Assembly: GCF_001613545.1 (NCBI RefSeq)
Contig: NZ_BDCO01000002.1
Location: 1,178,001 to 1,242,000 of the forward strand
Reading direction: 5' to 3'
DNA length: 64,000 nucleotides
DNA from: Terrimicrobium sacchariphilum
GTDB taxonomy: Bacteria > Verrucomicrobiota > Verrucomicrobiia > Chthoniobacterales > Terrimicrobiaceae
In this document: piece after piece, positions 1-64,000 of the stretch
How the letters are laid out: each line of letters starts with the position of its first letter
How positions within the stretch are numbered: position 1 is the stretch's first letter
Notes under the pieces: model-generated
The model's input: only the letters and a program-made list of their open reading frames with translations
The model's database searches: none
What the model was told of the DNA's origin: nothing
Made by a program: the position numbers and the translations under genes

Positions 1-2
1 AA

Positions 3-14
3 TCGCTTAAGCGA
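3..14. promoter_or_regulatory. Palindrome TCGCTTAAGCGA, candidate LacI-type operator
   Basis: This is a perfect 12-bp palindrome about 210 bp upstream of the LacI-family gene. Its core GCTTAAGC recurs at 200-207, just before that gene. It is inferred to be bound by the adjacent regulator. Confidence 0.4.
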
Positions 15-199
15 ATTATTGGCTTATCCGGGGTGAAGCTTCCGTCCTCCCATCAGGCATTGCTGGAAGAAGTAAAGGTTTCTGGAGATAAAATGAAAAT
101 ATCAAACCGCTTGAATATAAAGGCTTGCGTTGATTCCCCGACGTCAGGTCGCAGTGACAGAAAAATTCCAAATTCCCAATTGACTGGGAGCAAAAATCA

Positions 200-216
200 G
201 CTTAAGCGTATAAGCA
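200..216. promoter_or_regulatory. GCTTAAGCGTATAAGCA, candidate operator at the LacI start
   Basis: It contains the perfect 8-bp palindrome GCTTAAGC and also the inverted arms GCTTA/TAAGC separated by six bases. It ends five bases before the regulator ATG at 221, a position suited to autorepression. A 15/17 match lies inside the prepilin gene at 2496-2512. Confidence 0.4.
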
Positions 217-220
217 ATCT

Positions 221-1270
221 ATGAAGCGCAAGTCGACCATGGCGGAAGTTGCGAAACTGGCGGGGGTTTCCGCGTCGGTGGTTTCGTATGTTTTGAATGG
301 CCGTGCAGTGGAAATGAGAATTCCTTCCGCCACGCAGGAGCGGGTGATGGAGGCCTGTCGTGAACTGGATTATCGGCGCGACTACCTGGCGAGCGCGATG
401 GCGGGCAAGCGTACCAAGGTTATCGGGGTGCTTTTCTGTAATAGCCGCGGGGATTTCATGAGCGACATCCTGAGCGGCATTTACGACGTCCTGCGGGAGA
501 ACGACCACCAGGTTGCGCTGACGATCGTGGACGACAATGTGAATATCGAGCGGGCCGATCTGGAGTCGCTCATACATCGGCGCGTGGATGGCATTGTGGC
601 CTTTCCGATCTGGGAGACACGCCCTGGCGACCATTGGCGCAAGGCGGTCGATTCCGGCATCCCGGTGATGTTTCTCAACATCGTGCCTAATGGCGTCAAT
701 GCCCCATCGATCGATATCGACAACTTCCAGGGAGGCCGCGAGGCCGCCCGGCTTGCGGTCCAGAATGGCTGTGAGGAGGCGGTGATGTACGAGTGCACGA
801 CTGGCACGCCTGGCCTGTCGGCGCGTGACGCCGGATTTGCACACGAGATCCGGCAGCTCGGAGTTCCTTTGCGGCGGATTCCCATGTCTTCCACTGGCGA
901 AGCGTTGGCGGAATGCCTCGTCTCCGCGGAAAAAGTGACGGGATTCTTTGTCTCACGTGCCTCGGATTTTGTTCCTCCCCTTCGCCGTCTGGTGGAGGAG
1001 GGTGTCGAGTTTGATTCCCGACACGTCTTTGTCACCATCGGCAGCGCGCCCGAGGCCCATTTCATTGCCAACCCCTGGTTCATGCTTCCGCATCCGGCCC
1101 GTCAAATGGGTCGCCTGGCGGCGGCCAAGCTGTTGGAAAGCATTCGCAACGAGAACTGCCCGATCGAGAAGATCGTTCTCCCCCATCATTGGACAGCCAA
1201 TGCAGCCGCCAGGGAATTGCTGGCCGGCGACGTACCGATTACCGAGGAGCGCCAAACCCGCTCTCTGTAA
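221..1270 (+). CDS. LacI-family transcriptional regulator
   Basis: This 349-residue cytoplasmic repressor should control the genes that follow in response to a sugar. The N-terminus is a LacI helix-turn-helix (AEVAKLAGVSASVVSYVLNG at about residues 8-27), followed by the hinge and a two-lobed periplasmic-binding-protein-like sensor from about residue 65 to 335, with the usual DGIVAFP segment near residue 130. Length is normal for LacI. No clear Shine-Dalgarno precedes the ATG; a second ATG lies six codons in. It is followed after 26 bp by a PEP-CTERM gene in the same direction. GCTTAAGC palindromes upstream suggest autoregulation. The ligand cannot be read from sequence. Confidence 0.93.
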   Translation: MKRKSTMAEVAKLAGVSASVVSYVLNGRAVEMRIPSATQERVMEACRELDYRRDYLASAMAGKRTKVIGVLFCNSRGDFMSDILSGIYDVLRENDHQVALTIVDDNVNIERADLESLIHRRVDGIVAFPIWETRPGDHWRKAVDSGIPVMFLNIVPNGVNAPSIDIDNFQGGREAARLAVQNGCEEAVMYECTTGTPGLSARDAGFAHEIRQLGVPLRRIPMSSTGEALAECLVSAEKVTGFFVSRASDFVPPLRRLVEEGVEFDSRHVFVTIGSAPEAHFIANPWFMLPHPARQMGRLAAAKLLESIRNENCPIEKIVLPHHWTANAAARELLAGDVPITEERQTRSL

Positions 1271-1296
1271 AAGCACAACATCAACATTAACTAACA

Positions 1297-1938
1297 ATGA
1301 AAAAAGCAAGGTACTCCACGACGTTCTTGTCAGGTTGTTTTCTCGCCATATGCGCCCTTTCGATCGGACGCGCTGGCGCTTCCGTGTTGATCGATCCGAT
1401 GGACTCCATCGGAAACTGGGGTGCCGGTGGCGGCCCTAACGCAAATCCCATCACGCTGGATGTTGATACCACCATCAAGACCGAGGGCACCGGTTCGCTC
1501 GACCTGACCGCGACCTTCCTCGACGTGGGCGGCGCCTATGCGGATCTCTATCTGTCGCTGTCCACTCCGCTGGACTTTAGCATGGATACCTTCAGCGTCG
1601 CGTTTCGCACGACCGACCCTGCTGCTTACGTCGTCTGGCGTCTCGGCACCGTGGAGGGTCCTGTGTATGAGGCGACGTATGTCCCCACGGCGGCCAACAC
1701 CTGGGGCACCATCTCGTTTACCGCGAGCGACTTCACCTCCAACGTGGCCAACCTCCAGAATGTGAACCTGATCCAGTTTCGTGTCATCGGCGATGCGGTG
1801 GGCAGCTTCCCAACCACGGTTTCCAACCACTTTGACAATCTGCAGATTGTCCCCGAACCCCAAACCTATGCGCTTCTGCTCGTGGGCGGTCTTTTCTTTC
1901 TCGTAGCCCGCCGCTCACGCTCAAGCGTGCGCGCCTGA
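1297..1938 (+). CDS. PEP-CTERM sorting-domain surface protein
   Basis: This 213-residue exported protein has an N-terminal signal peptide (MKKARYST then a hydrophobic core, cleavage near residue 29). A beta-rich body resembles carbohydrate-binding jelly rolls. The C-terminus is a typical PEP-CTERM tail: VPEP at residues 185-188, a hydrophobic helix ending in FFLVARR, and a basic end. In families with this tail the protein is processed by an exosortase and held at or released from the cell surface; no exosortase gene is in this window. It follows a LacI gene and begins the operon-like run to 12219. The function of the body is unknown; glycan or matrix binding is an inference. Confidence 0.88.
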   Translation: MKKARYSTTFLSGCFLAICALSIGRAGASVLIDPMDSIGNWGAGGGPNANPITLDVDTTIKTEGTGSLDLTATFLDVGGAYADLYLSLSTPLDFSMDTFSVAFRTTDPAAYVVWRLGTVEGPVYEATYVPTAANTWGTISFTASDFTSNVANLQNVNLIQFRVIGDAVGSFPTTVSNHFDNLQIVPEPQTYALLLVGGLFFLVARRSRSSVRA

Positions 1939-1948
1939 TATATCGCAC

Positions 1949-2470
1949 ATGAAAACCTCTCTCTTCTATCTGGCGGTATTTGCGGGGATGGGGCTGGTGA
2001 ACCTCTCTCCGCTGCAAGCCGGGGACATCTCTCTGGATTTCAAGCAAAGCGCCATCCGGGAGGAAAAAGGCAGCCAGTTGGCTTCCGGTACGTTTTCGGT
2101 GAAGGGCAACGATCTCTCTATCAAGGTGGAGACCTCGGCTTCATCGGAGTTCGACTTTTACCGTTTGGTCATCCCTGCCTCCGGCCAGGTGGATGTGGGC
2201 GCGAAGTTTGTCATGGAGGCGGATGTCACCCTCGCATCCGAAAACTTCCTCGACATCGTTCTGCAAACCGATGGTGGCACGCAGATATTTCACGCCATCA
2301 AGGAGTCCGTTTCCGGGCGCATCGAGATCCCAATCCGGGATTTCTCAGTGAGCGGCGAAGGGGCCTTTCCTTATAATATTGTCGAGATTCGGCTCATGGT
2401 TTCCGGCGACAAAAGCGCCGAGACGGGCGAGGATACTATCGTTATTAAGAAACTGGAGATTCTGGAGTGA
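1949..2470 (+). CDS. Small secreted beta-sandwich protein, carbohydrate-binding-like
   Basis: This 173-residue protein has a signal peptide (MKTSLFYLAVFAGMGLVNLSPLQA) and a single predicted beta-sandwich (IKVETSASSEFDFYRLVIPASGQVDVGAKF...) resembling the non-catalytic glycan-binding domains of multidomain glycosidases. No catalytic motif is visible. It starts 10 bp after the PEP-CTERM gene and its TGA overlaps the next gene's GTG start, so the three are probably co-translated. Similar small secreted proteins occur in the other modules (22192, 40043, 57174), which points to a shared accessory role such as substrate capture. The family assignment is tentative. Confidence 0.7.
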   Translation: MKTSLFYLAVFAGMGLVNLSPLQAGDISLDFKQSAIREEKGSQLASGTFSVKGNDLSIKVETSASSEFDFYRLVIPASGQVDVGAKFVMEADVTLASENFLDIVLQTDGGTQIFHAIKESVSGRIEIPIRDFSVSGEGAFPYNIVEIRLMVSGDKSAETGEDTIVIKKLEILE

Positions 2471-3108
2471 AGATGCACTTTCTTTTGCCCAAATTGCTCA
2501 AGCGCATAAGCAGGCGCGAGGCCTTCTCGCTGATGGAGGTCCTGGCCAGTGTGGCGATCATTGCGATCCTCGCAGCCTTGATCACTCCCCTGGCGGGACG
2601 GATGAGGGATCAGGCAAACCGGGCAAAGTGCATCTCAAACCAACGGCAGATATTTGTGGGTGTTAGTACCTACGCCACGGATCATAATAGCGAGGTGCCG
2701 TCCGCGCGGCCCGTGGCCCAGCAGGGGGAAACTTATCAGGGGCACATTTATAACGACGACACCTACGGCGCGTTGCTCCTGCTTTATCCCGGGTACGTGT
2801 CGGACAAGCGGGTGTTTGTCTGCCCCTCTGACAGGGAGAGCAATCGCCGCCGCTGGGAGGCCGACCAGATGTCGGGACTCTATACGAGCTACTTTGCCTA
2901 TCGCGATCTCGATAGCAATGGCGACCGCGTCAGGCGGTTCATCGCGACCGATCCCAACTACGCCGGGCGCCTCCCTCTCTTTGGGGATGCCGCCAGGAGC
3001 AACTTTCACAAGACCGGCTATAACGTCACATTCATGGACGGGCATTCGGAATTCGTGCCCGCCGAGATGTATCAAAAGGCCCCCTATGTGAACTTCTTTT
3101 GGGAGTAG
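2467..3108 (+). CDS. Prepilin-type protein, GspG/DUF1559-like pseudopilin
   Basis: This 213-residue protein has a type IV prepilin leader: basic residues, then A19|FSLMEVLA with Glu at +5 and a hydrophobic helix to about residue 45. Ala rather than Gly sits before the cut site. The C-terminal half carries the FMDGHSEFV signature seen in Planctomycetes/Verrucomicrobia pilin-like proteins (H-x9-DG type), plus a CPSDRE segment with a CISNQRQ motif after the helix. It would be processed by a prepilin peptidase and act in a pseudopilus or surface fibre. The GTG start overlaps the previous stop by four bases. An intragenic copy of the local GCTTAAGC-type palindrome lies at 2496-2512. Confidence 0.88.
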   Translation: MKMHFLLPKLLKRISRREAFSLMEVLASVAIIAILAALITPLAGRMRDQANRAKCISNQRQIFVGVSTYATDHNSEVPSARPVAQQGETYQGHIYNDDTYGALLLLYPGYVSDKRVFVCPSDRESNRRRWEADQMSGLYTSYFAYRDLDSNGDRVRRFIATDPNYAGRLPLFGDAARSNFHKTGYNVTFMDGHSEFVPAEMYQKAPYVNFFWE

Positions 3109-3131
3109 TCTTTACAAGCAAGGCGTACCTC

Positions 3132-6100
3132 ATGCGTTTCCTCCATCTTCTTCTGTTCGGAGTCCTTCTTCTGGCGGCCTGCGCCGCAGCCTCGGCGAAA
3201 AGCCTGCTCGTGGTCGCCGGAGACAACTACGAGGAGTTTCACACCTTCCGGCACTACATCGATCCCGCGATCAGGCAGAGCCTCGAGAAGGATGGCTGGG
3301 TGGTGGGGGAATGCTCATGGGATGCCCTCACCGAGGAGACGCTGGGCCGTTTCCAGGCGGTGATCTTCCTCCAGACCCCCGATACCTTCATCAAGGCCGA
3401 CAAGGATGCGAGGTTGGGTCGTATGCAGACTCTCCTGCGGGATTATCTCTCCCGTGGCGGCGGAGTGCTCATCTTTCCCGATCTCTTCCGGGGGACGGTG
3501 CACAAAACGATCAATGCCTGGCTGGAACCCTACGGCATCAAGGCGCTCCCTCAGACCGTCCAGGAAACTCCCCGCGGCCAGCACCCTTTTGAAGCCTATC
3601 CGGCCATGGGCGTGGCTGGCACGGGCAATATCGCCAGGGATGCGCTCACCGATGGAGTCTCGCGATTCGTCTATCCGGAGGGAAATGAATTGACTACGAC
3701 CTTCCAGGCTGGTGCCGACTGGAGGGTCCTGGTACGCGGGGAGAAGACGGCTCAATCCGTCCCGAACGAGGGCGTGGTGGAATCCGATCCGCTCTTTTCC
3801 GAGGAGCCTCCCATCGTGGCCGTGCGGGAGGCCGGGGGCGGCCGCATGGCATACTGGTCGGGACATTCCTCATTTTTCATCCTGAAGCCTTATCACCCCT
3901 ACTGGGACGAGGGCCGTGTCCTCAAGGAGGGCGACGACCTGCGTCTCCTGGAAAATCTCCTCGCCTGGCTGGCGGGCTCGTCTGCCAGTCAGCTCGGGGG
4001 ATTCACCAGCGAGGAGCAGACAGGCATCTTTCATTTTGAACAGGCGAGGGAGAGAAACATCTCCCAGGAGCAGCGGATTCCCGGTTCGCCCCGGCGCGGC
4101 GTGATTGGGCTGCAATCCCGGCTGAGCGGCGGCTCCCTATCGATCACCGATCTTTGCACGCAGGCCCGGCAGCTCGGGCTCGACTATGTTGTATTCACCG
4201 AGGATGCCGCTGCCGTATCGTCCGCCGATGTCTGGGAGGACTATGTCAAAGCCTGCGCCGAGGCCTCGGGTCCGGATTTTCTCGCTTTCCCCGGCGTGCT
4301 GGTGGAAAGCCCTGAGACTCATGACCGCGCCGTGGCCTTCAATCTTCGCAAACCCTGGCCGGAAACGCCATGGAATGTTGGCGACTTCGAGTCCTTCGTC
4401 CGGATCGGCGTGAACAACGCCTGGCGCGCCTTTTTCGCGCTGATTGATCCAGATGCCGCGCCTGTCCCGCTGGCGAATCAGGGAGCGGTCAATGCGATCG
4501 CGGTGGACTCCTCCTCCTCCGACGAGACCCAGGGCAGGCCGACGGCGGCTGGCATCTTCCAGCGTACCCAGCGCGAGATGTGGGGGCTGGCTCCCATCCG
4601 GTACCGCAGCGTACGGACGGAGAAGGAACTGACGGAAGCCGCCGAGACCGGCACGACCTTGCTTTACTCGGAAAAATGGGGAGGCGATTTTCGCGTCTCG
4701 CAGGACGAGATCACTTTCTCCGCCGTTGCTGACGGTCCGGTGCTGAAGAGCTTTTCGGCCTCCGGCGAAAGCACGTGGACGCCGCCGTTCTCCAGCCGCT
4801 ACCGGGGACGCGTGGAGATCGAGCACCTCGTGCAGGGGCAGGTCGTGGAGCTGTGGTTCGGCCAGAATCGCATGCGGGCGGTGACCGCCCAGTCGTCCAC
4901 GGTAGCCTTCCCGTTCAGTTTTGTTGCGGAAGGTTCCGGCCATCTTTTCGTCCGGGTGTTGGATCAGGAAAAACAGACGATTCTCCAGGCATCTGCGCTG
5001 AAGTTTGCCAAGGTGCGGTTCAACTCCTTCGTCGGTTCTGATCGCATGAACGGCTATTGGTATCCCGTGCGCGAGGCGAAGCCCGATACGCCGGGGAGTA
5101 TTTTCATCGAGGGCAAATACGGTGTCATCGGCACCTCGGTGTATCCGCAACTCGCGTGGGGAGATCACTGGCAGTTCCGCTCGGAGAACCAGAACCTGTC
5201 GGAGCCGCTGGGATTTGAGGTCGGCGCGCCTCCGGGCACCATCGACCGGATGTGGGCGGGCTTTTACCTGAAGACGCCTGCCGGATGGGAGTCGCTCGCG
5301 CCGTGGAGAGGCATGAGCTACTTCAGCTCCGATGCCGCCGTGTGGACGGACTCGCCGATCGCTGAACGCCAGGAAAGCAAAGTGGACGGCCGCAAGGAGA
5401 TCCGCGTCGAGCGCTCCATGCTCCTCGATCGCAAGACCGATGTCACCGGGTATCGCTGGGACGATCACGCCATCCTCTGGGTTTCTGCCGAGGCGGTCGC
5501 CAGGGAGGCGTCGCTACCAGAGGCGCGGGTTCTTGCTCTCAGGTTGGGCGACTCGCGAGGCAAATTCTCCACCCAGTCGATCTTGCGCGCCTCCGGGGAG
5601 CTCGAGAAGTCGGGGTTGTCCATCGGGCAGCGATTTCAGCTTCATGCCGGCGACGGCTTCTCGCTCGGGGACCTGCCGATGGGAATGGTCTCGATCTGGG
5701 CGCTGCAGGATCTGGATGGCGAGGTATTGGCTGATGCCGACCGTGCGACACTCCAGCTCTTCCCGCCTGCGGAAAGCTGGCCTCCTGCGACGGGCGATCG
5801 CGTGACGGCATCCTATCTGGTCGTCATCTCTCGTCATCAATCCGGGCAGCCTCGCGAGCTCGACAGCGTCCGCGCTGCCGTTTTCTCCGACAATTTCTGG
5901 CAGGCGGAGGCGGATCGGAAAAAGCCGGCGGGGGATGGGATTTCTCGGTTCCGCCAGCTTGTGTCGCTGGGCGGAGGTGTTCGTGGTGGTTGGGGGACAT
6001 GGAGCCGCCCGGGGTGCGCCTGGCGGGCCGAGATTCGTGATTTCGCTCCGGGTTCCGGCGTCGGGATCCTGAGTCGCAACGATGGCGGCTGGACCTGGCG

Positions 6101-6404
6101 GCAGATCGAGACCGCTGGAGAGCGCGGCATGGTGTTTGTGGAGGCCACTACAAAAGAGCGGGCCTTCCTCGGCCAGCCCATCCTGTGCGACATCCCCTCC
6201 GTGAAGATCGAGCTCGGAACCCTCGATCCCCAGGGCAAGGCCTGGAAGGTCTCCCTTCACAACCCGACGGCTCAACCCGTCTCCACCAGGCTCCGCGTGC
6301 ATCCGGACCTGGCCCGCATCGTCAAGATCGACGATCCCGCCTGCACCGTGAAACCCGGCGAAACAGTGGTTCGTACATTGGAACTCAATTCAGAAGGACG
6401 TTAA
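3132..6404 (+). CDS. Giant exported protein: amidotransferase-like + degenerate PHP-like + beta domains
   Basis: This protein has 1090 residues from the ATG at 3132, chosen because it begins a clean signal peptide with a possible lipobox (LAAC17) and is preceded by AAGG; the open frame runs 11 codons further upstream. Residues ~24-280 resemble a ThuA/class I glutamine-amidotransferase-like fold (KSLLVVAGDNYEEF, GGGVLIFPD). Residues ~321-385 align with the PHP phosphoesterase start (RGVIGLQSRLSGGSLSITDL, DYVVFTED), but the metal-binding histidines are absent. The rest is beta-rich, with GSDRMNGYWYP near residue 634. The next gene is a paralogue of the same plan without a signal peptide. Function is unknown; I infer a non-catalytic or altered sugar-related role. 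TAATG overlap with the next gene. Confidence 0.8.
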   Translation: MRFLHLLLFGVLLLAACAAASAKSLLVVAGDNYEEFHTFRHYIDPAIRQSLEKDGWVVGECSWDALTEETLGRFQAVIFLQTPDTFIKADKDARLGRMQTLLRDYLSRGGGVLIFPDLFRGTVHKTINAWLEPYGIKALPQTVQETPRGQHPFEAYPAMGVAGTGNIARDALTDGVSRFVYPEGNELTTTFQAGADWRVLVRGEKTAQSVPNEGVVESDPLFSEEPPIVAVREAGGGRMAYWSGHSSFFILKPYHPYWDEGRVLKEGDDLRLLENLLAWLAGSSASQLGGFTSEEQTGIFHFEQARERNISQEQRIPGSPRRGVIGLQSRLSGGSLSITDLCTQARQLGLDYVVFTEDAAAVSSADVWEDYVKACAEASGPDFLAFPGVLVESPETHDRAVAFNLRKPWPETPWNVGDFESFVRIGVNNAWRAFFALIDPDAAPVPLANQGAVNAIAVDSSSSDETQGRPTAAGIFQRTQREMWGLAPIRYRSVRTEKELTEAAETGTTLLYSEKWGGDFRVSQDEITFSAVADGPVLKSFSASGESTWTPPFSSRYRGRVEIEHLVQGQVVELWFGQNRMRAVTAQSSTVAFPFSFVAEGSGHLFVRVLDQEKQTILQASALKFAKVRFNSFVGSDRMNGYWYPVREAKPDTPGSIFIEGKYGVIGTSVYPQLAWGDHWQFRSENQNLSEPLGFEVGAPPGTIDRMWAGFYLKTPAGWESLAPWRGMSYFSSDAAVWTDSPIAERQESKVDGRKEIRVERSMLLDRKTDVTGYRWDDHAILWVSAEAVAREASLPEARVLALRLGDSRGKFSTQSILRASGELEKSGLSIGQRFQLHAGDGFSLGDLPMGMVSIWALQDLDGEVLADADRATLQLFPPAESWPPATGDRVTASYLVVISRHQSGQPRELDSVRAAVFSDNFWQAEADRKKPAGDGISRFRQLVSLGGGVRGGWGTWSRPGCAWRAEIRDFAPGSGVGILSRNDGGWTWRQIETAGERGMVFVEATTKERAFLGQPILCDIPSVKIELGTLDPQGKAWKVSLHNPTAQPVSTRLRVHPDLARIVKIDDPACTVKPGETVVRTLELNSEGR

Positions 6405-9400
6405 TGACTGAACTAAACATCAATGAGTCCGGGCTGGATCGCCTCAACGGCAAAGCCATCCTCGGCGTATGTGCGTCGGGCGTGGCTGCGGAAGCCCGCT
6501 TCGCCGTCGATCCCGATTACAAACAGCGCCTCGAGGCCGCCGGGGCGGTGGTGAATCAGGCTTACTACGAGCAGCTCAGCGCGGATCTGCTCAGCCAGCA
6601 TGATCTGGTCTATCTGGTCGGCTTTCCCAAGACGGACAGCCCGGAGTACATCAGCCTGGTCGAGCGTGAGACGAAGCCTCTTTTGCGTGCGTTCGTGGAG
6701 CAGGGCGGCGGGCTGCTCGTGTTTGTCGACGACCACTACGGGAGATTGTTCGAGCCGTTGAATCGCTTTCTGGCCGATTTTCAAGCCGAGGTTTTATGTG
6801 AGCCGTTGTTCGAGAAAAACAGCGCCAATAACGGGAAGCTGCCTACTTCTCCCGAGATTGCCACGCTGCGCACGACGGCTCTCAATTTCCGCCATCCCGT
6901 GCTGGATGGCGTTCACGAGATCGTTGTGCCCAATGCCTGGCAGGCGGGGGTCTGGCCTCTGCGGCTCGACGCTGGCTGGGAGATCCTGGCGAGCGGTGAG
7001 GCGACGGTGGAAAGCCGCGTCCTCTGGCAGGAGCAGGTCGCGACGTTCCGGCAATCGCCGCCCTTCTGCGCTTCGCGCAGGGTGGGGGCGGGACGACTCG
7101 CCATTTTCTCCGCACACTCCACCTTCTTTCTGGGCAATGGAATGCATCGCAGATGGGACGGCCATTTCTTTGCCGAGGCCCAAAACGACCGCTTCCTCGC
7201 CAATCTCCTCGTCTGGCTCGCGGAGGAGTCAACTCGGAAGCAGGCAACTGCCTCCCTGACTCTCATCGATGAGAACCAGACGATGGACTGGTTCACCTCC
7301 GTGCCTCCGGAAAAGCAGCCGATGACATGGCCCGCGCACAAGGGCATGGTCGGTCTGCGCTCCTCGCTGAGCGGGGGCTCGCACTCGGTGGCGGAGCTTT
7401 GCCGTGCGGCAAAGGATGCCGGCTTTTCCTGGGTCGTTTTCGCCGAGAAGGAGGAAGAGTTTCCCGATGCCAACTGGCCCCGGCTGGTGGCCGAATGCGA
7501 GGCGGAGAGCAGCGAGACCTTCTCCGCGCTGCCGGGCGTGGATTTTCTGGCGCGAAATGATTTTGATAATCGCGGCATCGTCATCCTGCCGAGATTCTGG
7601 CCGCGCAAGCTGGAGAACAGGCGGTTCATCATCCAAATGATCGAGGAGGGCGGGGGATTTCTCGTCTTCTCGCAGCCGTCCGCCGCCCATATCCCGGCCT
7701 GGAACAATGGTGGTTTTCAAGGAATGGAGATTATTACCTATTCCGGAGAGGGCGAGGTGATCGGAAAGGCCTTTGATCTTTACGAGAAGCTCCAGGCACA
7801 TGACTGGTTTCAGGCTCCCATCGCCCGCTACCACGTGACGACCCCGGGGCAGATCGCTGCGCTGGCTGTGAGGAAGGGCTTGTTTCATACCTACGCGGCG
7901 GCACCCAGCCCGGGCCAGGTGCGCGACTCCCTGCCAAAGATCGAGGGCATGGAATATCAGGAGCTCTTTGTCAGCTCGGGGCCGTTGATCGAGCAGTTCT
8001 GGATGGAAGGTCCCGGAATGATCAAGGACATCTGGGAGGGCCGGTATTATGCGTGGTCGCTCGTGCCTGATGAGGTCATGACGCTTCATTGCCGCGTCTC
8101 CGGTCCCGCTCCCATTGAGGAGCTCCAGATCTGGGACGACGATCGCGTGTGTGCGGCGCAGCATCCGCGACAGGCCGTGGTCGATTTTGCCCTTCCGCGA
8201 GTCAATGACCGGCGATGTCGTTCCTACCGCCTCGTCGCGCGTGATGGCGAGGGCGGCGAAGCATGGTCCACCGCGAGAAGGGTGCGCGGCAGCCGGTTCC
8301 AGGCCCATGGGGGCGGCGACCGAATGAATACCTATGGCTCGCATTATTTTCCTCATCCGCGAGGCGAGTTCACGCTCCTGGGCGAGAGATGCTCGGCCAG
8401 CGCGACGATGCTCTTTGGCCTGGGCTGGAGACAGCACCAGTTGAACATCTATCCGCCCGTGGCGACTGTCGACTTTCACCCCGAGGGCGGCGAGTGGGGC
8501 GCTCCGGCGGGAAGGGTGGAGCGAGTCCACCTAAACCCGGTCATCCAGACGACCGAGGGATCCGAGATCGAGCGGCCGCTGGAGAGCCGCCTCGGCTTTG
8601 ACTTTGCCTCGCACGAGGCGGCTGTCCTCCACGATGGCATCCATCACTTTGAGGACGTTAATTACACCGCCGCTCTCGATGGCTACATTCCCTATGCGCG
8701 TCCCCATCTGGAAAAGTGCAGCCCCGGCGTGGCCCGCTATGGCGAGACTCGCCTCATCGACGCGGAGATGTCCTATCGCTTCGGTCGATGGAGGCCCGAG
8801 GGCGGACCTGTCGTGATGCGGATGGATGTCAAGGTCACCGCCAAGAGGGACCTGGAGATCGCTTCCTGCGATGGACTGAGCCTGCGCATCCTGGCGCTGG
8901 AGACCGATCTCGATCGCTTTGTCTCCAGCCTCCATCTTCTCGCCCCGGGATCGGAACGGCGGAGTATGGACTACCCTGAGGCATTTTCCCTTCTTCCGCT
9001 GGGCGGGCAGGGATATGTCGCCGCCTCCGAGCAGCCTTATGGGAGCTTCGGCATCTATCAAGTGGCTGGCGCTCCGTTTACAGCGCGGGCCGGGAAGGTC
9101 TCCGGCCATTGCGAGCTGGAGGTCGGCTGGCAGTTGGAAACAGGAGCGAGATTTGCCAAGGGATACACCTGGTCGGCGAGCCTGCTGCTGGTGATCACCG
9201 GCACTCCCAAAGGCGGTGACTATTTCCATCGCCTGCACGAGGCGTTGGCTGATGGAGAGGGCCGATGGACGTTCACCCGGGGAACCCGGGCGGACGCTGG
9301 GGCCTATCCGGTACGGGTCGCGGCGACGGATTACGCCGTGGCGTTCCAGCGTGTCGCCTCTCCACAACTGAACGAGTGCGGGGTGGGCGAGTTGCTGGAG

Positions 9401-9736
9401 GTTTCCGGTCTGAAGGATAACTGGTCCGTGCTGGCCTTTGATCGGCAACGCGGTGGCCGGCCTCTCGGCTGCGCGCGGGGAGTTGCCTACTGGACCCTGC
9501 CGGATTTTGACCTGGAGGCTGTCGTTGGGCATCCCGTCATCTCCGAGTGCGAGGACCTGGAGATACAGGTCGTTCCCCGGGACGGAGGGCTTCAGATCTG
9601 GACCCACAATCCCACCTCCCAGCTCGTGGAAAGCGGCATCCGTACCAATCCCGCCTTCCCGGCGCTTTCCCGCTTCCTGCAAACCCTCTCCCTGCCCCCC
9701 GGCGCTTCTCAGGAGACTTTCATCCCTCTTCATTGA
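6404..9736 (+). CDS. Giant cytoplasmic paralogue: amidotransferase-like + degenerate PHP-like + beta domains
   Basis: This protein has 1110 residues. I take the ATG at 6404, which overlaps the previous TAA (TAATG) and has AAGGA upstream; the frame extends earlier only through the neighbouring gene. It repeats the domain order of the preceding protein: amidotransferase-like region (~17-270, with GGGLLVFVDDHYGR), degenerate PHP-like region from ~312 (KGMVGLRSSLSGGSHSVAEL, WVVFAEKEEEF) and a long beta-rich part with GGDRMNTYG near residue 637. Unlike its partner it has no signal peptide (MTELNINESGLDRL), so the pair probably acts on two sides of the membrane. The PHP metal ligands are lost here too. 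It lies two bases upstream of a GH38-like gene. Specific function unknown. Confidence 0.8.
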   Translation: MTELNINESGLDRLNGKAILGVCASGVAAEARFAVDPDYKQRLEAAGAVVNQAYYEQLSADLLSQHDLVYLVGFPKTDSPEYISLVERETKPLLRAFVEQGGGLLVFVDDHYGRLFEPLNRFLADFQAEVLCEPLFEKNSANNGKLPTSPEIATLRTTALNFRHPVLDGVHEIVVPNAWQAGVWPLRLDAGWEILASGEATVESRVLWQEQVATFRQSPPFCASRRVGAGRLAIFSAHSTFFLGNGMHRRWDGHFFAEAQNDRFLANLLVWLAEESTRKQATASLTLIDENQTMDWFTSVPPEKQPMTWPAHKGMVGLRSSLSGGSHSVAELCRAAKDAGFSWVVFAEKEEEFPDANWPRLVAECEAESSETFSALPGVDFLARNDFDNRGIVILPRFWPRKLENRRFIIQMIEEGGGFLVFSQPSAAHIPAWNNGGFQGMEIITYSGEGEVIGKAFDLYEKLQAHDWFQAPIARYHVTTPGQIAALAVRKGLFHTYAAAPSPGQVRDSLPKIEGMEYQELFVSSGPLIEQFWMEGPGMIKDIWEGRYYAWSLVPDEVMTLHCRVSGPAPIEELQIWDDDRVCAAQHPRQAVVDFALPRVNDRRCRSYRLVARDGEGGEAWSTARRVRGSRFQAHGGGDRMNTYGSHYFPHPRGEFTLLGERCSASATMLFGLGWRQHQLNIYPPVATVDFHPEGGEWGAPAGRVERVHLNPVIQTTEGSEIERPLESRLGFDFASHEAAVLHDGIHHFEDVNYTAALDGYIPYARPHLEKCSPGVARYGETRLIDAEMSYRFGRWRPEGGPVVMRMDVKVTAKRDLEIASCDGLSLRILALETDLDRFVSSLHLLAPGSERRSMDYPEAFSLLPLGGQGYVAASEQPYGSFGIYQVAGAPFTARAGKVSGHCELEVGWQLETGARFAKGYTWSASLLLVITGTPKGGDYFHRLHEALADGEGRWTFTRGTRADAGAYPVRVAATDYAVAFQRVASPQLNECGVGELLEVSGLKDNWSVLAFDRQRGGRPLGCARGVAYWTLPDFDLEAVVGHPVISECEDLEIQVVPRDGGLQIWTHNPTSQLVESGIRTNPAFPALSRFLQTLSLPPGASQETFIPLH

Positions 9737-9738
9737 TC

Positions 9739-12219
9739 ATGGCCACGAATCTCGACCGCCCTCAGCATCTGGAAACCTGGATCGGACATCCGCACGGGTT
9801 GCGCCTTCGCCGCCATCCGCGTCAGGCCGAGGCCATGCGTTTTCTCGATGAATTCCCGATGGTCATCCGGTTTTCGGAGATCATCGAACGATCGGGCCTC
9901 GCTCCCTCCGCCCAGCCGACGCTGCGGGTGGAAACCCTCCCGGCCTTCCGTCAAAGCTCCGTCGGGTTGACGGTGGAGCTGCGTCTGGAGATTTCCCTGC
10001 CGGGCTCCGGCCCCGAGCCGAGGATGGCAAAGATCACCGCATCGACGCCCGAGGCGGAGGTGCAGGAGTTTGCGGTACTTCGCGCCGGGAAACGCCAGGT
10101 CGTGACCTTTCCGTTCCCGGAGTTCGCCGAGGCCGTCGACATGCATGTCTCGGTCGAGATTCGCGACGAGGGACGTGTCGATACCGTCGCCCGGCTCGTC
10201 CCGGAGAAGAAGTGGACATTTCACGTCGCCTTCCAGACCCACCTCGATCTGGGGTGGACCGATCGCGCCGATCGCGTGATTGCGGCTCTCCGCAAGATGA
10301 CCTCCGTGGATGCGGTGGATATCTGCCGGGAGTTTGGTGACCGGCCGGAGGGCCAGAGGTTTGTCTGGACCTGCGAATGCAGCGAGGCTCTGCGCTACGC
10401 CTGGGAGGGTGGCGATGCCGCCCAGCGCAAGGCGCTCCTCGAGTGCATCGATCGGGAGCTTATCCAATGCTGCGTCCTGCCCTTCACCTTTCACACCAAC
10501 CTCATGTCGCGACGGCTGCTCTCGCGGGCGATTCAACGGAGCTTCGAGCTTCGCCGTGAGATCGGGGCCGAGCACATGCTCGACCTCAGCGTCGCCCAGC
10601 AGAACGACGTGCCCGGTCACAACTGGGTGCTCCCCGATTTACTGGCCGAGGCCGGAGTGCGACGCGCCGTCCTGGGCCACAACTGGCTGGTCAAGGGCTG
10701 TCCCCTCCCTCCGCTCTTTCGCTGGAGAGGCCCGGATGGCGGCGAGGTGCTCGCCCTTTCCACGACCTGTGTGGACTATGGCGGCGCCTCCGGGCTGCCT
10801 GCCGATCCCAGGGACTTGCGAGGATTGTCGAGGAACAACCCCGACGGAGCCGACATCGCTGGCACGGCGCTGTTTCGATCCATCACCTATGGCGAGAATT
10901 GCGGCCCGGCCTTTGCCTCTCGCGAGCTCGGGAGCATCACCCGGTGGCAGGACGAGTTTGTCTGGCCCAGGCTGAAGGTCGGTGGTCCCAAGGACTATTT
11001 CAACCATCTGGAGACGGAGATCGATTACGGATCACTTCCCATCGTCGATCGCGAGATCAGCGACTGGTGGCTCGATGGACCGGCCAGCATGCCGACCGCC
11101 ATGGGGAAATTCCGTCGCGCCCAGCGCATCTTTGATCTCGGCGCGTCCAGCCCGGATCTTGAGGAAGACCTCACGCTCTTTGCCGAGCACTCCTTTGGGC
11201 TCAATGCCCAGTTGGTCAAGGTGAAGGCGGCCGAGGCGGGTTGGCGCATCGACGAGGGCTTCGAGGAGTACATCGCCTCGTGGCATGACAAGGAGGCCTA
11301 CGCCGACGACGCCCTGGCGGAAGCCCGCTCCCTCGTGGAGCATTCCGCCGCGTCAGGCAGTTTTTCTCCGGAGGAAAACGTCGGGTCCTGGGAGATCGCT
11401 TCCGATGAGCGCGGCCTGGTGCGGCTCACGGACCCCGAGGGTACGACATGGGTCGATGCCTCGGCCGAGCCGGACCTCCCCCGCTTTGGCAGCCTGATTC
11501 AGAAATTCCTTCCCCGGGAAACCGGCAGCTGGTTTCACCATGACCTGCCTTTTGCTCCGAATCAGGGCATCCATGCGGCCAGGGTGATTTCCTCGGACTC
11601 CGACGCTTCCGCCCTGGTCGTCCGCCAGACGCTGAGTTCTCCCGCGGGAGCTATCGACGACATCAGCCTGCGAATCGAAAATGTCGGGGAGACCGGAATC
11701 CTGCGCACCGAGTTGATGATCCATGGCAAGGAGGCGACGGCGCAGTCGGAAACTCTCGCGCTCGCGCTGCCCCTTCTCGTTGGAAAGCCTGTCTACTCGG
11801 GCGACGTCGGCGGACGTATGCTGCGCGTGGACACGGATCAACTCCCGGGAGGCAATCGCGACGCGCACGCCTTCGGCCTCGGCTGGATGGTCGAGGATGG
11901 GAGCAAGCGGCTGCTCGTCAGCTCGCCGGATGTTTTCCTATGGCATTTCGGCGGATTGTGGCACGGAAACTTTAACCGGCGCGAAATGCCGCGCACCGGA
12001 GAAGTCTATGCCCACCTGTTCAATAACGCGTGGCAGACCAACTTTCGTGTCTGGATCGAAGGCGAAATGTCCTTTGTCTTCTACATGAAACACCTCGGCC
12101 AGGATGAGGCTCCGCTTCCGGCTCTGGAGAAAATGGCTGGCCTGTGGTGGGACGAGCTTCCGCGAAAAGCTTCGGGTGTGAAACCAGCGTTTCGCGCCCC
12201 GCAGACAGCTACCGTCTAG
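9739..12219 (+). CDS. DUF5054/GH38-like glycoside hydrolase (alpha-mannosidase fold)
   Basis: This 826-residue protein begins at the ATG two bases after the previous stop; the longer frame upstream is inside that gene. FQTHLDLGWTD carries the GH38/DUF5054 metal-site motif (H168, D170, W173), and QQNDVPGHNW has D290 where GH38 enzymes place the nucleophile (DPFGH-type motif). C-terminal beta domains follow from about residue 540. There is no signal peptide, so it should act in the cytoplasm on imported glycan fragments, at the end of the module-1 operon with the two giant paralogues. DUF5054 specificity is uncharacterised; alpha-mannosidase or a related retaining alpha-glycosidase is an inference from fold. 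Confidence 0.85.
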   Translation: MATNLDRPQHLETWIGHPHGLRLRRHPRQAEAMRFLDEFPMVIRFSEIIERSGLAPSAQPTLRVETLPAFRQSSVGLTVELRLEISLPGSGPEPRMAKITASTPEAEVQEFAVLRAGKRQVVTFPFPEFAEAVDMHVSVEIRDEGRVDTVARLVPEKKWTFHVAFQTHLDLGWTDRADRVIAALRKMTSVDAVDICREFGDRPEGQRFVWTCECSEALRYAWEGGDAAQRKALLECIDRELIQCCVLPFTFHTNLMSRRLLSRAIQRSFELRREIGAEHMLDLSVAQQNDVPGHNWVLPDLLAEAGVRRAVLGHNWLVKGCPLPPLFRWRGPDGGEVLALSTTCVDYGGASGLPADPRDLRGLSRNNPDGADIAGTALFRSITYGENCGPAFASRELGSITRWQDEFVWPRLKVGGPKDYFNHLETEIDYGSLPIVDREISDWWLDGPASMPTAMGKFRRAQRIFDLGASSPDLEEDLTLFAEHSFGLNAQLVKVKAAEAGWRIDEGFEEYIASWHDKEAYADDALAEARSLVEHSAASGSFSPEENVGSWEIASDERGLVRLTDPEGTTWVDASAEPDLPRFGSLIQKFLPRETGSWFHHDLPFAPNQGIHAARVISSDSDASALVVRQTLSSPAGAIDDISLRIENVGETGILRTELMIHGKEATAQSETLALALPLLVGKPVYSGDVGGRMLRVDTDQLPGGNRDAHAFGLGWMVEDGSKRLLVSSPDVFLWHFGGLWHGNFNRREMPRTGEVYAHLFNNAWQTNFRVWIEGEMSFVFYMKHLGQDEAPLPALEKMAGLWWDELPRKASGVKPAFRAPQTATV

Positions 12220-12241
12220 TCCATCTCGGGACTCACCGTGA

Positions 12242-12264
12242 GCGGGCATGGATTCCATGCCCGC
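12242..12264. terminator. Perfect hairpin between convergent genes, no U-tract
   Basis: The arms GCGGGCATGG and CCATGCCCGC pair over 10 bp around a 3-base loop. It sits between the 3' ends of the plus-strand GH38-like gene and the minus-strand symporter remnant. No T-run follows on either side, so it may be a weak bidirectional terminator or an mRNA 3' stabiliser. Confidence 0.4.
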
Positions 12265-12304
12265 AGCTGCGCGGGCGAGGGTTCCCTCTAGTGACGAGGC
12301 GACA

Positions 12305-12853
12305 CTAGTGACGGGGGGAATTGCCTGCGCCCGTTTTGATCGCGGCCTCACCGAGGTTGTGATGGGCCACCACGGTACCGTCGTCGAGATGGTTCACGCG
12401 CTGGGAGCCGAGGAAGAAGGTGAGGAACCGCGCTCCCACCACGGGAATGACACCGAAATTTGCCAGGCCTGCGGCGAAGCCGAGAAAACCCGTGAAAATG
12501 CGGAAGCGCTTGCTGTAGCGAATCTCAAAAAACTGTGCCAGCGTGAGCGCGCGGGTTTCGCGGAACCGGTAGACAACCCATCCGCTGATCCCGACGATGA
12601 GCGTCACCGGAATGCTCAGCCATTCCCACCACGTCAGGACGAATCCGGACTTGGAGATACGCTCAAACATCGCCACGAAGACGACCGCGCCGACGCCCTG
12701 CTCGCCCTTGGCCACGGCGAGGAGATAGCGTCCCGCGAGGCGACCGCCGGAGAGAAAATCCGCCACGCTCTTCATGAAGCGGTGCGAGTAAAACCCGACG
12801 ACCAGCAGGATCAAGAGCGGGATGGTGATGATGAGCCAGTCTATCCAGTGCAT
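12305..12853 (-). pseudogene. Truncated Na+/solute symporter (SSS family)
   Basis: Only 182 residues, against about 500-600 for the family. The start is canonical for verrucomicrobial SSS transporters (MHWIDWLIITIPLLILLVVGFYS), with the helix-2 region (SDFLSGGRLAGRYLLAVAKGE) and the TRALTLAQFFEIRYSKRFRIF segment. The hydrophobic pattern ends near residue 150 and the last ~33 residues (from SQRVNH) are polar and unlike a transporter, then TAG. About two thirds of the transmembrane core is missing, so it cannot transport. It is the last gene of a minus-strand operon, 20 bp after the clan GH-A enzyme, suggesting a 3' deletion rather than a start error. A later frameshift was not found because the next DNA is the neighbouring gene's 3' end. 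Confidence 0.75.
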
Positions 12854-12873
12854 GATTGGCGATGCGTGCCGCG

Positions 12874-15800
12874 TTACGGGAGGTTGAGCAATGGGCCGGC
12901 CTTGGGCTGGCTGACCTGCCCGAGATCGAGAGTTTGCTTGAGGTATCCGGCATCGTTGTCCAGAACCGAGAGGTTCAGGCGCAACGGCTGCGAAGGCAGG
13001 GAGGACTTGGCGATCGTGATGTGATAGGTGATGCGGGCGATGCTGGTGGATTCCTCGCGCTGAATGGCAAAGGTTGCCTCTTTGGAGCCGATGCTGGCTG
13101 CGCTCCCGTTGACGAGTCCTCCGGTCGCATCGAGAACGGGCTTGCCGTCTGCGCCGGCCAGCACGAGGCGCACGGCGTCGTTTTGAGGCAGTTGGTCACT
13201 CGTGGATGCCGCTGTCATTCTATCGTCCATGACACTGAGAAAGATGTGGAGGCTCTCCGTGGTCTGGCGCGTCCACACGATGGCGGAGAGATCCTTCTCA
13301 CCTGTGTACCAGCGGCTCTGGTCCGGCTCCTTCACCCAGAGATTTGTGAGTTCGGAACTGCCGAGTAGCGCGAAGGGCTCCAGCGGCAGCCAGCCGGCTG
13401 GCTGGTCTGGATTCGCGATGTCGCCGAGAGGGGGCACGGGACCCTGGACCTGGAAGGGAATGTCCGTGCGGGCGATCTGCTGACCGGCGCTCTGGATTGA
13501 TACGGTCAGGCGATCCGGGTCGACTCCTCCCGAGGTGAAGATCGCCAGTTCCTTCGGTCCGGCGTAATCAACGACCCATCCGCCGCTCCCGCTGAATCCG
13601 GTGACGGCGATCGTATTGCGTCCCGCGTGGAGAGGAAGAGTGAAGGTGTGACTGCCAAAGTCTCCACCGCCATGCACCCGGTCGGTCGTGGTGTCGTAGA
13701 GCTTCTTTCCATTGACGAACCATGTCATCCAAAAGTCTGGGCTCGCAGCGCAGCGCAGTTCCGTGGCGGTGGGTGAGTCAATATAGGCAAAGGCCGTTCC
13801 GGGTCGCCACTCCGAGAAGCCGCCCGCGATCTTGCCAAAGTTGATCCTGTGATCCGGGGTCCATTGAAATTCACCCGCTGACATTCCGCTCTTGGTGAGT
13901 AGTTCGTCAGGGACGCTGGAGAGTTGTGCCGGAGTGAGCGTGGTTCCGTCGACATCGAGGAAAACCCTCCACCAGACCGGGAGGCTGAGCGGGGTTTCTG
14001 ATCGGCCGAGCGCGACCGAGACGGGGACGGTGGCCGGCTGGTTCAGGGGCAGGGTGAGAGCAGAGTCCTTTGGAGTCGCCTCGATGGCGACGCGGGCATG
14101 CGGGGCCACGGTGACCTGGACGTCGAGAGGCTTCGCCGTCGGATTGAAGAAGGAGAGCGTGACCGGGTTGGTCGTGCTGGTGAGGAGAGGCGTGTCGAGG
14201 TTGGCACGGAGGAGGGGTGAGAGCACGTCGACCGCGTCCGCACCATCGGGAGAGGTCCACGCGAGATAGACGGGGTCGGGGCCGACCGGGAACGAGGCGA
14301 CATTGCCGGACATGACTTCCACCGGCAGCGTGTTGCCAAACATGTCGTAGAGTTTCACATCTTCCACCTTGGAGTCCGGCGTCGCGAGGCGAACGAGGAG
14401 CGTGTATTTCGCGGCACGTTCGCAGAAGGCCAGCACCGTCTTCCGTCCATCAGGCGCACCTTTCTCGTTCCGGCCCTCAAAGAGGTATCCATTCACGCCC
14501 TCGGCTCCGGATTTCCCGGCAAAGTCCAGCAGCCGGACAAACTGCTGATGCCGCAGGCGCTCGACCATGGTGCGATAGCTGAGAACGGAAGGCCGCGGTT
14601 CGATGACATGCTCGGTCATGCCGTAGCCGCCCTCGTGCCCCTCCATCATGACGAGGCGGAAGTACATCAGGAACGGCTCATGGACCGACTGGGCAAAGGC
14701 GGTCTTCTCGACCACGGTCCGCGCCTGGTCCATCAGCGTGGAGTGATCCGTGCCCATGTAGCCCGACTCGGTCTCGATGAAGGGCATGTGGTCCTTCCCG
14801 AATTGCCGAGCCGTTTCGCGGATGCGTTCATACGCCATCCGCTCGGCCTGAATGCCCGGTCCATGACCGTGATAGCCAAAGGCATCGATGCGCTTGGTGT
14901 CGATAAGCTCCAGAAACTCCCGCGAGCGCTTCTCACCGATGTCATGAACGAACGACAGGCCGCCATTCATCACGACGGTTGCGTCTCGTGGCAGGCCTGC
15001 CTCTTTCGAGCCTTCCTTGATCGCGTCGTACATGGCGTAGAAGCTCTCGAGGAAATCCGGGATCGAGTTCGGATAGAAAAACGGCAGGTCAGGTTCGTTG
15101 CCGAGCTCGAAGAAATGATATTTTCCCGGGCCTTTTCCGGCATGCTTGAGCGAGAGCTTCTTGAGGAAGGCGACCTTCTTTTCCAGCGCGGTGGCGCGCT
15201 TGGCGGGGTCCTTGTCCTTTGGGGGATCGACCATGATCATAGCCTGGAGATCCTGACTGGCCAGGATTGCCAGCGCACGCGACGCGTCCTCCACCGTTTC
15301 CTTCATGTCGATGTTGTAGGGATTGCGCAGGATGTCGACTCCCATCAGCCGGTAGTAGGTGAACATCGCTGGCGTATGAGTGGCGTGCTGAAAGTTGTTC
15401 GCCGGATCGAGGCCGTAGAGATATTCCCCGTCGCGAGCTTTGGTGAGCGCCGTATCGGTAATCACTCCCAGGCGAAACTTGCGTGAGAGGATCGGCTTGT
15501 CCGGCGAGTCCGTTTGTCGGATGTCGAGGATGGCCTCATAGGGGCCGAGGGGAAGCTTGGCGTGGTCGAAGGTGAAGCGCAGGTTCTCGGCGCCTCCGGC
15601 CGGGAGGCTCAGCTTGCCTTCCTCTTTTTGCACCGGCGCGCTGAAGCTCGATATCTGGAGCGTGTAGCTCAGGGAGCAGGGAATGCGGGCATGGTTCTTC
15701 AGCGGAATGGTGAACTCCCGGGAACCTCCGCGGGTGAAGAGAAGCACGCCTCCCTCCTGCGGACCGACGATTTCCCCGACGCGCAGCACACGGCGCCAGT

Positions 15801-16320
15801 TGACGTTTTTATCCAGATCGTAGCCGATGATCCGGACGTCCTTGACGGAAAGCGCATTGGCCGCCGAGAGCGTGAGATCGTTCTTTCCGGTGGGAGCGAA
15901 GTCATTGAGCTCGATCTTGCGGGTGTGCCACTCCTCCGGGTTGCGGCCCGGCATGCGCTCCTCGACGAGATTGCTGAATCCGCTGCTGGTGGAGGCATCC
16001 AGATTGAAAAGGACCGAGGGCGCGGTGCGGAATGTCGTCTCGATGTCGATCACCGGGTATCTCCCGGCGAGGTAATCCGGATCACTCACGTGGAAGCGGA
16101 AGGCTCTCTGCCAGCCCTTGTCGGGATCGCTGCCATGCTTGGCCGCCCATCCGCCTGCTGCATCAGGGGCGAGCCTGGTCCTGTCGACCTCCAGGCCGGA
16201 GCTTTGGATCGTCTGGTCAAAGACGACCTCCAGGGTCTTGGTGCTCTCAGCCGATGCCCATCCGGCGAGGCTCTGGCTGGCGAGGAGGAAAAGCGGGAGG
16301 AGGCGACGAGGCGACAACAT
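12874..16320 (-). CDS. Secreted clan GH-A glycoside hydrolase with C-terminal CBM9-like domain
   Basis: This 1148-residue protein has a signal peptide (MLSPRRLLPLFLLASQSLAG, cut near residue 24). An N-terminal beta domain (~25-170) and an Ig-like domain precede a TIM barrel at roughly 300-620. The acid/base candidate is E409 in FELGNEPD and the nucleophile candidate is E518 in FIETESGYMG, the classic clan GH-A pair at strand ends 4 and 7. C-terminal beta-sandwiches include an HAGRNTIAV ligand-binding-type segment and a CBM9/DOMON-like end. The exact family (GH39, GH5-like or unassigned) is not resolved. It lies six bases after the esterase and upstream of the truncated symporter, implying one operon for deacylation, cleavage and uptake of a glycan. 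Confidence 0.82.
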   Translation of the reverse strand: MLSPRRLLPLFLLASQSLAGWASAESTKTLEVVFDQTIQSSGLEVDRTRLAPDAAGGWAAKHGSDPDKGWQRAFRFHVSDPDYLAGRYPVIDIETTFRTAPSVLFNLDASTSSGFSNLVEERMPGRNPEEWHTRKIELNDFAPTGKNDLTLSAANALSVKDVRIIGYDLDKNVNWRRVLRVGEIVGPQEGGVLLFTRGGSREFTIPLKNHARIPCSLSYTLQISSFSAPVQKEEGKLSLPAGGAENLRFTFDHAKLPLGPYEAILDIRQTDSPDKPILSRKFRLGVITDTALTKARDGEYLYGLDPANNFQHATHTPAMFTYYRLMGVDILRNPYNIDMKETVEDASRALAILASQDLQAMIMVDPPKDKDPAKRATALEKKVAFLKKLSLKHAGKGPGKYHFFELGNEPDLPFFYPNSIPDFLESFYAMYDAIKEGSKEAGLPRDATVVMNGGLSFVHDIGEKRSREFLELIDTKRIDAFGYHGHGPGIQAERMAYERIRETARQFGKDHMPFIETESGYMGTDHSTLMDQARTVVEKTAFAQSVHEPFLMYFRLVMMEGHEGGYGMTEHVIEPRPSVLSYRTMVERLRHQQFVRLLDFAGKSGAEGVNGYLFEGRNEKGAPDGRKTVLAFCERAAKYTLLVRLATPDSKVEDVKLYDMFGNTLPVEVMSGNVASFPVGPDPVYLAWTSPDGADAVDVLSPLLRANLDTPLLTSTTNPVTLSFFNPTAKPLDVQVTVAPHARVAIEATPKDSALTLPLNQPATVPVSVALGRSETPLSLPVWWRVFLDVDGTTLTPAQLSSVPDELLTKSGMSAGEFQWTPDHRINFGKIAGGFSEWRPGTAFAYIDSPTATELRCAASPDFWMTWFVNGKKLYDTTTDRVHGGGDFGSHTFTLPLHAGRNTIAVTGFSGSGGWVVDYAGPKELAIFTSGGVDPDRLTVSIQSAGQQIARTDIPFQVQGPVPPLGDIANPDQPAGWLPLEPFALLGSSELTNLWVKEPDQSRWYTGEKDLSAIVWTRQTTESLHIFLSVMDDRMTAASTSDQLPQNDAVRLVLAGADGKPVLDATGGLVNGSAASIGSKEATFAIQREESTSIARITYHITIAKSSLPSQPLRLNLSVLDNDAGYLKQTLDLGQVSQPKAGPLLNLP

Positions 16321-16326
16321 GGGTGT

Positions 16327-17130
16327 TTAGCTGGGTAGAGTGGCTGGGAGGGAAGCGGGCGAGATGGTACGTTGAAAAAAAGCGGGCATTTCCCTCGAGA
16401 CGTCTGGGTGACCCCAATTGCGGTGGTCCATGCTCTCCTGCAAAATCAGATGGGAGGGGACTCCGGTCTCTCGCAATGAGGCATCAAAGTCTTGCGACTG
16501 CCGGGCAGGGACCACGTCGTCGATCAGGCCGTGGATCAGGAGAAATGGTGGCGCGCTTGCCGACAGATACGTGACCGGGCTGGCAAATGCCGCGCGCTGG
16601 CAGCGCCCCGGTTCGTGGCCGAGCAGGTCATCCTCTGCGCCATGCTTCCGGTGTCTGGCCAGGGTGAGGAAGTCGAAGAATCCCGCCACGCAGCAAACCG
16701 CGTCGAGGCGGCTCGAGTATCCGAGATTCTCTCCCTCATCGAAAATGGGGAGGGAGTTTGTCACTGCGCACAACGCGACGAGATGTGCTCCGGCAGAGTG
16801 CCCCCACGCTCCGATCTTGTCAGTGGCGAGTCCGTAAGTCCGACCGTTTGCGCGGAGCCAGCGGATCGCGGCTTTCACGTCGCAGACCTGGGCAGGAAAT
16901 GGGAAGGCGGGGAGCAGTCGATAGGTGATGGTCGCCACGGCGAAGCCCCGGGCGATCAGCGCATCGACCTGGACGGTGTCCTCCTTGTCACCACTCCGCC
17001 ATCCGCCGCCATGCACATACAGAATCACCGGGCATGGCTCCTCTCCCTCCGGGCGGTGAATGTCCAGGAGCAGCGAGGTGCCTTGGGGGCAATCGTAGGC
17101 CAGATCGCGAAAGACGGTTGCAGCGGACAC
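16327..17130 (-). CDS. Alpha/beta-hydrolase, carbohydrate-esterase-like
   Basis: This 267-residue enzyme is of the BD-FAE/esterase-lipase type. The oxyanion motif YVHGGGW is near residue 40, the nucleophile S112 lies in GHSAGAH, D204 in LIDDVVP and H236 in MDHRNWG, giving a complete Ser-Asp-His triad. No signal peptide is apparent. Family members remove acetyl, feruloyl or similar acyl groups from sugars. It is the first gene of a minus-strand operon with a clan GH-A hydrolase and a symporter remnant, and its start faces the divergent gene at 17267 across a 136-bp AT-rich region. Confidence 0.87.
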   Translation of the reverse strand: MSAATVFRDLAYDCPQGTSLLLDIHRPEGEEPCPVILYVHGGGWRSGDKEDTVQVDALIARGFAVATITYRLLPAFPFPAQVCDVKAAIRWLRANGRTYGLATDKIGAWGHSAGAHLVALCAVTNSLPIFDEGENLGYSSRLDAVCCVAGFFDFLTLARHRKHGAEDDLLGHEPGRCQRAAFASPVTYLSASAPPFLLIHGLIDDVVPARQSQDFDASLRETGVPSHLILQESMDHRNWGHPDVSREMPAFFQRTISPASLPATLPS

Positions 17131-17266
17131 AGGAAAAAGGGGGCTTGGTTCTCTGAATCGGGTATTTCCGGCGAGAAATCAAGCCTCATAGTATAAAACT
17201 GATATAGTTGGTATAATATTGGAACATTTTGCTATACAGTGAGGGTTGAATGTGGATTATTGAAGT
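17131..17266. promoter_or_regulatory. Divergent AT-rich promoter region
   Basis: This region between the divergent esterase and clan GH-A genes is much more AT-rich than the coding DNA. It contains a TATAAT box (17212-17217) and an inverted pair GTATA (17211-17215) / TATAC (17233-17237), with another GTATA at 17191-17195. These could be promoter elements and a binding site for the GntR-type regulator encoded at 21021. The assignment is weak. Confidence 0.35.
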
Positions 17267-20200
17267 ATGGTGTCAGCTCCCTCCCTGCGACTAACCGTCC
17301 TTTTGTTTTGTACTTTGATTTCCGGGCTCTCCTGCGGGCAGGATGCTGTTGGGAAACCTGATCTGGTGATCGACAGTTTCCGAGTAGAGGGGGGAATGCC
17401 GCAGGAGGGCCAGGGGCTTAATCTGGTGGCGACAGTGCGCAATCAAGGTGATGCGCCGACTCCGGATCACACGACGGTCTCGGTGACTTATTTCGACATC
17501 ACATCGGACCCAAAGGGCAAAATGCTGACGTACGGATCGCAGTTCAAGCAGTCCTTGCCTGCGGGCCAGACGGCGGAAATCAAGGTGGATGCGCCATGGA
17601 AGCCGATGGCTGGCACCTACAAGCTCCGGGCGGTCGTCGATGATGTGAAGCGCATCGACGATAAGGACCGGGCTAACAATGTCCTCGAGCAGGAGATCAC
17701 GATTGGAAAAAATCCCGACATCGAGGCCATGCTCAAGGGTGATGCCGCGCCGTCGGATTATCAGGCTTCAAGCAATGAGGTGCTGCCCAACGGAGACTTC
17801 GCCGATGCCAATATCAAGCTGCCCTTCAGCGAGGGCAGCGCGGATGTCGTGACGGTCGATGATACCCGGGCGCTTCTGTTCAAGGGGCGCTTCGTGCTCG
17901 GCTGGGATGCGCCGGACAAGGTCATCGCTGGCGCCGATTACGTCTTTTCCTTCCGCGCAAAGGCGCTGGGTGTTTCCGGCGAGAAGCCTAATGCCTCGAT
18001 GAACATCTTTCTCTGGGCCTGCTATCCCACGCTGCATGAGCCGCCAAAGGACGGCGCGATCCCCATCGCCTCGTGGAAGGATTCCTTCAACTGGAAGAAA
18101 TTCCAGAAGGATTTCCGCATGCCGCTCGGCGTGTCGCGGTTCGTTGGGTTCTTCAATTCCGATGCGGAGAACGGCTGGACGTACCTTTCCGATATCTCGC
18201 TGCGCCCGGTGGATGATTATCCTCTCGAGATTCCCGCGAATGCGCCGGTTTACGGCGACAGCAGCCGTGAGCAAATGACCTGGATCTGGAGCAGCGCGGA
18301 TTTCCCGTGGCCCAAGATCTTCGTGCGCGGGCGTCCGCAGATGGGGCGCGACCAGAGCGTGCCGGTGGCGGCGCAAACCGTGTGGTTCCGCCGTACGGTC
18401 ACAGCTCCCCAGGGATTCCGGGAGGCGCAGGTGACTTTTGTGGGTGACGACACGGCTTCGCTGGAGATCAATGGCAGGGAGATCGGGCGCAATGGCTCGC
18501 TTCAGGACATCCAGAACATCGACATTCAGAATGTGCTCAAGCCCGGGACGAATGAGGTGGTCTTCAAGGTCGACAACAGTCGCGGCCCGGGCGGCCTGCT
18601 CGGTCGGATCGAGTGGAAGACGGCAGACGGAAAGGCGGTCTATATCCCGACAAATGCGAGTTGGGAGGCGTCGATCGATCAAAGCGCGACCTGGGCCAGG
18701 GCGACCCCGATCGCTGTGCCGGCTCCGCTCTCTACCAGGACGGCCTGGGTCTATCCGCATCTCCCATTGCTAAGCTATTCGCTTTCCTATGATCTCCCGC
18801 AGCCGAGGCAGGGAGTGCGCCTGGCGGTACGCTCGCCGGGCGGGTTCCGGGTCTTTGCCGATAACAAGGAGGTCTATGCCACCATGTGCGCGAGCCATAC
18901 GATGAAAGTCGACCTTACGGACGAACTGGCCGGCGCTAGGACGATCCGCGTGGACATCGAGGATATTGGCCAGCCTCCGTTGGGCTCGGGATTGTTGCAG
19001 GTCAAGACCGCCAAGGGCTGGCAGGATATTCCCTTCTCCGACTTCCGGCACGATGGCGCGAAACCGGTGGAGGTGGCTTCCGCATTTTTCTCGGCCAAGA
19101 CCTGGCCGACCGCGATGGGCTCCTTCGAGGCGGCCACGTCCCGCCCGATGCCGGATTTCAGTAGCAGACTGGAGCCGTGGGCGCTCGACTTGCTGCAAGG
19201 CGCAAAGCAGATCTTCCAGTTGGGATCACCTCAGGGGACCTCGGATGCCTTTGGCCCGATCAAGGGTGGCCCGGATCTTGTGACGGTGCCTGCTCCTGAC
19301 CTCAAGGATGTCTCCAGGGGGCTGGAGAGCAAGCTGCTGCCTGAGACGACGCTGAAGTTCAATCTCCCGCAGATCCCGGCCAATGGCGCGGCCTTCGTTC
19401 TCGGGGTGGAGGATGCGGATGCGATGGTGACGTCCGTCGGCGTGTTTGTGAATGGCGTGCTCAGCGGCATGCCGCAGGTCCTGGGTTACGACCTGGTGCC
19501 CGGTGAGCGCCTGACCAACCGGGCATGGGTCGTCACCATTCCCAAGGAACGCCTGAAGACGGGAGAAAACACCCTCACCTTGCGCATCCTCCCCCCCTAC
19601 TATCAAAGCAGCAACGCGGTGCAAAACCAGTCGGAGGAGTACATCCAGATGATGGGACTCCGCGGAAAGGGAAACAATCCCTACACCGGCTCCTGGCTGC
19701 ACTGGAATTACCTTTCCCTCTACGCCCTGGGCAAACCGGCGGCGGAGCCAGTCAATGGGCGCCCGGTCTGGATGGGAACCAATCTCGGCTATCTCCATCA
19801 CGATGGCGGCGAACCCTGGCGGCAGTGCGCCATTCGCGACCTGAGCTATCTCGGTTTCGTCGGCACGCAGGCGCCGATCCGCTATGGCATCTGGAATGCC
19901 GGTGAGCTCAACAAGATCAACCGCCCGGACGGCGCGCCCTCGGGCGGAGAGACGACCGCGGAGTATCAGCTCAAGAGCCTCGTCGACGTCGGCATGGCTC
20001 CCCATCTGCTCAATGAGCCGGGACGAGGGATTACAAGCCTCGACCAGCTCGCGGATTCCCACGAGGCGAAGATCCTGAGGGATTATGGGAAGTACTTTGC
20101 ATCCTATGAAATCGGCAATGAAGTCGACGAGCCGATCTGGGGCTGGGACTCGCTCAAGATCGCCGATGCCTACTCGACCATCCAGCGCCAGGCGGTCGCG

Positions 20201-20956
20201 GCGCAGGCCTTCCGCAAGATGTTCCCCGAGCTGAAGTTTACCATCATCGGCCAGGGCTGGTATCACGCGTGGGATTTCTCCGTCATCGACGCGCAATTCC
20301 GCAAGGAGGCGCCGAATGACCCCGGCTTTACCGACGATCTCTCCACGCACAACTACGCAAAGAGCTACATCATTCCCGCTGTGGGCTACAACCTGCTCTA
20401 CGGCTCCAATCCGCCGGCTCCGATCTGGACGACAGAGTGCGGCGCGTACTCCAGCGATCGTGAGGATGCGACCGAGTTTGACGCAAACATCCGCGGCAAT
20501 CTCGCCTTCGCCACCTACATCATCCAGTACGTCTGTCACGCGGGGAACGATGAGTTCAAACACTTCTCCCTTTTCCTCTCCAAGGACAAGGACGCAAAGG
20601 TGATGGAGCGCGCCCGCTCGTATCGCCGACTCGTGCATACCTTTGGTCTCCATGGCAAACCTCTGCCCTGGACCTATGCGAACGCCGACGCGATGAAGGA
20701 CAAGCTGGTCTACGTCAACCCGGTCGACGCCGGAAAGTGGATCAAGATTTCCTTCGCCAGCTATTCGCACGATCCCGAGGAGATCGACGTGTCCGTCGTC
20801 CTTCCCAAGTCCGGAAAGTTCCAGGCCACGCGCTACGGCGACGGTCGGATCGTCGAGGAAGGTATCCGCACGGCCACCATCGAGGCGAACCCGACTGCCC
20901 GGTTCAAGGAGACGCTCGCACCCGGAGAAACCATTGAATATCTCATCGCGAAATAG
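17267..20956 (+). CDS. Large secreted clan GH-A glycoside hydrolase with CARDB and jelly-roll domains
   Basis: This 1229-residue protein has a signal peptide (cut near residue 24). A CARDB-type beta domain comes first (~30-148, PDLVIDSFRVEGGMPQEGQ), then carbohydrate-binding-like sandwiches, including a galactose-binding/rhamnosidase-N-type domain (~335-480, VWFRRTVTAP...ASLEINGREIG). The TIM barrel lies at about 840-1150, with E952 in EIGNEVDEP as acid/base and E1057 in WTTECGAYS as nucleophile. The architecture indicates an extracellular or periplasmic polysaccharide-active enzyme; the GH family number is not clear. It is followed by a GntR-type regulator and a small secreted protein on the same strand. 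Confidence 0.8.
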   Translation: MVSAPSLRLTVLLFCTLISGLSCGQDAVGKPDLVIDSFRVEGGMPQEGQGLNLVATVRNQGDAPTPDHTTVSVTYFDITSDPKGKMLTYGSQFKQSLPAGQTAEIKVDAPWKPMAGTYKLRAVVDDVKRIDDKDRANNVLEQEITIGKNPDIEAMLKGDAAPSDYQASSNEVLPNGDFADANIKLPFSEGSADVVTVDDTRALLFKGRFVLGWDAPDKVIAGADYVFSFRAKALGVSGEKPNASMNIFLWACYPTLHEPPKDGAIPIASWKDSFNWKKFQKDFRMPLGVSRFVGFFNSDAENGWTYLSDISLRPVDDYPLEIPANAPVYGDSSREQMTWIWSSADFPWPKIFVRGRPQMGRDQSVPVAAQTVWFRRTVTAPQGFREAQVTFVGDDTASLEINGREIGRNGSLQDIQNIDIQNVLKPGTNEVVFKVDNSRGPGGLLGRIEWKTADGKAVYIPTNASWEASIDQSATWARATPIAVPAPLSTRTAWVYPHLPLLSYSLSYDLPQPRQGVRLAVRSPGGFRVFADNKEVYATMCASHTMKVDLTDELAGARTIRVDIEDIGQPPLGSGLLQVKTAKGWQDIPFSDFRHDGAKPVEVASAFFSAKTWPTAMGSFEAATSRPMPDFSSRLEPWALDLLQGAKQIFQLGSPQGTSDAFGPIKGGPDLVTVPAPDLKDVSRGLESKLLPETTLKFNLPQIPANGAAFVLGVEDADAMVTSVGVFVNGVLSGMPQVLGYDLVPGERLTNRAWVVTIPKERLKTGENTLTLRILPPYYQSSNAVQNQSEEYIQMMGLRGKGNNPYTGSWLHWNYLSLYALGKPAAEPVNGRPVWMGTNLGYLHHDGGEPWRQCAIRDLSYLGFVGTQAPIRYGIWNAGELNKINRPDGAPSGGETTAEYQLKSLVDVGMAPHLLNEPGRGITSLDQLADSHEAKILRDYGKYFASYEIGNEVDEPIWGWDSLKIADAYSTIQRQAVAAQAFRKMFPELKFTIIGQGWYHAWDFSVIDAQFRKEAPNDPGFTDDLSTHNYAKSYIIPAVGYNLLYGSNPPAPIWTTECGAYSSDREDATEFDANIRGNLAFATYIIQYVCHAGNDEFKHFSLFLSKDKDAKVMERARSYRRLVHTFGLHGKPLPWTYANADAMKDKLVYVNPVDAGKWIKISFASYSHDPEEIDVSVVLPKSGKFQATRYGDGRIVEEGIRTATIEANPTARFKETLAPGETIEYLIAK

Positions 20957-21020
20957 CCTCCGGGCGAGACGGGTTTGCTCGACTCCTGCCTCGACAAGCG
21001 GGAGCATGCAGGCTGATTGA

Positions 21021-22181
21021 ATGCAGCCAACCTCTCGAACCATGTCCTCGATGGAATCTGAAATCAGCCGCTCACCTCGCGACAAGGTCGTCCGCCGCGT
21101 GCAGGAGTGGATCAAGTCCGGAGCGCTCCGCCCGGGGGATTTCCTTCCATCGGAGCGACAGCTGGCCGATCAACTGGGCGTCGCGCGGTTGACCGCGCGA
21201 TATGCGCTGATCGACCTTCAGCGCGAGGGCATCCTGGAAACCGTCAATCGCAAGCGTCGGCTCGTCGCGCAGGCGCGGCGATCAGCCTTGGCGCAGGCCG
21301 TCATCCTCGTCAGCACCGCGCGGTACTCGCCCGCGATCGGCTGGGAGAGCCGCGTCCAGGTGCAGGTCGAGGAGGATTTGCAGCGACAGGGGTTCAACCC
21401 CATGCTCTTCAATCCCCGGGCCTCATCTCCCGACCGGCTCTACGCCTTGCTCGATGAGGACCCCGCTGGCTTCATTGTGTTTGCCGATGCCTCCGAGCAT
21501 CCGGCCGTGCAGGAGTTTGTCACGCGCGCGGTCGCGTCGGGCCGGCCTGTGGTCGTGCAAAGTGACAGCGAGCAGTTTCATGACGCCGTACGGGTCACCT
21601 CCGATCATGAGGCCGGCGCGTATGAGCTGACCAGGTGCCTGATCGATCGCGGCTGCCGCCGCATCCTTCGCTTCTGGGCCAGGCCGGTAAAAACAGGATG
21701 GATCGAGCGTCGCGACGCCGGGGTGCAGAGAGCGTTGACGGAAGCCGGCCTGCCGATCCTTCCCGAGCTTCTCGCTGCGGTGATGGATCGCCAGGGAGAA
21801 GAACTCCCCGACCAATATTACTTCACCTCGCGCACCCGCCAGATGCTGGGGTTTCTTTACGAGCATCTCACCGGCCCGAGCCGGGTGGATGGCATCCTCG
21901 TCCTGAGCGATCCCGATGCATTGAGCGTGGCCAATGCCTGCCGCATTGCCGGGCTTGAACCCAATCGCGATATTCTCATCGGAGGCTATGACCATTGCTG
22001 GAGCATCTGCCCGGAGTACTTCTTTGAAAAAACCGCTCCTGCGGCCACTGTCGACAAGAGGAACGACCTGATCGGCAAGGAACTTGTCGCCGAGTTCCTC
22101 AAGGGAACTTCTGCCTCCGACCAGCGGCGCTTGATCCTCGTGCCTCCCGTGCTGGTGCCGCTGCCCGAGGCCACCTCATGA
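21021..22181 (+). CDS. GntR-type regulator with LacI-like sugar-sensor domain
   Basis: This 386-residue protein has the two-part architecture of AraR-like regulators. Residues ~18-85 form a GntR winged helix (KVVRRVQEWIKSGALRPGDF, LPSERQLADQLGVARLTARYA). Residues ~93-375 form a periplasmic-binding-protein-like effector domain (GFIVFAD, VDGILVLSDPDALSVANAC). Start alternatives are the ATG at 21021 or 21042. It is placed between the clan GH-A gene and a small secreted protein, so it probably controls that group; no repeated operator is obvious. Confidence 0.88.
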   Translation: MQPTSRTMSSMESEISRSPRDKVVRRVQEWIKSGALRPGDFLPSERQLADQLGVARLTARYALIDLQREGILETVNRKRRLVAQARRSALAQAVILVSTARYSPAIGWESRVQVQVEEDLQRQGFNPMLFNPRASSPDRLYALLDEDPAGFIVFADASEHPAVQEFVTRAVASGRPVVVQSDSEQFHDAVRVTSDHEAGAYELTRCLIDRGCRRILRFWARPVKTGWIERRDAGVQRALTEAGLPILPELLAAVMDRQGEELPDQYYFTSRTRQMLGFLYEHLTGPSRVDGILVLSDPDALSVANACRIAGLEPNRDILIGGYDHCWSICPEYFFEKTAPAATVDKRNDLIGKELVAEFLKGTSASDQRRLILVPPVLVPLPEATS

Positions 22182-22191
22182 CAGACGCTTT

Positions 22192-22902
22192 ATGAAACGC
22201 ATCGTGCTTTCCCTGCTGGCGATCGTGATGGCTCAGGCTCCTGCCTGGGCTGCCGCGATCTTTCAAACCGAGTTTCAAGATTTCCCGCTTGGCGAGATCA
22301 CCCCGACCACCGTCCTGCCAGGGGGCTGGACGGCTGGCGTAAATGCGGAGAAGCACTCCACTCTCAACGTGGTGGAGGCCGACGCCGGAAAGAAAGCCGT
22401 GCAGTTTACCGATTCCTCCGCGGAGTTTGTCGACAGGGCGGCTCCCTGGCTGAACAAGAGCTTTGAAGGCACGAAGGGCACCCTCGTGGTGGACATCAAC
22501 GTGACTCTCCTGGATACCCGGCCTGCCAATCCCGTCCTGCAAATCATCGTCTGCGACGGCCTGCCCGAGGATACCCGGCGGCACCTCGTCACCATGGCCG
22601 TGCACAGCGAGGGAGAGATCCGCTTCTTCGACGGCACTATCTATACCGACTCAAAGGTGCGGCTCGACCCCGGGGCTGCCTACGTCATCCGGCTGGAACT
22701 CAATCAGGACACGGCCAAGTGGAGACTCCAGATCTTTGCCGCCGGCGACCTCGCCAACGCCATCGCCGACATCCCGGATATCGCCATGCGCTCGACCGGC
22801 TTCCCCGCCAAGATGGTCAGCTTCAAGGGAGGAGTCAATGCGACCGGCGTCTCTCTGGACCCGTTCATTCAGCTGAACGGCCTTTCCGTCACCGCGCCCT
22901 AG
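22192..22902 (+). CDS. Small secreted beta-sandwich protein
   Basis: This 236-residue protein has a clean signal peptide (MKRIVLSLLAIVMAQAPAWA). The body is beta-rich (FQTEFQDFPLG, GTLVVDINVTLLD, AYVIRLELNQDTAKWRLQIF), resembling LamG/concanavalin-like or CBM-like folds, without visible catalytic residues. It starts 10 bp after the GntR-type regulator and is probably co-transcribed with it. Its 3' end overlaps the convergent fused regulator by 14 bp. Role unknown; substrate binding at the envelope is an inference. Confidence 0.7.
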   Translation: MKRIVLSLLAIVMAQAPAWAAAIFQTEFQDFPLGEITPTTVLPGGWTAGVNAEKHSTLNVVEADAGKKAVQFTDSSAEFVDRAAPWLNKSFEGTKGTLVVDINVTLLDTRPANPVLQIIVCDGLPEDTRRHLVTMAVHSEGEIRFFDGTIYTDSKVRLDPGAAYVIRLELNQDTAKWRLQIFAAGDLANAIADIPDIAMRSTGFPAKMVSFKGGVNATGVSLDPFIQLNGLSVTAP

Positions 22903-24799
22903 TCCCGCGGCGCGCCGCCGGGGGATTGCAGATGGTGATTGCGAGAATTCCCAGGGTGAACCGCGTGTCGGGATTCACCTTTACGCGGATGGAGTCCAGC
23001 TTCACCTCCGGCGTGGGGTTTGTCCATTGCAGGGTATAAAGGAAGCGCTCGGATGCCTCGGGATCACCGTCCTTGGTCACGGTCAGGTGCCGCGCCCGGG
23101 AGTTGTCAAATTGCTGATAGCTGGGCCACCAGTCCTGGATGGTGGACTCCTCGTTCCATTGCGGGATCAGCGCCTCGTCCGAAGGTCCGAAGCCGAACGG
23201 GACGAGGCCGAGCGCGTGCGAGGAGCCGTCTTCCAGCACCATTTCGTATTCCGCGCATTTCACATGATCGGTCGCCCATCCGCATCCATGCAGAAAATAG
23301 GCCAGCCTCGCGTGCTGGTTGACCGGGATTGTGACTTCGGAAGGGAGGGAATGATCTCGCGCGTGATGGGAGCGCAGCACCAGCGAGGATCTGGGATTTT
23401 TTGCATCCTCCGGGATGACGTCAAAGGGGACACCCTGGATCTTTTGTCGACCGGCGGGCAGGTACAGCAGCGGCGCCAAGCCGAGCCAGCTCTTGAATCG
23501 ATGCAACCCCCGGTTGGCGAAGGGCCGCAGGTCGATCTGTTCAAAGGCCCGTGCAGTCAGCTTTGCGACAGCCGGGTAGGGCATCTTCCAACTCTGCGCA
23601 GCCGACGCCCGGCGCGTGGCATGAGTTTCCGTCTCGAGGCCGGCCTTTGCCGCGGCGGAGATGGTCGTGGCCCGCGGCCGGGATGGAGCCTTGCCTGGAG
23701 CCGTTGTCGATTGCCGGGCGATGAGTTGAGGCTCGATAAGGAGACGCTCGGGAGGGGGTAATGCGCCTCCCCGCGCGAGGCCGGACTTCTGCGCAAACAG
23801 CACGGTCGCCGCATACCGTCCCAGCCGGGCATAATCATACGCGACCACGCTCAGCGGGGGATCAGTCGAGATTCCCATGTCGGGGTCACCGACGGCCACC
23901 ACGGAAAGACTTTTGGGGACCATCCGCCCCTCGCTCGTGTCCTCGATGAACATTCTCGCCATCTTGGCATTCGTAAACACGATGCCTGTGACCTGGGGAA
24001 ACTCGTTGGCCAGTCGCGTCGCGGCGACCTGCACCTCGGCGAGTCGCAGGTCGGGTGAGAGCACGCGTGACACGGAGGAGCCCAGATTTCGCTCATGGCA
24101 GCTGCGTTGATAGCCATCCACGATCGACGTGTCGGCTCCCGGCAGGTGGAAGCACGCGATCTCGGTATGGCCGAGGTTGAACAGATGAGCCACTGCCATG
24201 CGCCCGGCAGTGTTTCCATGGATGTCCACCATGCTGCCTGGATAGTTGCCCGTGGCGCCCAGGACGACCGTCGGGATCGCGCGTTGTCGAAACTGCTCGA
24301 TCAAGTCTCCCACCGGCGTGTCCTTGTCTGTCCATACCGCAAGGCCCTGGCAGTTTTGCTCGAGCAGCCGTCTCATGGAGTTGCGGTAGGCCCGCCAGTG
24401 CCAGTCGAGCGAGATCACCCGGCTCCCATGCAGGGAGGCGATTTCCGCAGCCCCCGCGGCGATTTTGGGGTTGGGGCAGAGAATGTGCAGCGGCGGCGTT
24501 TCCGTGACAGACTCCGGCGTTCGCGCCAGGAAAAGCTTGTAGCCATCGCGGCGGAGGATGCCTCGGGTGATCAGGTGGCCGATGGCGCGATTGACCACGG
24601 AAAAATCCGCCTTCCACTCCGCCGCGAGTTCCCGCCCGGAGGGAAGCCGGGCCGGGGGCTCCAATTCGTGCGACGAGATGTAGTCCAGCAAACGGCGGGC
24701 GATTACCTCGGAGGAGGTGCGGTTCGAATTTGTGGCCACAACATTTTGTAAATCCCCCAGCCGCGCCTGGAATGCAACTGCTTTTTCTTGTTGGTTCAC
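22889..24799 (-). CDS. GntR/LacI-type regulator fused to a C-terminal beta-sandwich domain
   Basis: The protein has 636 residues, about 250 more than usual. A winged helix lies at ~28-92 (SEVIARRLLDYISS, LPSGRELAAEWKADFSVVNR) and a LacI-like effector domain at ~104-345 (QCQGLAVWTDKD-like region, SVVAVGDPDMGIS). After an Ala/Arg/Pro-rich linker (~350-410), residues ~415-630 form a beta-sandwich (AFEQIDLRPFANRGLH, LPAGRQKIQGVPFDVI) of a type that accompanies verrucomicrobial glycosidases. The listed start is GTG; an in-frame GTG 20 codons in (24739) is possible, and would place the TTGTGGCCACAA palindrome across the start codon. It is divergent from the PEP-CTERM gene and is probably the repressor of module 2. 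Confidence 0.85.
   Translation of the reverse strand: MNQQEKAVAFQARLGDLQNVVATNSNRTSSEVIARRLLDYISSHELEPPARLPSGRELAAEWKADFSVVNRAIGHLITRGILRRDGYKLFLARTPESVTETPPLHILCPNPKIAAGAAEIASLHGSRVISLDWHWRAYRNSMRRLLEQNCQGLAVWTDKDTPVGDLIEQFRQRAIPTVVLGATGNYPGSMVDIHGNTAGRMAVAHLFNLGHTEIACFHLPGADTSIVDGYQRSCHERNLGSSVSRVLSPDLRLAEVQVAATRLANEFPQVTGIVFTNAKMARMFIEDTSEGRMVPKSLSVVAVGDPDMGISTDPPLSVVAYDYARLGRYAATVLFAQKSGLARGGALPPPERLLIEPQLIARQSTTAPGKAPSRPRATTISAAAKAGLETETHATRRASAAQSWKMPYPAVAKLTARAFEQIDLRPFANRGLHRFKSWLGLAPLLYLPAGRQKIQGVPFDVIPEDAKNPRSSLVLRSHHARDHSLPSEVTIPVNQHARLAYFLHGCGWATDHVKCAEYEMVLEDGSSHALGLVPFGFGPSDEALIPQWNEESTIQDWWPSYQQFDNSRARHLTVTKDGDPEASERFLYTLQWTNPTPEVKLDSIRVKVNPDTRFTLGILAITICNPPAARRGTRAR
24730..24756. 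promoter_or_regulatory. Module-2 operator copy 1 (TTGTGGCCACAA-N5-TGTAAATCCC)
   Basis: The perfect palindrome TTGTGGCCACAA (24730-24741) is followed after five bases by TGTAAATCCC (24747-24756). The same arrangement with identical spacing recurs at 27071, and a divergent copy at 33392. It lies 80-106 bp before the PEP-CTERM ATG and at the 5' end of the fused regulator gene, fitting autoregulation plus control of the divergent gene. Confidence 0.65.
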
Positions 24800-24835
24800 T
24801 TCTGGTCGAAGACTGGTTGCTTAACTAAACTTTGT

Positions 24836-26803
24836 ATGAAGCACTCCCTCCGCCTGCGACTCACAAGAGCCCTCCTTCCCGCCGCTTGCGCGACCGCCCT
24901 GTTCTCAGCGGTCGATGCCGATGCGGCTAACACGGTCTATACCTACACAGCCACCTCGGGCACCAACAACTGGTCCGGCGGTACGGGGTGGGATGTTGCT
25001 CCCGTGAGCAGCAAGGACACGACCCTTCAGTTTGGCCCGTTCACCTCGACTGGCGTCGGCGTTTCCAATAACGACCTGCCGGGAAACTTTATCCTTAACA
25101 AACTGTATTTCAACACGCTCGCTTACGGGACAAACTCCAACTACCTTGCCCTGACCGGTGGTACTTTACAGTTTCAGACGAACTCCGATGGCACAGCCCC
25201 GTCGCTGCAGTTTACCAGTCCGGGCAACTCGGCGCTGGGGCTTGAGGTCCGCAACAACGTCATCCTCGACGCGGATCTCACGATCGGAGCGTTTCCCAAT
25301 TACGCGCTCTACTGGGGAGGCGATCCCGCCCATAATGCGAGCCTGGGTTCCACCTACGGTGTGACCAGCGGCACAGGAGGACTCATCCTCACTTCCCAGA
25401 ACTTCCGCGTTACCGGGAACAACACTTTTTCAGGTGGAGTGAAGTTGAACGGCGGCAGCTACAATGCGCTGCAGGGATCGACCGGTGCCGCCGGTGCCGT
25501 TACTGCGGGAGCGTTTGGCACGGGAACCATTACCTTCAATGCCGGAGCCACTATTGACAGTTCATTCACGGGAGTAACGAGCGATGTGGCATGGAATAAT
25601 GCCATCGTCATCAACGGTGCGAATACCGTGGCACGGTTCGGCGCAGGTGCGACGAGTCGAAACATGATCCTCGGCGGAGCGATCACGCTCGGAAACAACG
25701 TCACCATCGCGGCGGATCTCGCCAACGGCAAGGCGCTGACGATTTCCAACACGATCTCAGGCAATTACAAACTGACCCTGCAGGCCAATCAGTTCAACGC
25801 CAACACCAACACGATTATTCTCAATGGCAGCAATACCTATACCGGTGGCACGTTGCTTATCAAGGGAGCGAGCAATGCCGGTGTGACCGTGCTCGCGCTC
25901 GGAAATGATAATGCGCTGGGTACGGGAACGTTCACGATGGGTGACAGCAAGGGCGGGGTCACGGTTGCGAGCGCCGATGCCAGCACCCGGACGATTGGCA
26001 ATCGGGTGGCATTCGGATCGGATGTCACCTTCGGTACGGCAACCTACACGGGTAACCTCAACTTCACCAATGCCACTGCGGCCAGCCTCGGGGCCAATCG
26101 CACCTTTACGGTGTTGAACTCCACATCGTTCGCTAATGGGTTCAGCGGAGCATACTCCCTGACCAAGGAAGGCGCGGGGACATTAACGTTGAAGGGGGTG
26201 AACACCTTCACGGGAGGTACGACGGTTAATGCCGGAACGCTTATCGTTGGGCAGAGTGGCGCGGGCTCCCTGGCTAGCGCGGTGGCGGTAAATTCGGGCT
26301 CTCTCAAAGGCTCGGGCACCGTCAATGGCAACGTGACCATCGGCGATGGATCCGGATCGGCAGACGCGATCTTTAATCCCGGCGATACCACGGGAACATT
26401 CACGACCACGGGTTCCCTTTCGCTCTTGTCGGATGCGAACTTCGTGTTCGAGCTGAATAGCGGCACGCTCGCAGCGGATAAGGCCATCGCCAACGGAGTG
26501 TCGCTCAACTCGTCCAGTGTCATTTCCTTCACCGACCTGGGCTCCGCGGTTCTGGCGGAGGGCCAGAGCTTCACCATCATCGACAACACCTCTGCGAGCG
26601 CAATCTCGGGGGTCTTCTCCAATCTGGCTGACAACTCGACGGTCACGATCGGCGTGAACCAGTTCCGCGTCAGCTACAGCGGTGGGACAGGCAATGACCT
26701 TGTCATCACCACTGTGCCGGAGCCGGCCACGGTCGCATTCCTCGCCATGGGCGGAGTTGCGCTTCTCGTTTATCGCCGTCGCATGCGCGCCGCCTCTTTG
26801 TAA
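24836..26803 (+). CDS. Autotransporter-repeat PEP-CTERM surface protein
   Basis: This protein has 655 residues from the ATG at 24836, chosen over the upstream in-frame ATG because it starts a normal signal peptide (MKHSLRLRLTRALLPAACAT). The body is low-complexity Gly/Thr/Asn-rich and contains autotransporter-associated beta-strand repeats (GNNTFSGGVKLNGG, GSNTYTGGTLLIKG, KEGAGTLTLKGVNTFTGGTT), expected to fold as a beta-helix. It ends with a PEP-CTERM tail (VPEP at residues 627-630, hydrophobic helix, YRRRMRAA). Probably a surface or matrix protein processed by an exosortase. It is preceded by module-2 operator copy 1 and followed by a strong terminator. Confidence 0.9.
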   Translation: MKHSLRLRLTRALLPAACATALFSAVDADAANTVYTYTATSGTNNWSGGTGWDVAPVSSKDTTLQFGPFTSTGVGVSNNDLPGNFILNKLYFNTLAYGTNSNYLALTGGTLQFQTNSDGTAPSLQFTSPGNSALGLEVRNNVILDADLTIGAFPNYALYWGGDPAHNASLGSTYGVTSGTGGLILTSQNFRVTGNNTFSGGVKLNGGSYNALQGSTGAAGAVTAGAFGTGTITFNAGATIDSSFTGVTSDVAWNNAIVINGANTVARFGAGATSRNMILGGAITLGNNVTIAADLANGKALTISNTISGNYKLTLQANQFNANTNTIILNGSNTYTGGTLLIKGASNAGVTVLALGNDNALGTGTFTMGDSKGGVTVASADASTRTIGNRVAFGSDVTFGTATYTGNLNFTNATAASLGANRTFTVLNSTSFANGFSGAYSLTKEGAGTLTLKGVNTFTGGTTVNAGTLIVGQSGAGSLASAVAVNSGSLKGSGTVNGNVTIGDGSGSADAIFNPGDTTGTFTTTGSLSLLSDANFVFELNSGTLAADKAIANGVSLNSSSVISFTDLGSAVLAEGQSFTIIDNTSASAISGVFSNLADNSTVTIGVNQFRVSYSGGTGNDLVITTVPEPATVAFLAMGGVALLVYRRRMRAASL

Positions 26804-26870
26804 ATCGCTCATCATTGCGGGAGGCCGGCGTGGGAGCCGGCTTTCCGGATGAGGAGTGTTCTGGGAAAAA

Positions 26871-26901
26871 CGGGAGATGCCTCGGCATCTCCCGTTTTTT
26901 T
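26871..26901. terminator. Intrinsic terminator after PEP-CTERM gene
   Basis: A perfect 10-bp stem CGGGAGATGC / GCATCTCCCG closes a CTCG loop and is followed by a run of Ts; an A-run precedes it, so it can act in both directions. It separates the PEP-CTERM transcript from the prepilin cassette. Confidence 0.9.
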
Positions 26902-27070
26902 ATTGGGATACCGAGCCGACGACCGTGTCTTTTTCCACTGTAAGCGCCTTTGCCGGTGCCGGGAAAAAGCAGGCTGTGATCTCGCAAAAAAAGGCCGCAC
27001 GATCTCAGATGTGGGCCGGAAATCACCCTCTCGCAACAGGCGCATGAGGCCCCTGATTGGCTTGATAAAA

Positions 27071-27097
27071 TTGTGGCCACAATCATCTGTAAATCCC
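27071..27097. promoter_or_regulatory. Module-2 operator copy 2
   Basis: TTGTGGCCACAA (27071-27082), five bases, then TGTAAATCCC (27088-27097): both blocks and their spacing equal the copy at 24730. It lies 67-93 bp upstream of the first cassette gene. Confidence 0.7.
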
Positions 27098-27164
27098 TTC
27101 AAAAAGGGAAAAGGTGTTTGCGAATCGAGCCCGGCACCAGCATCGTTGAGGAGTCCTCCCGAGA

Positions 27165-27914
27165 ATGAACGTATTTACATTGAATCTAGAATGTAAACAG
27201 CAGATCCGGCAGCTCGCAGCCCGGTCCGCCCTTGGGAAAGGCTTTTCACTCGTGGAACTGCTGGTCGTCATTGCTATCATCGGGATACTGGCCGTGGTGA
27301 CGATTCCGGCCTTTAACCAAATGCAGGCGGGGGCAGGGTTTTCCAGGTCGCTTTCCGATATTCAGTCATTAGTGGAAAAGGCGCGCTATGAAGCCATGGC
27401 CCGCAATACCTATGTATGGCTGGCCTTTCAAACAGCCACCAATCAAGGCTCGCTTGAGGTCCAGGGTGCGTTGTTTGCCTCGGCCGACGGCTCCGGCACG
27501 AATACGAGCTCAGCTAATGTCCAGCCGCTTTCGCGAGTGATGCGGATGAAGGACGTTGCTCTCGTGGACTGGCAGGCACTCTCCACCGAGACGAAACAAA
27601 AGGCTGCGGCGCGGTACTCGAATACCTCCCGGCCCGACTATGTGACCTCCGTGGGCGCTTCGTTCACGACCAACCAGGGCGGGATCACGGCCAGCTCGGG
27701 GAGCGTGGATTTCTCTGGAAAGAACACTCTGACCTTCACCCCTCGCGGAGAGGTCGCCATGAAGGGCTCCCTGGGCAGCGATGATGGTTTTGATCCCCTC
27801 ATCATCCTGGGGGTCAAGCAGAGCAAGGGTTTGCAATCTTTGACCAATCGTGACGACGCCGCGCTCCTCGTGGATGGCGGCGTGGGTTCTGTGGAGGTTG
27901 TGAGAGTTCAGTAA
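27165..27914 (+). CDS. Verru_Chthon cassette protein D (prepilin, GspH-like)
   Basis: This 249-residue protein has a prepilin cleavage motif KG|FSLVELLVVIAIIG with Glu at +5 and a hydrophobic helix. The segment after the helix (IQSLVEKARYEAMARNTYVWLAF) matches FimT/GspH-type minor pseudopilins, as does the beta-rich C-terminus ending in VDGGVGSVEVVRV. It is first in a D-B-C-A cassette (27165-32548) of the type described for Verrucomicrobium and Chthoniobacter. Expected at the inner membrane and pseudopilus tip. It is preceded by a module-2 operator copy. Confidence 0.88.
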   Translation: MNVFTLNLECKQQIRQLAARSALGKGFSLVELLVVIAIIGILAVVTIPAFNQMQAGAGFSRSLSDIQSLVEKARYEAMARNTYVWLAFQTATNQGSLEVQGALFASADGSGTNTSSANVQPLSRVMRMKDVALVDWQALSTETKQKAAARYSNTSRPDYVTSVGASFTTNQGGITASSGSVDFSGKNTLTFTPRGEVAMKGSLGSDDGFDPLIILGVKQSKGLQSLTNRDDAALLVDGGVGSVEVVRVQ

Positions 27915-27928
27915 CGCAATAGAAGATT

Positions 27929-28420
27929 ATGAAAACTTTGAACGAAAGACGCGCGGGCTTCTCCCTGGTGGAGGTGGCCCTCGCGCTTGGGATCGCCGCA
28001 TTCTGCCTGCTGACCCTGGTCGGCCTGCTGTCGGTCGGGTTCAACTCGATGGGATCGTCTCGCCGGACTGCCGAGGCCTCGACCGCCATGGTTCAGATCG
28101 CCAATGCAATCCGCGGCGCCTCGGCCAATTCCGCCGGCCAGTATCAAGGCCTCGGTGCCTTTTCCAACATCTCGTGGAACAAGGCCAGCTCGGTCACCAA
28201 CATCGAGCTCACCTCAGGAGGCCTGCCCAGTGCCGGCCCCTCGGAGAAAAGCCATGTGGCTCGCGTGCAGATCCTTCCCGCCACCAATAGCCTGGGAGCC
28301 CGCACCGCCTTCGTCAGCGTAGCCTGGCCGAATGCTGCTCAATGGGACGAACAACGCTCCACCTGGACGCATGCGGAGGGATCGATTTCGACATGGGTAG
28401 TCTTCATGCCTTCGCTCTAG
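27929..28420 (+). CDS. Verru_Chthon cassette protein B (prepilin, GspI-like)
   Basis: This 163-residue protein starts 14 bp after protein D. The prepilin motif is AG|FSLVEVALALGIAAF with Glu at +5. The short length, the helix followed by ASTAMVQIANAI and a compact C-terminal domain (ISTWVVFMPSL) resemble GspI minor pseudopilins and the known cassette protein B. It is second in the D-B-C-A order, matching the place of gspI in gspH-I-J-K operons. Confidence 0.87.
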   Translation: MKTLNERRAGFSLVEVALALGIAAFCLLTLVGLLSVGFNSMGSSRRTAEASTAMVQIANAIRGASANSAGQYQGLGAFSNISWNKASSVTNIELTSGGLPSAGPSEKSHVARVQILPATNSLGARTAFVSVAWPNAAQWDEQRSTWTHAEGSISTWVVFMPSL

Positions 28421-28440
28421 CTCGCAGCAGCATTGTCGTC

Positions 28441-29274
28441 ATGCCGCGCAAGGTTCGGGCATTTACGCTCATCGAGGTCCTGGCTTCGCTGGCCGTGATG
28501 GCGCTGATGCTTGTTTTTCTCCAGCAGATCATCAACGGCACGATGGCTGCGAGTCGGCGCGCCCACCAGCAGGCCAACTCCAGCCTCGCCGCGCAGTCCA
28601 CCCTGGACACGCTGGGAAATGATCTGTCCAACCTCGTCACGGCCAATGGTGCAACGGTGTTTGTTAAGGAGGATGCCGACAGGAATATCTCCATCGCCTT
28701 CCTCACCCGCACCCGCAGATCAGTCAATGCCCCGGATACCACCCGCTACATGGCCGTGCTGTACCAGAAGGTAAATAACCAGATCGTTCGTTCCAACTGG
28801 CCTGTGACCTGGTCGGACACGGATGTCGCCAAGGCAGCCACCACCCGGCCGGCCGGGTGTCTGGAGAGTATCGTGGCTGACAATATCATCGGCTTCCAGG
28901 GAGCGTTCCTTACGAATGACGGGTCCGTGGCCCAGTTCACCTCCGGCGGCGACTGGACCGCAGCGACAACTACCCAGGGGCAGGTGCCTGCCGGCCAGTT
29001 CAAGGCGCTGGTCCTTGCGCCGGGAGGGAACGAGTTTGCCACCGCCTCGCAGCCTTACGTTCGATCCCTGGTTGTCGCCGTCGCCGCTCTGGATGATCAA
29101 AGTGCGCAACTCGCAAAGGTAAGCGATCTCGCGACCACCCTGGGCACGCCTTCTCAAGGGCAGACCCCTCAGCAACACTGGAACACGATTTTGTCAGGCG
29201 GCCATATGAATGGGGTGCCTGATCCCGTGGTGTCGTCGCTTCGTACGGCAGAAACAACCTTCCTCCTAAAGTAG
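28441..29274 (+). CDS. Verru_Chthon cassette protein C (prepilin, GspJ-like)
   Basis: This protein has 277 residues from the ATG at 28441, which places MPRKVRAFTL directly at the prepilin motif RA|FTLIEVLASLAVMALM (Glu +5); the frame is open 33 codons earlier, overlapping protein B. A long amphipathic helix follows (AASRRAHQQANSSLAAQSTLDTL), then a beta-rich domain. Length and position resemble GspJ. It ends one base before protein A starts, so the two are coupled. Confidence 0.86.
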   Translation: MPRKVRAFTLIEVLASLAVMALMLVFLQQIINGTMAASRRAHQQANSSLAAQSTLDTLGNDLSNLVTANGATVFVKEDADRNISIAFLTRTRRSVNAPDTTRYMAVLYQKVNNQIVRSNWPVTWSDTDVAKAATTRPAGCLESIVADNIIGFQGAFLTNDGSVAQFTSGGDWTAATTTQGQVPAGQFKALVLAPGGNEFATASQPYVRSLVVAVAALDDQSAQLAKVSDLATTLGTPSQGQTPQQHWNTILSGGHMNGVPDPVVSSLRTAETTFLLK

Positions 29275-29275
29275 T

Positions 29276-32200
29276 ATGGTGATGCTTCCTGTGAACTTCC
29301 GACGGAGAGGTGCTTCGTCCCGGGGCATGGCTCTCGTGGTCGTGCTCGCCCTGGTCGTCTTGGTGACGGTCGTCGTGCTGGCGTTCTTCGCTCAAGCCAC
29401 AGCCAATCAGCAGGTCGAGGCAAAGCGGCAGCAGCGCAGCATGGCCCAGGCGCTGGGACGGTCTGCCTGCGACTATGTGATCGATCAGTTTGCCCGTGAG
29501 ATCGTCGATGCGGGACGGTCCATCGAGTACTCCTCCAATGGCGTCTCGGTCTTTTATCCCAAGGCAAATGCCAACGTCGTTCCGCAACGAGTGGTCGCCT
29601 CGACGATCGGGGTATCCGATTCCAATTTCTTCAATCTGAACCGCCAGAGCATTCCCGCCGCCGATACCAATGTCTCGGCCGATGGCACGGCCAGCCCATC
29701 ACGTAACGGGACGCTTGTCTCGGCGGATCGCTGGAACCGCCCGCGCATGCTTCCCGGCGGAGGATTCACCAACACGACCCAGTTGCCCAACTGGATCTAT
29801 GTCGACAAAACCAACGGGCCGGTGAAGTCGCCGTCGACCGACGTCGTTGGTCGCTTTGCCTACAATGTCTACGACTGTGGCGGAGTGCTCGATGTGAATG
29901 TCGCCGGCTATCCTCAGAGCGCGGCAAACTCCATGTCCTCGGTGAAGGGAACGATCGCCGGAGCCGATCTCACCCAGATCGGCCTTTCGCAGTCGGCCAT
30001 CGACAAGCTGGTGACTTTCCGGAATCCCGGCGCCACCACCGCTTCATCCTATCTGGAGTGCGTCGACGCACTCACCGACCGCGGCTACCTCGCCAATGTG
30101 GTGACGAATTCCACAACGGGAAAGGTCTATACAAATAACTTCTTTGGTACGCGCCAGGATTTCCTCAAGTATGTGCGCACGCAGAATCCCGACCTCGCAA
30201 ATTTTACGCACCTCCTCGGGGTCTTCTCCCGGTCGGAAAACTCCCCGTCCTGGACTCCCGGCGTTCCCTCGGGCGTGACATCGTCTGTGAGTTATGACGC
30301 GGATGCAGACAAGCCGGCGTCGCTGAACCGACGCATCGCCAATGTTCGCTTCCCCGTCGACCAGACCATCACCTGGTATCGGGTGGACGGCACCAGGGAG
30401 GAGAGGGTCAGGAAACAAGGACAGCCCCTCGTTTCCCAGCGTTTCCCCCTTGGTCGCCTGAGGTGGATCACGCCCTCTGGACCCAACCTGGCGATTCCCA
30501 ACGCGGCGGCGGCGATCAAGCAGCACTTTGGGCTGGCGTGGGACAGTGCAAACAAGCTGTGGATCTATACCTCGCCTGTCGGCAGCTCTGCCGCGACCAC
30601 TCTCAAGACGCTCGAGCAGGTGGCGACGGAGGGTCGCGAACCCGATTTCTTCGAGCTTCTGCAGGCGGGCATCCTCTCGGGATCGACCGGGCGGGATGCG
30701 GGTCCTCTCGGGACCCTCACCACCGATGGACCGGCTGGGGATACCCAGGCCTGGGACAAGACGCCCGCTTATCAGATCATGCAGATCGGTGCGAATGTCA
30801 TCGATCAATATGATGAAGACAGCTACCCGACGGAGATATTGACTGGTCTCGGTCCGGTCGCCGATGCGACATTCTACGGGATCGAGAGCCTGCCGTATCT
30901 GCCTCGTGTCTTCTTTTGTGTCTATCGGTACGACTCCAATCCCAAGCGGGCCGGAGGATGGTTTTGCTTTGAGGTCTGGAATCCCCATCAGACCGTGCCG
31001 ACAGGCTCCCAGGTGCCGACGCAGTTTCGCATCCGGGCCACCGGCTCGGCGCAGGTGAAAGTGCTCGTGCTGGGCGGGGCGAATACCCCTCCCAATCTGC
31101 CTCCCGGTGGCGCGCCACCCGTTTTCGGCCCCGTGACGGATCTGAAGGGGAATGTCGGCGTGCAGTTCTCGATCAACCCGCAGGAACCCACCCTCCTCAC
31201 GCCGTCCAATGCCAGTTCTCCCGCCAGTGAAAACCTCATCACCAGTCCGGAGATCACCCACACGGTTTACAAGAACAACGGCGCCGACGTGTGGTATGTC
31301 AATACGGCGAAGTCCAATAGCATGGTCGGCATCTGGACAGGCGATGCGCTCAACGTGGACCCCGCCTATTATGATCAGGGAATGATCACGCCCAATGGCG
31401 TCACCTTCACCCTGCAGTACAAACATCCTGATGGCAGCTGGCGGGATTACTCGGTCATGAAGAAGCTGGGCATCACGGACCGCGGCGGTTCGATCGTGGA
31501 TATCTACAATCCGGTCAGCAAGGATTGCTTCTACTTTGCCCAGAAGAGCGATCCCCGTACCGATCGCTTCAGCGTGAGCATGAACTATCAGACGTATGGC
31601 GGTCTCATCCTGCCCAATAGCTCCCTGAGGCCCAATGGTGGCCAGGGCACGATCCTCGCGCGCTTCAGTCCGGCCACCACATCGGCCTTTACCTTTCATG
31701 GCAGCGGCTCGGCCACGGGAGGGCTGAATAATAACAATGCCCTGGGCATGCTCTCGGAAAACCGGGAGACTCCGAGCCTCGCTTCTTCCGCCTCCTGGGT
31801 CTCCTACCGGGATATTGACAATATCAACCGGCGGGCGGAGGGCGCTTTCGCCGCCTCCACCTCCTCCGACGGGATGCCGCTGTTTGCAAACAACCTGGCG
31901 AGCCGCCCGCTCATTCTCAACCGGCCCTTCCGGTCGGTGGGCGAGTTGGGATATGTCTTCAGCGACGCGCCATGGAGGAATGTGGACTTCTTTACCCCGG
32001 AGAGCGGCAATGCCGGTCTGCTGGATATCTTCACCGTTTCGGAGGACGAGGTCGTCGCTGGCAAGATCAGCCTGAACACCCGGCAGGCCGCCTCGCTGAA
32101 GGCGCTGGCCGCCGGGGGCGCCGTCGTGGAGGGCTCGGGAGCCATCTTGTCTGCCATCGAGGCTGCCGACATCGCCACGGCTGTCCAGGGTGCCTCAGAG

Positions 32201-32548
32201 ACCTCCCCATTTCTGAATCGCAGCGATCTGGTGGGCAGATTCCGGTCGTCCCTGGATACCGATGGGAGGTTTGCCTCGCTGCCTTCCATCGCGCTTTCGA
32301 GCGCCGCCCGAAACCGGATCAAATCCCAGCGAGAGAGCATCGTGCGGACCATCTCCGATGCCACGGATACCCGCACCTGGAATCTCCTCGTCGACGTGAT
32401 TGCCCAGTCCGGCAGGATGCCCGCCGGGGCGAGCCTCTCCGGAGCGAGCTTTGTCATCACGGCGGAACAGCGATACTGGCTGCATCTCTCGATCGACCGG
32501 ATCACTGGCAAGGTCGTCGACCAAATGCTGGAGCCTGTTTATGAATAG
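29276..32548 (+). CDS. Verru_Chthon cassette protein A (giant GspK/PilX-like)
   Basis: This 1090-residue protein has an N-terminal leader SRG|MALVVVLALVVLVTVVV followed by AKRQQRSMAQALGRSACDYVI. The prepilin-like helix lacks Glu at +5, the hallmark of GspK/PilX-type proteins that cap a pseudopilus. Usual GspK is about 320 residues; here ~1000 extra-cytoplasmic residues follow, rich in Asn, Ser, Thr and Pro with no recognised domain apart from late helical segments (VSEDEVVAGKISLNTRQAASLKALA) that recall GspK. It is last of the D-B-C-A set. A paralogue with 1198 residues is at 51424. The size suggests a large exposed head. Confidence 0.87.
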   Translation: MVMLPVNFRRRGASSRGMALVVVLALVVLVTVVVLAFFAQATANQQVEAKRQQRSMAQALGRSACDYVIDQFAREIVDAGRSIEYSSNGVSVFYPKANANVVPQRVVASTIGVSDSNFFNLNRQSIPAADTNVSADGTASPSRNGTLVSADRWNRPRMLPGGGFTNTTQLPNWIYVDKTNGPVKSPSTDVVGRFAYNVYDCGGVLDVNVAGYPQSAANSMSSVKGTIAGADLTQIGLSQSAIDKLVTFRNPGATTASSYLECVDALTDRGYLANVVTNSTTGKVYTNNFFGTRQDFLKYVRTQNPDLANFTHLLGVFSRSENSPSWTPGVPSGVTSSVSYDADADKPASLNRRIANVRFPVDQTITWYRVDGTREERVRKQGQPLVSQRFPLGRLRWITPSGPNLAIPNAAAAIKQHFGLAWDSANKLWIYTSPVGSSAATTLKTLEQVATEGREPDFFELLQAGILSGSTGRDAGPLGTLTTDGPAGDTQAWDKTPAYQIMQIGANVIDQYDEDSYPTEILTGLGPVADATFYGIESLPYLPRVFFCVYRYDSNPKRAGGWFCFEVWNPHQTVPTGSQVPTQFRIRATGSAQVKVLVLGGANTPPNLPPGGAPPVFGPVTDLKGNVGVQFSINPQEPTLLTPSNASSPASENLITSPEITHTVYKNNGADVWYVNTAKSNSMVGIWTGDALNVDPAYYDQGMITPNGVTFTLQYKHPDGSWRDYSVMKKLGITDRGGSIVDIYNPVSKDCFYFAQKSDPRTDRFSVSMNYQTYGGLILPNSSLRPNGGQGTILARFSPATTSAFTFHGSGSATGGLNNNNALGMLSENRETPSLASSASWVSYRDIDNINRRAEGAFAASTSSDGMPLFANNLASRPLILNRPFRSVGELGYVFSDAPWRNVDFFTPESGNAGLLDIFTVSEDEVVAGKISLNTRQAASLKALAAGGAVVEGSGAILSAIEAADIATAVQGASETSPFLNRSDLVGRFRSSLDTDGRFASLPSIALSSAARNRIKSQRESIVRTISDATDTRTWNLLVDVIAQSGRMPAGASLSGASFVITAEQRYWLHLSIDRITGKVVDQMLEPVYE

Positions 32549-33242
32549 ACTGACCCTTCTGTCTGGTATTCACCTCATCCTTCTCGGGTCCGCCGCTGTC
32601 GCGCAGGATTCGATCCCGGCACCCGTGCCGCCCTTCGTCAAGCCCGCCCCGGCTTTCGATGCCTATGTCCTGCGGCTCAAGGACCCGCCGAAGGGCGCCT
32701 CCAGTCAGGCCGCGCCGGAGTTGATCCAGCGGGAGGCGACACGCTCGCGGGATGTGGTGCGCTATGTCGACTCTCTCTCCGATGGCAGCAAGGTGGAGAC
32801 CTGGATACTGGGAGGGAAAAGGATTGTGGAGGATCCTCAGACCCATTCCGTGAGCGTGATGGACCCCGATCACGACCCCGTGGCGGTCGTGTACAAGATT
32901 TACGATCCGGCCAATGTCGACTGGATCACGGCCGATAAATACGTGGGAGTCGAGAAAGGGGAGGCTGGCAGCTTCTATGTCTTTGACCTCAACGGATCGA
33001 GCGGCTCCGGAGCCTCGCCCTATGTGCAGTCCGACTACCTTTTGCCTTCCGGCCGCCGCGCTTGGGTGGATGTGCAAAGCGGACGGCTCGCGCAGTGCAG
33101 TGTCAATAAACGCATCTACACCATCGAGTACACGCAGGCCCCCACCGGTGACCTGGTGCTGCCAGAGGCATTTGCCAGGGTCTGGCAAAAGTTCCAGGCG
33201 GATCGCAATCCCTTGAAGATCGAGCGACCGCCGCGCGACTAG
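32541..33242 (+). CDS. Secreted protein coupled to cassette 1
   Basis: This protein has 233 residues from the ATG at 32541, which overlaps the end of cassette protein A by eight bases and begins a signal peptide (MNRLTLLSGIHLILLGSAAVA). The body is beta-rich (VDSLSDGSKVETWILGGKR, VSVMDPDHDPVAVVYKI) and I recognise no family. Overlap with the cassette implies co-translation and a related envelope role. Cassette 2 has no equivalent behind it, so it is a module-2 addition. Confidence 0.72.
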   Translation: MNRLTLLSGIHLILLGSAAVAQDSIPAPVPPFVKPAPAFDAYVLRLKDPPKGASSQAAPELIQREATRSRDVVRYVDSLSDGSKVETWILGGKRIVEDPQTHSVSVMDPDHDPVAVVYKIYDPANVDWITADKYVGVEKGEAGSFYVFDLNGSSGSGASPYVQSDYLLPSGRRAWVDVQSGRLAQCSVNKRIYTIEYTQAPTGDLVLPEAFARVWQKFQADRNPLKIERPPRD

Positions 33243-33256
33243 GCGGTCCAGGGTCA

Positions 33257-33287
33257 AGCCCGCACCCGATTGCAAATCGTGCGGGCT
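33257..33287. terminator. Hairpin after cassette 1, no U-tract
   Basis: Nine-bp perfect arms AGCCCGCAC / GTGCGGGCT, with further inner pairing GATT/AATC, stand just after the last cassette gene. No poly-T follows, so termination is uncertain; it may instead stabilise the mRNA end. Confidence 0.4.
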
Positions 33288-33391
33288 GGCGACGCTACGC
33301 TCCGCGATTTCGATCTGCCCGGGGCGTCGTGATCTCCGGGATTTTCGTGCAGCTTCCCGCCAGATGGAAAGGGTGGCGATGCTCTCCCGAT

Positions 33392-33418
33392 GTTGTGGCC
33401 ACGAAATCTTGAAAACCT
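33392..33418. promoter_or_regulatory. Module-2 operator copy 3 (divergent)
   Basis: TTGTGGCCACGA (33392-33403), five bases, then TGAAAACCTT (33409-33418). It keeps 11 of 12 palindrome bases and the spacing of the copies at 24730 and 27071, with a weaker second block. It stands about 175-200 bp before the GH3 gene, linking GH3, GH13 and the esterase to the module-2 regulon. Confidence 0.55.
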
Positions 33419-33590
33419 TTATTTTGCCCGGAAAATTCGGGCGGGTCGCTTTCAGCCCGGAGAAGGAGGCGATAATTTGGAGGAGTCCCAAAATGACGAG
33501 TTCCAAATCTTATCAATCGTCGAGCTATCGCATGAATGCGGTCATCTGGTCGCATAGCCAGCGTGCAGTACCAGGAAAGAGGGCGCGATA

Positions 33591-35282
33591 ATGAGCGCGG
33601 CCGTTATTGCAGAAGCCGGGCGAAACCTGATCGGGCAGACCGGCTGGAACAGTCAAACGTGGGCCGAGGAGACTCTGGCGCGCCTGAGCCTGCGGGAGAA
33701 GATCGGACAGACGGCGCAGGAGCGCATCAATGCGTCCACCCGTTTCCTGGGAATGAGCCTGGAGGAGTGGTTCGAGCGGTATCCGGTCGGCAGTGTGTTC
33801 TGCGGAGGTGAGATTATCAGCGGTTGCGGAGATACGGCGGAGTCGTCGCGTGCGGCGATCCAGACACTCCAGGCTGCATCGCGGTTGCCCCTCCTGGTGT
33901 CGGGCGATCTCGAGAGCGGTGCCGGTGCCGCGGTGAAGGGGCTCACACGCATGCCTTCGGCTCTCGCCCTGGGTGCGACCAATGACACCGACCTGGCCTA
34001 TGAGTACGGTCGCTGGACGGCGCTGGAGGGCCGCCAGATCGGGTTTACGTGGACTTTTGCCCCGGTGGTCGACCTGCTCAGGAACTGGCTCAACCCCGTG
34101 GTCTCCAATCGCGGGCTCGGAGTTTCTCCCCGGCATGTGGGCCGCATGGCCAGCGCGGTGATCCGCGGTGTGCAGGACCACGGCATGGCGGCTTGCGCGA
34201 AGCACTTTCCCGGCGATGGTGTTGATTTTCGCGACCAGCATCTGGTCACCTCCATCAACTCTCTTTCCGAGGCCGAGTGGAGGGAAACCTATCTGCGAGT
34301 CTTTGCGGAGGTCATCCAGTCCGGTGTGCATACGATCATGTCGGGACACATCGCTCTCCCGTGGCTCGAGCCGCTGGCGGACGGCGAACGCCCGCGTCCC
34401 GCGACAGTTTCCCATCGGGTGCTCGGCTTCCTCCGTGATGAGCTCGAGTTCGACGGTGTGATCGTCTCCGACGCGCTCGAAATGGCCGGCTTTACCGGGT
34501 GGGGGAGGTATGAGGATCGCATCATCGAGGCGTTCAACGCCGGCATCGATGTCATGCTCTGGCCGCAGATCGAGTACTTTGACGTGATGGAGCGCGCGGT
34601 CATGGATGGCCGGGTCACAGAGGCCCGCCTCGACGAGAGCGTCCGTCGCATTCTTCGACTCAAGGCCAGACTGGGACTGCCCGGGGCTCCGTTGCCCGGC
34701 GCGACCACAGGCGGGCCGATCGTCCTCTCGGACGAGGCGCGGCAGACCGCCCGTAAGGTGGCGGAGTCGAGCATCACCCTGGTGCGCAATGAGGAGAACA
34801 TCCTGCCTCTCGATCCGGCAAAGGTTCGCCGTGTCCTGCTGCACTGCGCCGTGGGCCTGGACGAGAAATCCCGCGACGACCTCAGCACTCTCGTGCAGGA
34901 CTTTCGCGATCGGGGTGTTGAGGTGTCGCTCTTGCAAAACGGAAACTGTCTCGATGTGATTTCCCGCGAGCGCCTCGGCGAGCGGTGGGATGCGTATATC
35001 GTCGTATTCAGCCTCCAGATTCATCAGCTAAAGAACACCGTGCGTCCCGTGGGCCAGATTGGTGAGGTGATGTGGACGCTGCAGAATGCGGAAACTGTCC
35101 GGCCGATCGTTGTTTCGCTTGGCACTCCCTATCTGCTGCAGGACATGCCGTTCCTCAAAACGTTGGTCAACGCGTACAGCCCCAGTACCGAGACGCAGAC
35201 GGCGCTGGCTCGTACATTATGGGGGGAGATTCCGTTCTCGGAGTTTTCGCCGGTCGATGTCGGTGGCGAATGGCACGCTTGA
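33591..35282 (+). CDS. GH3 glycoside hydrolase (beta-N-acetylglucosaminidase/beta-glucosidase type)
   Basis: This 563-residue protein has the GH3 TIM barrel at about 15-360: KHFPGDG at 204-210 (the NagZ-type signature, with Asp where KHFPGHG has the last His) and the nucleophile D294 in VIVSDALEM. The second alpha/beta domain follows (VAESSITLVRNEENILPL from about residue 387). There is no signal peptide, so it should act on imported oligosaccharides in the cytoplasm. AGGAAAGAGGG upstream of the ATG is a good Shine-Dalgarno. GH13 follows in the same direction after 61 bp. Substrate is not settled by sequence. Confidence 0.9.
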   Translation: MSAAVIAEAGRNLIGQTGWNSQTWAEETLARLSLREKIGQTAQERINASTRFLGMSLEEWFERYPVGSVFCGGEIISGCGDTAESSRAAIQTLQAASRLPLLVSGDLESGAGAAVKGLTRMPSALALGATNDTDLAYEYGRWTALEGRQIGFTWTFAPVVDLLRNWLNPVVSNRGLGVSPRHVGRMASAVIRGVQDHGMAACAKHFPGDGVDFRDQHLVTSINSLSEAEWRETYLRVFAEVIQSGVHTIMSGHIALPWLEPLADGERPRPATVSHRVLGFLRDELEFDGVIVSDALEMAGFTGWGRYEDRIIEAFNAGIDVMLWPQIEYFDVMERAVMDGRVTEARLDESVRRILRLKARLGLPGAPLPGATTGGPIVLSDEARQTARKVAESSITLVRNEENILPLDPAKVRRVLLHCAVGLDEKSRDDLSTLVQDFRDRGVEVSLLQNGNCLDVISRERLGERWDAYIVVFSLQIHQLKNTVRPVGQIGEVMWTLQNAETVRPIVVSLGTPYLLQDMPFLKTLVNAYSPSTETQTALARTLWGEIPFSEFSPVDVGGEWHA

Positions 35283-35343
35283 CCTGCTTGGTACAGCTCC
35301 CCGGCATCGCATTGCCGCAGCAGATGTACTGACTCCTCCTTTA

Positions 35344-36942
35344 ATGAAACGCCCGACCCCAAAGTGGCTTAGCACCGCGATATTTTACGAGATATACCCG
35401 CAATCCTTCCGGGATTCCGACGGAGACGGCATCGGTGACCTGCCGGGAATAATCGAGAAGCTCGACTACATAGCCGATCTCGGGTGCACCGCGATCTGGC
35501 TGAACCCCTGCTTTGTCTCGCCATTTGGAGACGCCGGCTATGATGTGGCCGATTTCTATCGAGTCGCTCCACGATATGGGACCAACGATGATCTCGTGCG
35601 GCTCTTCCGGGAGGCCCGGGCGCGGGGCATCCGGGTCTGCCTGGATTTTGTCGCGGGCCACACCTCGATCGACCATCCCTGGTTCAGGGAATCCTGCCGG
35701 CATGAACCCAACCGGTATTCCAACTGGTATATCTGGACCCGCTCGATCTGGGACAAGGGCGATCCTCAAAAGCCCATGGTGCATGGGCATGCCGAGCGGG
35801 ACGGAAACTACCTGGCCAATTTTTTCTATTTCCAGCCGGCTCTCAACTACGGCTACGCCAGGCCGGAGCACCCGTGGCAGCTTCCCGTCGACCATCCGGA
35901 TGTCCTGGCCGTACGGCAGGAGATGAAAAACATCCTGCGCTACTGGCTCGACCTGGGCGCGGATGGTTTTCGCGTCGACATGGCCATGTCTCTGGTAAAG
36001 AACGATCCCGATCTCAAGGAGACGATGCGACTTTGGCGAGATGTCCGCGAGATGTTTGACCGGGAGTATCCTCATGCCGCGCTGATGTCGGAATGGTCCG
36101 ACCCGGAGAAAGCCATCCCGGCCGGTTTTCACGTCGACTTCATGCTGGCGTTTGGCGATCCTCCGGCATACACCTCGCTGCTCCGCAAGGAACCCGGTCG
36201 CGATCTGAACCCGGTCGCCGATCCGGCCTCGCATAGCTACTTCGATCGGTGCGGGCAGGGCGACATCCGCGAGTTCATGGTTCCTTATCTCAAGCACTAC
36301 GAAGCGACGAAGGACCACGGCTTCATCACCATCCCTACGGGCAATCACGATGTCCCTCGGCTTGCAAAGGGGAGGACGGAGCAGGAGATACTTATTGTTT
36401 TCGCCTTCGTGATGACGATGCCCGGCATCCCGTTCATTTACTACGGTGATGAGATCGGGATGAGGCATATCGACGGTCTGCCGTCCAAAGAGGGCGGGTA
36501 CTCCCGCACCGGAGCCCGCACGCCGATGCAGTGGGACGATGGCGTGAACCTCGGCTTCTCATCTGCCTCCCCCGAGGATCTCTACCTCCCCGTGGACGCA
36601 AGCCCCGGCGCTCCCACCGTCCTGTCCCAGGGTCAGAAGTTGCTTTCCCGGGTGAAATCCCTCGTGCAGTTGCGGCGTTCCTGGAGAGCGCTTGGCAATG
36701 GCGGTGCATTTCGCGTTCTGACCAGCGAGGGATACCCGGTTGTCTATCAAAGAGGGAAAGGGGCCGACACCTTTGTCATCATCATCAATCCTGCCGATGA
36801 ATGTCAGCCCTCGACTTTCCTGCTTCCCCAGGTCGGCGCGTTGCAGCAGATCCATGGCGATCACATCGATGTGCTGGCGGATCGCGATCGCTATTCCGTG
36901 GTCATGCCCCCGGTCAGCTACGGAGTTTTCAAGGTGACCTAG
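35344..36942 (+). CDS. GH13 alpha-glucosidase/trehalose-synthase-like enzyme
   Basis: This protein has 532 residues from the ATG at 35344 (the frame runs upstream over the GH3 end). It has a complete GH13 catalytic set: the calcium-loop-like DSDGDGIGDL, DFVAGHTS (region I variant, no Asn), the nucleophile D212 in GFRVDMAM, acid/base E250 in MSEWSDP, and H335-D336 in TGNHDVPR. A C-terminal beta domain starts near residue 440. There is no signal peptide. It should cleave or rearrange alpha-glucosides in the cytoplasm with the GH3 enzyme. The region I change argues for an unusual subfamily. Confidence 0.9.
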   Translation: MKRPTPKWLSTAIFYEIYPQSFRDSDGDGIGDLPGIIEKLDYIADLGCTAIWLNPCFVSPFGDAGYDVADFYRVAPRYGTNDDLVRLFREARARGIRVCLDFVAGHTSIDHPWFRESCRHEPNRYSNWYIWTRSIWDKGDPQKPMVHGHAERDGNYLANFFYFQPALNYGYARPEHPWQLPVDHPDVLAVRQEMKNILRYWLDLGADGFRVDMAMSLVKNDPDLKETMRLWRDVREMFDREYPHAALMSEWSDPEKAIPAGFHVDFMLAFGDPPAYTSLLRKEPGRDLNPVADPASHSYFDRCGQGDIREFMVPYLKHYEATKDHGFITIPTGNHDVPRLAKGRTEQEILIVFAFVMTMPGIPFIYYGDEIGMRHIDGLPSKEGGYSRTGARTPMQWDDGVNLGFSSASPEDLYLPVDASPGAPTVLSQGQKLLSRVKSLVQLRRSWRALGNGGAFRVLTSEGYPVVYQRGKGADTFVIIINPADECQPSTFLLPQVGALQQIHGDHIDVLADRDRYSVVMPPVSYGVFKVT

Positions 36943-36964
36943 ATGAAAGGCCATTCCGGACTTT

Positions 36965-37753
36965 ATGAATAAATACCATGTCATCATGATGGCGCCCCGG
37001 CGCCTTTCCCTTGCCCTCTTCTTGTTGCTGGCAGCCTGCGTCACCGAGGCTACCGCCCAGGAGATATGGACCATGCCGAAAGAGTTGCCGACCACTCCGC
37101 CCGGTGCGACGCCCGCCACCTTTCCGCTGCCGAGATTTGAGTGGCTGCAGAGAATCATCGAGAACAACGCCAAGGCAAACAAGGCGCCGGAGACCATCCA
37201 GTTGGTTTTTGACGGTGACTCCATCACGGACGGCTGGCAGGGAAAAGGGCGGCGCACATTCGATGAACGCTACGGAAAAATCGGGGTGTTCGACTTCGGC
37301 CTGAGCGGCGACCGGACCCAGAATCTTCTCTGGCGTCTCTACAACGGGCAGGTCGACAAGGTCCGGCCCAAACTGGTCGTGCTCCTGATCGGAACCAATA
37401 ACATCGGCTTTGGCGAAAAGCCCGAGGACGCCGCTGCCGGGGTGAAGGCGGTGGTGGAGGAATACCGTAAGCGTCTGCCCGAGAGCGTCATCCTCCTCCA
37501 GGCCGTCTTCCCACGCGGCCAGAGTCCTCAAGACCAGGCAAGACCGAAGATCGACACTCTGAATCGTGAGATCGCAAAGCTCGCAGACGGGGAAAAGGTG
37601 GTGTTCCTCGACTTCGGAGAAAAATTCCTCAATCCCGACGGGTCCGTCAATGCAGACCTCATGCCGGACTTCCTGCATCCCAACGACAAGGGCTATGTCG
37701 TCTGGGCGGACGCGATACAGCCGGTCATCGACAAGTATTTCCCTCCCCGGTAG
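36965..37753 (+). CDS. Exported SGNH/GDSL-type esterase
   Basis: This 262-residue protein has a signal peptide with a possible lipobox (LLAAC). The SGNH blocks are intact: S86 in FDGDSITDGW, a Gly in block II (GLSGDR), N145 in GTNNIGF and D235-x-x-H238 in DFLHPNDKGY. Family members deacylate carbohydrates or lipids; with GH3 and GH13 just upstream a sugar-ester target is likely. It starts 22 bp after GH13 and ends module 2. Confidence 0.88.
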   Translation: MNKYHVIMMAPRRLSLALFLLLAACVTEATAQEIWTMPKELPTTPPGATPATFPLPRFEWLQRIIENNAKANKAPETIQLVFDGDSITDGWQGKGRRTFDERYGKIGVFDFGLSGDRTQNLLWRLYNGQVDKVRPKLVVLLIGTNNIGFGEKPEDAAAGVKAVVEEYRKRLPESVILLQAVFPRGQSPQDQARPKIDTLNREIAKLADGEKVVFLDFGEKFLNPDGSVNADLMPDFLHPNDKGYVVWADAIQPVIDKYFPPR

Positions 37754-37945
37754 CAGCGGGGCCTTTTTCAAGCGGACCGGCAGCGATTCTCGCGGCGCGA
37801 AATCGGGATTGCTGCCGGGCGGGATTGGTTCCGACGCGATGTCGGCAGTCTAAAGGGAATTGAGCGCCCTGAAATCCCGTGGCAGGGGATCTGCCCCGAC
37901 ACTCACGGCGGAGGGTGTGCGCCCGGCCTTTTCACCCGGCGCGTT
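37754..37945. other. Convergent intergenic region
   Basis: This stretch separates the esterase from the minus-strand LacI gene. It contains an inverted repeat CCGGCAGC (37777-37784) / GCTGCCGG (37811-37818) without a T-run. I see no gene. Confidence 0.4.
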
Positions 37946-39010
37946 TCAGAAACTCTGGCGGACTGCGGGTCGCGTGGAATCCCGGTGAACGAGACGTACC
38001 GGCAGTCGGTCGCTCACCGGAGTGGGGGGCGTGTCGCGAAGCTCCTCTTCCTGTTGGTTTACCGCCCGCAGCTGGGTCAGCAGATGTCTCACGGCATGGC
38101 GGCCGATACCGATGGGGTCCTGCGCGATCGTCGTTAGCCGGGGACGTACTGCGGAGGCGATGCGCAGATCACCGAACCCGACGATCGAGACATCCTCCGG
38201 CACGCGGCGCCCGCAATCTTGAGTGGCGGCGAGCACGTCCATGGCCACCCAGTCGTTGAAACACACGATCGCGGTTGGGGCTTCCTCCATGGTGAGGAGT
38301 TCTCTCGCGTGACGGTAGATCTCCTCGGAGCCGTAGTTTTGGATGTCGCGCATCCACGTTTCGCGAACGGGCAACCCATGGCGCTCCATCGCGTGGCGAA
38401 ATCCCTCCACGCGGGCGCGGCCCGTGCTGATCTTTCGGTGGAAAATGTTGGCAATGCGCCGATGGCCGAGCTCGATGAGATGCTCGGTTGCGGCGATGCC
38501 TCCCTCATAGTCCTGGCTGCCGACGAAGGCATATTCCTCGACTCCGGCAAAGGTCTGGTCCACCACCACGATCGGCCTCTGAAAGGTTCGCAATTCTTGC
38601 AGATAGGCCGGGGTCGGCTGGTCTCCCGGCGGGAACATGAGCAAGCCATCGACCCGCCGCTCCGTGAAGGTCCGGAGCACTTTCTCGCCCTCGTGGACGC
38701 AGAGATCCCAACTGATCACGATCGTGTCGTAGGCGGCCTCATACAGCACCTCCAGCATGCCTTCCACGATGCGTCCGGAGAAATCATCACGGAAATCATT
38801 GCAGGTGAGGCCGATCGTCATGCTCCGACCCTTTTGGATGGCATGCACGAGCCGGTTGGGCCGGTAGTGGTGCTGGGCGGCCACGCTCAGGATGCGTTGC
38901 CGCGTCGTCTCCGAGACCCCCGCCTTCCCGCTGAGGGCTTTTGACGTGGCTCCGATTGATACACCGCATATCCGGGCGATTTCCGCGAGTGAGGACATAA
39001 CGGGCTTCAT
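37946..39010 (-). CDS. LacI-family transcriptional regulator (module 3)
   Basis: This protein has 354 residues from the ATG at 39010 (MKPVMSSLAEIARICGVS); the frame is open 49 codons further but that part runs over the operators and PEP-CTERM promoter. The helix-turn-helix is LAEIARICGVSIGATSKALSG, followed by a hinge and sugar-sensor domain (VDGLLMFPPGD, APTAIVCFNDWVAMDVLAA, VSIVGFGD). It is divergent from the PEP-CTERM gene across a region with three copies of GAGAAAnTACTTTCTC, which is probably its own operator; a fourth copy lies at 45480. Confidence 0.92.
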   Translation of the reverse strand: MKPVMSSLAEIARICGVSIGATSKALSGKAGVSETTRQRILSVAAQHHYRPNRLVHAIQKGRSMTIGLTCNDFRDDFSGRIVEGMLEVLYEAAYDTIVISWDLCVHEGEKVLRTFTERRVDGLLMFPPGDQPTPAYLQELRTFQRPIVVVDQTFAGVEEYAFVGSQDYEGGIAATEHLIELGHRRIANIFHRKISTGRARVEGFRHAMERHGLPVRETWMRDIQNYGSEEIYRHARELLTMEEAPTAIVCFNDWVAMDVLAATQDCGRRVPEDVSIVGFGDLRIASAVRPRLTTIAQDPIGIGRHAVRHLLTQLRAVNQQEEELRDTPPTPVSDRLPVRLVHRDSTRPAVRQSF

Positions 39011-39030
39011 ATCACTGGAAAAATGGCTGT

Positions 39031-39046
39031 GAGAAAAGACTTTCTT
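39031..39046. promoter_or_regulatory. Module-3 operator copy 1
   Basis: GAGAAAAGACTTTCTT is a match to the palindrome at 39126 with two mismatches. It lies 21 bp from the LacI start, as expected for autorepression. Confidence 0.55.
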
Positions 39047-39102
39047 AAAATCCACGGGCTGGCCGTGCGATTTTCCCCGGTTTTCCTCGTAAAAAGTCCT
39101 GA

Positions 39103-39118
39103 GAGAAAATACTTGCGC
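39103..39118. promoter_or_regulatory. Module-3 operator copy 2 (partial)
   Basis: GAGAAAATACTTGCGC matches the left part of the palindrome; the right arm is degraded. It lies seven bases before the full site at 39126. Confidence 0.45.
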
Positions 39119-39125
39119 AAATGGC

Positions 39126-39141
39126 GAGAAAGTACTTTCTC
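39126..39141. promoter_or_regulatory. Module-3 operator copy 3 (perfect palindrome)
   Basis: GAGAAAGTACTTTCTC is a perfect 16-bp palindrome ending 22 bp before the PEP-CTERM ATG. The near-identical site GAGAAAATACTTTCTC recurs 6.3 kb away before the module's prepilin gene. It is the likely operator of the adjacent LacI protein. Confidence 0.7.
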
Positions 39142-39163
39142 TATAGAAAGTTTCCACCTCACC

Positions 39164-39970
39164 ATGATCTCCCCATTCCCACTCAAATCCTCCCGTCTCC
39201 TCTCTTCAGCCGTTGCCGTTTTGGCTGTTGGGCTCAGCGCCATGTCGGCTGATGCCGCTCTGCTTACCTCCTGGACACAGTATTCCGGCTCGGTCAGCAG
39301 CGGGCTGAATACCGCCAGCCCGGTTCTCGGCAATGGCACGTCCAATTCTGGTGATAGTCAGTCAATCTACGCTGTTTCCCCGACCTACACGCTGAGTAGC
39401 GTAGGGGATTCCCTAACGCTCTCCGGCGGAGTGACATTTCTGAATCTTGAGACTCCCCAAGCCGATCAGTTCCGTTTTGGCCTGTATAATGTGAATGGCC
39501 AATCCGGTGGTCTCGGCTGGCTTGGCTACATGGCGTCGAACTCCGGCACCAGTGGAGGCTCGACCTACAGTCGGCTCTGGGAGCGGAATAATCCGAATAA
39601 CTTCAGCTTCGGCAGCGGTTCTGGTGCTACGACGGTAGCCAACGTGAATGCAACCCCGGGAAATACCGCCTTCGCCTCGGGCACCTACACGTTCTCCCTT
39701 ACGCTCACCCGTGTGGCCACGGGTCTCCAGGTGGGTTGGACGCTCATCGGTACAAATGTGAACTACACCGTCTCGGGCACTTATCTGGATACCACTCCGC
39801 AGACCTATACCTACGACCGCGTGGGCTTCTTCACTGGTGGTGGCCTCACCGCCGATCAGGTGAGCTTTTCAAATGTCGATCTCACCGTCGTTCCCGAGCC
39901 CGGCGTGGTGGGCCTCGTGGTGGCGGGTCTCACCTTCTGCTTCATTCTCAGGCGTCGCCGTCAGGCTTAG
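39164..39970 (+). CDS. PEP-CTERM surface protein (module 3)
   Basis: This protein has 268 residues from the ATG at 39164, which starts a signal peptide (MISPFPLKSSRLLSSAVAVL); the upstream frame crosses the operators. The body is beta-rich, Ser/Thr/Gly-rich (LSSVGDSLTLSGGVTFLN, QFRFGLYNVNGQSGGLGW) and similar in plan to the PEP-CTERM protein at 47461. The tail has VPEP at residues 243-246, a hydrophobic helix and RRRRQA. No Shine-Dalgarno is visible. It is immediately under the perfect module-3 operator. Confidence 0.88.
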   Translation: MISPFPLKSSRLLSSAVAVLAVGLSAMSADAALLTSWTQYSGSVSSGLNTASPVLGNGTSNSGDSQSIYAVSPTYTLSSVGDSLTLSGGVTFLNLETPQADQFRFGLYNVNGQSGGLGWLGYMASNSGTSGGSTYSRLWERNNPNNFSFGSGSGATTVANVNATPGNTAFASGTYTFSLTLTRVATGLQVGWTLIGTNVNYTVSGTYLDTTPQTYTYDRVGFFTGGGLTADQVSFSNVDLTVVPEPGVVGLVVAGLTFCFILRRRRQA

Positions 39971-40042
39971 CATCTTTGCCCGGCAGGTCTTATATTGCGA
40001 ATGATCTGCCGGGTTCCCCTGGTCATTCTCTCTTTCTTCCCC

Positions 40043-40648
40043 ATGAAACACCTCCTCCCTCTCTCGGCCCTCGTTCTTGCCTGTTTCTCCGGTTCGCTCC
40101 GCGCGGCGGATGCGCCTACGCTGCTCGCGGAATACGACTTCGAAAAAATCCCCGCCTATGTGCCCAACTGGGGCGCGGGACTCGGCAGCACCTACAAACC
40201 GGCCACAGGCTGGAAGACGCCGTTCAAGGTTTCGCTCGATCAGGACAACCCGCACTCCGGCGACAACTCTCTCCGCTTCGAGTTGCTGGAACCCTCCGAT
40301 AAGGAAAAGATCGTTCACAGCCCGGCCATCAAGGTCGAGCCAGCCGATGGCGAGAGAAAGGTCCGCGTGCGTCTCTTTGTGCGTTCGACGGGCTTCGGCG
40401 AGAAGGGTGCGGGTATCCGCATCCTGGAGCGCGATGAAGCGGGTGCCAGCATTCGCCTTCTGGGCGGATCGAAGACGCTCATTCCGGTGCCGGATTCCGC
40501 GGATTGGGTGGAACTCGATGCCGAGGGTGTCCTGCATTCGCGCACTGCGTCGATCTCCTTCATGGTGGTCGCTTATACGGAGGAGGCTCCGGCCACGCTC
40601 TGGATCGACGATGTGTCGATCGAATTGGTCCCCGCTGTCACGCCCTGA
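40043..40648 (+). CDS. Small secreted carbohydrate-binding-like protein
   Basis: This protein has 201 residues from the ATG at 40043, with a signal peptide MKHLLPLSALVLACFSGSLRA. A single beta-sandwich (NPHSGDNSLRFELLEPSD, RVRLFVRSTGFGEKGAGI, ATLWIDDVSIELV) matches the CBM4/9-like pattern, and the WIDDVSIEL end is typical of that fold. It lies between the PEP-CTERM protein and a GH39-like enzyme and is probably part of their transcript. Glycan binding is inferred. Confidence 0.75.
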   Translation: MKHLLPLSALVLACFSGSLRAADAPTLLAEYDFEKIPAYVPNWGAGLGSTYKPATGWKTPFKVSLDQDNPHSGDNSLRFELLEPSDKEKIVHSPAIKVEPADGERKVRVRLFVRSTGFGEKGAGIRILERDEAGASIRLLGGSKTLIPVPDSADWVELDAEGVLHSRTASISFMVVAYTEEAPATLWIDDVSIELVPAVTP

Positions 40649-40666
40649 TCACGCCCTGGATTTTCG

Positions 40667-43333
40667 ATGAAGGATATTCCCGTGTTCCTGCCGGGTCGGC
40701 GGCTCACGCTCGCCCTCACCCTGGCCTTGCTTGCTCCGACCGTGAGAGCCGCGGATGCTCCCTCCGGTCTTGCCTTTTCCTCGACGGCGAAGGGGAACAT
40801 TTTCACGGACGCCCAGGGAACCGTCACTCTGAAGGTGCCCGCCTCCATTGCCAGCGGCACGCTTACGGTGAAAAACGAGAGCGGCGCTGTCATTGAGACG
40901 CGCCCGCTCGCAGGAAACTCGGGGGATGTGTCGATCACGCTTCCGCAAAAGGGATTCTACGCGATTGATGCCGAGACGGTGCAGGCGGATGGGGCAAAAT
41001 CCCGCGGGTCCACGACCGCCGCCGTGGTCGGCCCGGTGCCTTCCGATGAAATGCGCCTCCAGTCCCGCCTCGGCCTCTGGACTGTGCAAGGGGACGCCGA
41101 TCTCGTACTTGCCGCTGGCGCCCGCTGGAACCGCCGCATGATTTCCATTCACAAGCTGGGTGAGAACATGCTCAGTGAGAATCCTCCCGCGGCCGAGAGC
41201 GTGCTCTTTCCGAAGTCGCCGTTCACTCAGGTCGGCGTGATGTCCTTCGGCCTTCCGCTCTGGCTCATGGAGCCGACTGATAAGAAAAAGAGCTTCGGCA
41301 ACCCGCTCAACAAGCCCACCGACTGGAACAAGCTCAAGGCGCTCGTCTCCGCCTGGGTGCGTCAGCAGGGGGAAAACTTTCCCGACTACTTCGAGATCTA
41401 CAACGAACCCGAGTGGCAGTGGAAAGGCGCGTCGAATGAAGACCTCGTGCGGGTGCTCGCCACCATCGCCGACGGGATCAAGGAAGCCAGCCCGAAGACT
41501 CAAGTGCTCGGCCCGGGATTCTCGTCCATCCGCATCAAGGACCCCGCCCGCCTCGATCTCGTCACCGCGAAGGAGCAGGGACTCTTTGATCATCTCGACG
41601 GGCTCGTCGTCCATGCCTACGTGGATGGTTCGGCTCCCGAGAAGGAGTTCATCCAGCGTGTTGAGGAACTTCAGGAGTTCCTGCGCGACATCGGGCGCCC
41701 CAAGTTTCCGATCCACATCACGGAGTTTGGCTGGACCTCCGGCAAAGGCACCTGGCAGAAGCCTGTCGACGAGATCACCCAGGCCCGCTATGTGACGCGT
41801 TCGCTCACCCTGCTCGCCGCCCTGGGCGTGGAGAATGCGACCTACTTCTGCCTGCAATTCAAGGCTGCTCCGAATCCCGGCGAGCGTGGCTTCTCGCTCG
41901 TTCACGACGACTCCACGCCGAAGCCCGGCTATGCCGCCTACGCCAATGTCGCCCGCTGGCTCGCTGGCGTGAAGGGGACAGGTACCTGGCTGCGTCTCAC
42001 GCCGACCACGCATCTCGTGCTCTTCGAGAAAAGCGACAACACCTCGATCGCCGTGGCATGGGACACGGAGGCCGAACGCGCAATCGGCCTGCCGCTGGTC
42101 ACCTCACGACGCGAGGACATGATGGGCCGCTCGCTGCCAGCTTCCGATACGCTGGCACTTTCGCCGAGTCCGATCTTTCTCGAGTTTTCCGAATCCCAAT
42201 CGCCCTCGATCGAAATGCTTGCGCGTCTCGACGTGATGCGCGGCGGCGAGGATGTCACCCTGCCGCGTGGCGGTGAGTGGATCGCTCCGGCTCCCCTGGT
42301 CGTCCGTGATGGCCGCCTTGCTGTCCCTGCCTCTGCTGCCAACGGAGATTACCTTCTCCTGACCCGCGACGGCCAGAAGTGGCTCGGCCAGCCCGTGAAG
42401 GTCATCCCTCCGCTCGAGGCCCGTCCGCCCGTTCTTGCCTGGCCCGCGGATCAGCAGGAGCCTTCGCTTGAGACGACTGTCATCTCGCATTCCGCCGTCC
42501 CAGTGACCACGCGGCTCGCGGTGAAGCTTGATGGAACCCGTGACCGGTTCCTCGAGGCCTCCGAGATTGCACCCGGCGAGACACGCCAGCTCTCGGTGCC
42601 GCTCGATGGACTCTCTCAAGGCACCCGGTATCGCGGCAAGATGGCCGTGGATAGCCGCCACGAGGGCCGCCGGGATGAAATCTCGCTCCCGCTGGATTTT
42701 ACCATTCTCTCCGCGGCTCCCGTACCGCGCGGCGGGCAACCCGACTGGAGCCAGATTCCGGCGGTGGATTTCTCAGCCTGGGACCCCTTTGGCGGTCCCA
42801 TTGCGCCCGAAGATTGCTCCGCGACGCTGCAGGCCGCTCATGGGGTGGAAGGATTGCACCTCCGCGTCGTCGTCCGTGATGATGAGCACCTCCAGACCCG
42901 CTCCGGCGAGGATATCTGGTCGCAGGATTCCATCCAGATCGGCCTCGATCCCGACCATCAGAAGACCTGGGAGGCTAATGACCTCTTCGGTCTCAAGGGA
43001 CATCGCGTCTTCGAGTACGGCGTGGCCTGGAATGGCAAGCAACCCATGACGTGGCGCTGGGTCTCCTACGTGCCGGAGCTTCCCGTCGGCGTCGCCGAGC
43101 CTCGCGTACAGCTCCGCGTGAAACGGGAAGGGGACATCACCACCTACGATATCCTGTTCCCATGGGCTGTCATGGGTCTCGACCGTCCCATGGCTGCGGG
43201 TTCCGCCATTGGCATCTCACTTTCTCTCGCCGACGCCGATACGGGCAAAACCAGCCGCCGCGCCCTGCGTCTCTACGGCGGCATCGCCGAGGGCAAGGAC
43301 CCGGAAAAATACGGCCCTCTCTGGCTCCGCTAA
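40667..43333 (+). CDS. Secreted clan GH-A enzyme, GH39-like, with CBM9-like C-terminus
   Basis: This 888-residue protein has a signal peptide (MKDIPVFLPGRRLTLALTLA). An N-terminal beta domain (~30-125) precedes a TIM barrel with acid/base E247 in IYNEPEW and nucleophile E353 in ITEFGWTS, the clan GH-A pair. Two beta domains follow and the C-terminus (~705-888; DWSQIPAVDFS, DSIQIGLDPD, GDITTYDILFPW) is CBM9/DOMON-like. It probably hydrolyses a plant or microbial polysaccharide outside the cytoplasm. It precedes the GHL6-type gene by six bases, so the two should be co-expressed. Confidence 0.85.
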   Translation: MKDIPVFLPGRRLTLALTLALLAPTVRAADAPSGLAFSSTAKGNIFTDAQGTVTLKVPASIASGTLTVKNESGAVIETRPLAGNSGDVSITLPQKGFYAIDAETVQADGAKSRGSTTAAVVGPVPSDEMRLQSRLGLWTVQGDADLVLAAGARWNRRMISIHKLGENMLSENPPAAESVLFPKSPFTQVGVMSFGLPLWLMEPTDKKKSFGNPLNKPTDWNKLKALVSAWVRQQGENFPDYFEIYNEPEWQWKGASNEDLVRVLATIADGIKEASPKTQVLGPGFSSIRIKDPARLDLVTAKEQGLFDHLDGLVVHAYVDGSAPEKEFIQRVEELQEFLRDIGRPKFPIHITEFGWTSGKGTWQKPVDEITQARYVTRSLTLLAALGVENATYFCLQFKAAPNPGERGFSLVHDDSTPKPGYAAYANVARWLAGVKGTGTWLRLTPTTHLVLFEKSDNTSIAVAWDTEAERAIGLPLVTSRREDMMGRSLPASDTLALSPSPIFLEFSESQSPSIEMLARLDVMRGGEDVTLPRGGEWIAPAPLVVRDGRLAVPASAANGDYLLLTRDGQKWLGQPVKVIPPLEARPPVLAWPADQQEPSLETTVISHSAVPVTTRLAVKLDGTRDRFLEASEIAPGETRQLSVPLDGLSQGTRYRGKMAVDSRHEGRRDEISLPLDFTILSAAPVPRGGQPDWSQIPAVDFSAWDPFGGPIAPEDCSATLQAAHGVEGLHLRVVVRDDEHLQTRSGEDIWSQDSIQIGLDPDHQKTWEANDLFGLKGHRVFEYGVAWNGKQPMTWRWVSYVPELPVGVAEPRVQLRVKREGDITTYDILFPWAVMGLDRPMAAGSAIGISLSLADADTGKTSRRALRLYGGIAEGKDPEKYGPLWLR

Positions 43334-43339
43334 ATCGCC

Positions 43340-45391
43340 ATGTCATCCGCTCTTCGCCAGGTTCATCTCGACTTCCACACCTCGCCGTTCATTCCCGATG
43401 TCGGCGCGGAATTCGACGCGCGCGAGTTTGCCGCGACCTTCAGGCGCGCCCGGGTCAATAGCGTGACCATCTTTGCCAAGTGCCACCATGGGATGTGCTA
43501 TTACCCCACGCAGACCGGCACTCCGCATCCCGCGCTGAATGGCCGCGACCTGCTCGGCGAGATGTTGGAAGCCCTCCGCGAGGAAGGCATTCGCTGCCCC
43601 GTCTACACCACCGTGGCGTGGGAGGAAAATGTCGCCGACCTTCACCCGGAGTGGCGGCAAATGCGGGCCGACGGCACCTTTGCCCGTTGTGAGAATGTCG
43701 ATCCCGCCCGCCCGCCGCATCCCGGCGGATGGAGGTTTAACGACTGGGTGCATCCCGACTATCTCGACTATCTCGAGGCGCACGTGCGCGAACTCTTCTC
43801 CCGCTACGGCCAGTTGGACGGGCTTTTCTTCGACATCCTGTTTTACGATCTGCTAGCTCATCACAGCGACGCCTGCCGCCGCTACCGTGCACGCCATGGC
43901 TTCGAGGCGGACGATGTCGAGACCTTCAAGCGCTTCGAATCTCACGCCCAGGCCAGCTTCGCCTCCCGCTTCACGAAGCTCATTCGCAGTCTCTCGCCGG
44001 AGAGCTCGGTCTTTTACAACACGCCCTTCGATGTCTATGTCGACGGCACCGGCGGCCGCCAGCGCCTGCCCCATCTCACCCATATCGAGATCGAGTCGCT
44101 GCCTTCGGGATTCTGGGGGTATTACCATTTCCCACGCCTGGCGCGCGGCGCGGGCCGGTGGGGCAAGCCCTGGGTCGGTATGACCGGTCGCTTCCAGCGC
44201 ATGTGGGGCGACTTTGGCGGGATCAAGCCCCAGGCCGCGCTGGAGTACGAGTGCTTCCGCTCACAGGCTCTCGGTGGCGGAAATTCCGTCGGCGACCAAC
44301 TCCCGCCTCGCGGCCGGCTCGATGCTGCGGCCTACGATCTCATCGGCGCGGTCTACGAACAATGCGAAGCCGCCGAGCCGTTCTATGCCGGCAGCGTGGA
44401 GCTCACCGATATCGGCATCCTCTCCGCAAACTTCCCCGGCAAGGATCTCTCCGCGACGGGCACGTCGGACGAGGGCGCGATCCAGATGTGTGAGGAGACG
44501 CATTACGAGGTCTCGCTCCTCGACGAGCACTCCGACCTCTCAGCCTGCCGCGGCCTCATTCTGCCGGACGATGTGGTCATCACGCCGCGCCTCTACAAGA
44601 AGCTCAAGGCCTACCACGCCGCAGGCGGCAAGCTGATCATCTCTCACCGCTCCGGTCGCGACATCTCGGGCCGCTGGGCGCTGGATTTCCTGCCCCTCGG
44701 CTTCAATGGCATGGTGGAAAAGTTCCCCACCTACTGGCGGGCGCGCAAGGACTTCTGGCCGGAGCTGAGCGCCAGCGACCGGGTCGTGTATTCCCAAGGG
44801 GTGAATGTCTTCCCGGGCAAGGGCGCCAGGGTGCTGGTCGATCGCGTGCTGCCGTATTTCAAGCGTACCGACCTGACCTTTTCCTCGCATTTTCAGACTC
44901 CGCCGCAGGCCGAGCCGGACCGCTTCCCGGCCGTCGTCTCGGGGAAGGGATTTGTATATTTCGCCGACCCGATTTTCCGCGAGTACCGGCAGACCGGCAA
45001 TCAGGCCGCCCGCGACGTCTGGCGCCGCATCATCCGCGACTTCGTCGGCGACCCACTCGTGGGTGCAGGTCTCCCGAGCACCATGCTTTGCATCCCGCGC
45101 CGCCGCGGCCGCGATCTGATCCTCACGCTCTTGCATTATGTGCCCGTGCGCAAAGCCCTCGAGATCGACGTGTGCGAGGAGCGCATGAGCTTCGCCGGCG
45201 AGTCGCTTGCCTTTTCCTCCAGCGTAAAGGAAGTCCGTCGGTTCGATACCGGTGAGACTCTCGAGCGCTCCGCGGACGGCAAGTGCTTCACCTTGCCGGT
45301 TACCAAGGGCCGCCTCCTCCTTGAAGTCCCGGGATTTTTCACCGCCAAAGCCAGCCGCCCCGTTCGAGCGGTCGCTACGAAACGGAAGTAG
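43340..45391 (+). CDS. GHL6 / beta-galactosidase-trimerisation family glycoside hydrolase
   Basis: This 683-residue protein has no signal peptide. The N-terminal barrel has the hypothetical glycosyl hydrolase 6 pattern (VNSVTIFAKCHHGMCYYPT, NDWVHPDYLDYLEAHVRELF, DGLFFDILFYD). A flavodoxin-like part follows from about residue 340 (GILSANFPG, CRGLILPDDVVITPRLYKKLKAYHAAGGKLIIS), as in GH42 trimerisation domains. Such proteins are annotated as alpha-fucosidase- or beta-galactosidase-like, but activity is not firmly known. It probably processes in the cytoplasm what the preceding secreted enzyme releases. Confidence 0.82.
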   Translation: MSSALRQVHLDFHTSPFIPDVGAEFDAREFAATFRRARVNSVTIFAKCHHGMCYYPTQTGTPHPALNGRDLLGEMLEALREEGIRCPVYTTVAWEENVADLHPEWRQMRADGTFARCENVDPARPPHPGGWRFNDWVHPDYLDYLEAHVRELFSRYGQLDGLFFDILFYDLLAHHSDACRRYRARHGFEADDVETFKRFESHAQASFASRFTKLIRSLSPESSVFYNTPFDVYVDGTGGRQRLPHLTHIEIESLPSGFWGYYHFPRLARGAGRWGKPWVGMTGRFQRMWGDFGGIKPQAALEYECFRSQALGGGNSVGDQLPPRGRLDAAAYDLIGAVYEQCEAAEPFYAGSVELTDIGILSANFPGKDLSATGTSDEGAIQMCEETHYEVSLLDEHSDLSACRGLILPDDVVITPRLYKKLKAYHAAGGKLIISHRSGRDISGRWALDFLPLGFNGMVEKFPTYWRARKDFWPELSASDRVVYSQGVNVFPGKGARVLVDRVLPYFKRTDLTFSSHFQTPPQAEPDRFPAVVSGKGFVYFADPIFREYRQTGNQAARDVWRRIIRDFVGDPLVGAGLPSTMLCIPRRRGRDLILTLLHYVPVRKALEIDVCEERMSFAGESLAFSSSVKEVRRFDTGETLERSADGKCFTLPVTKGRLLLEVPGFFTAKASRPVRAVATKRK

Positions 45392-45479
45392 CCAGGCTCT
45401 CCCAGAACGCCGAAAAGGCTTCCCTCCACCCCAAAACTAAACGCCTCCGCAAACACCACGGGAAAGATTTCTCTGGAAA

Positions 45480-45495
45480 GAGAAAATACTTTCTC
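45480..45495. promoter_or_regulatory. Module-3 operator copy 4
   Basis: GAGAAAATACTTTCTC differs from the perfect palindrome at 39126 by one base. It ends 20 bp before the prepilin ATG at 45516, so this gene appears to have its own promoter under the same repressor as the PEP-CTERM gene. Confidence 0.7.
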
Positions 45496-45515
45496 TAACT
45501 TGAAAGACGCCCCCC

Positions 45516-46130
45516 ATGAAGTATCGTCGCCGGAATCCGAACGGCCTTACCCTCATAGAAATCCTCGTTGTCATCGGCATCATCGCCGTGCTGGCGAGTT
45601 TGCTGTTCCCTGCGTTGAGCAGCACGCGCAAGGCGGCGGCGAATGCCGTCTGCGTGTCGAATCTCCGCCAGATTTTCCAACTCTCCGCCGTCTGGGCTAC
45701 GGACAATGATGGCTACGTGCCCCAGAGCCAGTGGTATGTGACGAACATGCCCACGAGGTACAGCAATCTCACCAAGTACGGCCTGACCCCCAAGATGACG
45801 ATTTGCCCGGCTTCCGGCCTGCAGTCGCCTACCTACGGCATCAGCAGTCGGCTGGTAACCTCCTCCGACCCGCAATGGGGGCCGGGAGACGTGTACTTCT
45901 GGTCGCACGGAAAATACAAACTCTCCCTCCTCTCGCCTCGCACCATCTTCTTCTCCGAGACCGGGAAGCAAAGCTGGAGCGGCAAAGCCGGAGCCTACAT
46001 CTCCGCCCCGGAATCCGCCGCCGCACCGCATGGGAACAAAGGGAATGTCCTTTATTGCGACGGCCACGTGGAGGCCTTGGGGACGAACGATCTGAAGAAG
46101 CTTGAGAACTGGTCATACGGCATTCCGTGA
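45516..46130 (+). CDS. Prepilin-type protein, GspG/DUF1559-like (module 3)
   Basis: This 204-residue protein has the leader MKYRRRNPNG|LTLIEILVVIGIIAVLA, with Glu at +5. A CVSNLRQIF segment follows the helix, as in the prepilin at 2467, and the C-terminal part has VLYCDGHVEAL, the DGH signature of the same type. It should be matured by a prepilin peptidase and join a pseudopilus-like structure. It is directly under module-3 operator copy 4. Confidence 0.9.
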   Translation: MKYRRRNPNGLTLIEILVVIGIIAVLASLLFPALSSTRKAAANAVCVSNLRQIFQLSAVWATDNDGYVPQSQWYVTNMPTRYSNLTKYGLTPKMTICPASGLQSPTYGISSRLVTSSDPQWGPGDVYFWSHGKYKLSLLSPRTIFFSETGKQSWSGKAGAYISAPESAAAPHGNKGNVLYCDGHVEALGTNDLKKLENWSYGIP

Positions 46131-46250
46131 GCCGTGCGGAGTGAAAAGCCTCCGGCAGCACCTGTCGGGCCTGAGGGGCGCCGTCTTCGGGGGTCTCAAT
46201 AGCACCTCTTGTCCAGGCGGCGGATGGTTACTACACTGGCGCATCGTTCG

Positions 46251-47240
46251 ATGAAAAAAGTCATATTCCTGGGAGAGCAAAGCTTGCTGGATTCCGTTTA
46301 CTCTCTCGAGACACGGTGGAAGATCGCCACGGAAGCCGAGGTTTTGGAACCTGCCATCCCTCCCGAGGAGGTCGATGCTCACATGGACCGCCTCTCGCAG
46401 GCCGATGCGATTTTTACCACCTGGGGCATGCCTCTGCTCTCCGAGGCCCAGCTTGCCGCACTTCCCAGGCTCAAGGCCGTATTTTACGCTGCTGGCTCGG
46501 TAAGGTTGTTTGCGCGACCCTTGATCGAGCGCGACATCATGGTCGTGAGTTCCTGGGTGGCCAACGCGATCCCCGTCGCCGAGTTCACCCTCGCCCAGAT
46601 CCTGCTCTCCATGAAGGGCTACTTTCGCAATCTGCGTGACTACAATACTCCGGAGGCGCTTCGTCAGGCGTTTCGGGGGCCGGGGAATTACGGCGAGACG
46701 GTTGCCATCCTGGGCGCCGGGGCGATCGGGAGAAAGGTCATCGAATTGCTGGCTCCGTTCCGGCTGAGAATTGCGGTGTTTGACCAGTTTTTGACCAAGG
46801 TCGATGCGGCGAATCTCGGCGTAAGCAAGGTGAGCCTGGAGGAAGCCTTTGAGTCGGGGTTTGCCATCTCGAACCATCTTGCCGATGTGCCGGAGACGGA
46901 GGGCATGTTGCAAAAACAGCACTTTGCTCGGATGCGCGACGGGGCTGTCTTTATCAATACCGGTCGGGGCCGTACCGTCCGCGAGGACGATCTTTGCGAT
47001 GTGCTGGAAGCACGCAAGGACCTCACCGCGCTCCTCGACGTGACGTATCCCGAGCCACCCAAGGCGGATTCCCGGTTGTTCTCGCTGCCCAATGCGCTGC
47101 TCTCCACTCACATCGCGGGGTCGATCAATTCCGAAGTCGCCCGCCTCGGCGAGATCGCCTGCGCGGAGTTTCTTTCCTGGAAGCACGGCAAACCGATGCG
47201 CTTTGCCATCTCCCTGGAGAAGCTCGCGACTATGGCTTAA
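46251..47240 (+). CDS. NAD-dependent D-2-hydroxyacid dehydrogenase family protein
   Basis: This protein has 329 residues from the ATG at 46251. The nucleotide fold has GAGAIG (155-160) and the catalytic triad is complete: R239 in NTGRGR, E268 in TYPEP and H287 in STHIAGS, at the family's usual spacing. It is cytoplasmic. The reaction would be reduction of a 2-oxoacid or oxidation of a 2-hydroxyacid; sugar-acid metabolism is plausible next to glycosidases but unproven. It starts 120 bp after the prepilin gene, with no module-3 site in the gap, so its link to that regulon is weak. Confidence 0.87.
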   Translation: MKKVIFLGEQSLLDSVYSLETRWKIATEAEVLEPAIPPEEVDAHMDRLSQADAIFTTWGMPLLSEAQLAALPRLKAVFYAAGSVRLFARPLIERDIMVVSSWVANAIPVAEFTLAQILLSMKGYFRNLRDYNTPEALRQAFRGPGNYGETVAILGAGAIGRKVIELLAPFRLRIAVFDQFLTKVDAANLGVSKVSLEEAFESGFAISNHLADVPETEGMLQKQHFARMRDGAVFINTGRGRTVREDDLCDVLEARKDLTALLDVTYPEPPKADSRLFSLPNALLSTHIAGSINSEVARLGEIACAEFLSWKHGKPMRFAISLEKLATMA

Positions 47241-47400
47241 GGATTTGCGATTCCCGCGTTGAGACTGGTCTCTCCGCCATGGTCGCCGGAAATAACCGCC
47301 GCGACGACAGGGCTGCGATCCCGTTCTCTATTCCATTACCCTAATGGTGGCCGCGTTGCCGGGACTTAGGCTGGCGAGGGAATGTCCGCGGTGCCGGGTG

Positions 47401-47414
47401 CTTCTATGTAAAAG
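47401..47414. promoter_or_regulatory. Module-4 operator copy 1
   Basis: CTTCTATGTAAAAG is the exact reverse complement of the first 14 bases of the site at 57078. It lies 47-60 bp before the PEP-CTERM ATG at 47461. Confidence 0.55.
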
Positions 47415-47460
47415 CCCTTAATCGGTTTTCCTGGGCCAGGGGATCGCTTTTTCCTTGGGA

Positions 47461-48282
47461 ATGACATCCTTCCGAACATTCATTCTCTTGCTGGCCGCGG
47501 TCTCCACGGCGAAAGCCGCTACCGTTTACGACGTAGGATCGGCTGTAACGGCCGGAAATACCGGAGCTAATACCTATTTCGTTTCCAATCAGACCGGCGC
47601 CGGTGTCACTACGGGGTCCTCGCTGGGGCTTACGGTGGGCACGTCCACCGGCACCACGAACACGACATATCTCGTCGGCTATTTCCCCGACGTCAGCCTG
47701 ATCAATGTTGGGGACTCGATCTCCATGTCGCTGTCGTTCTCCGGCCCGATCAATGCGACCAACGAGGCATTCCGTGTCGGCTTTTACGATTCTGGCAACT
47801 CGCAACTCACCAGCAATGTCACGGCGAGCAATGGATCTGCGGTAATGAAGGACTATACGGGATACTCCGCCAGCCTCGGTGCCAATACGACTCCCTCCGC
47901 CTCAAACACATTCAAGGAAAGAAGTACCTCGAATAACAATCTCTTCTCCTCGTCTTCCTATAATTCATTCAGTTCCCCGACACTGGCGGGCAGTGTGGGT
48001 TCGACAGGGTCACGAAATCTCACCTACACGCTGGAGTTGGTTGCGACCGGCGTAAAGATGACGATCGACTACGGGACTTACTCTTACTCCTATATTGATA
48101 CGGTCACCCCTTATACGAATTTCGACACCTTCGCGATTTACTCGGAGAAATCCACTTCGACCACGACATCCCCCACGCTCACTTTTACCAACCTCACGAT
48201 TTCATCAGTTCCCGAGCCATCGACATTTGTCCTTTGCGCCCTGGGATTGGGACTTCTTCTGCGCCGGAGACTCCGGCGCTAG
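47461..48282 (+). CDS. PEP-CTERM surface protein (module 4)
   Basis: This protein has 273 residues from the ATG at 47461, which begins a signal peptide (MTSFRTFILLLAAVSTAKA). The body is Ser/Thr/Asn/Gly-rich and beta-structured (VGDSISMSLSFSGPINATN, AFRVGFYDSGNSQLTS), similar in plan to the protein at 39164. The tail has VPEP at residues 250-253, a short hydrophobic helix and RRRLRR. A module-4 operator copy lies upstream and a strong terminator follows the stop. Exosortase processing is inferred. Confidence 0.88.
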   Translation: MTSFRTFILLLAAVSTAKAATVYDVGSAVTAGNTGANTYFVSNQTGAGVTTGSSLGLTVGTSTGTTNTTYLVGYFPDVSLINVGDSISMSLSFSGPINATNEAFRVGFYDSGNSQLTSNVTASNGSAVMKDYTGYSASLGANTTPSASNTFKERSTSNNNLFSSSSYNSFSSPTLAGSVGSTGSRNLTYTLELVATGVKMTIDYGTYSYSYIDTVTPYTNFDTFAIYSEKSTSTTTSPTLTFTNLTISSVPEPSTFVLCALGLGLLLRRRLRR

Positions 48283-48309
48283 GAGCAACGGAAAGACAGG
48301 ACAGACGAA

Positions 48310-48338
48310 AAGGCCGCGGTGAGAATCGCGGCCTTTTT
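48310..48338. terminator. Intrinsic terminator after PEP-CTERM gene
   Basis: The stem AAGGCCGCG / CGCGGCCTT encloses an 9-base loop and runs into TTTTT. It can serve the plus-strand PEP-CTERM gene; AAAA on the other side may also help the convergent symporter transcript. Confidence 0.88.
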
Positions 48339-48494
48339 GCGTGGAGGGATCAGGACTCGCGAAGACCGCTCGCAGCCGTCCGCCCATCACTCGCGCGCAT
48401 GTTTCTGAGATGTTGCCTTGCGATGGCTGGCGGGATTGTCGCCGCACCGGCGCTCTGCTGTTGCTGACGACCTGCGAAGGGAGCGACGCAGGGG

Positions 48495-50270
48495 CTATTT
48501 GGTAACGAGCTCGCCGACCTTATGGGGTTCACGCATGGCGTGGAACTTCTTCCGGGCCTGTACCAGCATGAAGATGCCGACGAGGCAGACGAATCCCGCG
48601 ATCGCAAGGATGAGGAGCCGATCGGTGAGAGGGTTGGGCAGCAGGGCGAGAAGGCTCATGAATCCCCCGATCGCCGTGGCGAAGAAGCCGATCATCCGCA
48701 GTTGCATGGCATCGTTTCCCTTTCCGACTTCCTTCTCGAAATCGACGGGCCGATGCATGCGCTCGAAGAAGACATCGATCTGGCGGCGGTATTCCGGCCT
48801 GGAGTATTTCCAGAATGGAATTGTCGCGGCATAGGCCACCGCGCTGACACCCATGATCACGAGGGTCAGTGTCGGCCAGGACCAGCTCTCGCGATGAAAG
48901 ATCACGGTGCCGCCCAGCTCGATCAAGGATGGCACGAATCCCGCCCCTGCCGCGACCAGGCCGGACCACCATGGAGCGCGCCGGACGAACAGACCAAGGA
49001 TGAGAGGAACGCTCATCGGCCCTCCCAGCATGGCCCCGATACGGAAGGCGACATCAAAGATGCCCTTCCCACTCGCCGTGGCGAAATAGCAGGCCAGCGC
49101 GACGATGGTAAGGCCAAACGCCAGGGAGGTGAACTTGCCGACGACGAGCTGGCGCGTATCGGACATGGGGGCTTTTCCCGTGAGACGGCGCAGGGCGGGA
49201 ATGACATCGCGCACGACCATTGCCGCGTTGCGATTGATGCCGGCATCCATCGAGCTCATGGTGGCGGAGAACATCGCGACCGCGATCAGGCCGGTCATGC
49301 CATAGGGCAGCAGCCTCATGCTGATCACGGCATAGGAACCCTCTCCGGGGTTGGCCAGCGGCAGGGCGGCGACATCAGCCGCATAGAGCAGCCGTGCACA
49401 CAACGGCGGGATCACCCAGAAGATCATGCAGACGCCCATCAGGACCGCCGCGAGCAGTGCCGCCTTGGAGGCCTCGCGACCGTCCTTCACTGTAAAATAG
49501 CGGGCGGCAGAGCTAAGCGAGCACTGCGTTTTGACCTGAAACACCAGCATCGCGATGATCCACATCGCAGCATAGTTTCCTCCGGGAAACGTGTTCTCTC
49601 CCTTGAACAGGGCAAAGTTTGCTCCCAGACCCTGTTGGGAGACCAGCTCCAGCAGCCCGCCGACGCCTCCCACCTTGAGCAGGCAGAGAATAGCAACCAG
49701 CACCGTGACAGGCACGAGGATGAGCCCCTGTACAAACTCCGTGGCCATCATGGCCCAGCTGCCACCTGTCGTGGCGTAAACCGTCACCACCAGCCCGAGG
49801 AGGAGGATCACCGTGATGATGTTCAGGCCAAACATCGCCCCGCTGAAAAGCGCCAGGGCCCAGAGCTGCATCGACGCCCCGAGCAGAAACATCACCAGTC
49901 CGACATAGGCGTAGATCTGCTGCGTCGCGGGACCATAGCGCTGACGCACCACCTCGGGGAAGGTAATGGCTCGCAGCTGACGGAACCATCCGGCAAGGAA
50001 GAGCCAATTCATCACCAGGCCGACGACCGTGCCTGCGTAGATGATGAGATAGCTGAGTCCCGCCGCATAGGCTACGCCGGCGTTGCTCGTGAACGTGATC
50101 GCGCTGATGCCGCTCATGAAGATGCTCGTGCCGACGAGCCACCATGTCCCCTGGCAGCCACTGCGAAAGTAGTCGCTGACATTGCGGTTCATCGAGTGAA
50201 ACGCCGCTCCCATGACGAGCATGAAGACGAGGTATACGGCGATGATTACGTATTCGAGGGTGTGGCTCAT
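48495..50270 (-). CDS. Na+/solute symporter (SSS family), full length
   Basis: This 591-residue protein has about 14 predicted membrane helices, beginning MSHTLEYVIIAVYLVFMLVMG. Conserved SSS features include SDYFRSGCQGTWWLVGTSIFMSGIS (helix 2) and the AVAMFSATMSSMDAGINRNAAMVVRDV region. It would import a sugar or similar solute with Na+. It is the only intact transporter in the window, downstream of the LacI gene and below module-4 operator copy 2, so it probably imports the module-4 product. Confidence 0.92.
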   Translation of the reverse strand: MSHTLEYVIIAVYLVFMLVMGAAFHSMNRNVSDYFRSGCQGTWWLVGTSIFMSGISAITFTSNAGVAYAAGLSYLIIYAGTVVGLVMNWLFLAGWFRQLRAITFPEVVRQRYGPATQQIYAYVGLVMFLLGASMQLWALALFSGAMFGLNIITVILLLGLVVTVYATTGGSWAMMATEFVQGLILVPVTVLVAILCLLKVGGVGGLLELVSQQGLGANFALFKGENTFPGGNYAAMWIIAMLVFQVKTQCSLSSAARYFTVKDGREASKAALLAAVLMGVCMIFWVIPPLCARLLYAADVAALPLANPGEGSYAVISMRLLPYGMTGLIAVAMFSATMSSMDAGINRNAAMVVRDVIPALRRLTGKAPMSDTRQLVVGKFTSLAFGLTIVALACYFATASGKGIFDVAFRIGAMLGGPMSVPLILGLFVRRAPWWSGLVAAGAGFVPSLIELGGTVIFHRESWSWPTLTLVIMGVSAVAYAATIPFWKYSRPEYRRQIDVFFERMHRPVDFEKEVGKGNDAMQLRMIGFFATAIGGFMSLLALLPNPLTDRLLILAIAGFVCLVGIFMLVQARKKFHAMREPHKVGELVTK

Positions 50271-50330
50271 GAGAGAACTGGGTTCCCCTCAATCTCGCCT
50301 CGGAATCGCCAGGCCGGGATGTCCGGCGTA

Positions 50331-50346
50331 CTTTTACAAAGAAATG
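50331..50346. promoter_or_regulatory. Module-4 operator copy 2
   Basis: CTTTTACAAAGAAATG resembles the first 16 bases of the site at 57078 (13 identical). It straddles the stop codon of the LacI gene and lies about 60 bp upstream of the symporter start, so it may give the symporter separate control. Confidence 0.5.
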
Positions 50347-51416
50347 GCCCGTCGCGGCCCGGCGGTGACTCTTTGCACGGTTGCGCCGGGACGCCACGTG
50401 CCTTCGACGAGCAGGCGCTGCGGGACGACCGGGATGCCGAGTTCGTTCCGGTTGATCATGGAGACGACGAGGTCGACGGCGGCTCGACCGATCAGAGCCG
50501 AGTTTTCATCGATACCGGAATGATTGCTGGAGGGATTGGTGACATTGCACATCGCCACTCCGACATCCGATGGCACCGATACGCCCAGCTCCTTGAGGAA
50601 GATGAAGACATCCTGATGGATGGTGACGATGCAATCCGGGCGATGTTTGCGAAACCACTTGGCAAAGGTCGAGAAGTTCCAGTCTTCCGGCACCGCGGGG
50701 ATAAGCACGGGAACGGCTTTTCCCGTGCTGTTCTTGCGTTGCTCTGAAAGGAACGCTCCCGACCAGTTGCCGTCGACCCGTTCGTCGAGGGCGCCCATGA
50801 TTGCCAGGCCCGGTCGGCGATAACCCAGGGCGCGCAGCCTGCGGCACAGGATCACCATGGAGCGGAAGTGGTGATTTGCCACCGCGTGAAAGGCGGGCCG
50901 TGTCATCGTATAGCCGAGGCTGATCACGGAAAACCGGCTCCAGTCGAGATTGAGGTGCGCCCGCGCACGACGCTGGGGCGCGTTGATGATCCCCTGGATA
51001 CCACGGGCCACGAGGATGCGCGAGGCGTTCAGGTGGGTCATTCCCGGCTCCCGCAGCCAGAACGGCTCGACCTTGTACCCGAGCTCCTCCGCTCGGAGAC
51101 ACGCGGCGTCGAAGTATTGACTCGCCGAGGCGAGCCCCTTCCATCCCTCGCGCGTTTCGTGGTTGGTCAGGAGCGCCAGGGTTGAGCGATATGCCGGGGG
51201 ACGTACGGAATTCCGATAGGCATTGAGGACGGAAAGGGATGGGTCCGGGACATACCCGAGGCGATCGGCGATGGCTCGGATATGGAGTTTGGTAGCCTCG
51301 GGAATGCTCGGATGTCCGCGCAGCGCCAGGGACACCGCGACCTGGCTGACTCGCGCCATGCGTGCGATGTCGCTTTGCGTGACACGTTTTTGATCAGGCT
51401 TTCCCATGCTTGGCAT
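50334..51416 (-). CDS. LacI-family transcriptional regulator (module 4)
   Basis: This 360-residue protein has the helix-turn-helix VTQSDIARMARVSQVAVSLALRG and a normal hinge, then a sensor domain that is less typical than the others (ILVARGIQGIINAPQ, DCIVTIHQDVFIFLKELG). The ATG at 51416 has AGGA upstream; MGKPD could be an alternative. It starts seven bases after cassette protein A2 and precedes the symporter, so it is co-oriented with cassette 2. The CTTTTAC-type repeats around module 4 are its probable operators. Confidence 0.9.
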   Translation of the reverse strand: MPSMGKPDQKRVTQSDIARMARVSQVAVSLALRGHPSIPEATKLHIRAIADRLGYVPDPSLSVLNAYRNSVRPPAYRSTLALLTNHETREGWKGLASASQYFDAACLRAEELGYKVEPFWLREPGMTHLNASRILVARGIQGIINAPQRRARAHLNLDWSRFSVISLGYTMTRPAFHAVANHHFRSMVILCRRLRALGYRRPGLAIMGALDERVDGNWSGAFLSEQRKNSTGKAVPVLIPAVPEDWNFSTFAKWFRKHRPDCIVTIHQDVFIFLKELGVSVPSDVGVAMCNVTNPSSNHSGIDENSALIGRAAVDLVVSMINRNELGIPVVPQRLLVEGTWRPGATVQRVTAGPRRAISL

Positions 51417-51423
51417 ATGTTTC

Positions 51424-54400
51424 CTAGGGGTTGAAACGCCGATGCTGGACCCGGCGGAAGAGGTAGTACGGCGCCAGGCCCGTGTCTTGCACGGAGAACG
51501 CCGTGGCCGGGTCGGCTATGGTCGTGTTGGCGGCATCGATGTAGCGCTCGATCGTCGTGGCCCCCTGGTACTCGGCGAGCACCTTGTTGGGGTCCTCCAC
51601 CCATTCATCGACCGGCGTTCCTTTGGATGGCCTGGCCAGGATTTGTGCCTTGTAGTGCACGGTGAAGACATTGGACTGGGTGGTGAGTCGAGGATAGATC
51701 CGCCCATAGGATGCCTCTCTGGAGTTATCTCCTGTGAGGGCATTGGTGCTCCAGAAGGATTTCATCTGCGTCAACTGCGTTCCCTGCGGAACGAGGTAGA
51801 GACTGCATATTTCCGACGGTGAGCGAAAGACTTCTCCATTCGCAAACCTGTCCTCAAACTGCCGGAGCGTGCCTGTCTTTTCCGAGACGCTGTCCGCGCC
51901 GGCTTGCTCCGCCACATCGAGGATCCGGCGGAAGCTGTCCTGGCTCGTGCTGCTTTTATAGCTGGATGCCTTGCTCGTCGGGATGGCGAGGATCTGTTCG
52001 CTTCGCAGGACGGCGCGGAGCGCCGTGTTCCTCTTGATATAGGAAAAGGGAGCGATGGCATAGTTCATATTGACTTTGCCGGCGGTGGAGAATGGCTCGC
52101 TGATGACGTAAGGCTCGACCACCGGCATCCAGAAAAAATCGAGCAACAGCGAATCCGCGGGACTGGCGGCTCCCGGATGGGCGGAGTCGGGACGAAACAG
52201 CAGCGTGCGCCACGGCACGCCTGCCTTCACTCCGGTAGGCAGCGAGCCAAAATTGACCGGGGAGGCGATGAGGCGATTGGGAGAGAAGAAGGTCGGGCCG
52301 CCAGCCTCCTGTTCCTCGTTGTCGTCAAAGTATGGCACGGATGACGGCGAGGCCCGGTATTGGTTACCCTCATCCGGTTTTCCGATGTAGGGGCCGTCTG
52401 CCACGGTCGCAGTGCCGTTGTCCCAGTCTCCGGTGGTCCATGCGGCCTGCGCCGCGGCCAGGTTGGGGAAATCGGGCTGGGAGTAGCTGGAGTAGTTCGC
52501 CCCGGGAACCAGTTTCCCGGAGGCATCGTATCCGTAAAGATACCGAGTGGATACCGAGTCATCGAGCGTGTGCGAAAAGGCGTTCGTGCCATAGCCAGGC
52601 AGGGGGACAAATACGCTGCGGTCGACCTCGGGGGATGCTGCGACGAGCCTGATATCCCCGTGGCCCGGGACGAGGCTGATCACGACATCATTGCTGCGGA
52701 TCCAGGCGCCCAGTGCCGGGTTTTCCGCTTTTCCGGGTTCGTTGCTTCCCGGGGAGTTGCTCACGATCGAGATGCGGCCCTTCTTGTTGCCCACTGCGCC
52801 ATCGGAGGAAAACGTCCACCAGTTTTCCCGCGTTCCGGCGGCGGCATTATCGACCAGTGTGGGTTGCGGCAGCGTCGGGGCTCCGGGAAACTCGGCCCGG
52901 ATCGTTTGCACCGGCGGGTCCGTATTGGTGTCGGCGCCAGCCGGGAAGATTTCGATCTTCAGTTTACCGCCGGAGAAGGCCATCGTCCCCGCATTGGGTA
53001 TCGTCACGGGCGCACTGACAAAGGGATAGACATTCTCGCTGGTGAGTCCGGTATCGGCGGGCATCACGCCTCGCGCCGGAATCTTCCCTCCGGTGAGAAC
53101 CATGCGGATACCGGTGAACCCGCCCCAGTACCGGCCATTGTAGGTGGTCACCGTATTTCCATTGGAAAGCTTGGGACCCGCCTTGAATCGCCGCACGCCG
53201 CTGCTGGGAAATGCCAGCGGCTGGCCGCTCAATGTCATCGCATTTTCAAAGGTCACTTTGATCTGGGCGTCCCCCCGGATCGCGGTCCAGCCTTGCGCTG
53301 GACAGAAAAGCTCCAGCAGGAGCGCGGCTTCCACACGCTTCTGGCCGGGTTGCAGGGCGATGCCTCCCAGTGTGCGGTTCACCTTGCTTGAATCGGGGTC
53401 GGTCGCGATGTTGCTGGGCGCATTCGCCGCATCGGCGGTGCAGATGAAATGCATGGCGATCTCCGAGACCGTGAAGAACCGGCCAAATCCCATCGTGTCG
53501 TTGGATGTCCGCAACGGCACGACCTGCCCGTGTCCAAAATCGACCTCACGGTTGGAAAGCCGGCGGCTGGTGAACTGATGGCCGCTGGTGGGATAATTGT
53601 AGCTGCCCGTGGTTTCCTGCTCGAGGAGATCGTCGAAAAGGTTGGTGGAGCGAATGTAGTCGACCATTTCTGTCAGGATCTGGTCCCGGTCGGCGGAGTA
53701 TTTCGAAAGGAAGTCGCCGCCAAAGCCGGGGATCGCTTTCCCGGTGAGGGTCTTCAGGTAGGCCAGCAACTCCGCATTGCGGGGAATGTTCTGGATGTCG
53801 TTGGTGGCGCTGCCCGAGTTGCTTCTTTGAAAATAAAAGGGATGGCCGTTGATGGTTGAGCAAAAGGCAATCAATCGATCAAATACCGTGCGATAACCGG
53901 GTGCCGTCGAGGCATTGACGGGCCACATCGACAGCTTGGGGAGGGCGAAGGGATTAAGCTCGGGCGCGCGGCTTGTCGCCGTGAGGAAAAAGCGGGCCCG
54001 GGCGAGGACATCCTGGTTGAGCGCGGTGAGATTGCGGTCGGGAGTGAAGACCAGTTCGTCGGAGGATGCCAGCAGCCGCTGGTTTGTGATTGGAAGCGGT
54101 CCAGTCGCGACCTGTGTGCCGCTTTTCGAGCCGCCTTCATCATAGCGGGGCGCCAGGCCGAGGATCTGCGCCGCGGTGAGATCAGGGAATACCGCCGACA
54201 GGTAGGTCGTGGCCGGATGCCCCGGGTACCGCTGAAATTCGTTCCGCGCCGGCTGAAAATTCGCCAGCGACCTTTCTCCCTTTCCTCCGGATCGCGGGGT
54301 ATCCCAGAATCCCCCGAAATCGCCCGCCGCGGCGTTCCAGGCATCTCCGGCGGCTGTATTGACGTTAACCTTGCAGGTTTCGTCGTCAGCCCAGTAGGCG

Positions 54401-55020
54401 ATGCGTCCGACGATGGGGTTCTTGTCCGTGGCACCCGCGACCTTGAGCTTGCCTCCACTCGAGGATGGGGCGACGAGGCTTCCATCGGAAAGGGCGTAAA
54501 GCCATCGCACAGGCATGGGCAGAGGGTTGGAGGAGGTTGCCGGGGCATTCTTGACGGTGAAACCTGCCACGGCGTTCAAGGCGCTGGCATCGGCGATGGG
54601 ATATTGGCCGGCCACCGGCGCATTCAGATCGACGTACACCCCGCTCTGGGCCGCCCAGTCTGCCGGCACCGCGTCGGCGCCCTGGAGATTGTATGTGGGG
54701 GAGATCAGTTCATTGTCGCTATAGAGTCGATAGACCGCGGTCTGTTTTCCCGAGGTGTCAAAGGTGCGAAGCAGCCCGGGCTGGGATGTCCACAGCAACC
54801 TGGGGTCCTGCGTCGCTTTCCGCAGCATGAGTTCCACCATGCCCACGGCGGAATCTCCCAGCAGTCTCGCCTGTACGGCATTGGCTCCGCTGGCCGATAC
54901 TTGAAGGTTCGTCCGGGAGGAAACGAGAAATGCCACCGCCAGCGCGGTAAGGATGATGAGGACCGCCAGGACGCTCACCAGTGCGAAACCCCGTGTCCGT
55001 TGTGTGATTGCTGTCCTCAT
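51424..55020 (-). CDS. Verru_Chthon cassette protein A (giant GspK/PilX-like), cassette 2
   Basis: This protein has 1198 residues from the ATG at 55020, which overlaps the stop of protein C by four bases; an open frame runs 37 codons further inside protein C. The leader is TRG|FALVSVLAVLIILTALAVAF and lacks Glu at +5, as in GspK. After the helix come SGANAVQARLLGDSAVGMVE and a long Ser/Thr/Gly/Pro-rich body with no recognised domain. It is a paralogue of the 1090-residue protein at 29276. It is three to four times GspK length and is last of the cassette, just before the LacI gene. Confidence 0.87.
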   Translation of the reverse strand: MRTAITQRTRGFALVSVLAVLIILTALAVAFLVSSRTNLQVSASGANAVQARLLGDSAVGMVELMLRKATQDPRLLWTSQPGLLRTFDTSGKQTAVYRLYSDNELISPTYNLQGADAVPADWAAQSGVYVDLNAPVAGQYPIADASALNAVAGFTVKNAPATSSNPLPMPVRWLYALSDGSLVAPSSSGGKLKVAGATDKNPIVGRIAYWADDETCKVNVNTAAGDAWNAAAGDFGGFWDTPRSGGKGERSLANFQPARNEFQRYPGHPATTYLSAVFPDLTAAQILGLAPRYDEGGSKSGTQVATGPLPITNQRLLASSDELVFTPDRNLTALNQDVLARARFFLTATSRAPELNPFALPKLSMWPVNASTAPGYRTVFDRLIAFCSTINGHPFYFQRSNSGSATNDIQNIPRNAELLAYLKTLTGKAIPGFGGDFLSKYSADRDQILTEMVDYIRSTNLFDDLLEQETTGSYNYPTSGHQFTSRRLSNREVDFGHGQVVPLRTSNDTMGFGRFFTVSEIAMHFICTADAANAPSNIATDPDSSKVNRTLGGIALQPGQKRVEAALLLELFCPAQGWTAIRGDAQIKVTFENAMTLSGQPLAFPSSGVRRFKAGPKLSNGNTVTTYNGRYWGGFTGIRMVLTGGKIPARGVMPADTGLTSENVYPFVSAPVTIPNAGTMAFSGGKLKIEIFPAGADTNTDPPVQTIRAEFPGAPTLPQPTLVDNAAAGTRENWWTFSSDGAVGNKKGRISIVSNSPGSNEPGKAENPALGAWIRSNDVVISLVPGHGDIRLVAASPEVDRSVFVPLPGYGTNAFSHTLDDSVSTRYLYGYDASGKLVPGANYSSYSQPDFPNLAAAQAAWTTGDWDNGTATVADGPYIGKPDEGNQYRASPSSVPYFDDNEEQEAGGPTFFSPNRLIASPVNFGSLPTGVKAGVPWRTLLFRPDSAHPGAASPADSLLLDFFWMPVVEPYVISEPFSTAGKVNMNYAIAPFSYIKRNTALRAVLRSEQILAIPTSKASSYKSSTSQDSFRRILDVAEQAGADSVSEKTGTLRQFEDRFANGEVFRSPSEICSLYLVPQGTQLTQMKSFWSTNALTGDNSREASYGRIYPRLTTQSNVFTVHYKAQILARPSKGTPVDEWVEDPNKVLAEYQGATTIERYIDAANTTIADPATAFSVQDTGLAPYYLFRRVQHRRFNP

Positions 55021-56009
55021 GTTTGACTGTTCCAAAGGCTGGTTCCCACCGGCACCGTCGTTCGGAATACGCGATAGGGGATGCGCCCGTCCTGGAGTCC
55101 GCGCTCGACCTTCTTCAGGTCGTTGTCCCATTCGGCCGGGTCGTGAAATACCTCATTGGGTTCAAACCCGAGATCCGGAGCTGCGGAGCTGTTGCCTTGC
55201 AGTCTGGCCGAGGTCGCTTCGTCGATGACGACGAGTATGACCTCCAGGCGGGGGGGCAACTGGTTCATCTCCCGCGGTTGATTGCCGGAGTTTCCAGCCC
55301 ATGACACGCCGCTGTCATAGGAGTATGATGTCGATGCGCCATCGGGCCACATGGGGCGGACGGCGAAGGCGACGACATTTTCTGCCAGCACACGAGCCGA
55401 GCCATTGGACAGGGCATTCGTTATCCAGTTTGACGGGGAGGCATACACGGACATCTTCTCAGAGGGTTGCTCGATGCTCAGGAGCCGGTAGCGAAACCGC
55501 GGATGGCCTGCGGCGAGGAAGGCCGGCTTGCCACCGATGAAGTCTCCGCTGGTGTCGTTTCCAAACTTCACGTAGTAGCCTCGTGTATTCAGGAGGCTTG
55601 CCAGCTTCGTCAACGACGAGGAATCCGAGTGACCGAGCGGCGCCTGAAAGAACACGGCATGTCCGATCTGGGCGGGCACGAGGCCGGGTCCGCAGGCGAA
55701 GCGTAGCTCCGACTGGCGACCGTAGCGGGTGGGATTCCCATCATATGACGGATCTCCGGCGGGGCGACCCGAGGCGTCGAAGTAATCGTAGTAGGTATTA
55801 AGCGTGGACTGGGAGAGTTCACGGGTGATGGTCGCAAACGCATCGCGTGCGGCGCGGAATGTCTCCTCGTGGGATTTGCCTCTGCGCCACACCTTGCTGG
55901 CCTGCGAAGTCATGTCCAGCGTGAGGGCCAGGATCAGAGATAACACGGCGATGGCCACCAGGACCTCAAGCAGCGAAAACGCCGCTCTTCGATTTTTGGG
56001 AATGGCCAT
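55017..56009 (-). CDS. Verru_Chthon cassette protein C (prepilin, GspJ-like), cassette 2
   Basis: This 330-residue protein has the prepilin motif RAA|FSLLEVLVAIAVLSLI with Glu at +5, then a helix (ASKVWRRGKSHEETFRAARDAFATITREL) as in GspJ and a large beta domain. It is paralogous in position to the protein at 28441. It is followed by protein A with a four-base overlap, and it starts directly behind protein B with no gap. Confidence 0.87.
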   Translation of the reverse strand: MAIPKNRRAAFSLLEVLVAIAVLSLILALTLDMTSQASKVWRRGKSHEETFRAARDAFATITRELSQSTLNTYYDYFDASGRPAGDPSYDGNPTRYGRQSELRFACGPGLVPAQIGHAVFFQAPLGHSDSSSLTKLASLLNTRGYYVKFGNDTSGDFIGGKPAFLAAGHPRFRYRLLSIEQPSEKMSVYASPSNWITNALSNGSARVLAENVVAFAVRPMWPDGASTSYSYDSGVSWAGNSGNQPREMNQLPPRLEVILVVIDEATSARLQGNSSAAPDLGFEPNEVFHDPAEWDNDLKKVERGLQDGRIPYRVFRTTVPVGTSLWNSQT

Positions 56010-56453
56010 TTAGCGTCCCTGGTTGGCGATCACCACCGGAAACCAGTTTGTCTGGCCGGGGAGGGTGGCATTCTCGATCCCGATCCGCACGCTCAGGCCG
56101 TCGCTGGCATTGAGTGGCTGGGAGGGCGAGCCGCGCTGCGGCAGGACGATCGGATTGGTCTCGATGCTGACCCGATATTTCCACGATGCCGCATTTGTCA
56201 TCAGCATTCCCTGGTCGTCGTAATGATAGGTGGTTGCCGGGAGGGAAAAGGACGGTTTCCAGCTGTTCTCCCCGATGCTCATGATGGTGGTTTCCAGGAT
56301 TTGTGCGCACAGGGTGCGATCCATGGATTCCCGTGTCGTCCGCATGGCCACAGGCATGAGGCCGATGATGGCTACCAGTGCCATGCCGATGATCGCGAGG
56401 CTGATGGCAACTTCGATGAGGCTGAACGCCCTGGCTCGTGCCACGCGAGGCAT
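56010..56453 (-). CDS. Verru_Chthon cassette protein B (prepilin, GspI-like), cassette 2
   Basis: This 147-residue protein has the motif ARA|FSLIEVAISLAIIGMAL with Glu at +5. The following RTLCAQILETTIMSIG and the compact C-terminal domain ending in FPVVIANQGR are GspI-like. It sits between D and C with one-base and zero gaps, forming a tight operon. Confidence 0.87.
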   Translation of the reverse strand: MPRVARARAFSLIEVAISLAIIGMALVAIIGLMPVAMRTTRESMDRTLCAQILETTIMSIGENSWKPSFSLPATTYHYDDQGMLMTNAASWKYRVSIETNPIVLPQRGSPSQPLNASDGLSVRIGIENATLPGQTNWFPVVIANQGR

Positions 56454-56454
56454 A

Positions 56455-57030
56455 CTATTCCGAGTAGCCGCGGACCAGGCCTGTTACGGGGTCGATCTGC
56501 GCGGTGAAGAAGAGAGACTTTAGCGCCGTGGGTTCCGTCCCCGGTTGGGAGATCAAGGTCAATGTGGCGGGTGACGAGGCCGGAAGGTCGGTGGAACCGT
56601 CGGGTCGAAACCGGAAGGCCACATACGGTGACGCTCCCGAGGTTTCCTTGACCGGCGCGCTTTGGAGTGCGGACGACCATGTCGTGTTTGCCGCGATCAC
56701 CACCGGGTCGTCAAAGACGATCTTTCGGTCAAACGGAGTCGCCGTCGAGCGGGTCGGGTCGTAGATCCATAGCTGGACCTCGTCGATCGCCCCGTCCGTT
56801 CTCGCATATAGCCTGCATTCCACCACCCGGTTCCGGGCGATCGCCGCGTGCCTGGCTTGATTCAGCTCATTGATCAGTTCGTTCGCCACTCCGTTGAGTC
56901 GGGAGGACTGGACCACGCTGCCGATGGGCGTGACCGAGGCGGCCGCCAGCAGAGACAGGATTGCAACCACGCAAAGCAGCTCGATCAAGGTGACTGCTCG
57001 CAACGCTCTCATCCGGGGGTCATGAAGCAT
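56455..57030 (-). CDS. Verru_Chthon cassette protein D (prepilin, GspH-like), cassette 2
   Basis: This 191-residue protein has the motif RA|VTLIELLCVVAILSLLA with Glu at +5. The segment LINELNQARHAAIARNRVVECRLY is FimT/GspH-like. The start may be at 57030 or at the Met six codons in (57012). It is first in the minus-strand cassette. The region upstream holds the palindromic module-4 operator at 57078, facing the divergent small secreted protein. Confidence 0.86.
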   Translation of the reverse strand: MLHDPRMRALRAVTLIELLCVVAILSLLAAASVTPIGSVVQSSRLNGVANELINELNQARHAAIARNRVVECRLYARTDGAIDEVQLWIYDPTRSTATPFDRKIVFDDPVVIAANTTWSSALQSAPVKETSGASPYVAFRFRPDGSTDLPASSPATLTLISQPGTEPTALKSLFFTAQIDPVTGLVRGYSE

Positions 57031-57077
57031 GGGGGAGAATTTAGGGGTGGTTGCGCAAGGATGCGACCCTGCCTCAG

Positions 57078-57097
57078 CTTTTACATAGAAGTAAAAG
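57078..57097. promoter_or_regulatory. Module-4 operator copy 3 (inverted repeat)
   Basis: CTTTTACATAGAAGTAAAAG has perfect 7-bp arms (CTTTTAC/GTAAAAG) around six bases. It lies between the divergent cassette 2 and the small secreted protein. Its first 14 bases recur exactly, in reverse, at 47401. Confidence 0.7.
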
Positions 57098-57118
57098 GGT
57101 TGTCACCCTCGGGTTATG

Positions 57119-57127
57119 AGTAAAAGC
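57119..57127. promoter_or_regulatory. Module-4 half site
   Basis: GAGTAAAAG is a half copy of the palindrome at 57078, some 21 bp downstream and before the secreted-protein gene. It could be a second repressor contact. Confidence 0.35.
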
Positions 57128-57173
57128 CCGATGCAGACTGGAGATGGACGGGGCGCGATGTTCCACTGGAGTT

Positions 57174-57680
57174 GTGAAACCTTGCATCCCTCTCGTTGTC
57201 TGCCTGCTTTCCTCCCTGCCTTGCCATGGCTCGGACCCGGAAGCTGGAATCACCAATGGCGCCATGTCCGACGGGGAGGAGACCCCGACGGGATGGGTTT
57301 GCTCATCGTTTCGCGATTCCTCCCCCCTCGTTCTCACGCGGGATACCGAGGTGTTTGCCACAGGTCCGGCTTCGCTTCGTGTCCATGCAGAGAGCGCGGA
57401 GGCGCAGGGCAATGTCTCTCAGACCTTCGTCGCCCCGGGCGGGACCTTCACCGTGGCCGGATCGATCAAGGCCGACAAATCTCTGCGCGCCACCGTGCAA
57501 CTGCAGGAAAAGAATGATGCCGGAGAGCGAATCGCCTCCCACGAAATTGCCGCGGGAAAGGAGGACTGGAAGACTTTTGAGAAAACCATCACCCTCCAGG
57601 ATCAGACAGCCAGGTGCGTCTTGATCCTGAACGTCAAGGGGCAGGGCAATGCCTGGCTGGACGAGATCGTGGTCAAGTGA
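57174..57680 (+). CDS. Small secreted carbohydrate-binding-like protein (module 4)
   Basis: I choose the GTG at 57174 (168 residues) because it starts a clean signal peptide (MKPCIPLVVCLLSSLPCHG); an ATG ten codons upstream is possible. The body is one beta-sandwich (ESAEAQGNVSQTFVAPGGTFTVAG, RCVLILNVKGQGNAWLDEIVVK) with the CBM4/9-like ending. It is divergent from cassette 2 across the operator at 57078. Its 3' end overlaps the convergent oxidoreductase gene by eight bases. Function is inferred. Confidence 0.72.
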   Translation: MKPCIPLVVCLLSSLPCHGSDPEAGITNGAMSDGEETPTGWVCSSFRDSSPLVLTRDTEVFATGPASLRVHAESAEAQGNVSQTFVAPGGTFTVAGSIKADKSLRATVQLQEKNDAGERIASHEIAAGKEDWKTFEKTITLQDQTARCVLILNVKGQGNAWLDEIVVK

Positions 57681-58701
57681 GGGCTTCCTCCGCGCTGGAG
57701 AGCCGCGCTATGGTGCGCGCGCTTTCCAGGAGTCGGGCTTCATAAGCTCGCGAAATGGGCGCATCGCTTAGGATGTCCTGATAGAAATCGGACCAGAGAT
57801 AGTTCCCGGAGATGGCGTCGAACATTACGCAATGCGCCTCGGTGCGGCGACATCCCGTACCCCGGACGAGAGTGACCTCGGATTCCCGCATGCCATAGGT
57901 GCTTCGGTACGGTCCGCAGTTTCGGTAAATCGTGCCATTCTCAAAGTTGAGGATCAGGCTGTTGCGATAGGAGTCTCCATCCTCGACGCAAAAGGATGCA
58001 AAGATGGACCCCAGGCACCCATTGGCAAAGCGAAGCTGCAGGGTTGCGTTGTCGGCCGTGGGACGGCCTGTCCTCAGCCGTTCCGTCATGGGCCGGATCT
58101 GCAACGGCTCGCCGGCAAAGTGGATGAAGTCATTCAGCAAATAGACTCCGAGCCGGAGCACAGGCGCCGCAGGACAGGCGACCGGATCATCATACCAGCT
58201 CTGGTCCGCGCGTTCGCAGTATGAAGCCCATACCTCCCCGCGAATCGAGACCAGCCGGCCCATGTCAAACTGCTCCCTCCATTGGTCGATCTGTCGCAGG
58301 TCGGGCGTGGGGCGGGGGGACGGCGAGTTGACATGCACGACGCGGCGGCGGTCCCTGGCCACCCGCAGCGACGTGGCCAGCTTCTCCGGGTCAAACTCGA
58401 TCGGCTTCGTGGTGACGACATGCTTCCCTGCCTCCACGATGGTCTGGATCAAGGCAGCTCGCCCGGCGGGAGGAGTAAACAGGCCGATGGCCTCGATCGA
58501 CTTGTCCTCCAGCATGGCCTCCAGCGAGTCATGGACCGGCAGCTTCCAGCGATGAGCCACGGTATCGCGGCGGGAGGTGTTGAGATCATAACACCCGGCG
58601 ATCTCGAACAGGGCATGATCCGGGTATGGGGGCAGGAGATGACGGATGATATCTTCCCCGAAACGGAGGCCTACGATGCCAAGACGAATTTTCCGCGACA
58701 T
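57673..58701 (-). CDS. Gfo/Idh/MocA-family oxidoreductase
   Basis: This 342-residue protein has the Rossmann start RLGIVGLRFGEDI (a shortened GxGxxG) and the conserved K99-P100 in TKPIEF (EKP motif variant). The C-terminal part has the sheet typical of the family (YLLNDFIHFAGEP, NATLQLRFANGCLGSIFASF). Such enzymes use NAD(P) on sugars, inositols or sugar acids. It is cytoplasmic and divergent from the lyase gene, between operator-like CTTTTAC repeats. The substrate cannot be assigned. Confidence 0.88.
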   Translation of the reverse strand: MSRKIRLGIVGLRFGEDIIRHLLPPYPDHALFEIAGCYDLNTSRRDTVAHRWKLPVHDSLEAMLEDKSIEAIGLFTPPAGRAALIQTIVEAGKHVVTTKPIEFDPEKLATSLRVARDRRRVVHVNSPSPRPTPDLRQIDQWREQFDMGRLVSIRGEVWASYCERADQSWYDDPVACPAAPVLRLGVYLLNDFIHFAGEPLQIRPMTERLRTGRPTADNATLQLRFANGCLGSIFASFCVEDGDSYRNSLILNFENGTIYRNCGPYRSTYGMRESEVTLVRGTGCRRTEAHCVMFDAISGNYLWSDFYQDILSDAPISRAYEARLLESARTIARLSSAEEALT

Positions 58702-58748
58702 TTGTTGCCAGTCTACATCCGGCCTTTTTCTCGCAGAGCGTCATTCCA

Positions 58749-58762
58749 CTTTTACGGAAAAA
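58749..58762. promoter_or_regulatory. Module-4 operator copy 4
   Basis: CTTTTACGGAAAAA lies between the divergent oxidoreductase and lyase genes, about 105 bp before the lyase start. It keeps the CTTTTAC arm found at 57078. Confidence 0.45.
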
Positions 58763-58795
58763 CCCGCTCCACTCCTGTCGCGACTTCTCGTTGGG

Positions 58796-58808
58796 TTTTG
58801 TGTAAAAG
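58796..58808. promoter_or_regulatory. Module-4 operator copy 5
   Basis: TTTTGTGTAAAAG carries the GTAAAAG arm (reverse complement CTTTTAC) about 60 bp before the lyase ATG. With 58749 it makes a pair facing opposite ways about 47 bp apart. Confidence 0.45.
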
Positions 58809-58867
58809 CGGTGCGTACTTCGACTTCCCTCCATCGCTTCATCAGGGTTCCTCCACTTCCCCGCTCT

Positions 58868-61800
58868 ATGAGATATCTTGTCGTTTCATTTCTCCTCCTT
58901 GGACTTTCGGTACAGGCAGGCATGGTCTCAAACCAGGACCTCTCCGAAGGCAGGACCGGGTGGAATCTCTTTGTTCCCGGCGGCTCGAAGGATGCCGGGT
59001 GCAAGTGGGACATTCTGCCCGGCCAGGGAAAGGACGGCGCAGCGGCGCTCTCGATGAGTTCCAGCTCCGATGCGAGATATGCGGCTCTATCCTCCAAGGC
59101 CGCTGTCGAGGCCGGAAAGGTTTACCGCTTCTCCGTGCAGGTCAAAGCGGAACCCGGCTCCGAGAAGGTCGCTCGTTCGGCGGGAGTCCTGGCGAGGATG
59201 ACGTTTTTCTCGAAGGACGGAAAGGACCTTGGCAGCGAGCATGTTCATTTTGCTCGCGGCGGTCGTGCCGCCCTGGCGAGTTCCATCAACCAAACCTACT
59301 CCGACAGCCTTCCCACGGAATGGGAGGAGATAGCCGGAGTGTTCACCGCGCCTGCTGAGGCAGCCACGGTCCAGGTCGCTCTCTTTTGTTGGTCGACGAA
59401 GGGTACGGTTCTCTGGTCGGGTGTCCAGCTGGAGCCTGCCGCGACCGGGACGGCTCCCACCCCCCTTCTGCAGGCGGCTGCGTCCAGGCCCCCTGCGGCT
59501 TCCCTGTCGACTGGCACGACCACGCCTCCCCCTGCTGATGTCCCGGCGATGACCGAGCTGCCCGCCTGGGCTGCATCTCATCCCCGGATCGTATGGGATG
59601 CGGCGACTCTGGAGCGGACGCGGCTCCGCATTCGCGATCATCCGGAGGTCGCCGCCATGTGGCGCAATCTTGAGGCTCTCTGCTCCTCGTATTGCGATCC
59701 GTCCCAGGGTAAATTTCTCAAGCCGGAGGATGCTTTTCAGGACTTCCTGGCTCTCCAGGGCGGATCGCACGAAAACCGGGCAAAGCTCGAGGTGGCGTTG
59801 CGCCGGTGGCTGACTCCGCTCGATTTGCTCTCTTTTGCCTATGTGGTGGGCGGACGGGAGGAGTTTGGAAAAAAAGCCGTGGAGCTGGCCGTCGCGACGG
59901 CGGCTCGTATCACGCCCGACAAGATGGAGAACGGCTTCTTCTACACCCGCACATTTCCGACACGTTCCCTGGCGCTCGCTTACGACTGGTGTTTCCCGCT
60001 CTTCAGTCCCGGGCAGCGTGAGACTCTCCGCGACGCCATCGCCAAACACGCGTCCGTTCTGTACCTCGGCAGTCTCAATGGAGTCTGGGGCCAGTCCACT
60101 CTCGGAAGGATCTGGAACTGGAATGTCGGTACCGCTTCCGCCTGGGGCCTGGCCGCCCTGGCTCTTGACGGGGAGTCAAACTACCCCACACGCCAGTGGC
60201 TCTTTCAAGCTGCGAGAAACGTCGAGGACTACCTGCGATATGCCATTGATCCGGCGGGCGGAATCGTCGAGGGCCCCGTGTATTTCGGCTACGGAGGAGG
60301 ATATCTGCCCTATTTCGTGGAAGGGCTGAAGCGCCGCACCGGGGAGGATCTCTATCTTGCGACGAATTACCACAAGGTTACCGGGTGGCTGCCTTTCGAG
60401 ATTCTTCCCGGCGGAGGGAGAGTCAATAACATCATGGACTCCGGTTTCCGGATTTCCACGGGCGACGTCTTGATTTATGCCTTGCACAGGGACAACGATC
60501 GTCCTTTGGCGAGATGGTTGTGGGAGGGCATTTTCTGGCGGGACGGGCGATTTGTCTCCGAGAACCAATCATTGCCCGCCGCGATCCTGTGGGCACCGGA
60601 ATCCATGGATCGCGAGAAGGTGGCGCAGCGCGAGTCCTCGCTCCCATTGTCGGGCTGGGCGGATAGCCGCGGCCTGGTGGCGAGCCGCACAGGATACGGG
60701 GGCGATGACGCGCTCTTTACGGTGCATGCCCAGCAGTACACGGACTTCAAGCACGATCAGGCCGACAAGGGGCAGTTCACCTTCTATGCCTATGGTGATG
60801 ATCTCGTCATCGACTCCGGTTATGGGAACGATTCCAGCCGGGAGAAAAGCACGAGTGGCTTTGCCCACAACCAGGTATTGATCGATGGTCAGCCCGAGCT
60901 TCAGGGCGGTGCGCATTCGCGTACCGATGGCTGGATTACCGGCGCTCTCTTTACCCCCGTGGTCGATCTTGCCCTGGCAGACATTGCCGATGCTTATCGC
61001 TATGCCTACAAGTCCAACTTCAAGGACGCGACTTACGAGAAAGACTTCCGTCAGGCGGTGGAGCGCGCGACCAGGCAGACACTGTTTGTCCGCACACCAG
61101 TCCCATATGTCGTGATCTTTGATGAAGTACGAAAGGACGACTCACCCCATGAGTACGGCTGGATGCTTCATGCCAAAAGCGGGAGGGAATTTCAGGTTAA
61201 TGGCAATGATGTCGCCGTGAAACCGGTATCGACGCCTCCTTTGCTGGTCGCCACTCAACCTTGGGATGGCACCGGATCGGCGGACCCCTCCAGGCCTGAC
61301 GGCGGCTGGACGGGAACGCTGCAGGTTCCCAGCGCGGGCAGATATGTGGTGTGGGGCCTTACCGGAACCGATAATCCGGACGGAAACAAGTCGGACTCCT
61401 TTTTTCTCAGGCTGAATGGTGGAAAGCTGGGCTACACCTCCGGCAAGGACCCCTCGCGCTTCGCCTGGACCACGTTCAACAAGCAGCCTTTGACCTGGGT
61501 GCCGCTGAATGACGGAGATGTCAAGACCGGTGCGCTGGATGTTCCCGCCGGGCCATTGAAGGTGGAGGTGGGCGTACGGGAGCCGGGCGCGTGGTTCGCC
61601 GGTCTGGCCTTGCTGCCTGAAGGTAAACTCCCGGCGGATGATAATTCCCTCCCTGCCGGGGCTGTCTCGCTGAAGGCATCCGAAGGCGAGGTGCGCGGCG
61701 CGATGAAACTCGTGACGCTGCCGACGCGGGAAGCGCGCGCCTGGCTGCAGGTGTCTGTATTGGCTCCCAACCGATTCGAAAACAGGGTGGACGCATTTCA

Positions 61801-62287
61801 AACCACACGCGAAGGAACCCATCCCCGCCTGACGCTTCTCATGAGGGACTCAACCGCGCGGTTCTTGAGCGTGCTCATTCCTCACCGGGCGGAGGATGCA
61901 AAGCTTCCTGTGCAGCGGGTGGATGCCGCCAGGGGAAGCGTGGGAGTCATCAAGGCTTCCGGCGGAGAGGATCTGGTCGGCTGCTGGGACGGTACCGGCA
62001 TCTCCACCAGCGAGGTCGAGACGGATGCGGAGTTTCTTTGGTTGCGCCGGGATGGGGCAGGCAGGGTGACCGCTCTGGCGGCCACCAATGCCTCGTACTT
62101 GAAAGTCGCTGGGGCATCTGTTTTCACGACAAGCTCGGGACCCCAGAGCATCGCGGTCAGCGCGGGTCAGGCTGTGACCTCGGGGGATTCCTCGCTGGTA
62201 CGATTCGACCTGCCGGATCTGCAGGTGGCGTCCATGAAGCAGCCGGCCGCGTGGATGGCCCGGCGGGAAATCAACATCTCACGCTAG
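58868..62287 (+). CDS. Secreted heparinase II/III-type polysaccharide lyase
   Basis: This protein has 1139 residues from the ATG at 58868, which starts a signal peptide (MRYLVVSFLLLGLSVQA); an open frame runs 74 codons earlier across the operators. Residues ~18-200 form a CBM4/9-like domain, and after a Pro/Ala linker the alpha/alpha toroid begins with HPRIVWDAATLERTRLRIRD (~235). N419 lies in NVGTASAWGL, and H667 in SGFAHNQVLIDGQ is in the heparinase II/III beta-domain signature. C-terminal beta domains end the protein. It should cleave a uronate-containing glycan outside the cytoplasm. It is directly followed by GH36. Confidence 0.87.
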   Translation: MRYLVVSFLLLGLSVQAGMVSNQDLSEGRTGWNLFVPGGSKDAGCKWDILPGQGKDGAAALSMSSSSDARYAALSSKAAVEAGKVYRFSVQVKAEPGSEKVARSAGVLARMTFFSKDGKDLGSEHVHFARGGRAALASSINQTYSDSLPTEWEEIAGVFTAPAEAATVQVALFCWSTKGTVLWSGVQLEPAATGTAPTPLLQAAASRPPAASLSTGTTTPPPADVPAMTELPAWAASHPRIVWDAATLERTRLRIRDHPEVAAMWRNLEALCSSYCDPSQGKFLKPEDAFQDFLALQGGSHENRAKLEVALRRWLTPLDLLSFAYVVGGREEFGKKAVELAVATAARITPDKMENGFFYTRTFPTRSLALAYDWCFPLFSPGQRETLRDAIAKHASVLYLGSLNGVWGQSTLGRIWNWNVGTASAWGLAALALDGESNYPTRQWLFQAARNVEDYLRYAIDPAGGIVEGPVYFGYGGGYLPYFVEGLKRRTGEDLYLATNYHKVTGWLPFEILPGGGRVNNIMDSGFRISTGDVLIYALHRDNDRPLARWLWEGIFWRDGRFVSENQSLPAAILWAPESMDREKVAQRESSLPLSGWADSRGLVASRTGYGGDDALFTVHAQQYTDFKHDQADKGQFTFYAYGDDLVIDSGYGNDSSREKSTSGFAHNQVLIDGQPELQGGAHSRTDGWITGALFTPVVDLALADIADAYRYAYKSNFKDATYEKDFRQAVERATRQTLFVRTPVPYVVIFDEVRKDDSPHEYGWMLHAKSGREFQVNGNDVAVKPVSTPPLLVATQPWDGTGSADPSRPDGGWTGTLQVPSAGRYVVWGLTGTDNPDGNKSDSFFLRLNGGKLGYTSGKDPSRFAWTTFNKQPLTWVPLNDGDVKTGALDVPAGPLKVEVGVREPGAWFAGLALLPEGKLPADDNSLPAGAVSLKASEGEVRGAMKLVTLPTREARAWLQVSVLAPNRFENRVDAFQTTREGTHPRLTLLMRDSTARFLSVLIPHRAEDAKLPVQRVDAARGSVGVIKASGGEDLVGCWDGTGISTSEVETDAEFLWLRRDGAGRVTALAATNASYLKVAGASVFTTSSGPQSIAVSAGQAVTSGDSSLVRFDLPDLQVASMKQPAAWMARREINISR

Positions 62288-64000
62288 TGCGACGGCATTC
62301 TCGGTTTGTTCTGGGCGACACCGTCGCGGAGTATCTTCTTGATCCGCAGGGCGGAGCGATGGAGCTGCGCCTTTATCCGCGATCCACATCAGGTCTGCTG
62401 GTCAGGAAAAGACGCTGGGTGGACGATGATCCGGGCCTCGCCGCTTTTCCCCCGCAACACCGCCGCATTGCTGCCTCGCAGTTGGATCAGCTGGCGCATT
62501 GCCGCTTGCAGGGCGAGGCCCAGCCTGGCGGATTTTCACAGGGCCTTTCCCTCAGGTCGACATCTCCCGACGTGAGATTTCTGCGCCAGCAGATCAAAAA
62601 ATCTCGCGAGGGAGTGATCATCACCACCTTGCTGGTGAAGGAACCCGGAGTGCGCATCCGCCACCGGCTCTCCTGGCGGAAAGGTGACCGGTATGTCGAG
62701 GTGTCCACCAGTTACCGGAATCACAACGCTAAGCCGGTCGCGCTCAATCTTGCCACGAGCTTTTCCCTGGGAGGGCTGACCCCATTTCATCGAGGTGATG
62801 CGCCGGGGCGCCTTTGGATTCATCGCTTTCGATCCTACTGGTCCGCCGAGGGCAGGCATGAACGGGTCTCGGCCGAGTCGCTCCATCTCGAGCGATCATG
62901 GGCGAGCAACGCCGTCCACTCCGAACGTTTCGGTCAGGTGGGAACGATGCCGGTTCGTGGCTTTGCTCCGTTCGTCGCCATCGAGGACTCCGGCGCGGGA
63001 GTCTTCTGGGGGGCCGCCCTGGCCTGGGGAGGGTCGTGGCAGATGGAGTGCTGGCGACGGGATGATAATCTCTGTGTTTCCGGTGGCCTCGCCGACCGGG
63101 ATTTCGGCCATTGGCGGAAGGAACTTCATCCCGGCGAGGAGTTCATCACGCCTCCCGCGTTGCTTGCGACATCTCCCGTCTCACTGGAGGACCTATGTGA
63201 AAGGCTGCTGCCTTATCAGGAGCGCAGGACTTTCCAGCCATCTCCCGTGGAGGCAACCCTTCCCATCATCTTCAATGAATACTGCACGACATGGGGCAAC
63301 CCCGCCCATGATCATGTCCTCAGGCTCGCCCGTGCGGCACGGGATGCCGGAGCGGAAATCTTCGTCATTGATGCCGGATGGTACAAGCAGCCGGGGATCA
63401 GCTGGCAGGCGGGACACGGAGACTGGGTCGACAGTCCGGAGTTTTTTCCCCACGGCATTGCCGCCACTGCGCGCGCCATTCGGGAGTTGGGACTGATCCC
63501 GGGCCTGTGGTTTGAAATCGAGACCTGTGGGGAAAGATCCCAGGCGTTTTCCGAAGTCGGGAGACTGCTGCATCGTGACGGACAAGTCCTTACCGTCGGG
63601 CGCAGAAGGTTCTGGAATCTCTGCGATCCCGACGTCCTGGAGTATCTCGGAGATCGGGTGATCGGACTCCTCCGCGACGCGGGATTTGGCTACATCAAGA
63701 TCGACTACAATGAAACGCTTGGCATCGGCTGTGATGGAGCGGAGTCGCCGGGCGAGGGATTGCGGCGGCAGGTGGTAGCCATCCAGGACTTCATCCGCAG
63801 GATTCGGCGGGAACTGCCGGGGATCATCGTGGAAAACTGCGCATCGGGAGGACACCGGCTGGAACCATCATTCATGAGCCTGGTGGACATGGGCAGCTTC
63901 TCCGACGCCCATACGGGTCTGGAGATCCCTATTATTGCCGCGAACCTCCAGCGCCTTATCCCACCCTCCAAGTCACAGATATGGGCTGTGTACGCCCCGG
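62287..64000 (+). CDS. GH36 alpha-galactosidase, 3' end beyond window
   Basis: This is a partial gene of 571 complete codons with no stop before the window edge. I choose the GTG at 62287, which overlaps the lyase stop (TAGTG); the next in-frame ATG is 24 codons in. The N-terminal beta-sandwich (~1-310) is followed by the GH36 barrel: FNEYCTTW near 329, DAGWY at 362-366, GLWFEIE, the nucleophile D473 in KIDYNE, ENCASGG, and acid/base D540 in SDAHTG. The family removes alpha-linked galactose. There is no signal peptide, so it is probably cytoplasmic. TAGTG coupling makes it the second gene of the lyase operon in module 4. Confidence 0.9.
   Translation, partial: MRRHSRFVLGDTVAEYLLDPQGGAMELRLYPRSTSGLLVRKRRWVDDDPGLAAFPPQHRRIAASQLDQLAHCRLQGEAQPGGFSQGLSLRSTSPDVRFLRQQIKKSREGVIITTLLVKEPGVRIRHRLSWRKGDRYVEVSTSYRNHNAKPVALNLATSFSLGGLTPFHRGDAPGRLWIHRFRSYWSAEGRHERVSAESLHLERSWASNAVHSERFGQVGTMPVRGFAPFVAIEDSGAGVFWGAALAWGGSWQMECWRRDDNLCVSGGLADRDFGHWRKELHPGEEFITPPALLATSPVSLEDLCERLLPYQERRTFQPSPVEATLPIIFNEYCTTWGNPAHDHVLRLARAARDAGAEIFVIDAGWYKQPGISWQAGHGDWVDSPEFFPHGIAATARAIRELGLIPGLWFEIETCGERSQAFSEVGRLLHRDGQVLTVGRRRFWNLCDPDVLEYLGDRVIGLLRDAGFGYIKIDYNETLGIGCDGAESPGEGLRRQVVAIQDFIRRIRRELPGIIVENCASGGHRLEPSFMSLVDMGSFSDAHTGLEIPIIAANLQRLIPPSKSQIWAVYAP

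Follow-up and report, generated by a model that had tools for sequence, protein, structure and literature searches.

Within the window (the whole stretch of DNA that was analysed, 64,000 nucleotides), a lacI gene diverges from a run of genes which comprises, to the right of the divergent region, a PEP-CTERM protein, a secreted 217-residue protein, GH39-like and GHL6 glycosidases and then, beyond a further copy of a shared palindrome, a prepilin (Table 1). The regulator displays both features of LacI membership (PF00356 at 37.4 bits against a cut-off of 27, PF13377 at 126 bits); its HTH domain and its orthologues place the start of the gene, very probably, close to 39010 (MKPVMSSLAEIAR...) and not at 39157. 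The PEP-CTERM tag was recognised by TIGR02595 (21.5 bits, cut-off 16) and, genome-wide, by PF07589 (21.4 bits, cut-off 20.7), the protein having given no Pfam match at the threshold of the initial protein scan; the genome holds one exosortase match (PF09721, 153 bits), as required of a PEP-CTERM/exosortase system. The prepilin assignment rests on PF07963 (27.4 bits, cut-off 21.2) together with TIGR02532 and TIGR04294, both over cut-off. That the 217-residue protein is CBM-like is a guess. AlphaFold models of the PEP-CTERM protein and the prepilin were poor (mean pLDDT 38 and 42, respectively, from alignments of five sequences each), and we therefore make no claim from them.

Table 1. Genes and putative operators of the lacI/PEP-CTERM/prepilin locus, in window coordinates.
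Feature	Position	Strand	Basis and remarks
lacI, LacI-family repressor, HTH and Peripla_BP_3 sensor	37946..39010	-	PF00356, PF13377; hinge NRLVHAI
Operator O3	39031..39046	none	GAGAAAAGACTTTCTT; 2 mismatches; 20 bp upstream of lacI; window motif scan
Operator O2	39103..39118	none	GAGAAAATACTTGCGC; 2 mismatches; 23 bp from O1; window motif scan
Operator O1	39126..39141	none	GAGAAAGTACTTTCTC; 0 mismatches, perfect 16-bp palindrome; 22 nt before PEP-CTERM ATG
PEP-CTERM (exosortase-sorted) secreted protein, 268 aa	39164..39970	+	TIGR02595 over cut-off; ATG 39164
Secreted 217-aa protein, cassette member	39995..40648	+	no Pfam match; orthologues in 8/8 loci, 40-94% identity
GH39-like glycosidase, C-terminal CBM9_1	40667..43333	+	PF01229, PF06452; orthologue in 8/8 loci
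GHL6 / alpha-L-fucosidase-like glycosidase	43340..45391	+	PF14871, PF01120; orthologue in 7/8 loci
Operator O4	45480..45495	none	GAGAAAATACTTTCTC; 0 mismatches; 20 nt before prepilin ATG
Prepilin, N-terminal methylation motif and C-terminal H-X9-DG	45516..46130	+	PF07963, TIGR02532, TIGR04294; ATG 45516

Four palindromic sites and their rarity

The motif GAGAAAnTACTTTCTC occurs in four copies near the lacI, PEP-CTERM and prepilin genes, two of them exact and two with 2 mismatches, and the window contains no other match at up to 3 mismatches; counted by strand, 8 matches were observed, against a mean of 0.64 and a maximum of 4 in 100 dinucleotide shuffles. The original prediction had placed three copies in the 39011-39163 intergenic region and one directly before the prepilin at 45516, one of them a perfect 16-bp palindrome, and this is what we find (copies beginning at 39031, 39103, 39126 and 45480), the perfect copy being O1 and those at 39031 and 39103 being imperfect. 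O4 differs from O1 by one base, and the sites of the divergent region are spaced by 23 bp (O1-O2) and 72 bp (O2-O3).

Across the genome of this soil bacterium (Terrimicrobium sacchariphilum NM-5T, 4,751,807 bases or 4.75 Mb in three contigs; PMC5532833), the exact motif is confined to 39126 and 45480. Allowing up to two mismatches yields 11 places, the four cluster sites included; the other seven (one with 1 mismatch, at C2:870342, and six with 2) are at chance level, since their 10 strand-matches compare with 8 in a reversed control, and six of the seven lie inside open frames of at least 150 codons, the exception being L004 (C2:64695). Although the single-mismatch copy adjoins another prepilin, we discounted it as a chance match, since it falls within the coding sequence of an IclR-family gene. 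Sites upstream of the regulator's own gene and of neighbouring carbohydrate genes, with few elsewhere, are what is asked of a local LacI regulon, and the locus meets this description.

Conservation of the sites and of the gene set

Both sister species of the genus have all four sites, in the same places and at nearly the same spacing. Across the three species, all 48 operator columns of the divergent region are invariant (O2 and O3 at 16 of 16 columns each) as against 69 of the 105 others (Fisher p = 1e-7). Upstream of the prepilin, 66 consecutive columns (45450-45515) are invariant; because this holds for the whole stretch, the conservation supports a promoter region without singling out O4 (Fisher p = 0.13).

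Outside the genus, six orthologous loci are available. A scan of genome contigs for relatives of the regulator returned the two sister species together with L091 (75% identity) and L092 (73%, an Opitutaceae MAG), and a sample of 384 genomes of the class contained seven with a LacI match at E <=1e-80, namely the three of the genus and four from two other families (L121-L124, 56-60% identity). At all six loci (LacI orthologues at 55-75% identity) the core GAAAnTACTTTC is present before lacI with at most 1 mismatch. At this tolerance the nine orthologous stretches (165 kb in total) contain 23 matches, against 2 in the reversed control, of which 18 lie upstream of lacI, three before the prepilin (all in the genus), two in a GH28-like ORF and none elsewhere; at exactly 2 mismatches the count falls to chance (20 against 23 in the control). 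The two GH28-like ORF matches, in L121 and L123, fall in the first ~100 nt of the mechanical ORF, whose neighbour in L123 is a gene matching MFS, and the GH28 likeness itself is over cut-off in L121 and below it in L123. O4 is thus restricted to this genus (three of the nine loci, one lineage). L091 and L092 each carry three motif copies between lacI and the PEP-CTERM gene, spaced by 22-23 bp and 68-75 bp: the copy nearest the PEP-CTERM gene has 0 and 1 mismatches, respectively, the O2 counterpart lies 22-23 bp from it, and the O3 counterpart nearest lacI is weaker, with 3 mismatches in both. The prediction would have been refuted by a motif that was common genome-wide or absent from the orthologous loci of relatives; the motif proves to be rare, and present at those loci.

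The genes are kept in changing orders. The prepilin directly follows the PEP-CTERM gene in L091 and L092; in L121-L123, lacI, prepilin, the 217-residue protein and GH39 lie on one side with PEP-CTERM and GHL6 on the other; L124 retains lacI, prepilin, the 217-residue protein and GH39 with no adjacent PEP-CTERM or GHL6 orthologue (GHL6 giving only a 25% partial match there). Identity to the focal PEP-CTERM protein is just 27-32% for its counterparts in L121-L123, and in L091, L092, L121 and L123 the tag is below the Pfam cut-off or unmatched, so that the label in these four relatives rests on reading the C-terminus, where the tag can be made out.

Control of the prepilin and identity of the regulator

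We read the locus as a shared LacI regulon that joins lacI, the PEP-CTERM gene, the glycosidases and the prepilin, and put the probability of this reading, inferred from comparison without binding or expression data, at about 0.8. The prediction had gone further and assigned the prepilin its own repressed promoter under the same LacI protein as the PEP-CTERM gene. Co-regulation is well supported by the rarity and conservation of the sites; the separate promoter remains an inference because no usable promoter was recognised (at O1 no sigma-70-like match, and near O4 only one, overlapping the start codon). Nor was a terminator-like site found in the 124-bp gap between GHL6 and the prepilin, so read-through is not excluded: LacI could run the whole gene run from O1-O3, with the prepilin transcribed by read-through from GHL6 and O4 acting as a road-block or loop partner. 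Such an arrangement would suit both the unterminated gap with its promoter-like match only over the start codon and the position of the prepilin directly behind the PEP-CTERM gene in L091 and L092, whereas the placing of O4 20 nt before the ATG, resembling that of O1 before the PEP-CTERM gene (22 nt), and the invariant columns around it in three species, as expected of a promoter, argue for a separate start. We regard read-through as unlikely, if still to be reckoned with.

Operator sharing could also be real with the prepilin as a mere passenger, functionally tied to neither the PEP-CTERM protein nor the enzymes, and prepilins are indeed very numerous in this genome (110 over cut-off). Against this stands the descent of the gene. 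When the L091 prepilin was compared with the whole genome, the focal prepilin was the best of 67 matches (3e-26, over most of the length), the next-best (2.6e-12) being over the N-terminus, and each of the six cassette prepilins found beyond the genus, when set against 41 prepilins, likewise has the focal one as its best hit. A 47-row tree places seven cassette prepilins together on one side of a branch with support 92/96, seen in 93% of 200 bootstrap trees and with 0 of 500 label shuffles as low, the value of 92 falling just under the tool's mark of 95; the tree takes in seven of the nine cassette prepilins, the two sister species being left out, and only those 41 genome prepilins that lie near LacI genes, one cut by the end of its stretch having been dropped. 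Because the cassette prepilins group together among the genome prepilins compared, a dedicated prepilin travels with the repressor and glycosidases. On this sequence evidence, four different gene orders all hold one prepilin lineage together with the same repressor and the same enzymes. Since L124 keeps prepilin, lacI and glycosidase without an adjacent PEP-CTERM gene, the tie of the prepilin is in the first place to the repressor and the enzymes. At all six loci outside the genus the prepilin sits within the cassette, after the PEP-CTERM gene or after lacI, without an operator of its own; it has one only in this genus, where it stands at the far end of the cassette. A lineage retained throughout, and given its own operator only when apart from the O1 promoter and lacI, is our strongest argument for a common regulon.

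Proximity in the rest of the genome also weighs against a passenger. Counting only matches over the cut-offs, there are 44 LacI HTH domains, 110 prepilin motifs and 99 PEP-CTERM tags in the genome. Of the 44 LacI genes, 23 have a prepilin no more than 5 kb away, where rotation predicts 6.8 (p 0.0014); for PEP-CTERM tags the corresponding number is 20 (8.2 expected, p 0.0018), and 12 have both at that distance (2.5 expected). Rotation preserves the clustering of LacI genes and leaves shared clustering in carbohydrate islands unaccounted for. We judge a passenger prepilin rather improbable; both it and read-through are in any case compatible with the shared LacI regulon. The further suggestion that the prepilin and the PEP-CTERM protein work together holds as far as co-regulation and co-inheritance go, physical cooperation being beyond the evidence.

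Does the adjacent repressor itself bind the palindrome? The sites meet the LacI-family expectation of an even-length palindrome (16 bp, perfect in O1) and depart from the usual central CG: the centre is TA in O1, O2 and O4 and different again in O3, and TA also recurs in the strongest site upstream of lacI at each orthologous locus. According to Ravcheev et al. (2014), even palindromes were assigned to 1251 of 1303 LacI regulators, with a CG centre for 1173 and a different central pair for 49 (PMC4052901); the CG centre is contacted by a conserved hinge Ala and a hydrophobic residue that is Leu in 82% (PMC2978694). In our alignment, the focal hinge places Val and Ile at the usual Ala and Leu positions, and VHAI is found in nine of nine orthologues; of the 39 LacI proteins of the genome that were parsed, the focal one alone has Ile at the Leu position. 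The argument is weakened because only six of these 39 have the usual Ala, Val being common in its place (the pattern failed to parse 5 of the 44 proteins and gave a visibly wrong result for at least one other). A Val/Ile hinge matched to a TA operator centre may hence be called suggestive, not proof.

With no binding data, and with 44 LacI-family HTH domains over cut-off in the genome, the palindrome might instead belong to another regulator encoded elsewhere, the adjacent lacI being merely one of its targets. We hold this to be very improbable: the core tracks the LacI orthologue group across nine loci, of which six lie outside the genus, always upstream of lacI, and the exact 16-mer occurs in only 4 of 58 related genomes (absent from 54), which are the three of the genus that carry this orthologue and one with a copy inside an ABC-transporter ORF. 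Some LacI homologue is found in 41 of these 58, none outside the genus exceeding 37% identity among the matches listed. That the repeat acts as RNA, as a 6-bp stem-loop in the 5' leader and not as a DNA operator, is scarcely credible, for although O1, O3 and O4 can be folded into such a hairpin, O2 cannot, O1, O2 and O4 all retain the TA centre that would form the loop, and the copies in front of lacI stand before the divergent gene too.

Private palindromes, proposed mechanism and known systems

Palindromes upstream of LacI genes were compared with those in front of prepilin and PEP-CTERM genes, within-locus pairs being set against between-locus pairs. The best matches fall within loci, the focal pair agreeing at 15/16 and three further pairs as follows: LacI C2:1077035 with a PEP-CTERM gene (14/15), LacI C2:807623 with a PEP-CTERM gene (14/16) and LacI C2:701421 with a prepilin (12/14). 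No between-locus pair reached these four top scores in its class (0/614, 0/604, 0/394 and 0/899), though one in the third class came near, at 13.5 against 14. At lower scores, and in the whole 15-mer prepilin class, within-locus pairs are not clearly better than between-locus pairs, and the test is carried by its four top pairs. The sites of the three additional loci lie 67, 41 and 30-48 nt before likely start codons; a search of the sister species for two of the three motifs showed ATCGAACnGTTCGAT to be kept in both and TCACATCCGGATnnGA in one of the two. The LacI gene at window position 236 (GCTTAAGCGTATAAGC) was not counted among them, its prepilin copy lying inside coding sequence. Because a looser screen gave no recurring palindrome at p <2e-3 (uncorrected) in 38 of the 44 LacI loci, private palindromes can be claimed for at least four loci but not for every one.

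A mechanism can be proposed for the focal locus, in which LacI binding, repression, release by sugar, promoter control at O4 and a common polysaccharide for both surface proteins are all inferred. Without inducer, the LacI protein would occupy O1, O2 and O3 and shut the divergent promoters of lacI and of the PEP-CTERM/217-aa/GH39/GHL6 run, and from O4 it would shut a separate prepilin promoter at the far end of that run; as O1 and O4 end so shortly before their start codons (22 and 20 nt), bound repressor would therefore cover the promoter end or transcription start. An oligosaccharide from the target polysaccharide would release LacI, and the enzymes would then be switched on along with a single exosortase-sorted surface protein and one specific pseudopilin. 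The likely product, again by inference, is an apparatus at the cell surface that is specific to its substrate and serves binding, secretion or uptake, and for which the cell may draw on its common pilus or type II secretion machine (a machine that was not itself looked for).

Local LacI regulons such as this are an already known kind of regulator; the novelty is in what this one contains, namely a PEP-CTERM protein and a dedicated prepilin as members of a sugar regulon whose operator centre is unusual. In the open-licence literature searched (judged partly from titles) we found no paper that links PEP-CTERM proteins, LacI and prepilins, and how prepilin and PEP-CTERM genes are controlled in the phylum looks open. 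We tentatively suggest, as a possibility that falls short of an even chance, that the prepilins and PEP-CTERM proteins of Verrucomicrobiota are interchangeable substrate-specific parts: each sugar-type LacI, through a private operator, would command its own dedicated pseudopilin, often its own exosortase-sorted protein, and matching glycosidases, one secretion or uptake machine being re-equipped per polysaccharide much as SusCD pairs serve in Bacteroidota. Strain NM-5T can be grown on many sugars (PMC5532833). With one prepilin, one PEP-CTERM protein and one glycosidase set, the locus offers a direct handle on the inducing sugar and on the role of the pilin in growth on the parent polysaccharide, and the recurrence of the same gene set and DNA switch in distant relatives makes the role of the phylum's many mysterious pilins testable.

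The closest known systems are instructive in what they share with this locus and where they part from it. Like the local LacI-family sugar regulons reconstructed in PMC4052901, ours has an even palindrome, targets comprising its own gene and neighbouring glycosidases, few sites per genome and an orthologue-specific motif; unlike them, it has a TA centre in place of CG and includes prepilin and PEP-CTERM targets, and a search of the main text of that paper (Ravcheev et al, 2014) turned up none of Verrucomicrobia, pili and PEP-CTERM. The proteobacterial PEP-CTERM/EpsH system with PrsK/PrsR sigma-54 control, as set out by Haft et al. (2006; PMC1569441), shares with the locus a cis-regulatory motif before the PEP-CTERM gene and an exosortase in the genome, and pepA expression is given as RpoN-dependent in PMC9850573; we propose, in contrast to sigma-54 control, a sugar-type repressor with a private motif. 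A table in PMC1569441 credits Verrucomicrobium spinosum with 65 PEP-CTERM genes and none of PrsK, PrsR and PrsT, and the regulon suggests an answer for such a PEP-CTERM-rich phylum in which that species lacks known PEP-CTERM regulators.

Two further comparisons concern glycan use at the cell surface. The mucin utilization loci and pili of Akkermansia tie verrucomicrobial pilin-like proteins to glycan use, and we know of no LacI operator link there. Polysaccharide utilization loci of Bacteroidota bring a sugar-sensing regulator, glycosidases and surface proteins into one co-regulated block. No SusC/SusD-like protein was found among the 10 proteins scanned, so the cassette does not qualify as a locus of the Bacteroidota type; it resembles one in pairing a sugar-type regulator with glycosidases and surface proteins, and differs in that the surface proteins are a pseudopilin and an exosortase-sorted protein.

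Distribution and reach of the focal LacI orthologue

The orthologue of the focal LacI repressor is absent from 55 of the 58 sampled relatives (among the matches listed) yet is found in other families at 55–75% identity, an uneven spread that suggests either that the block was transferred whole or that it was lost in some lineages. At L121 and L123, two loci outside the genus that carry the orthologue, additional copies of the operator core (at 12696 and 16737, respectively) fall within the first ~100 nt of a GH28-like ORF; this ORF adjoins an MFS transporter gene, and the regulon of the focal LacI in this family seems to reach into a transporter region.

Further regulator–prepilin neighbourhoods

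A second LacI gene, at the left end of the window, encodes its HTH at 236–379 and is followed by a PEP-CTERM tag (~1849) and a prepilin (~2509). The palindrome GCTTAAGCGTATAAGC occurs at 200 and again at 2496, the latter copy falling within the coding start of the prepilin. Three prepilin motifs lie 4.7–5.7 kb to the right of a further LacI-type gene, and one more regulator–prepilin neighbourhood involves a regulator of the IclR family.

Coordinates of regulator genes and neighbouring prepilins
Feature	Position	Genome position (C2)	Remark
Second LacI gene, then PEP-CTERM tag and prepilin	window 200-2600	1178200-1180600	
Further LacI-type gene	window 51243-51374		minus strand
Prepilin directly before IclR-family regulator gene	L003 (stretch of same genome) 530-2074		elsewhere in genome

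Motifs and hinges of other LacI proteins

Exact copies of the motif TCACATCCGGATnnGA, which is presumed to be the operator of another LacI (C2:807623), stand at five sites in an 18-kb stretch (G000:C2:793926-811866), with a sixth at C2:3571660; together with a similar cluster in one sister species, these point to a larger regulon. Many LacI proteins of the genome carry an unusual hinge (e.g., YRPDPMLSALTAYRR) that replaces the usual Ala..Leu pattern, and their operators may be unusual as well.
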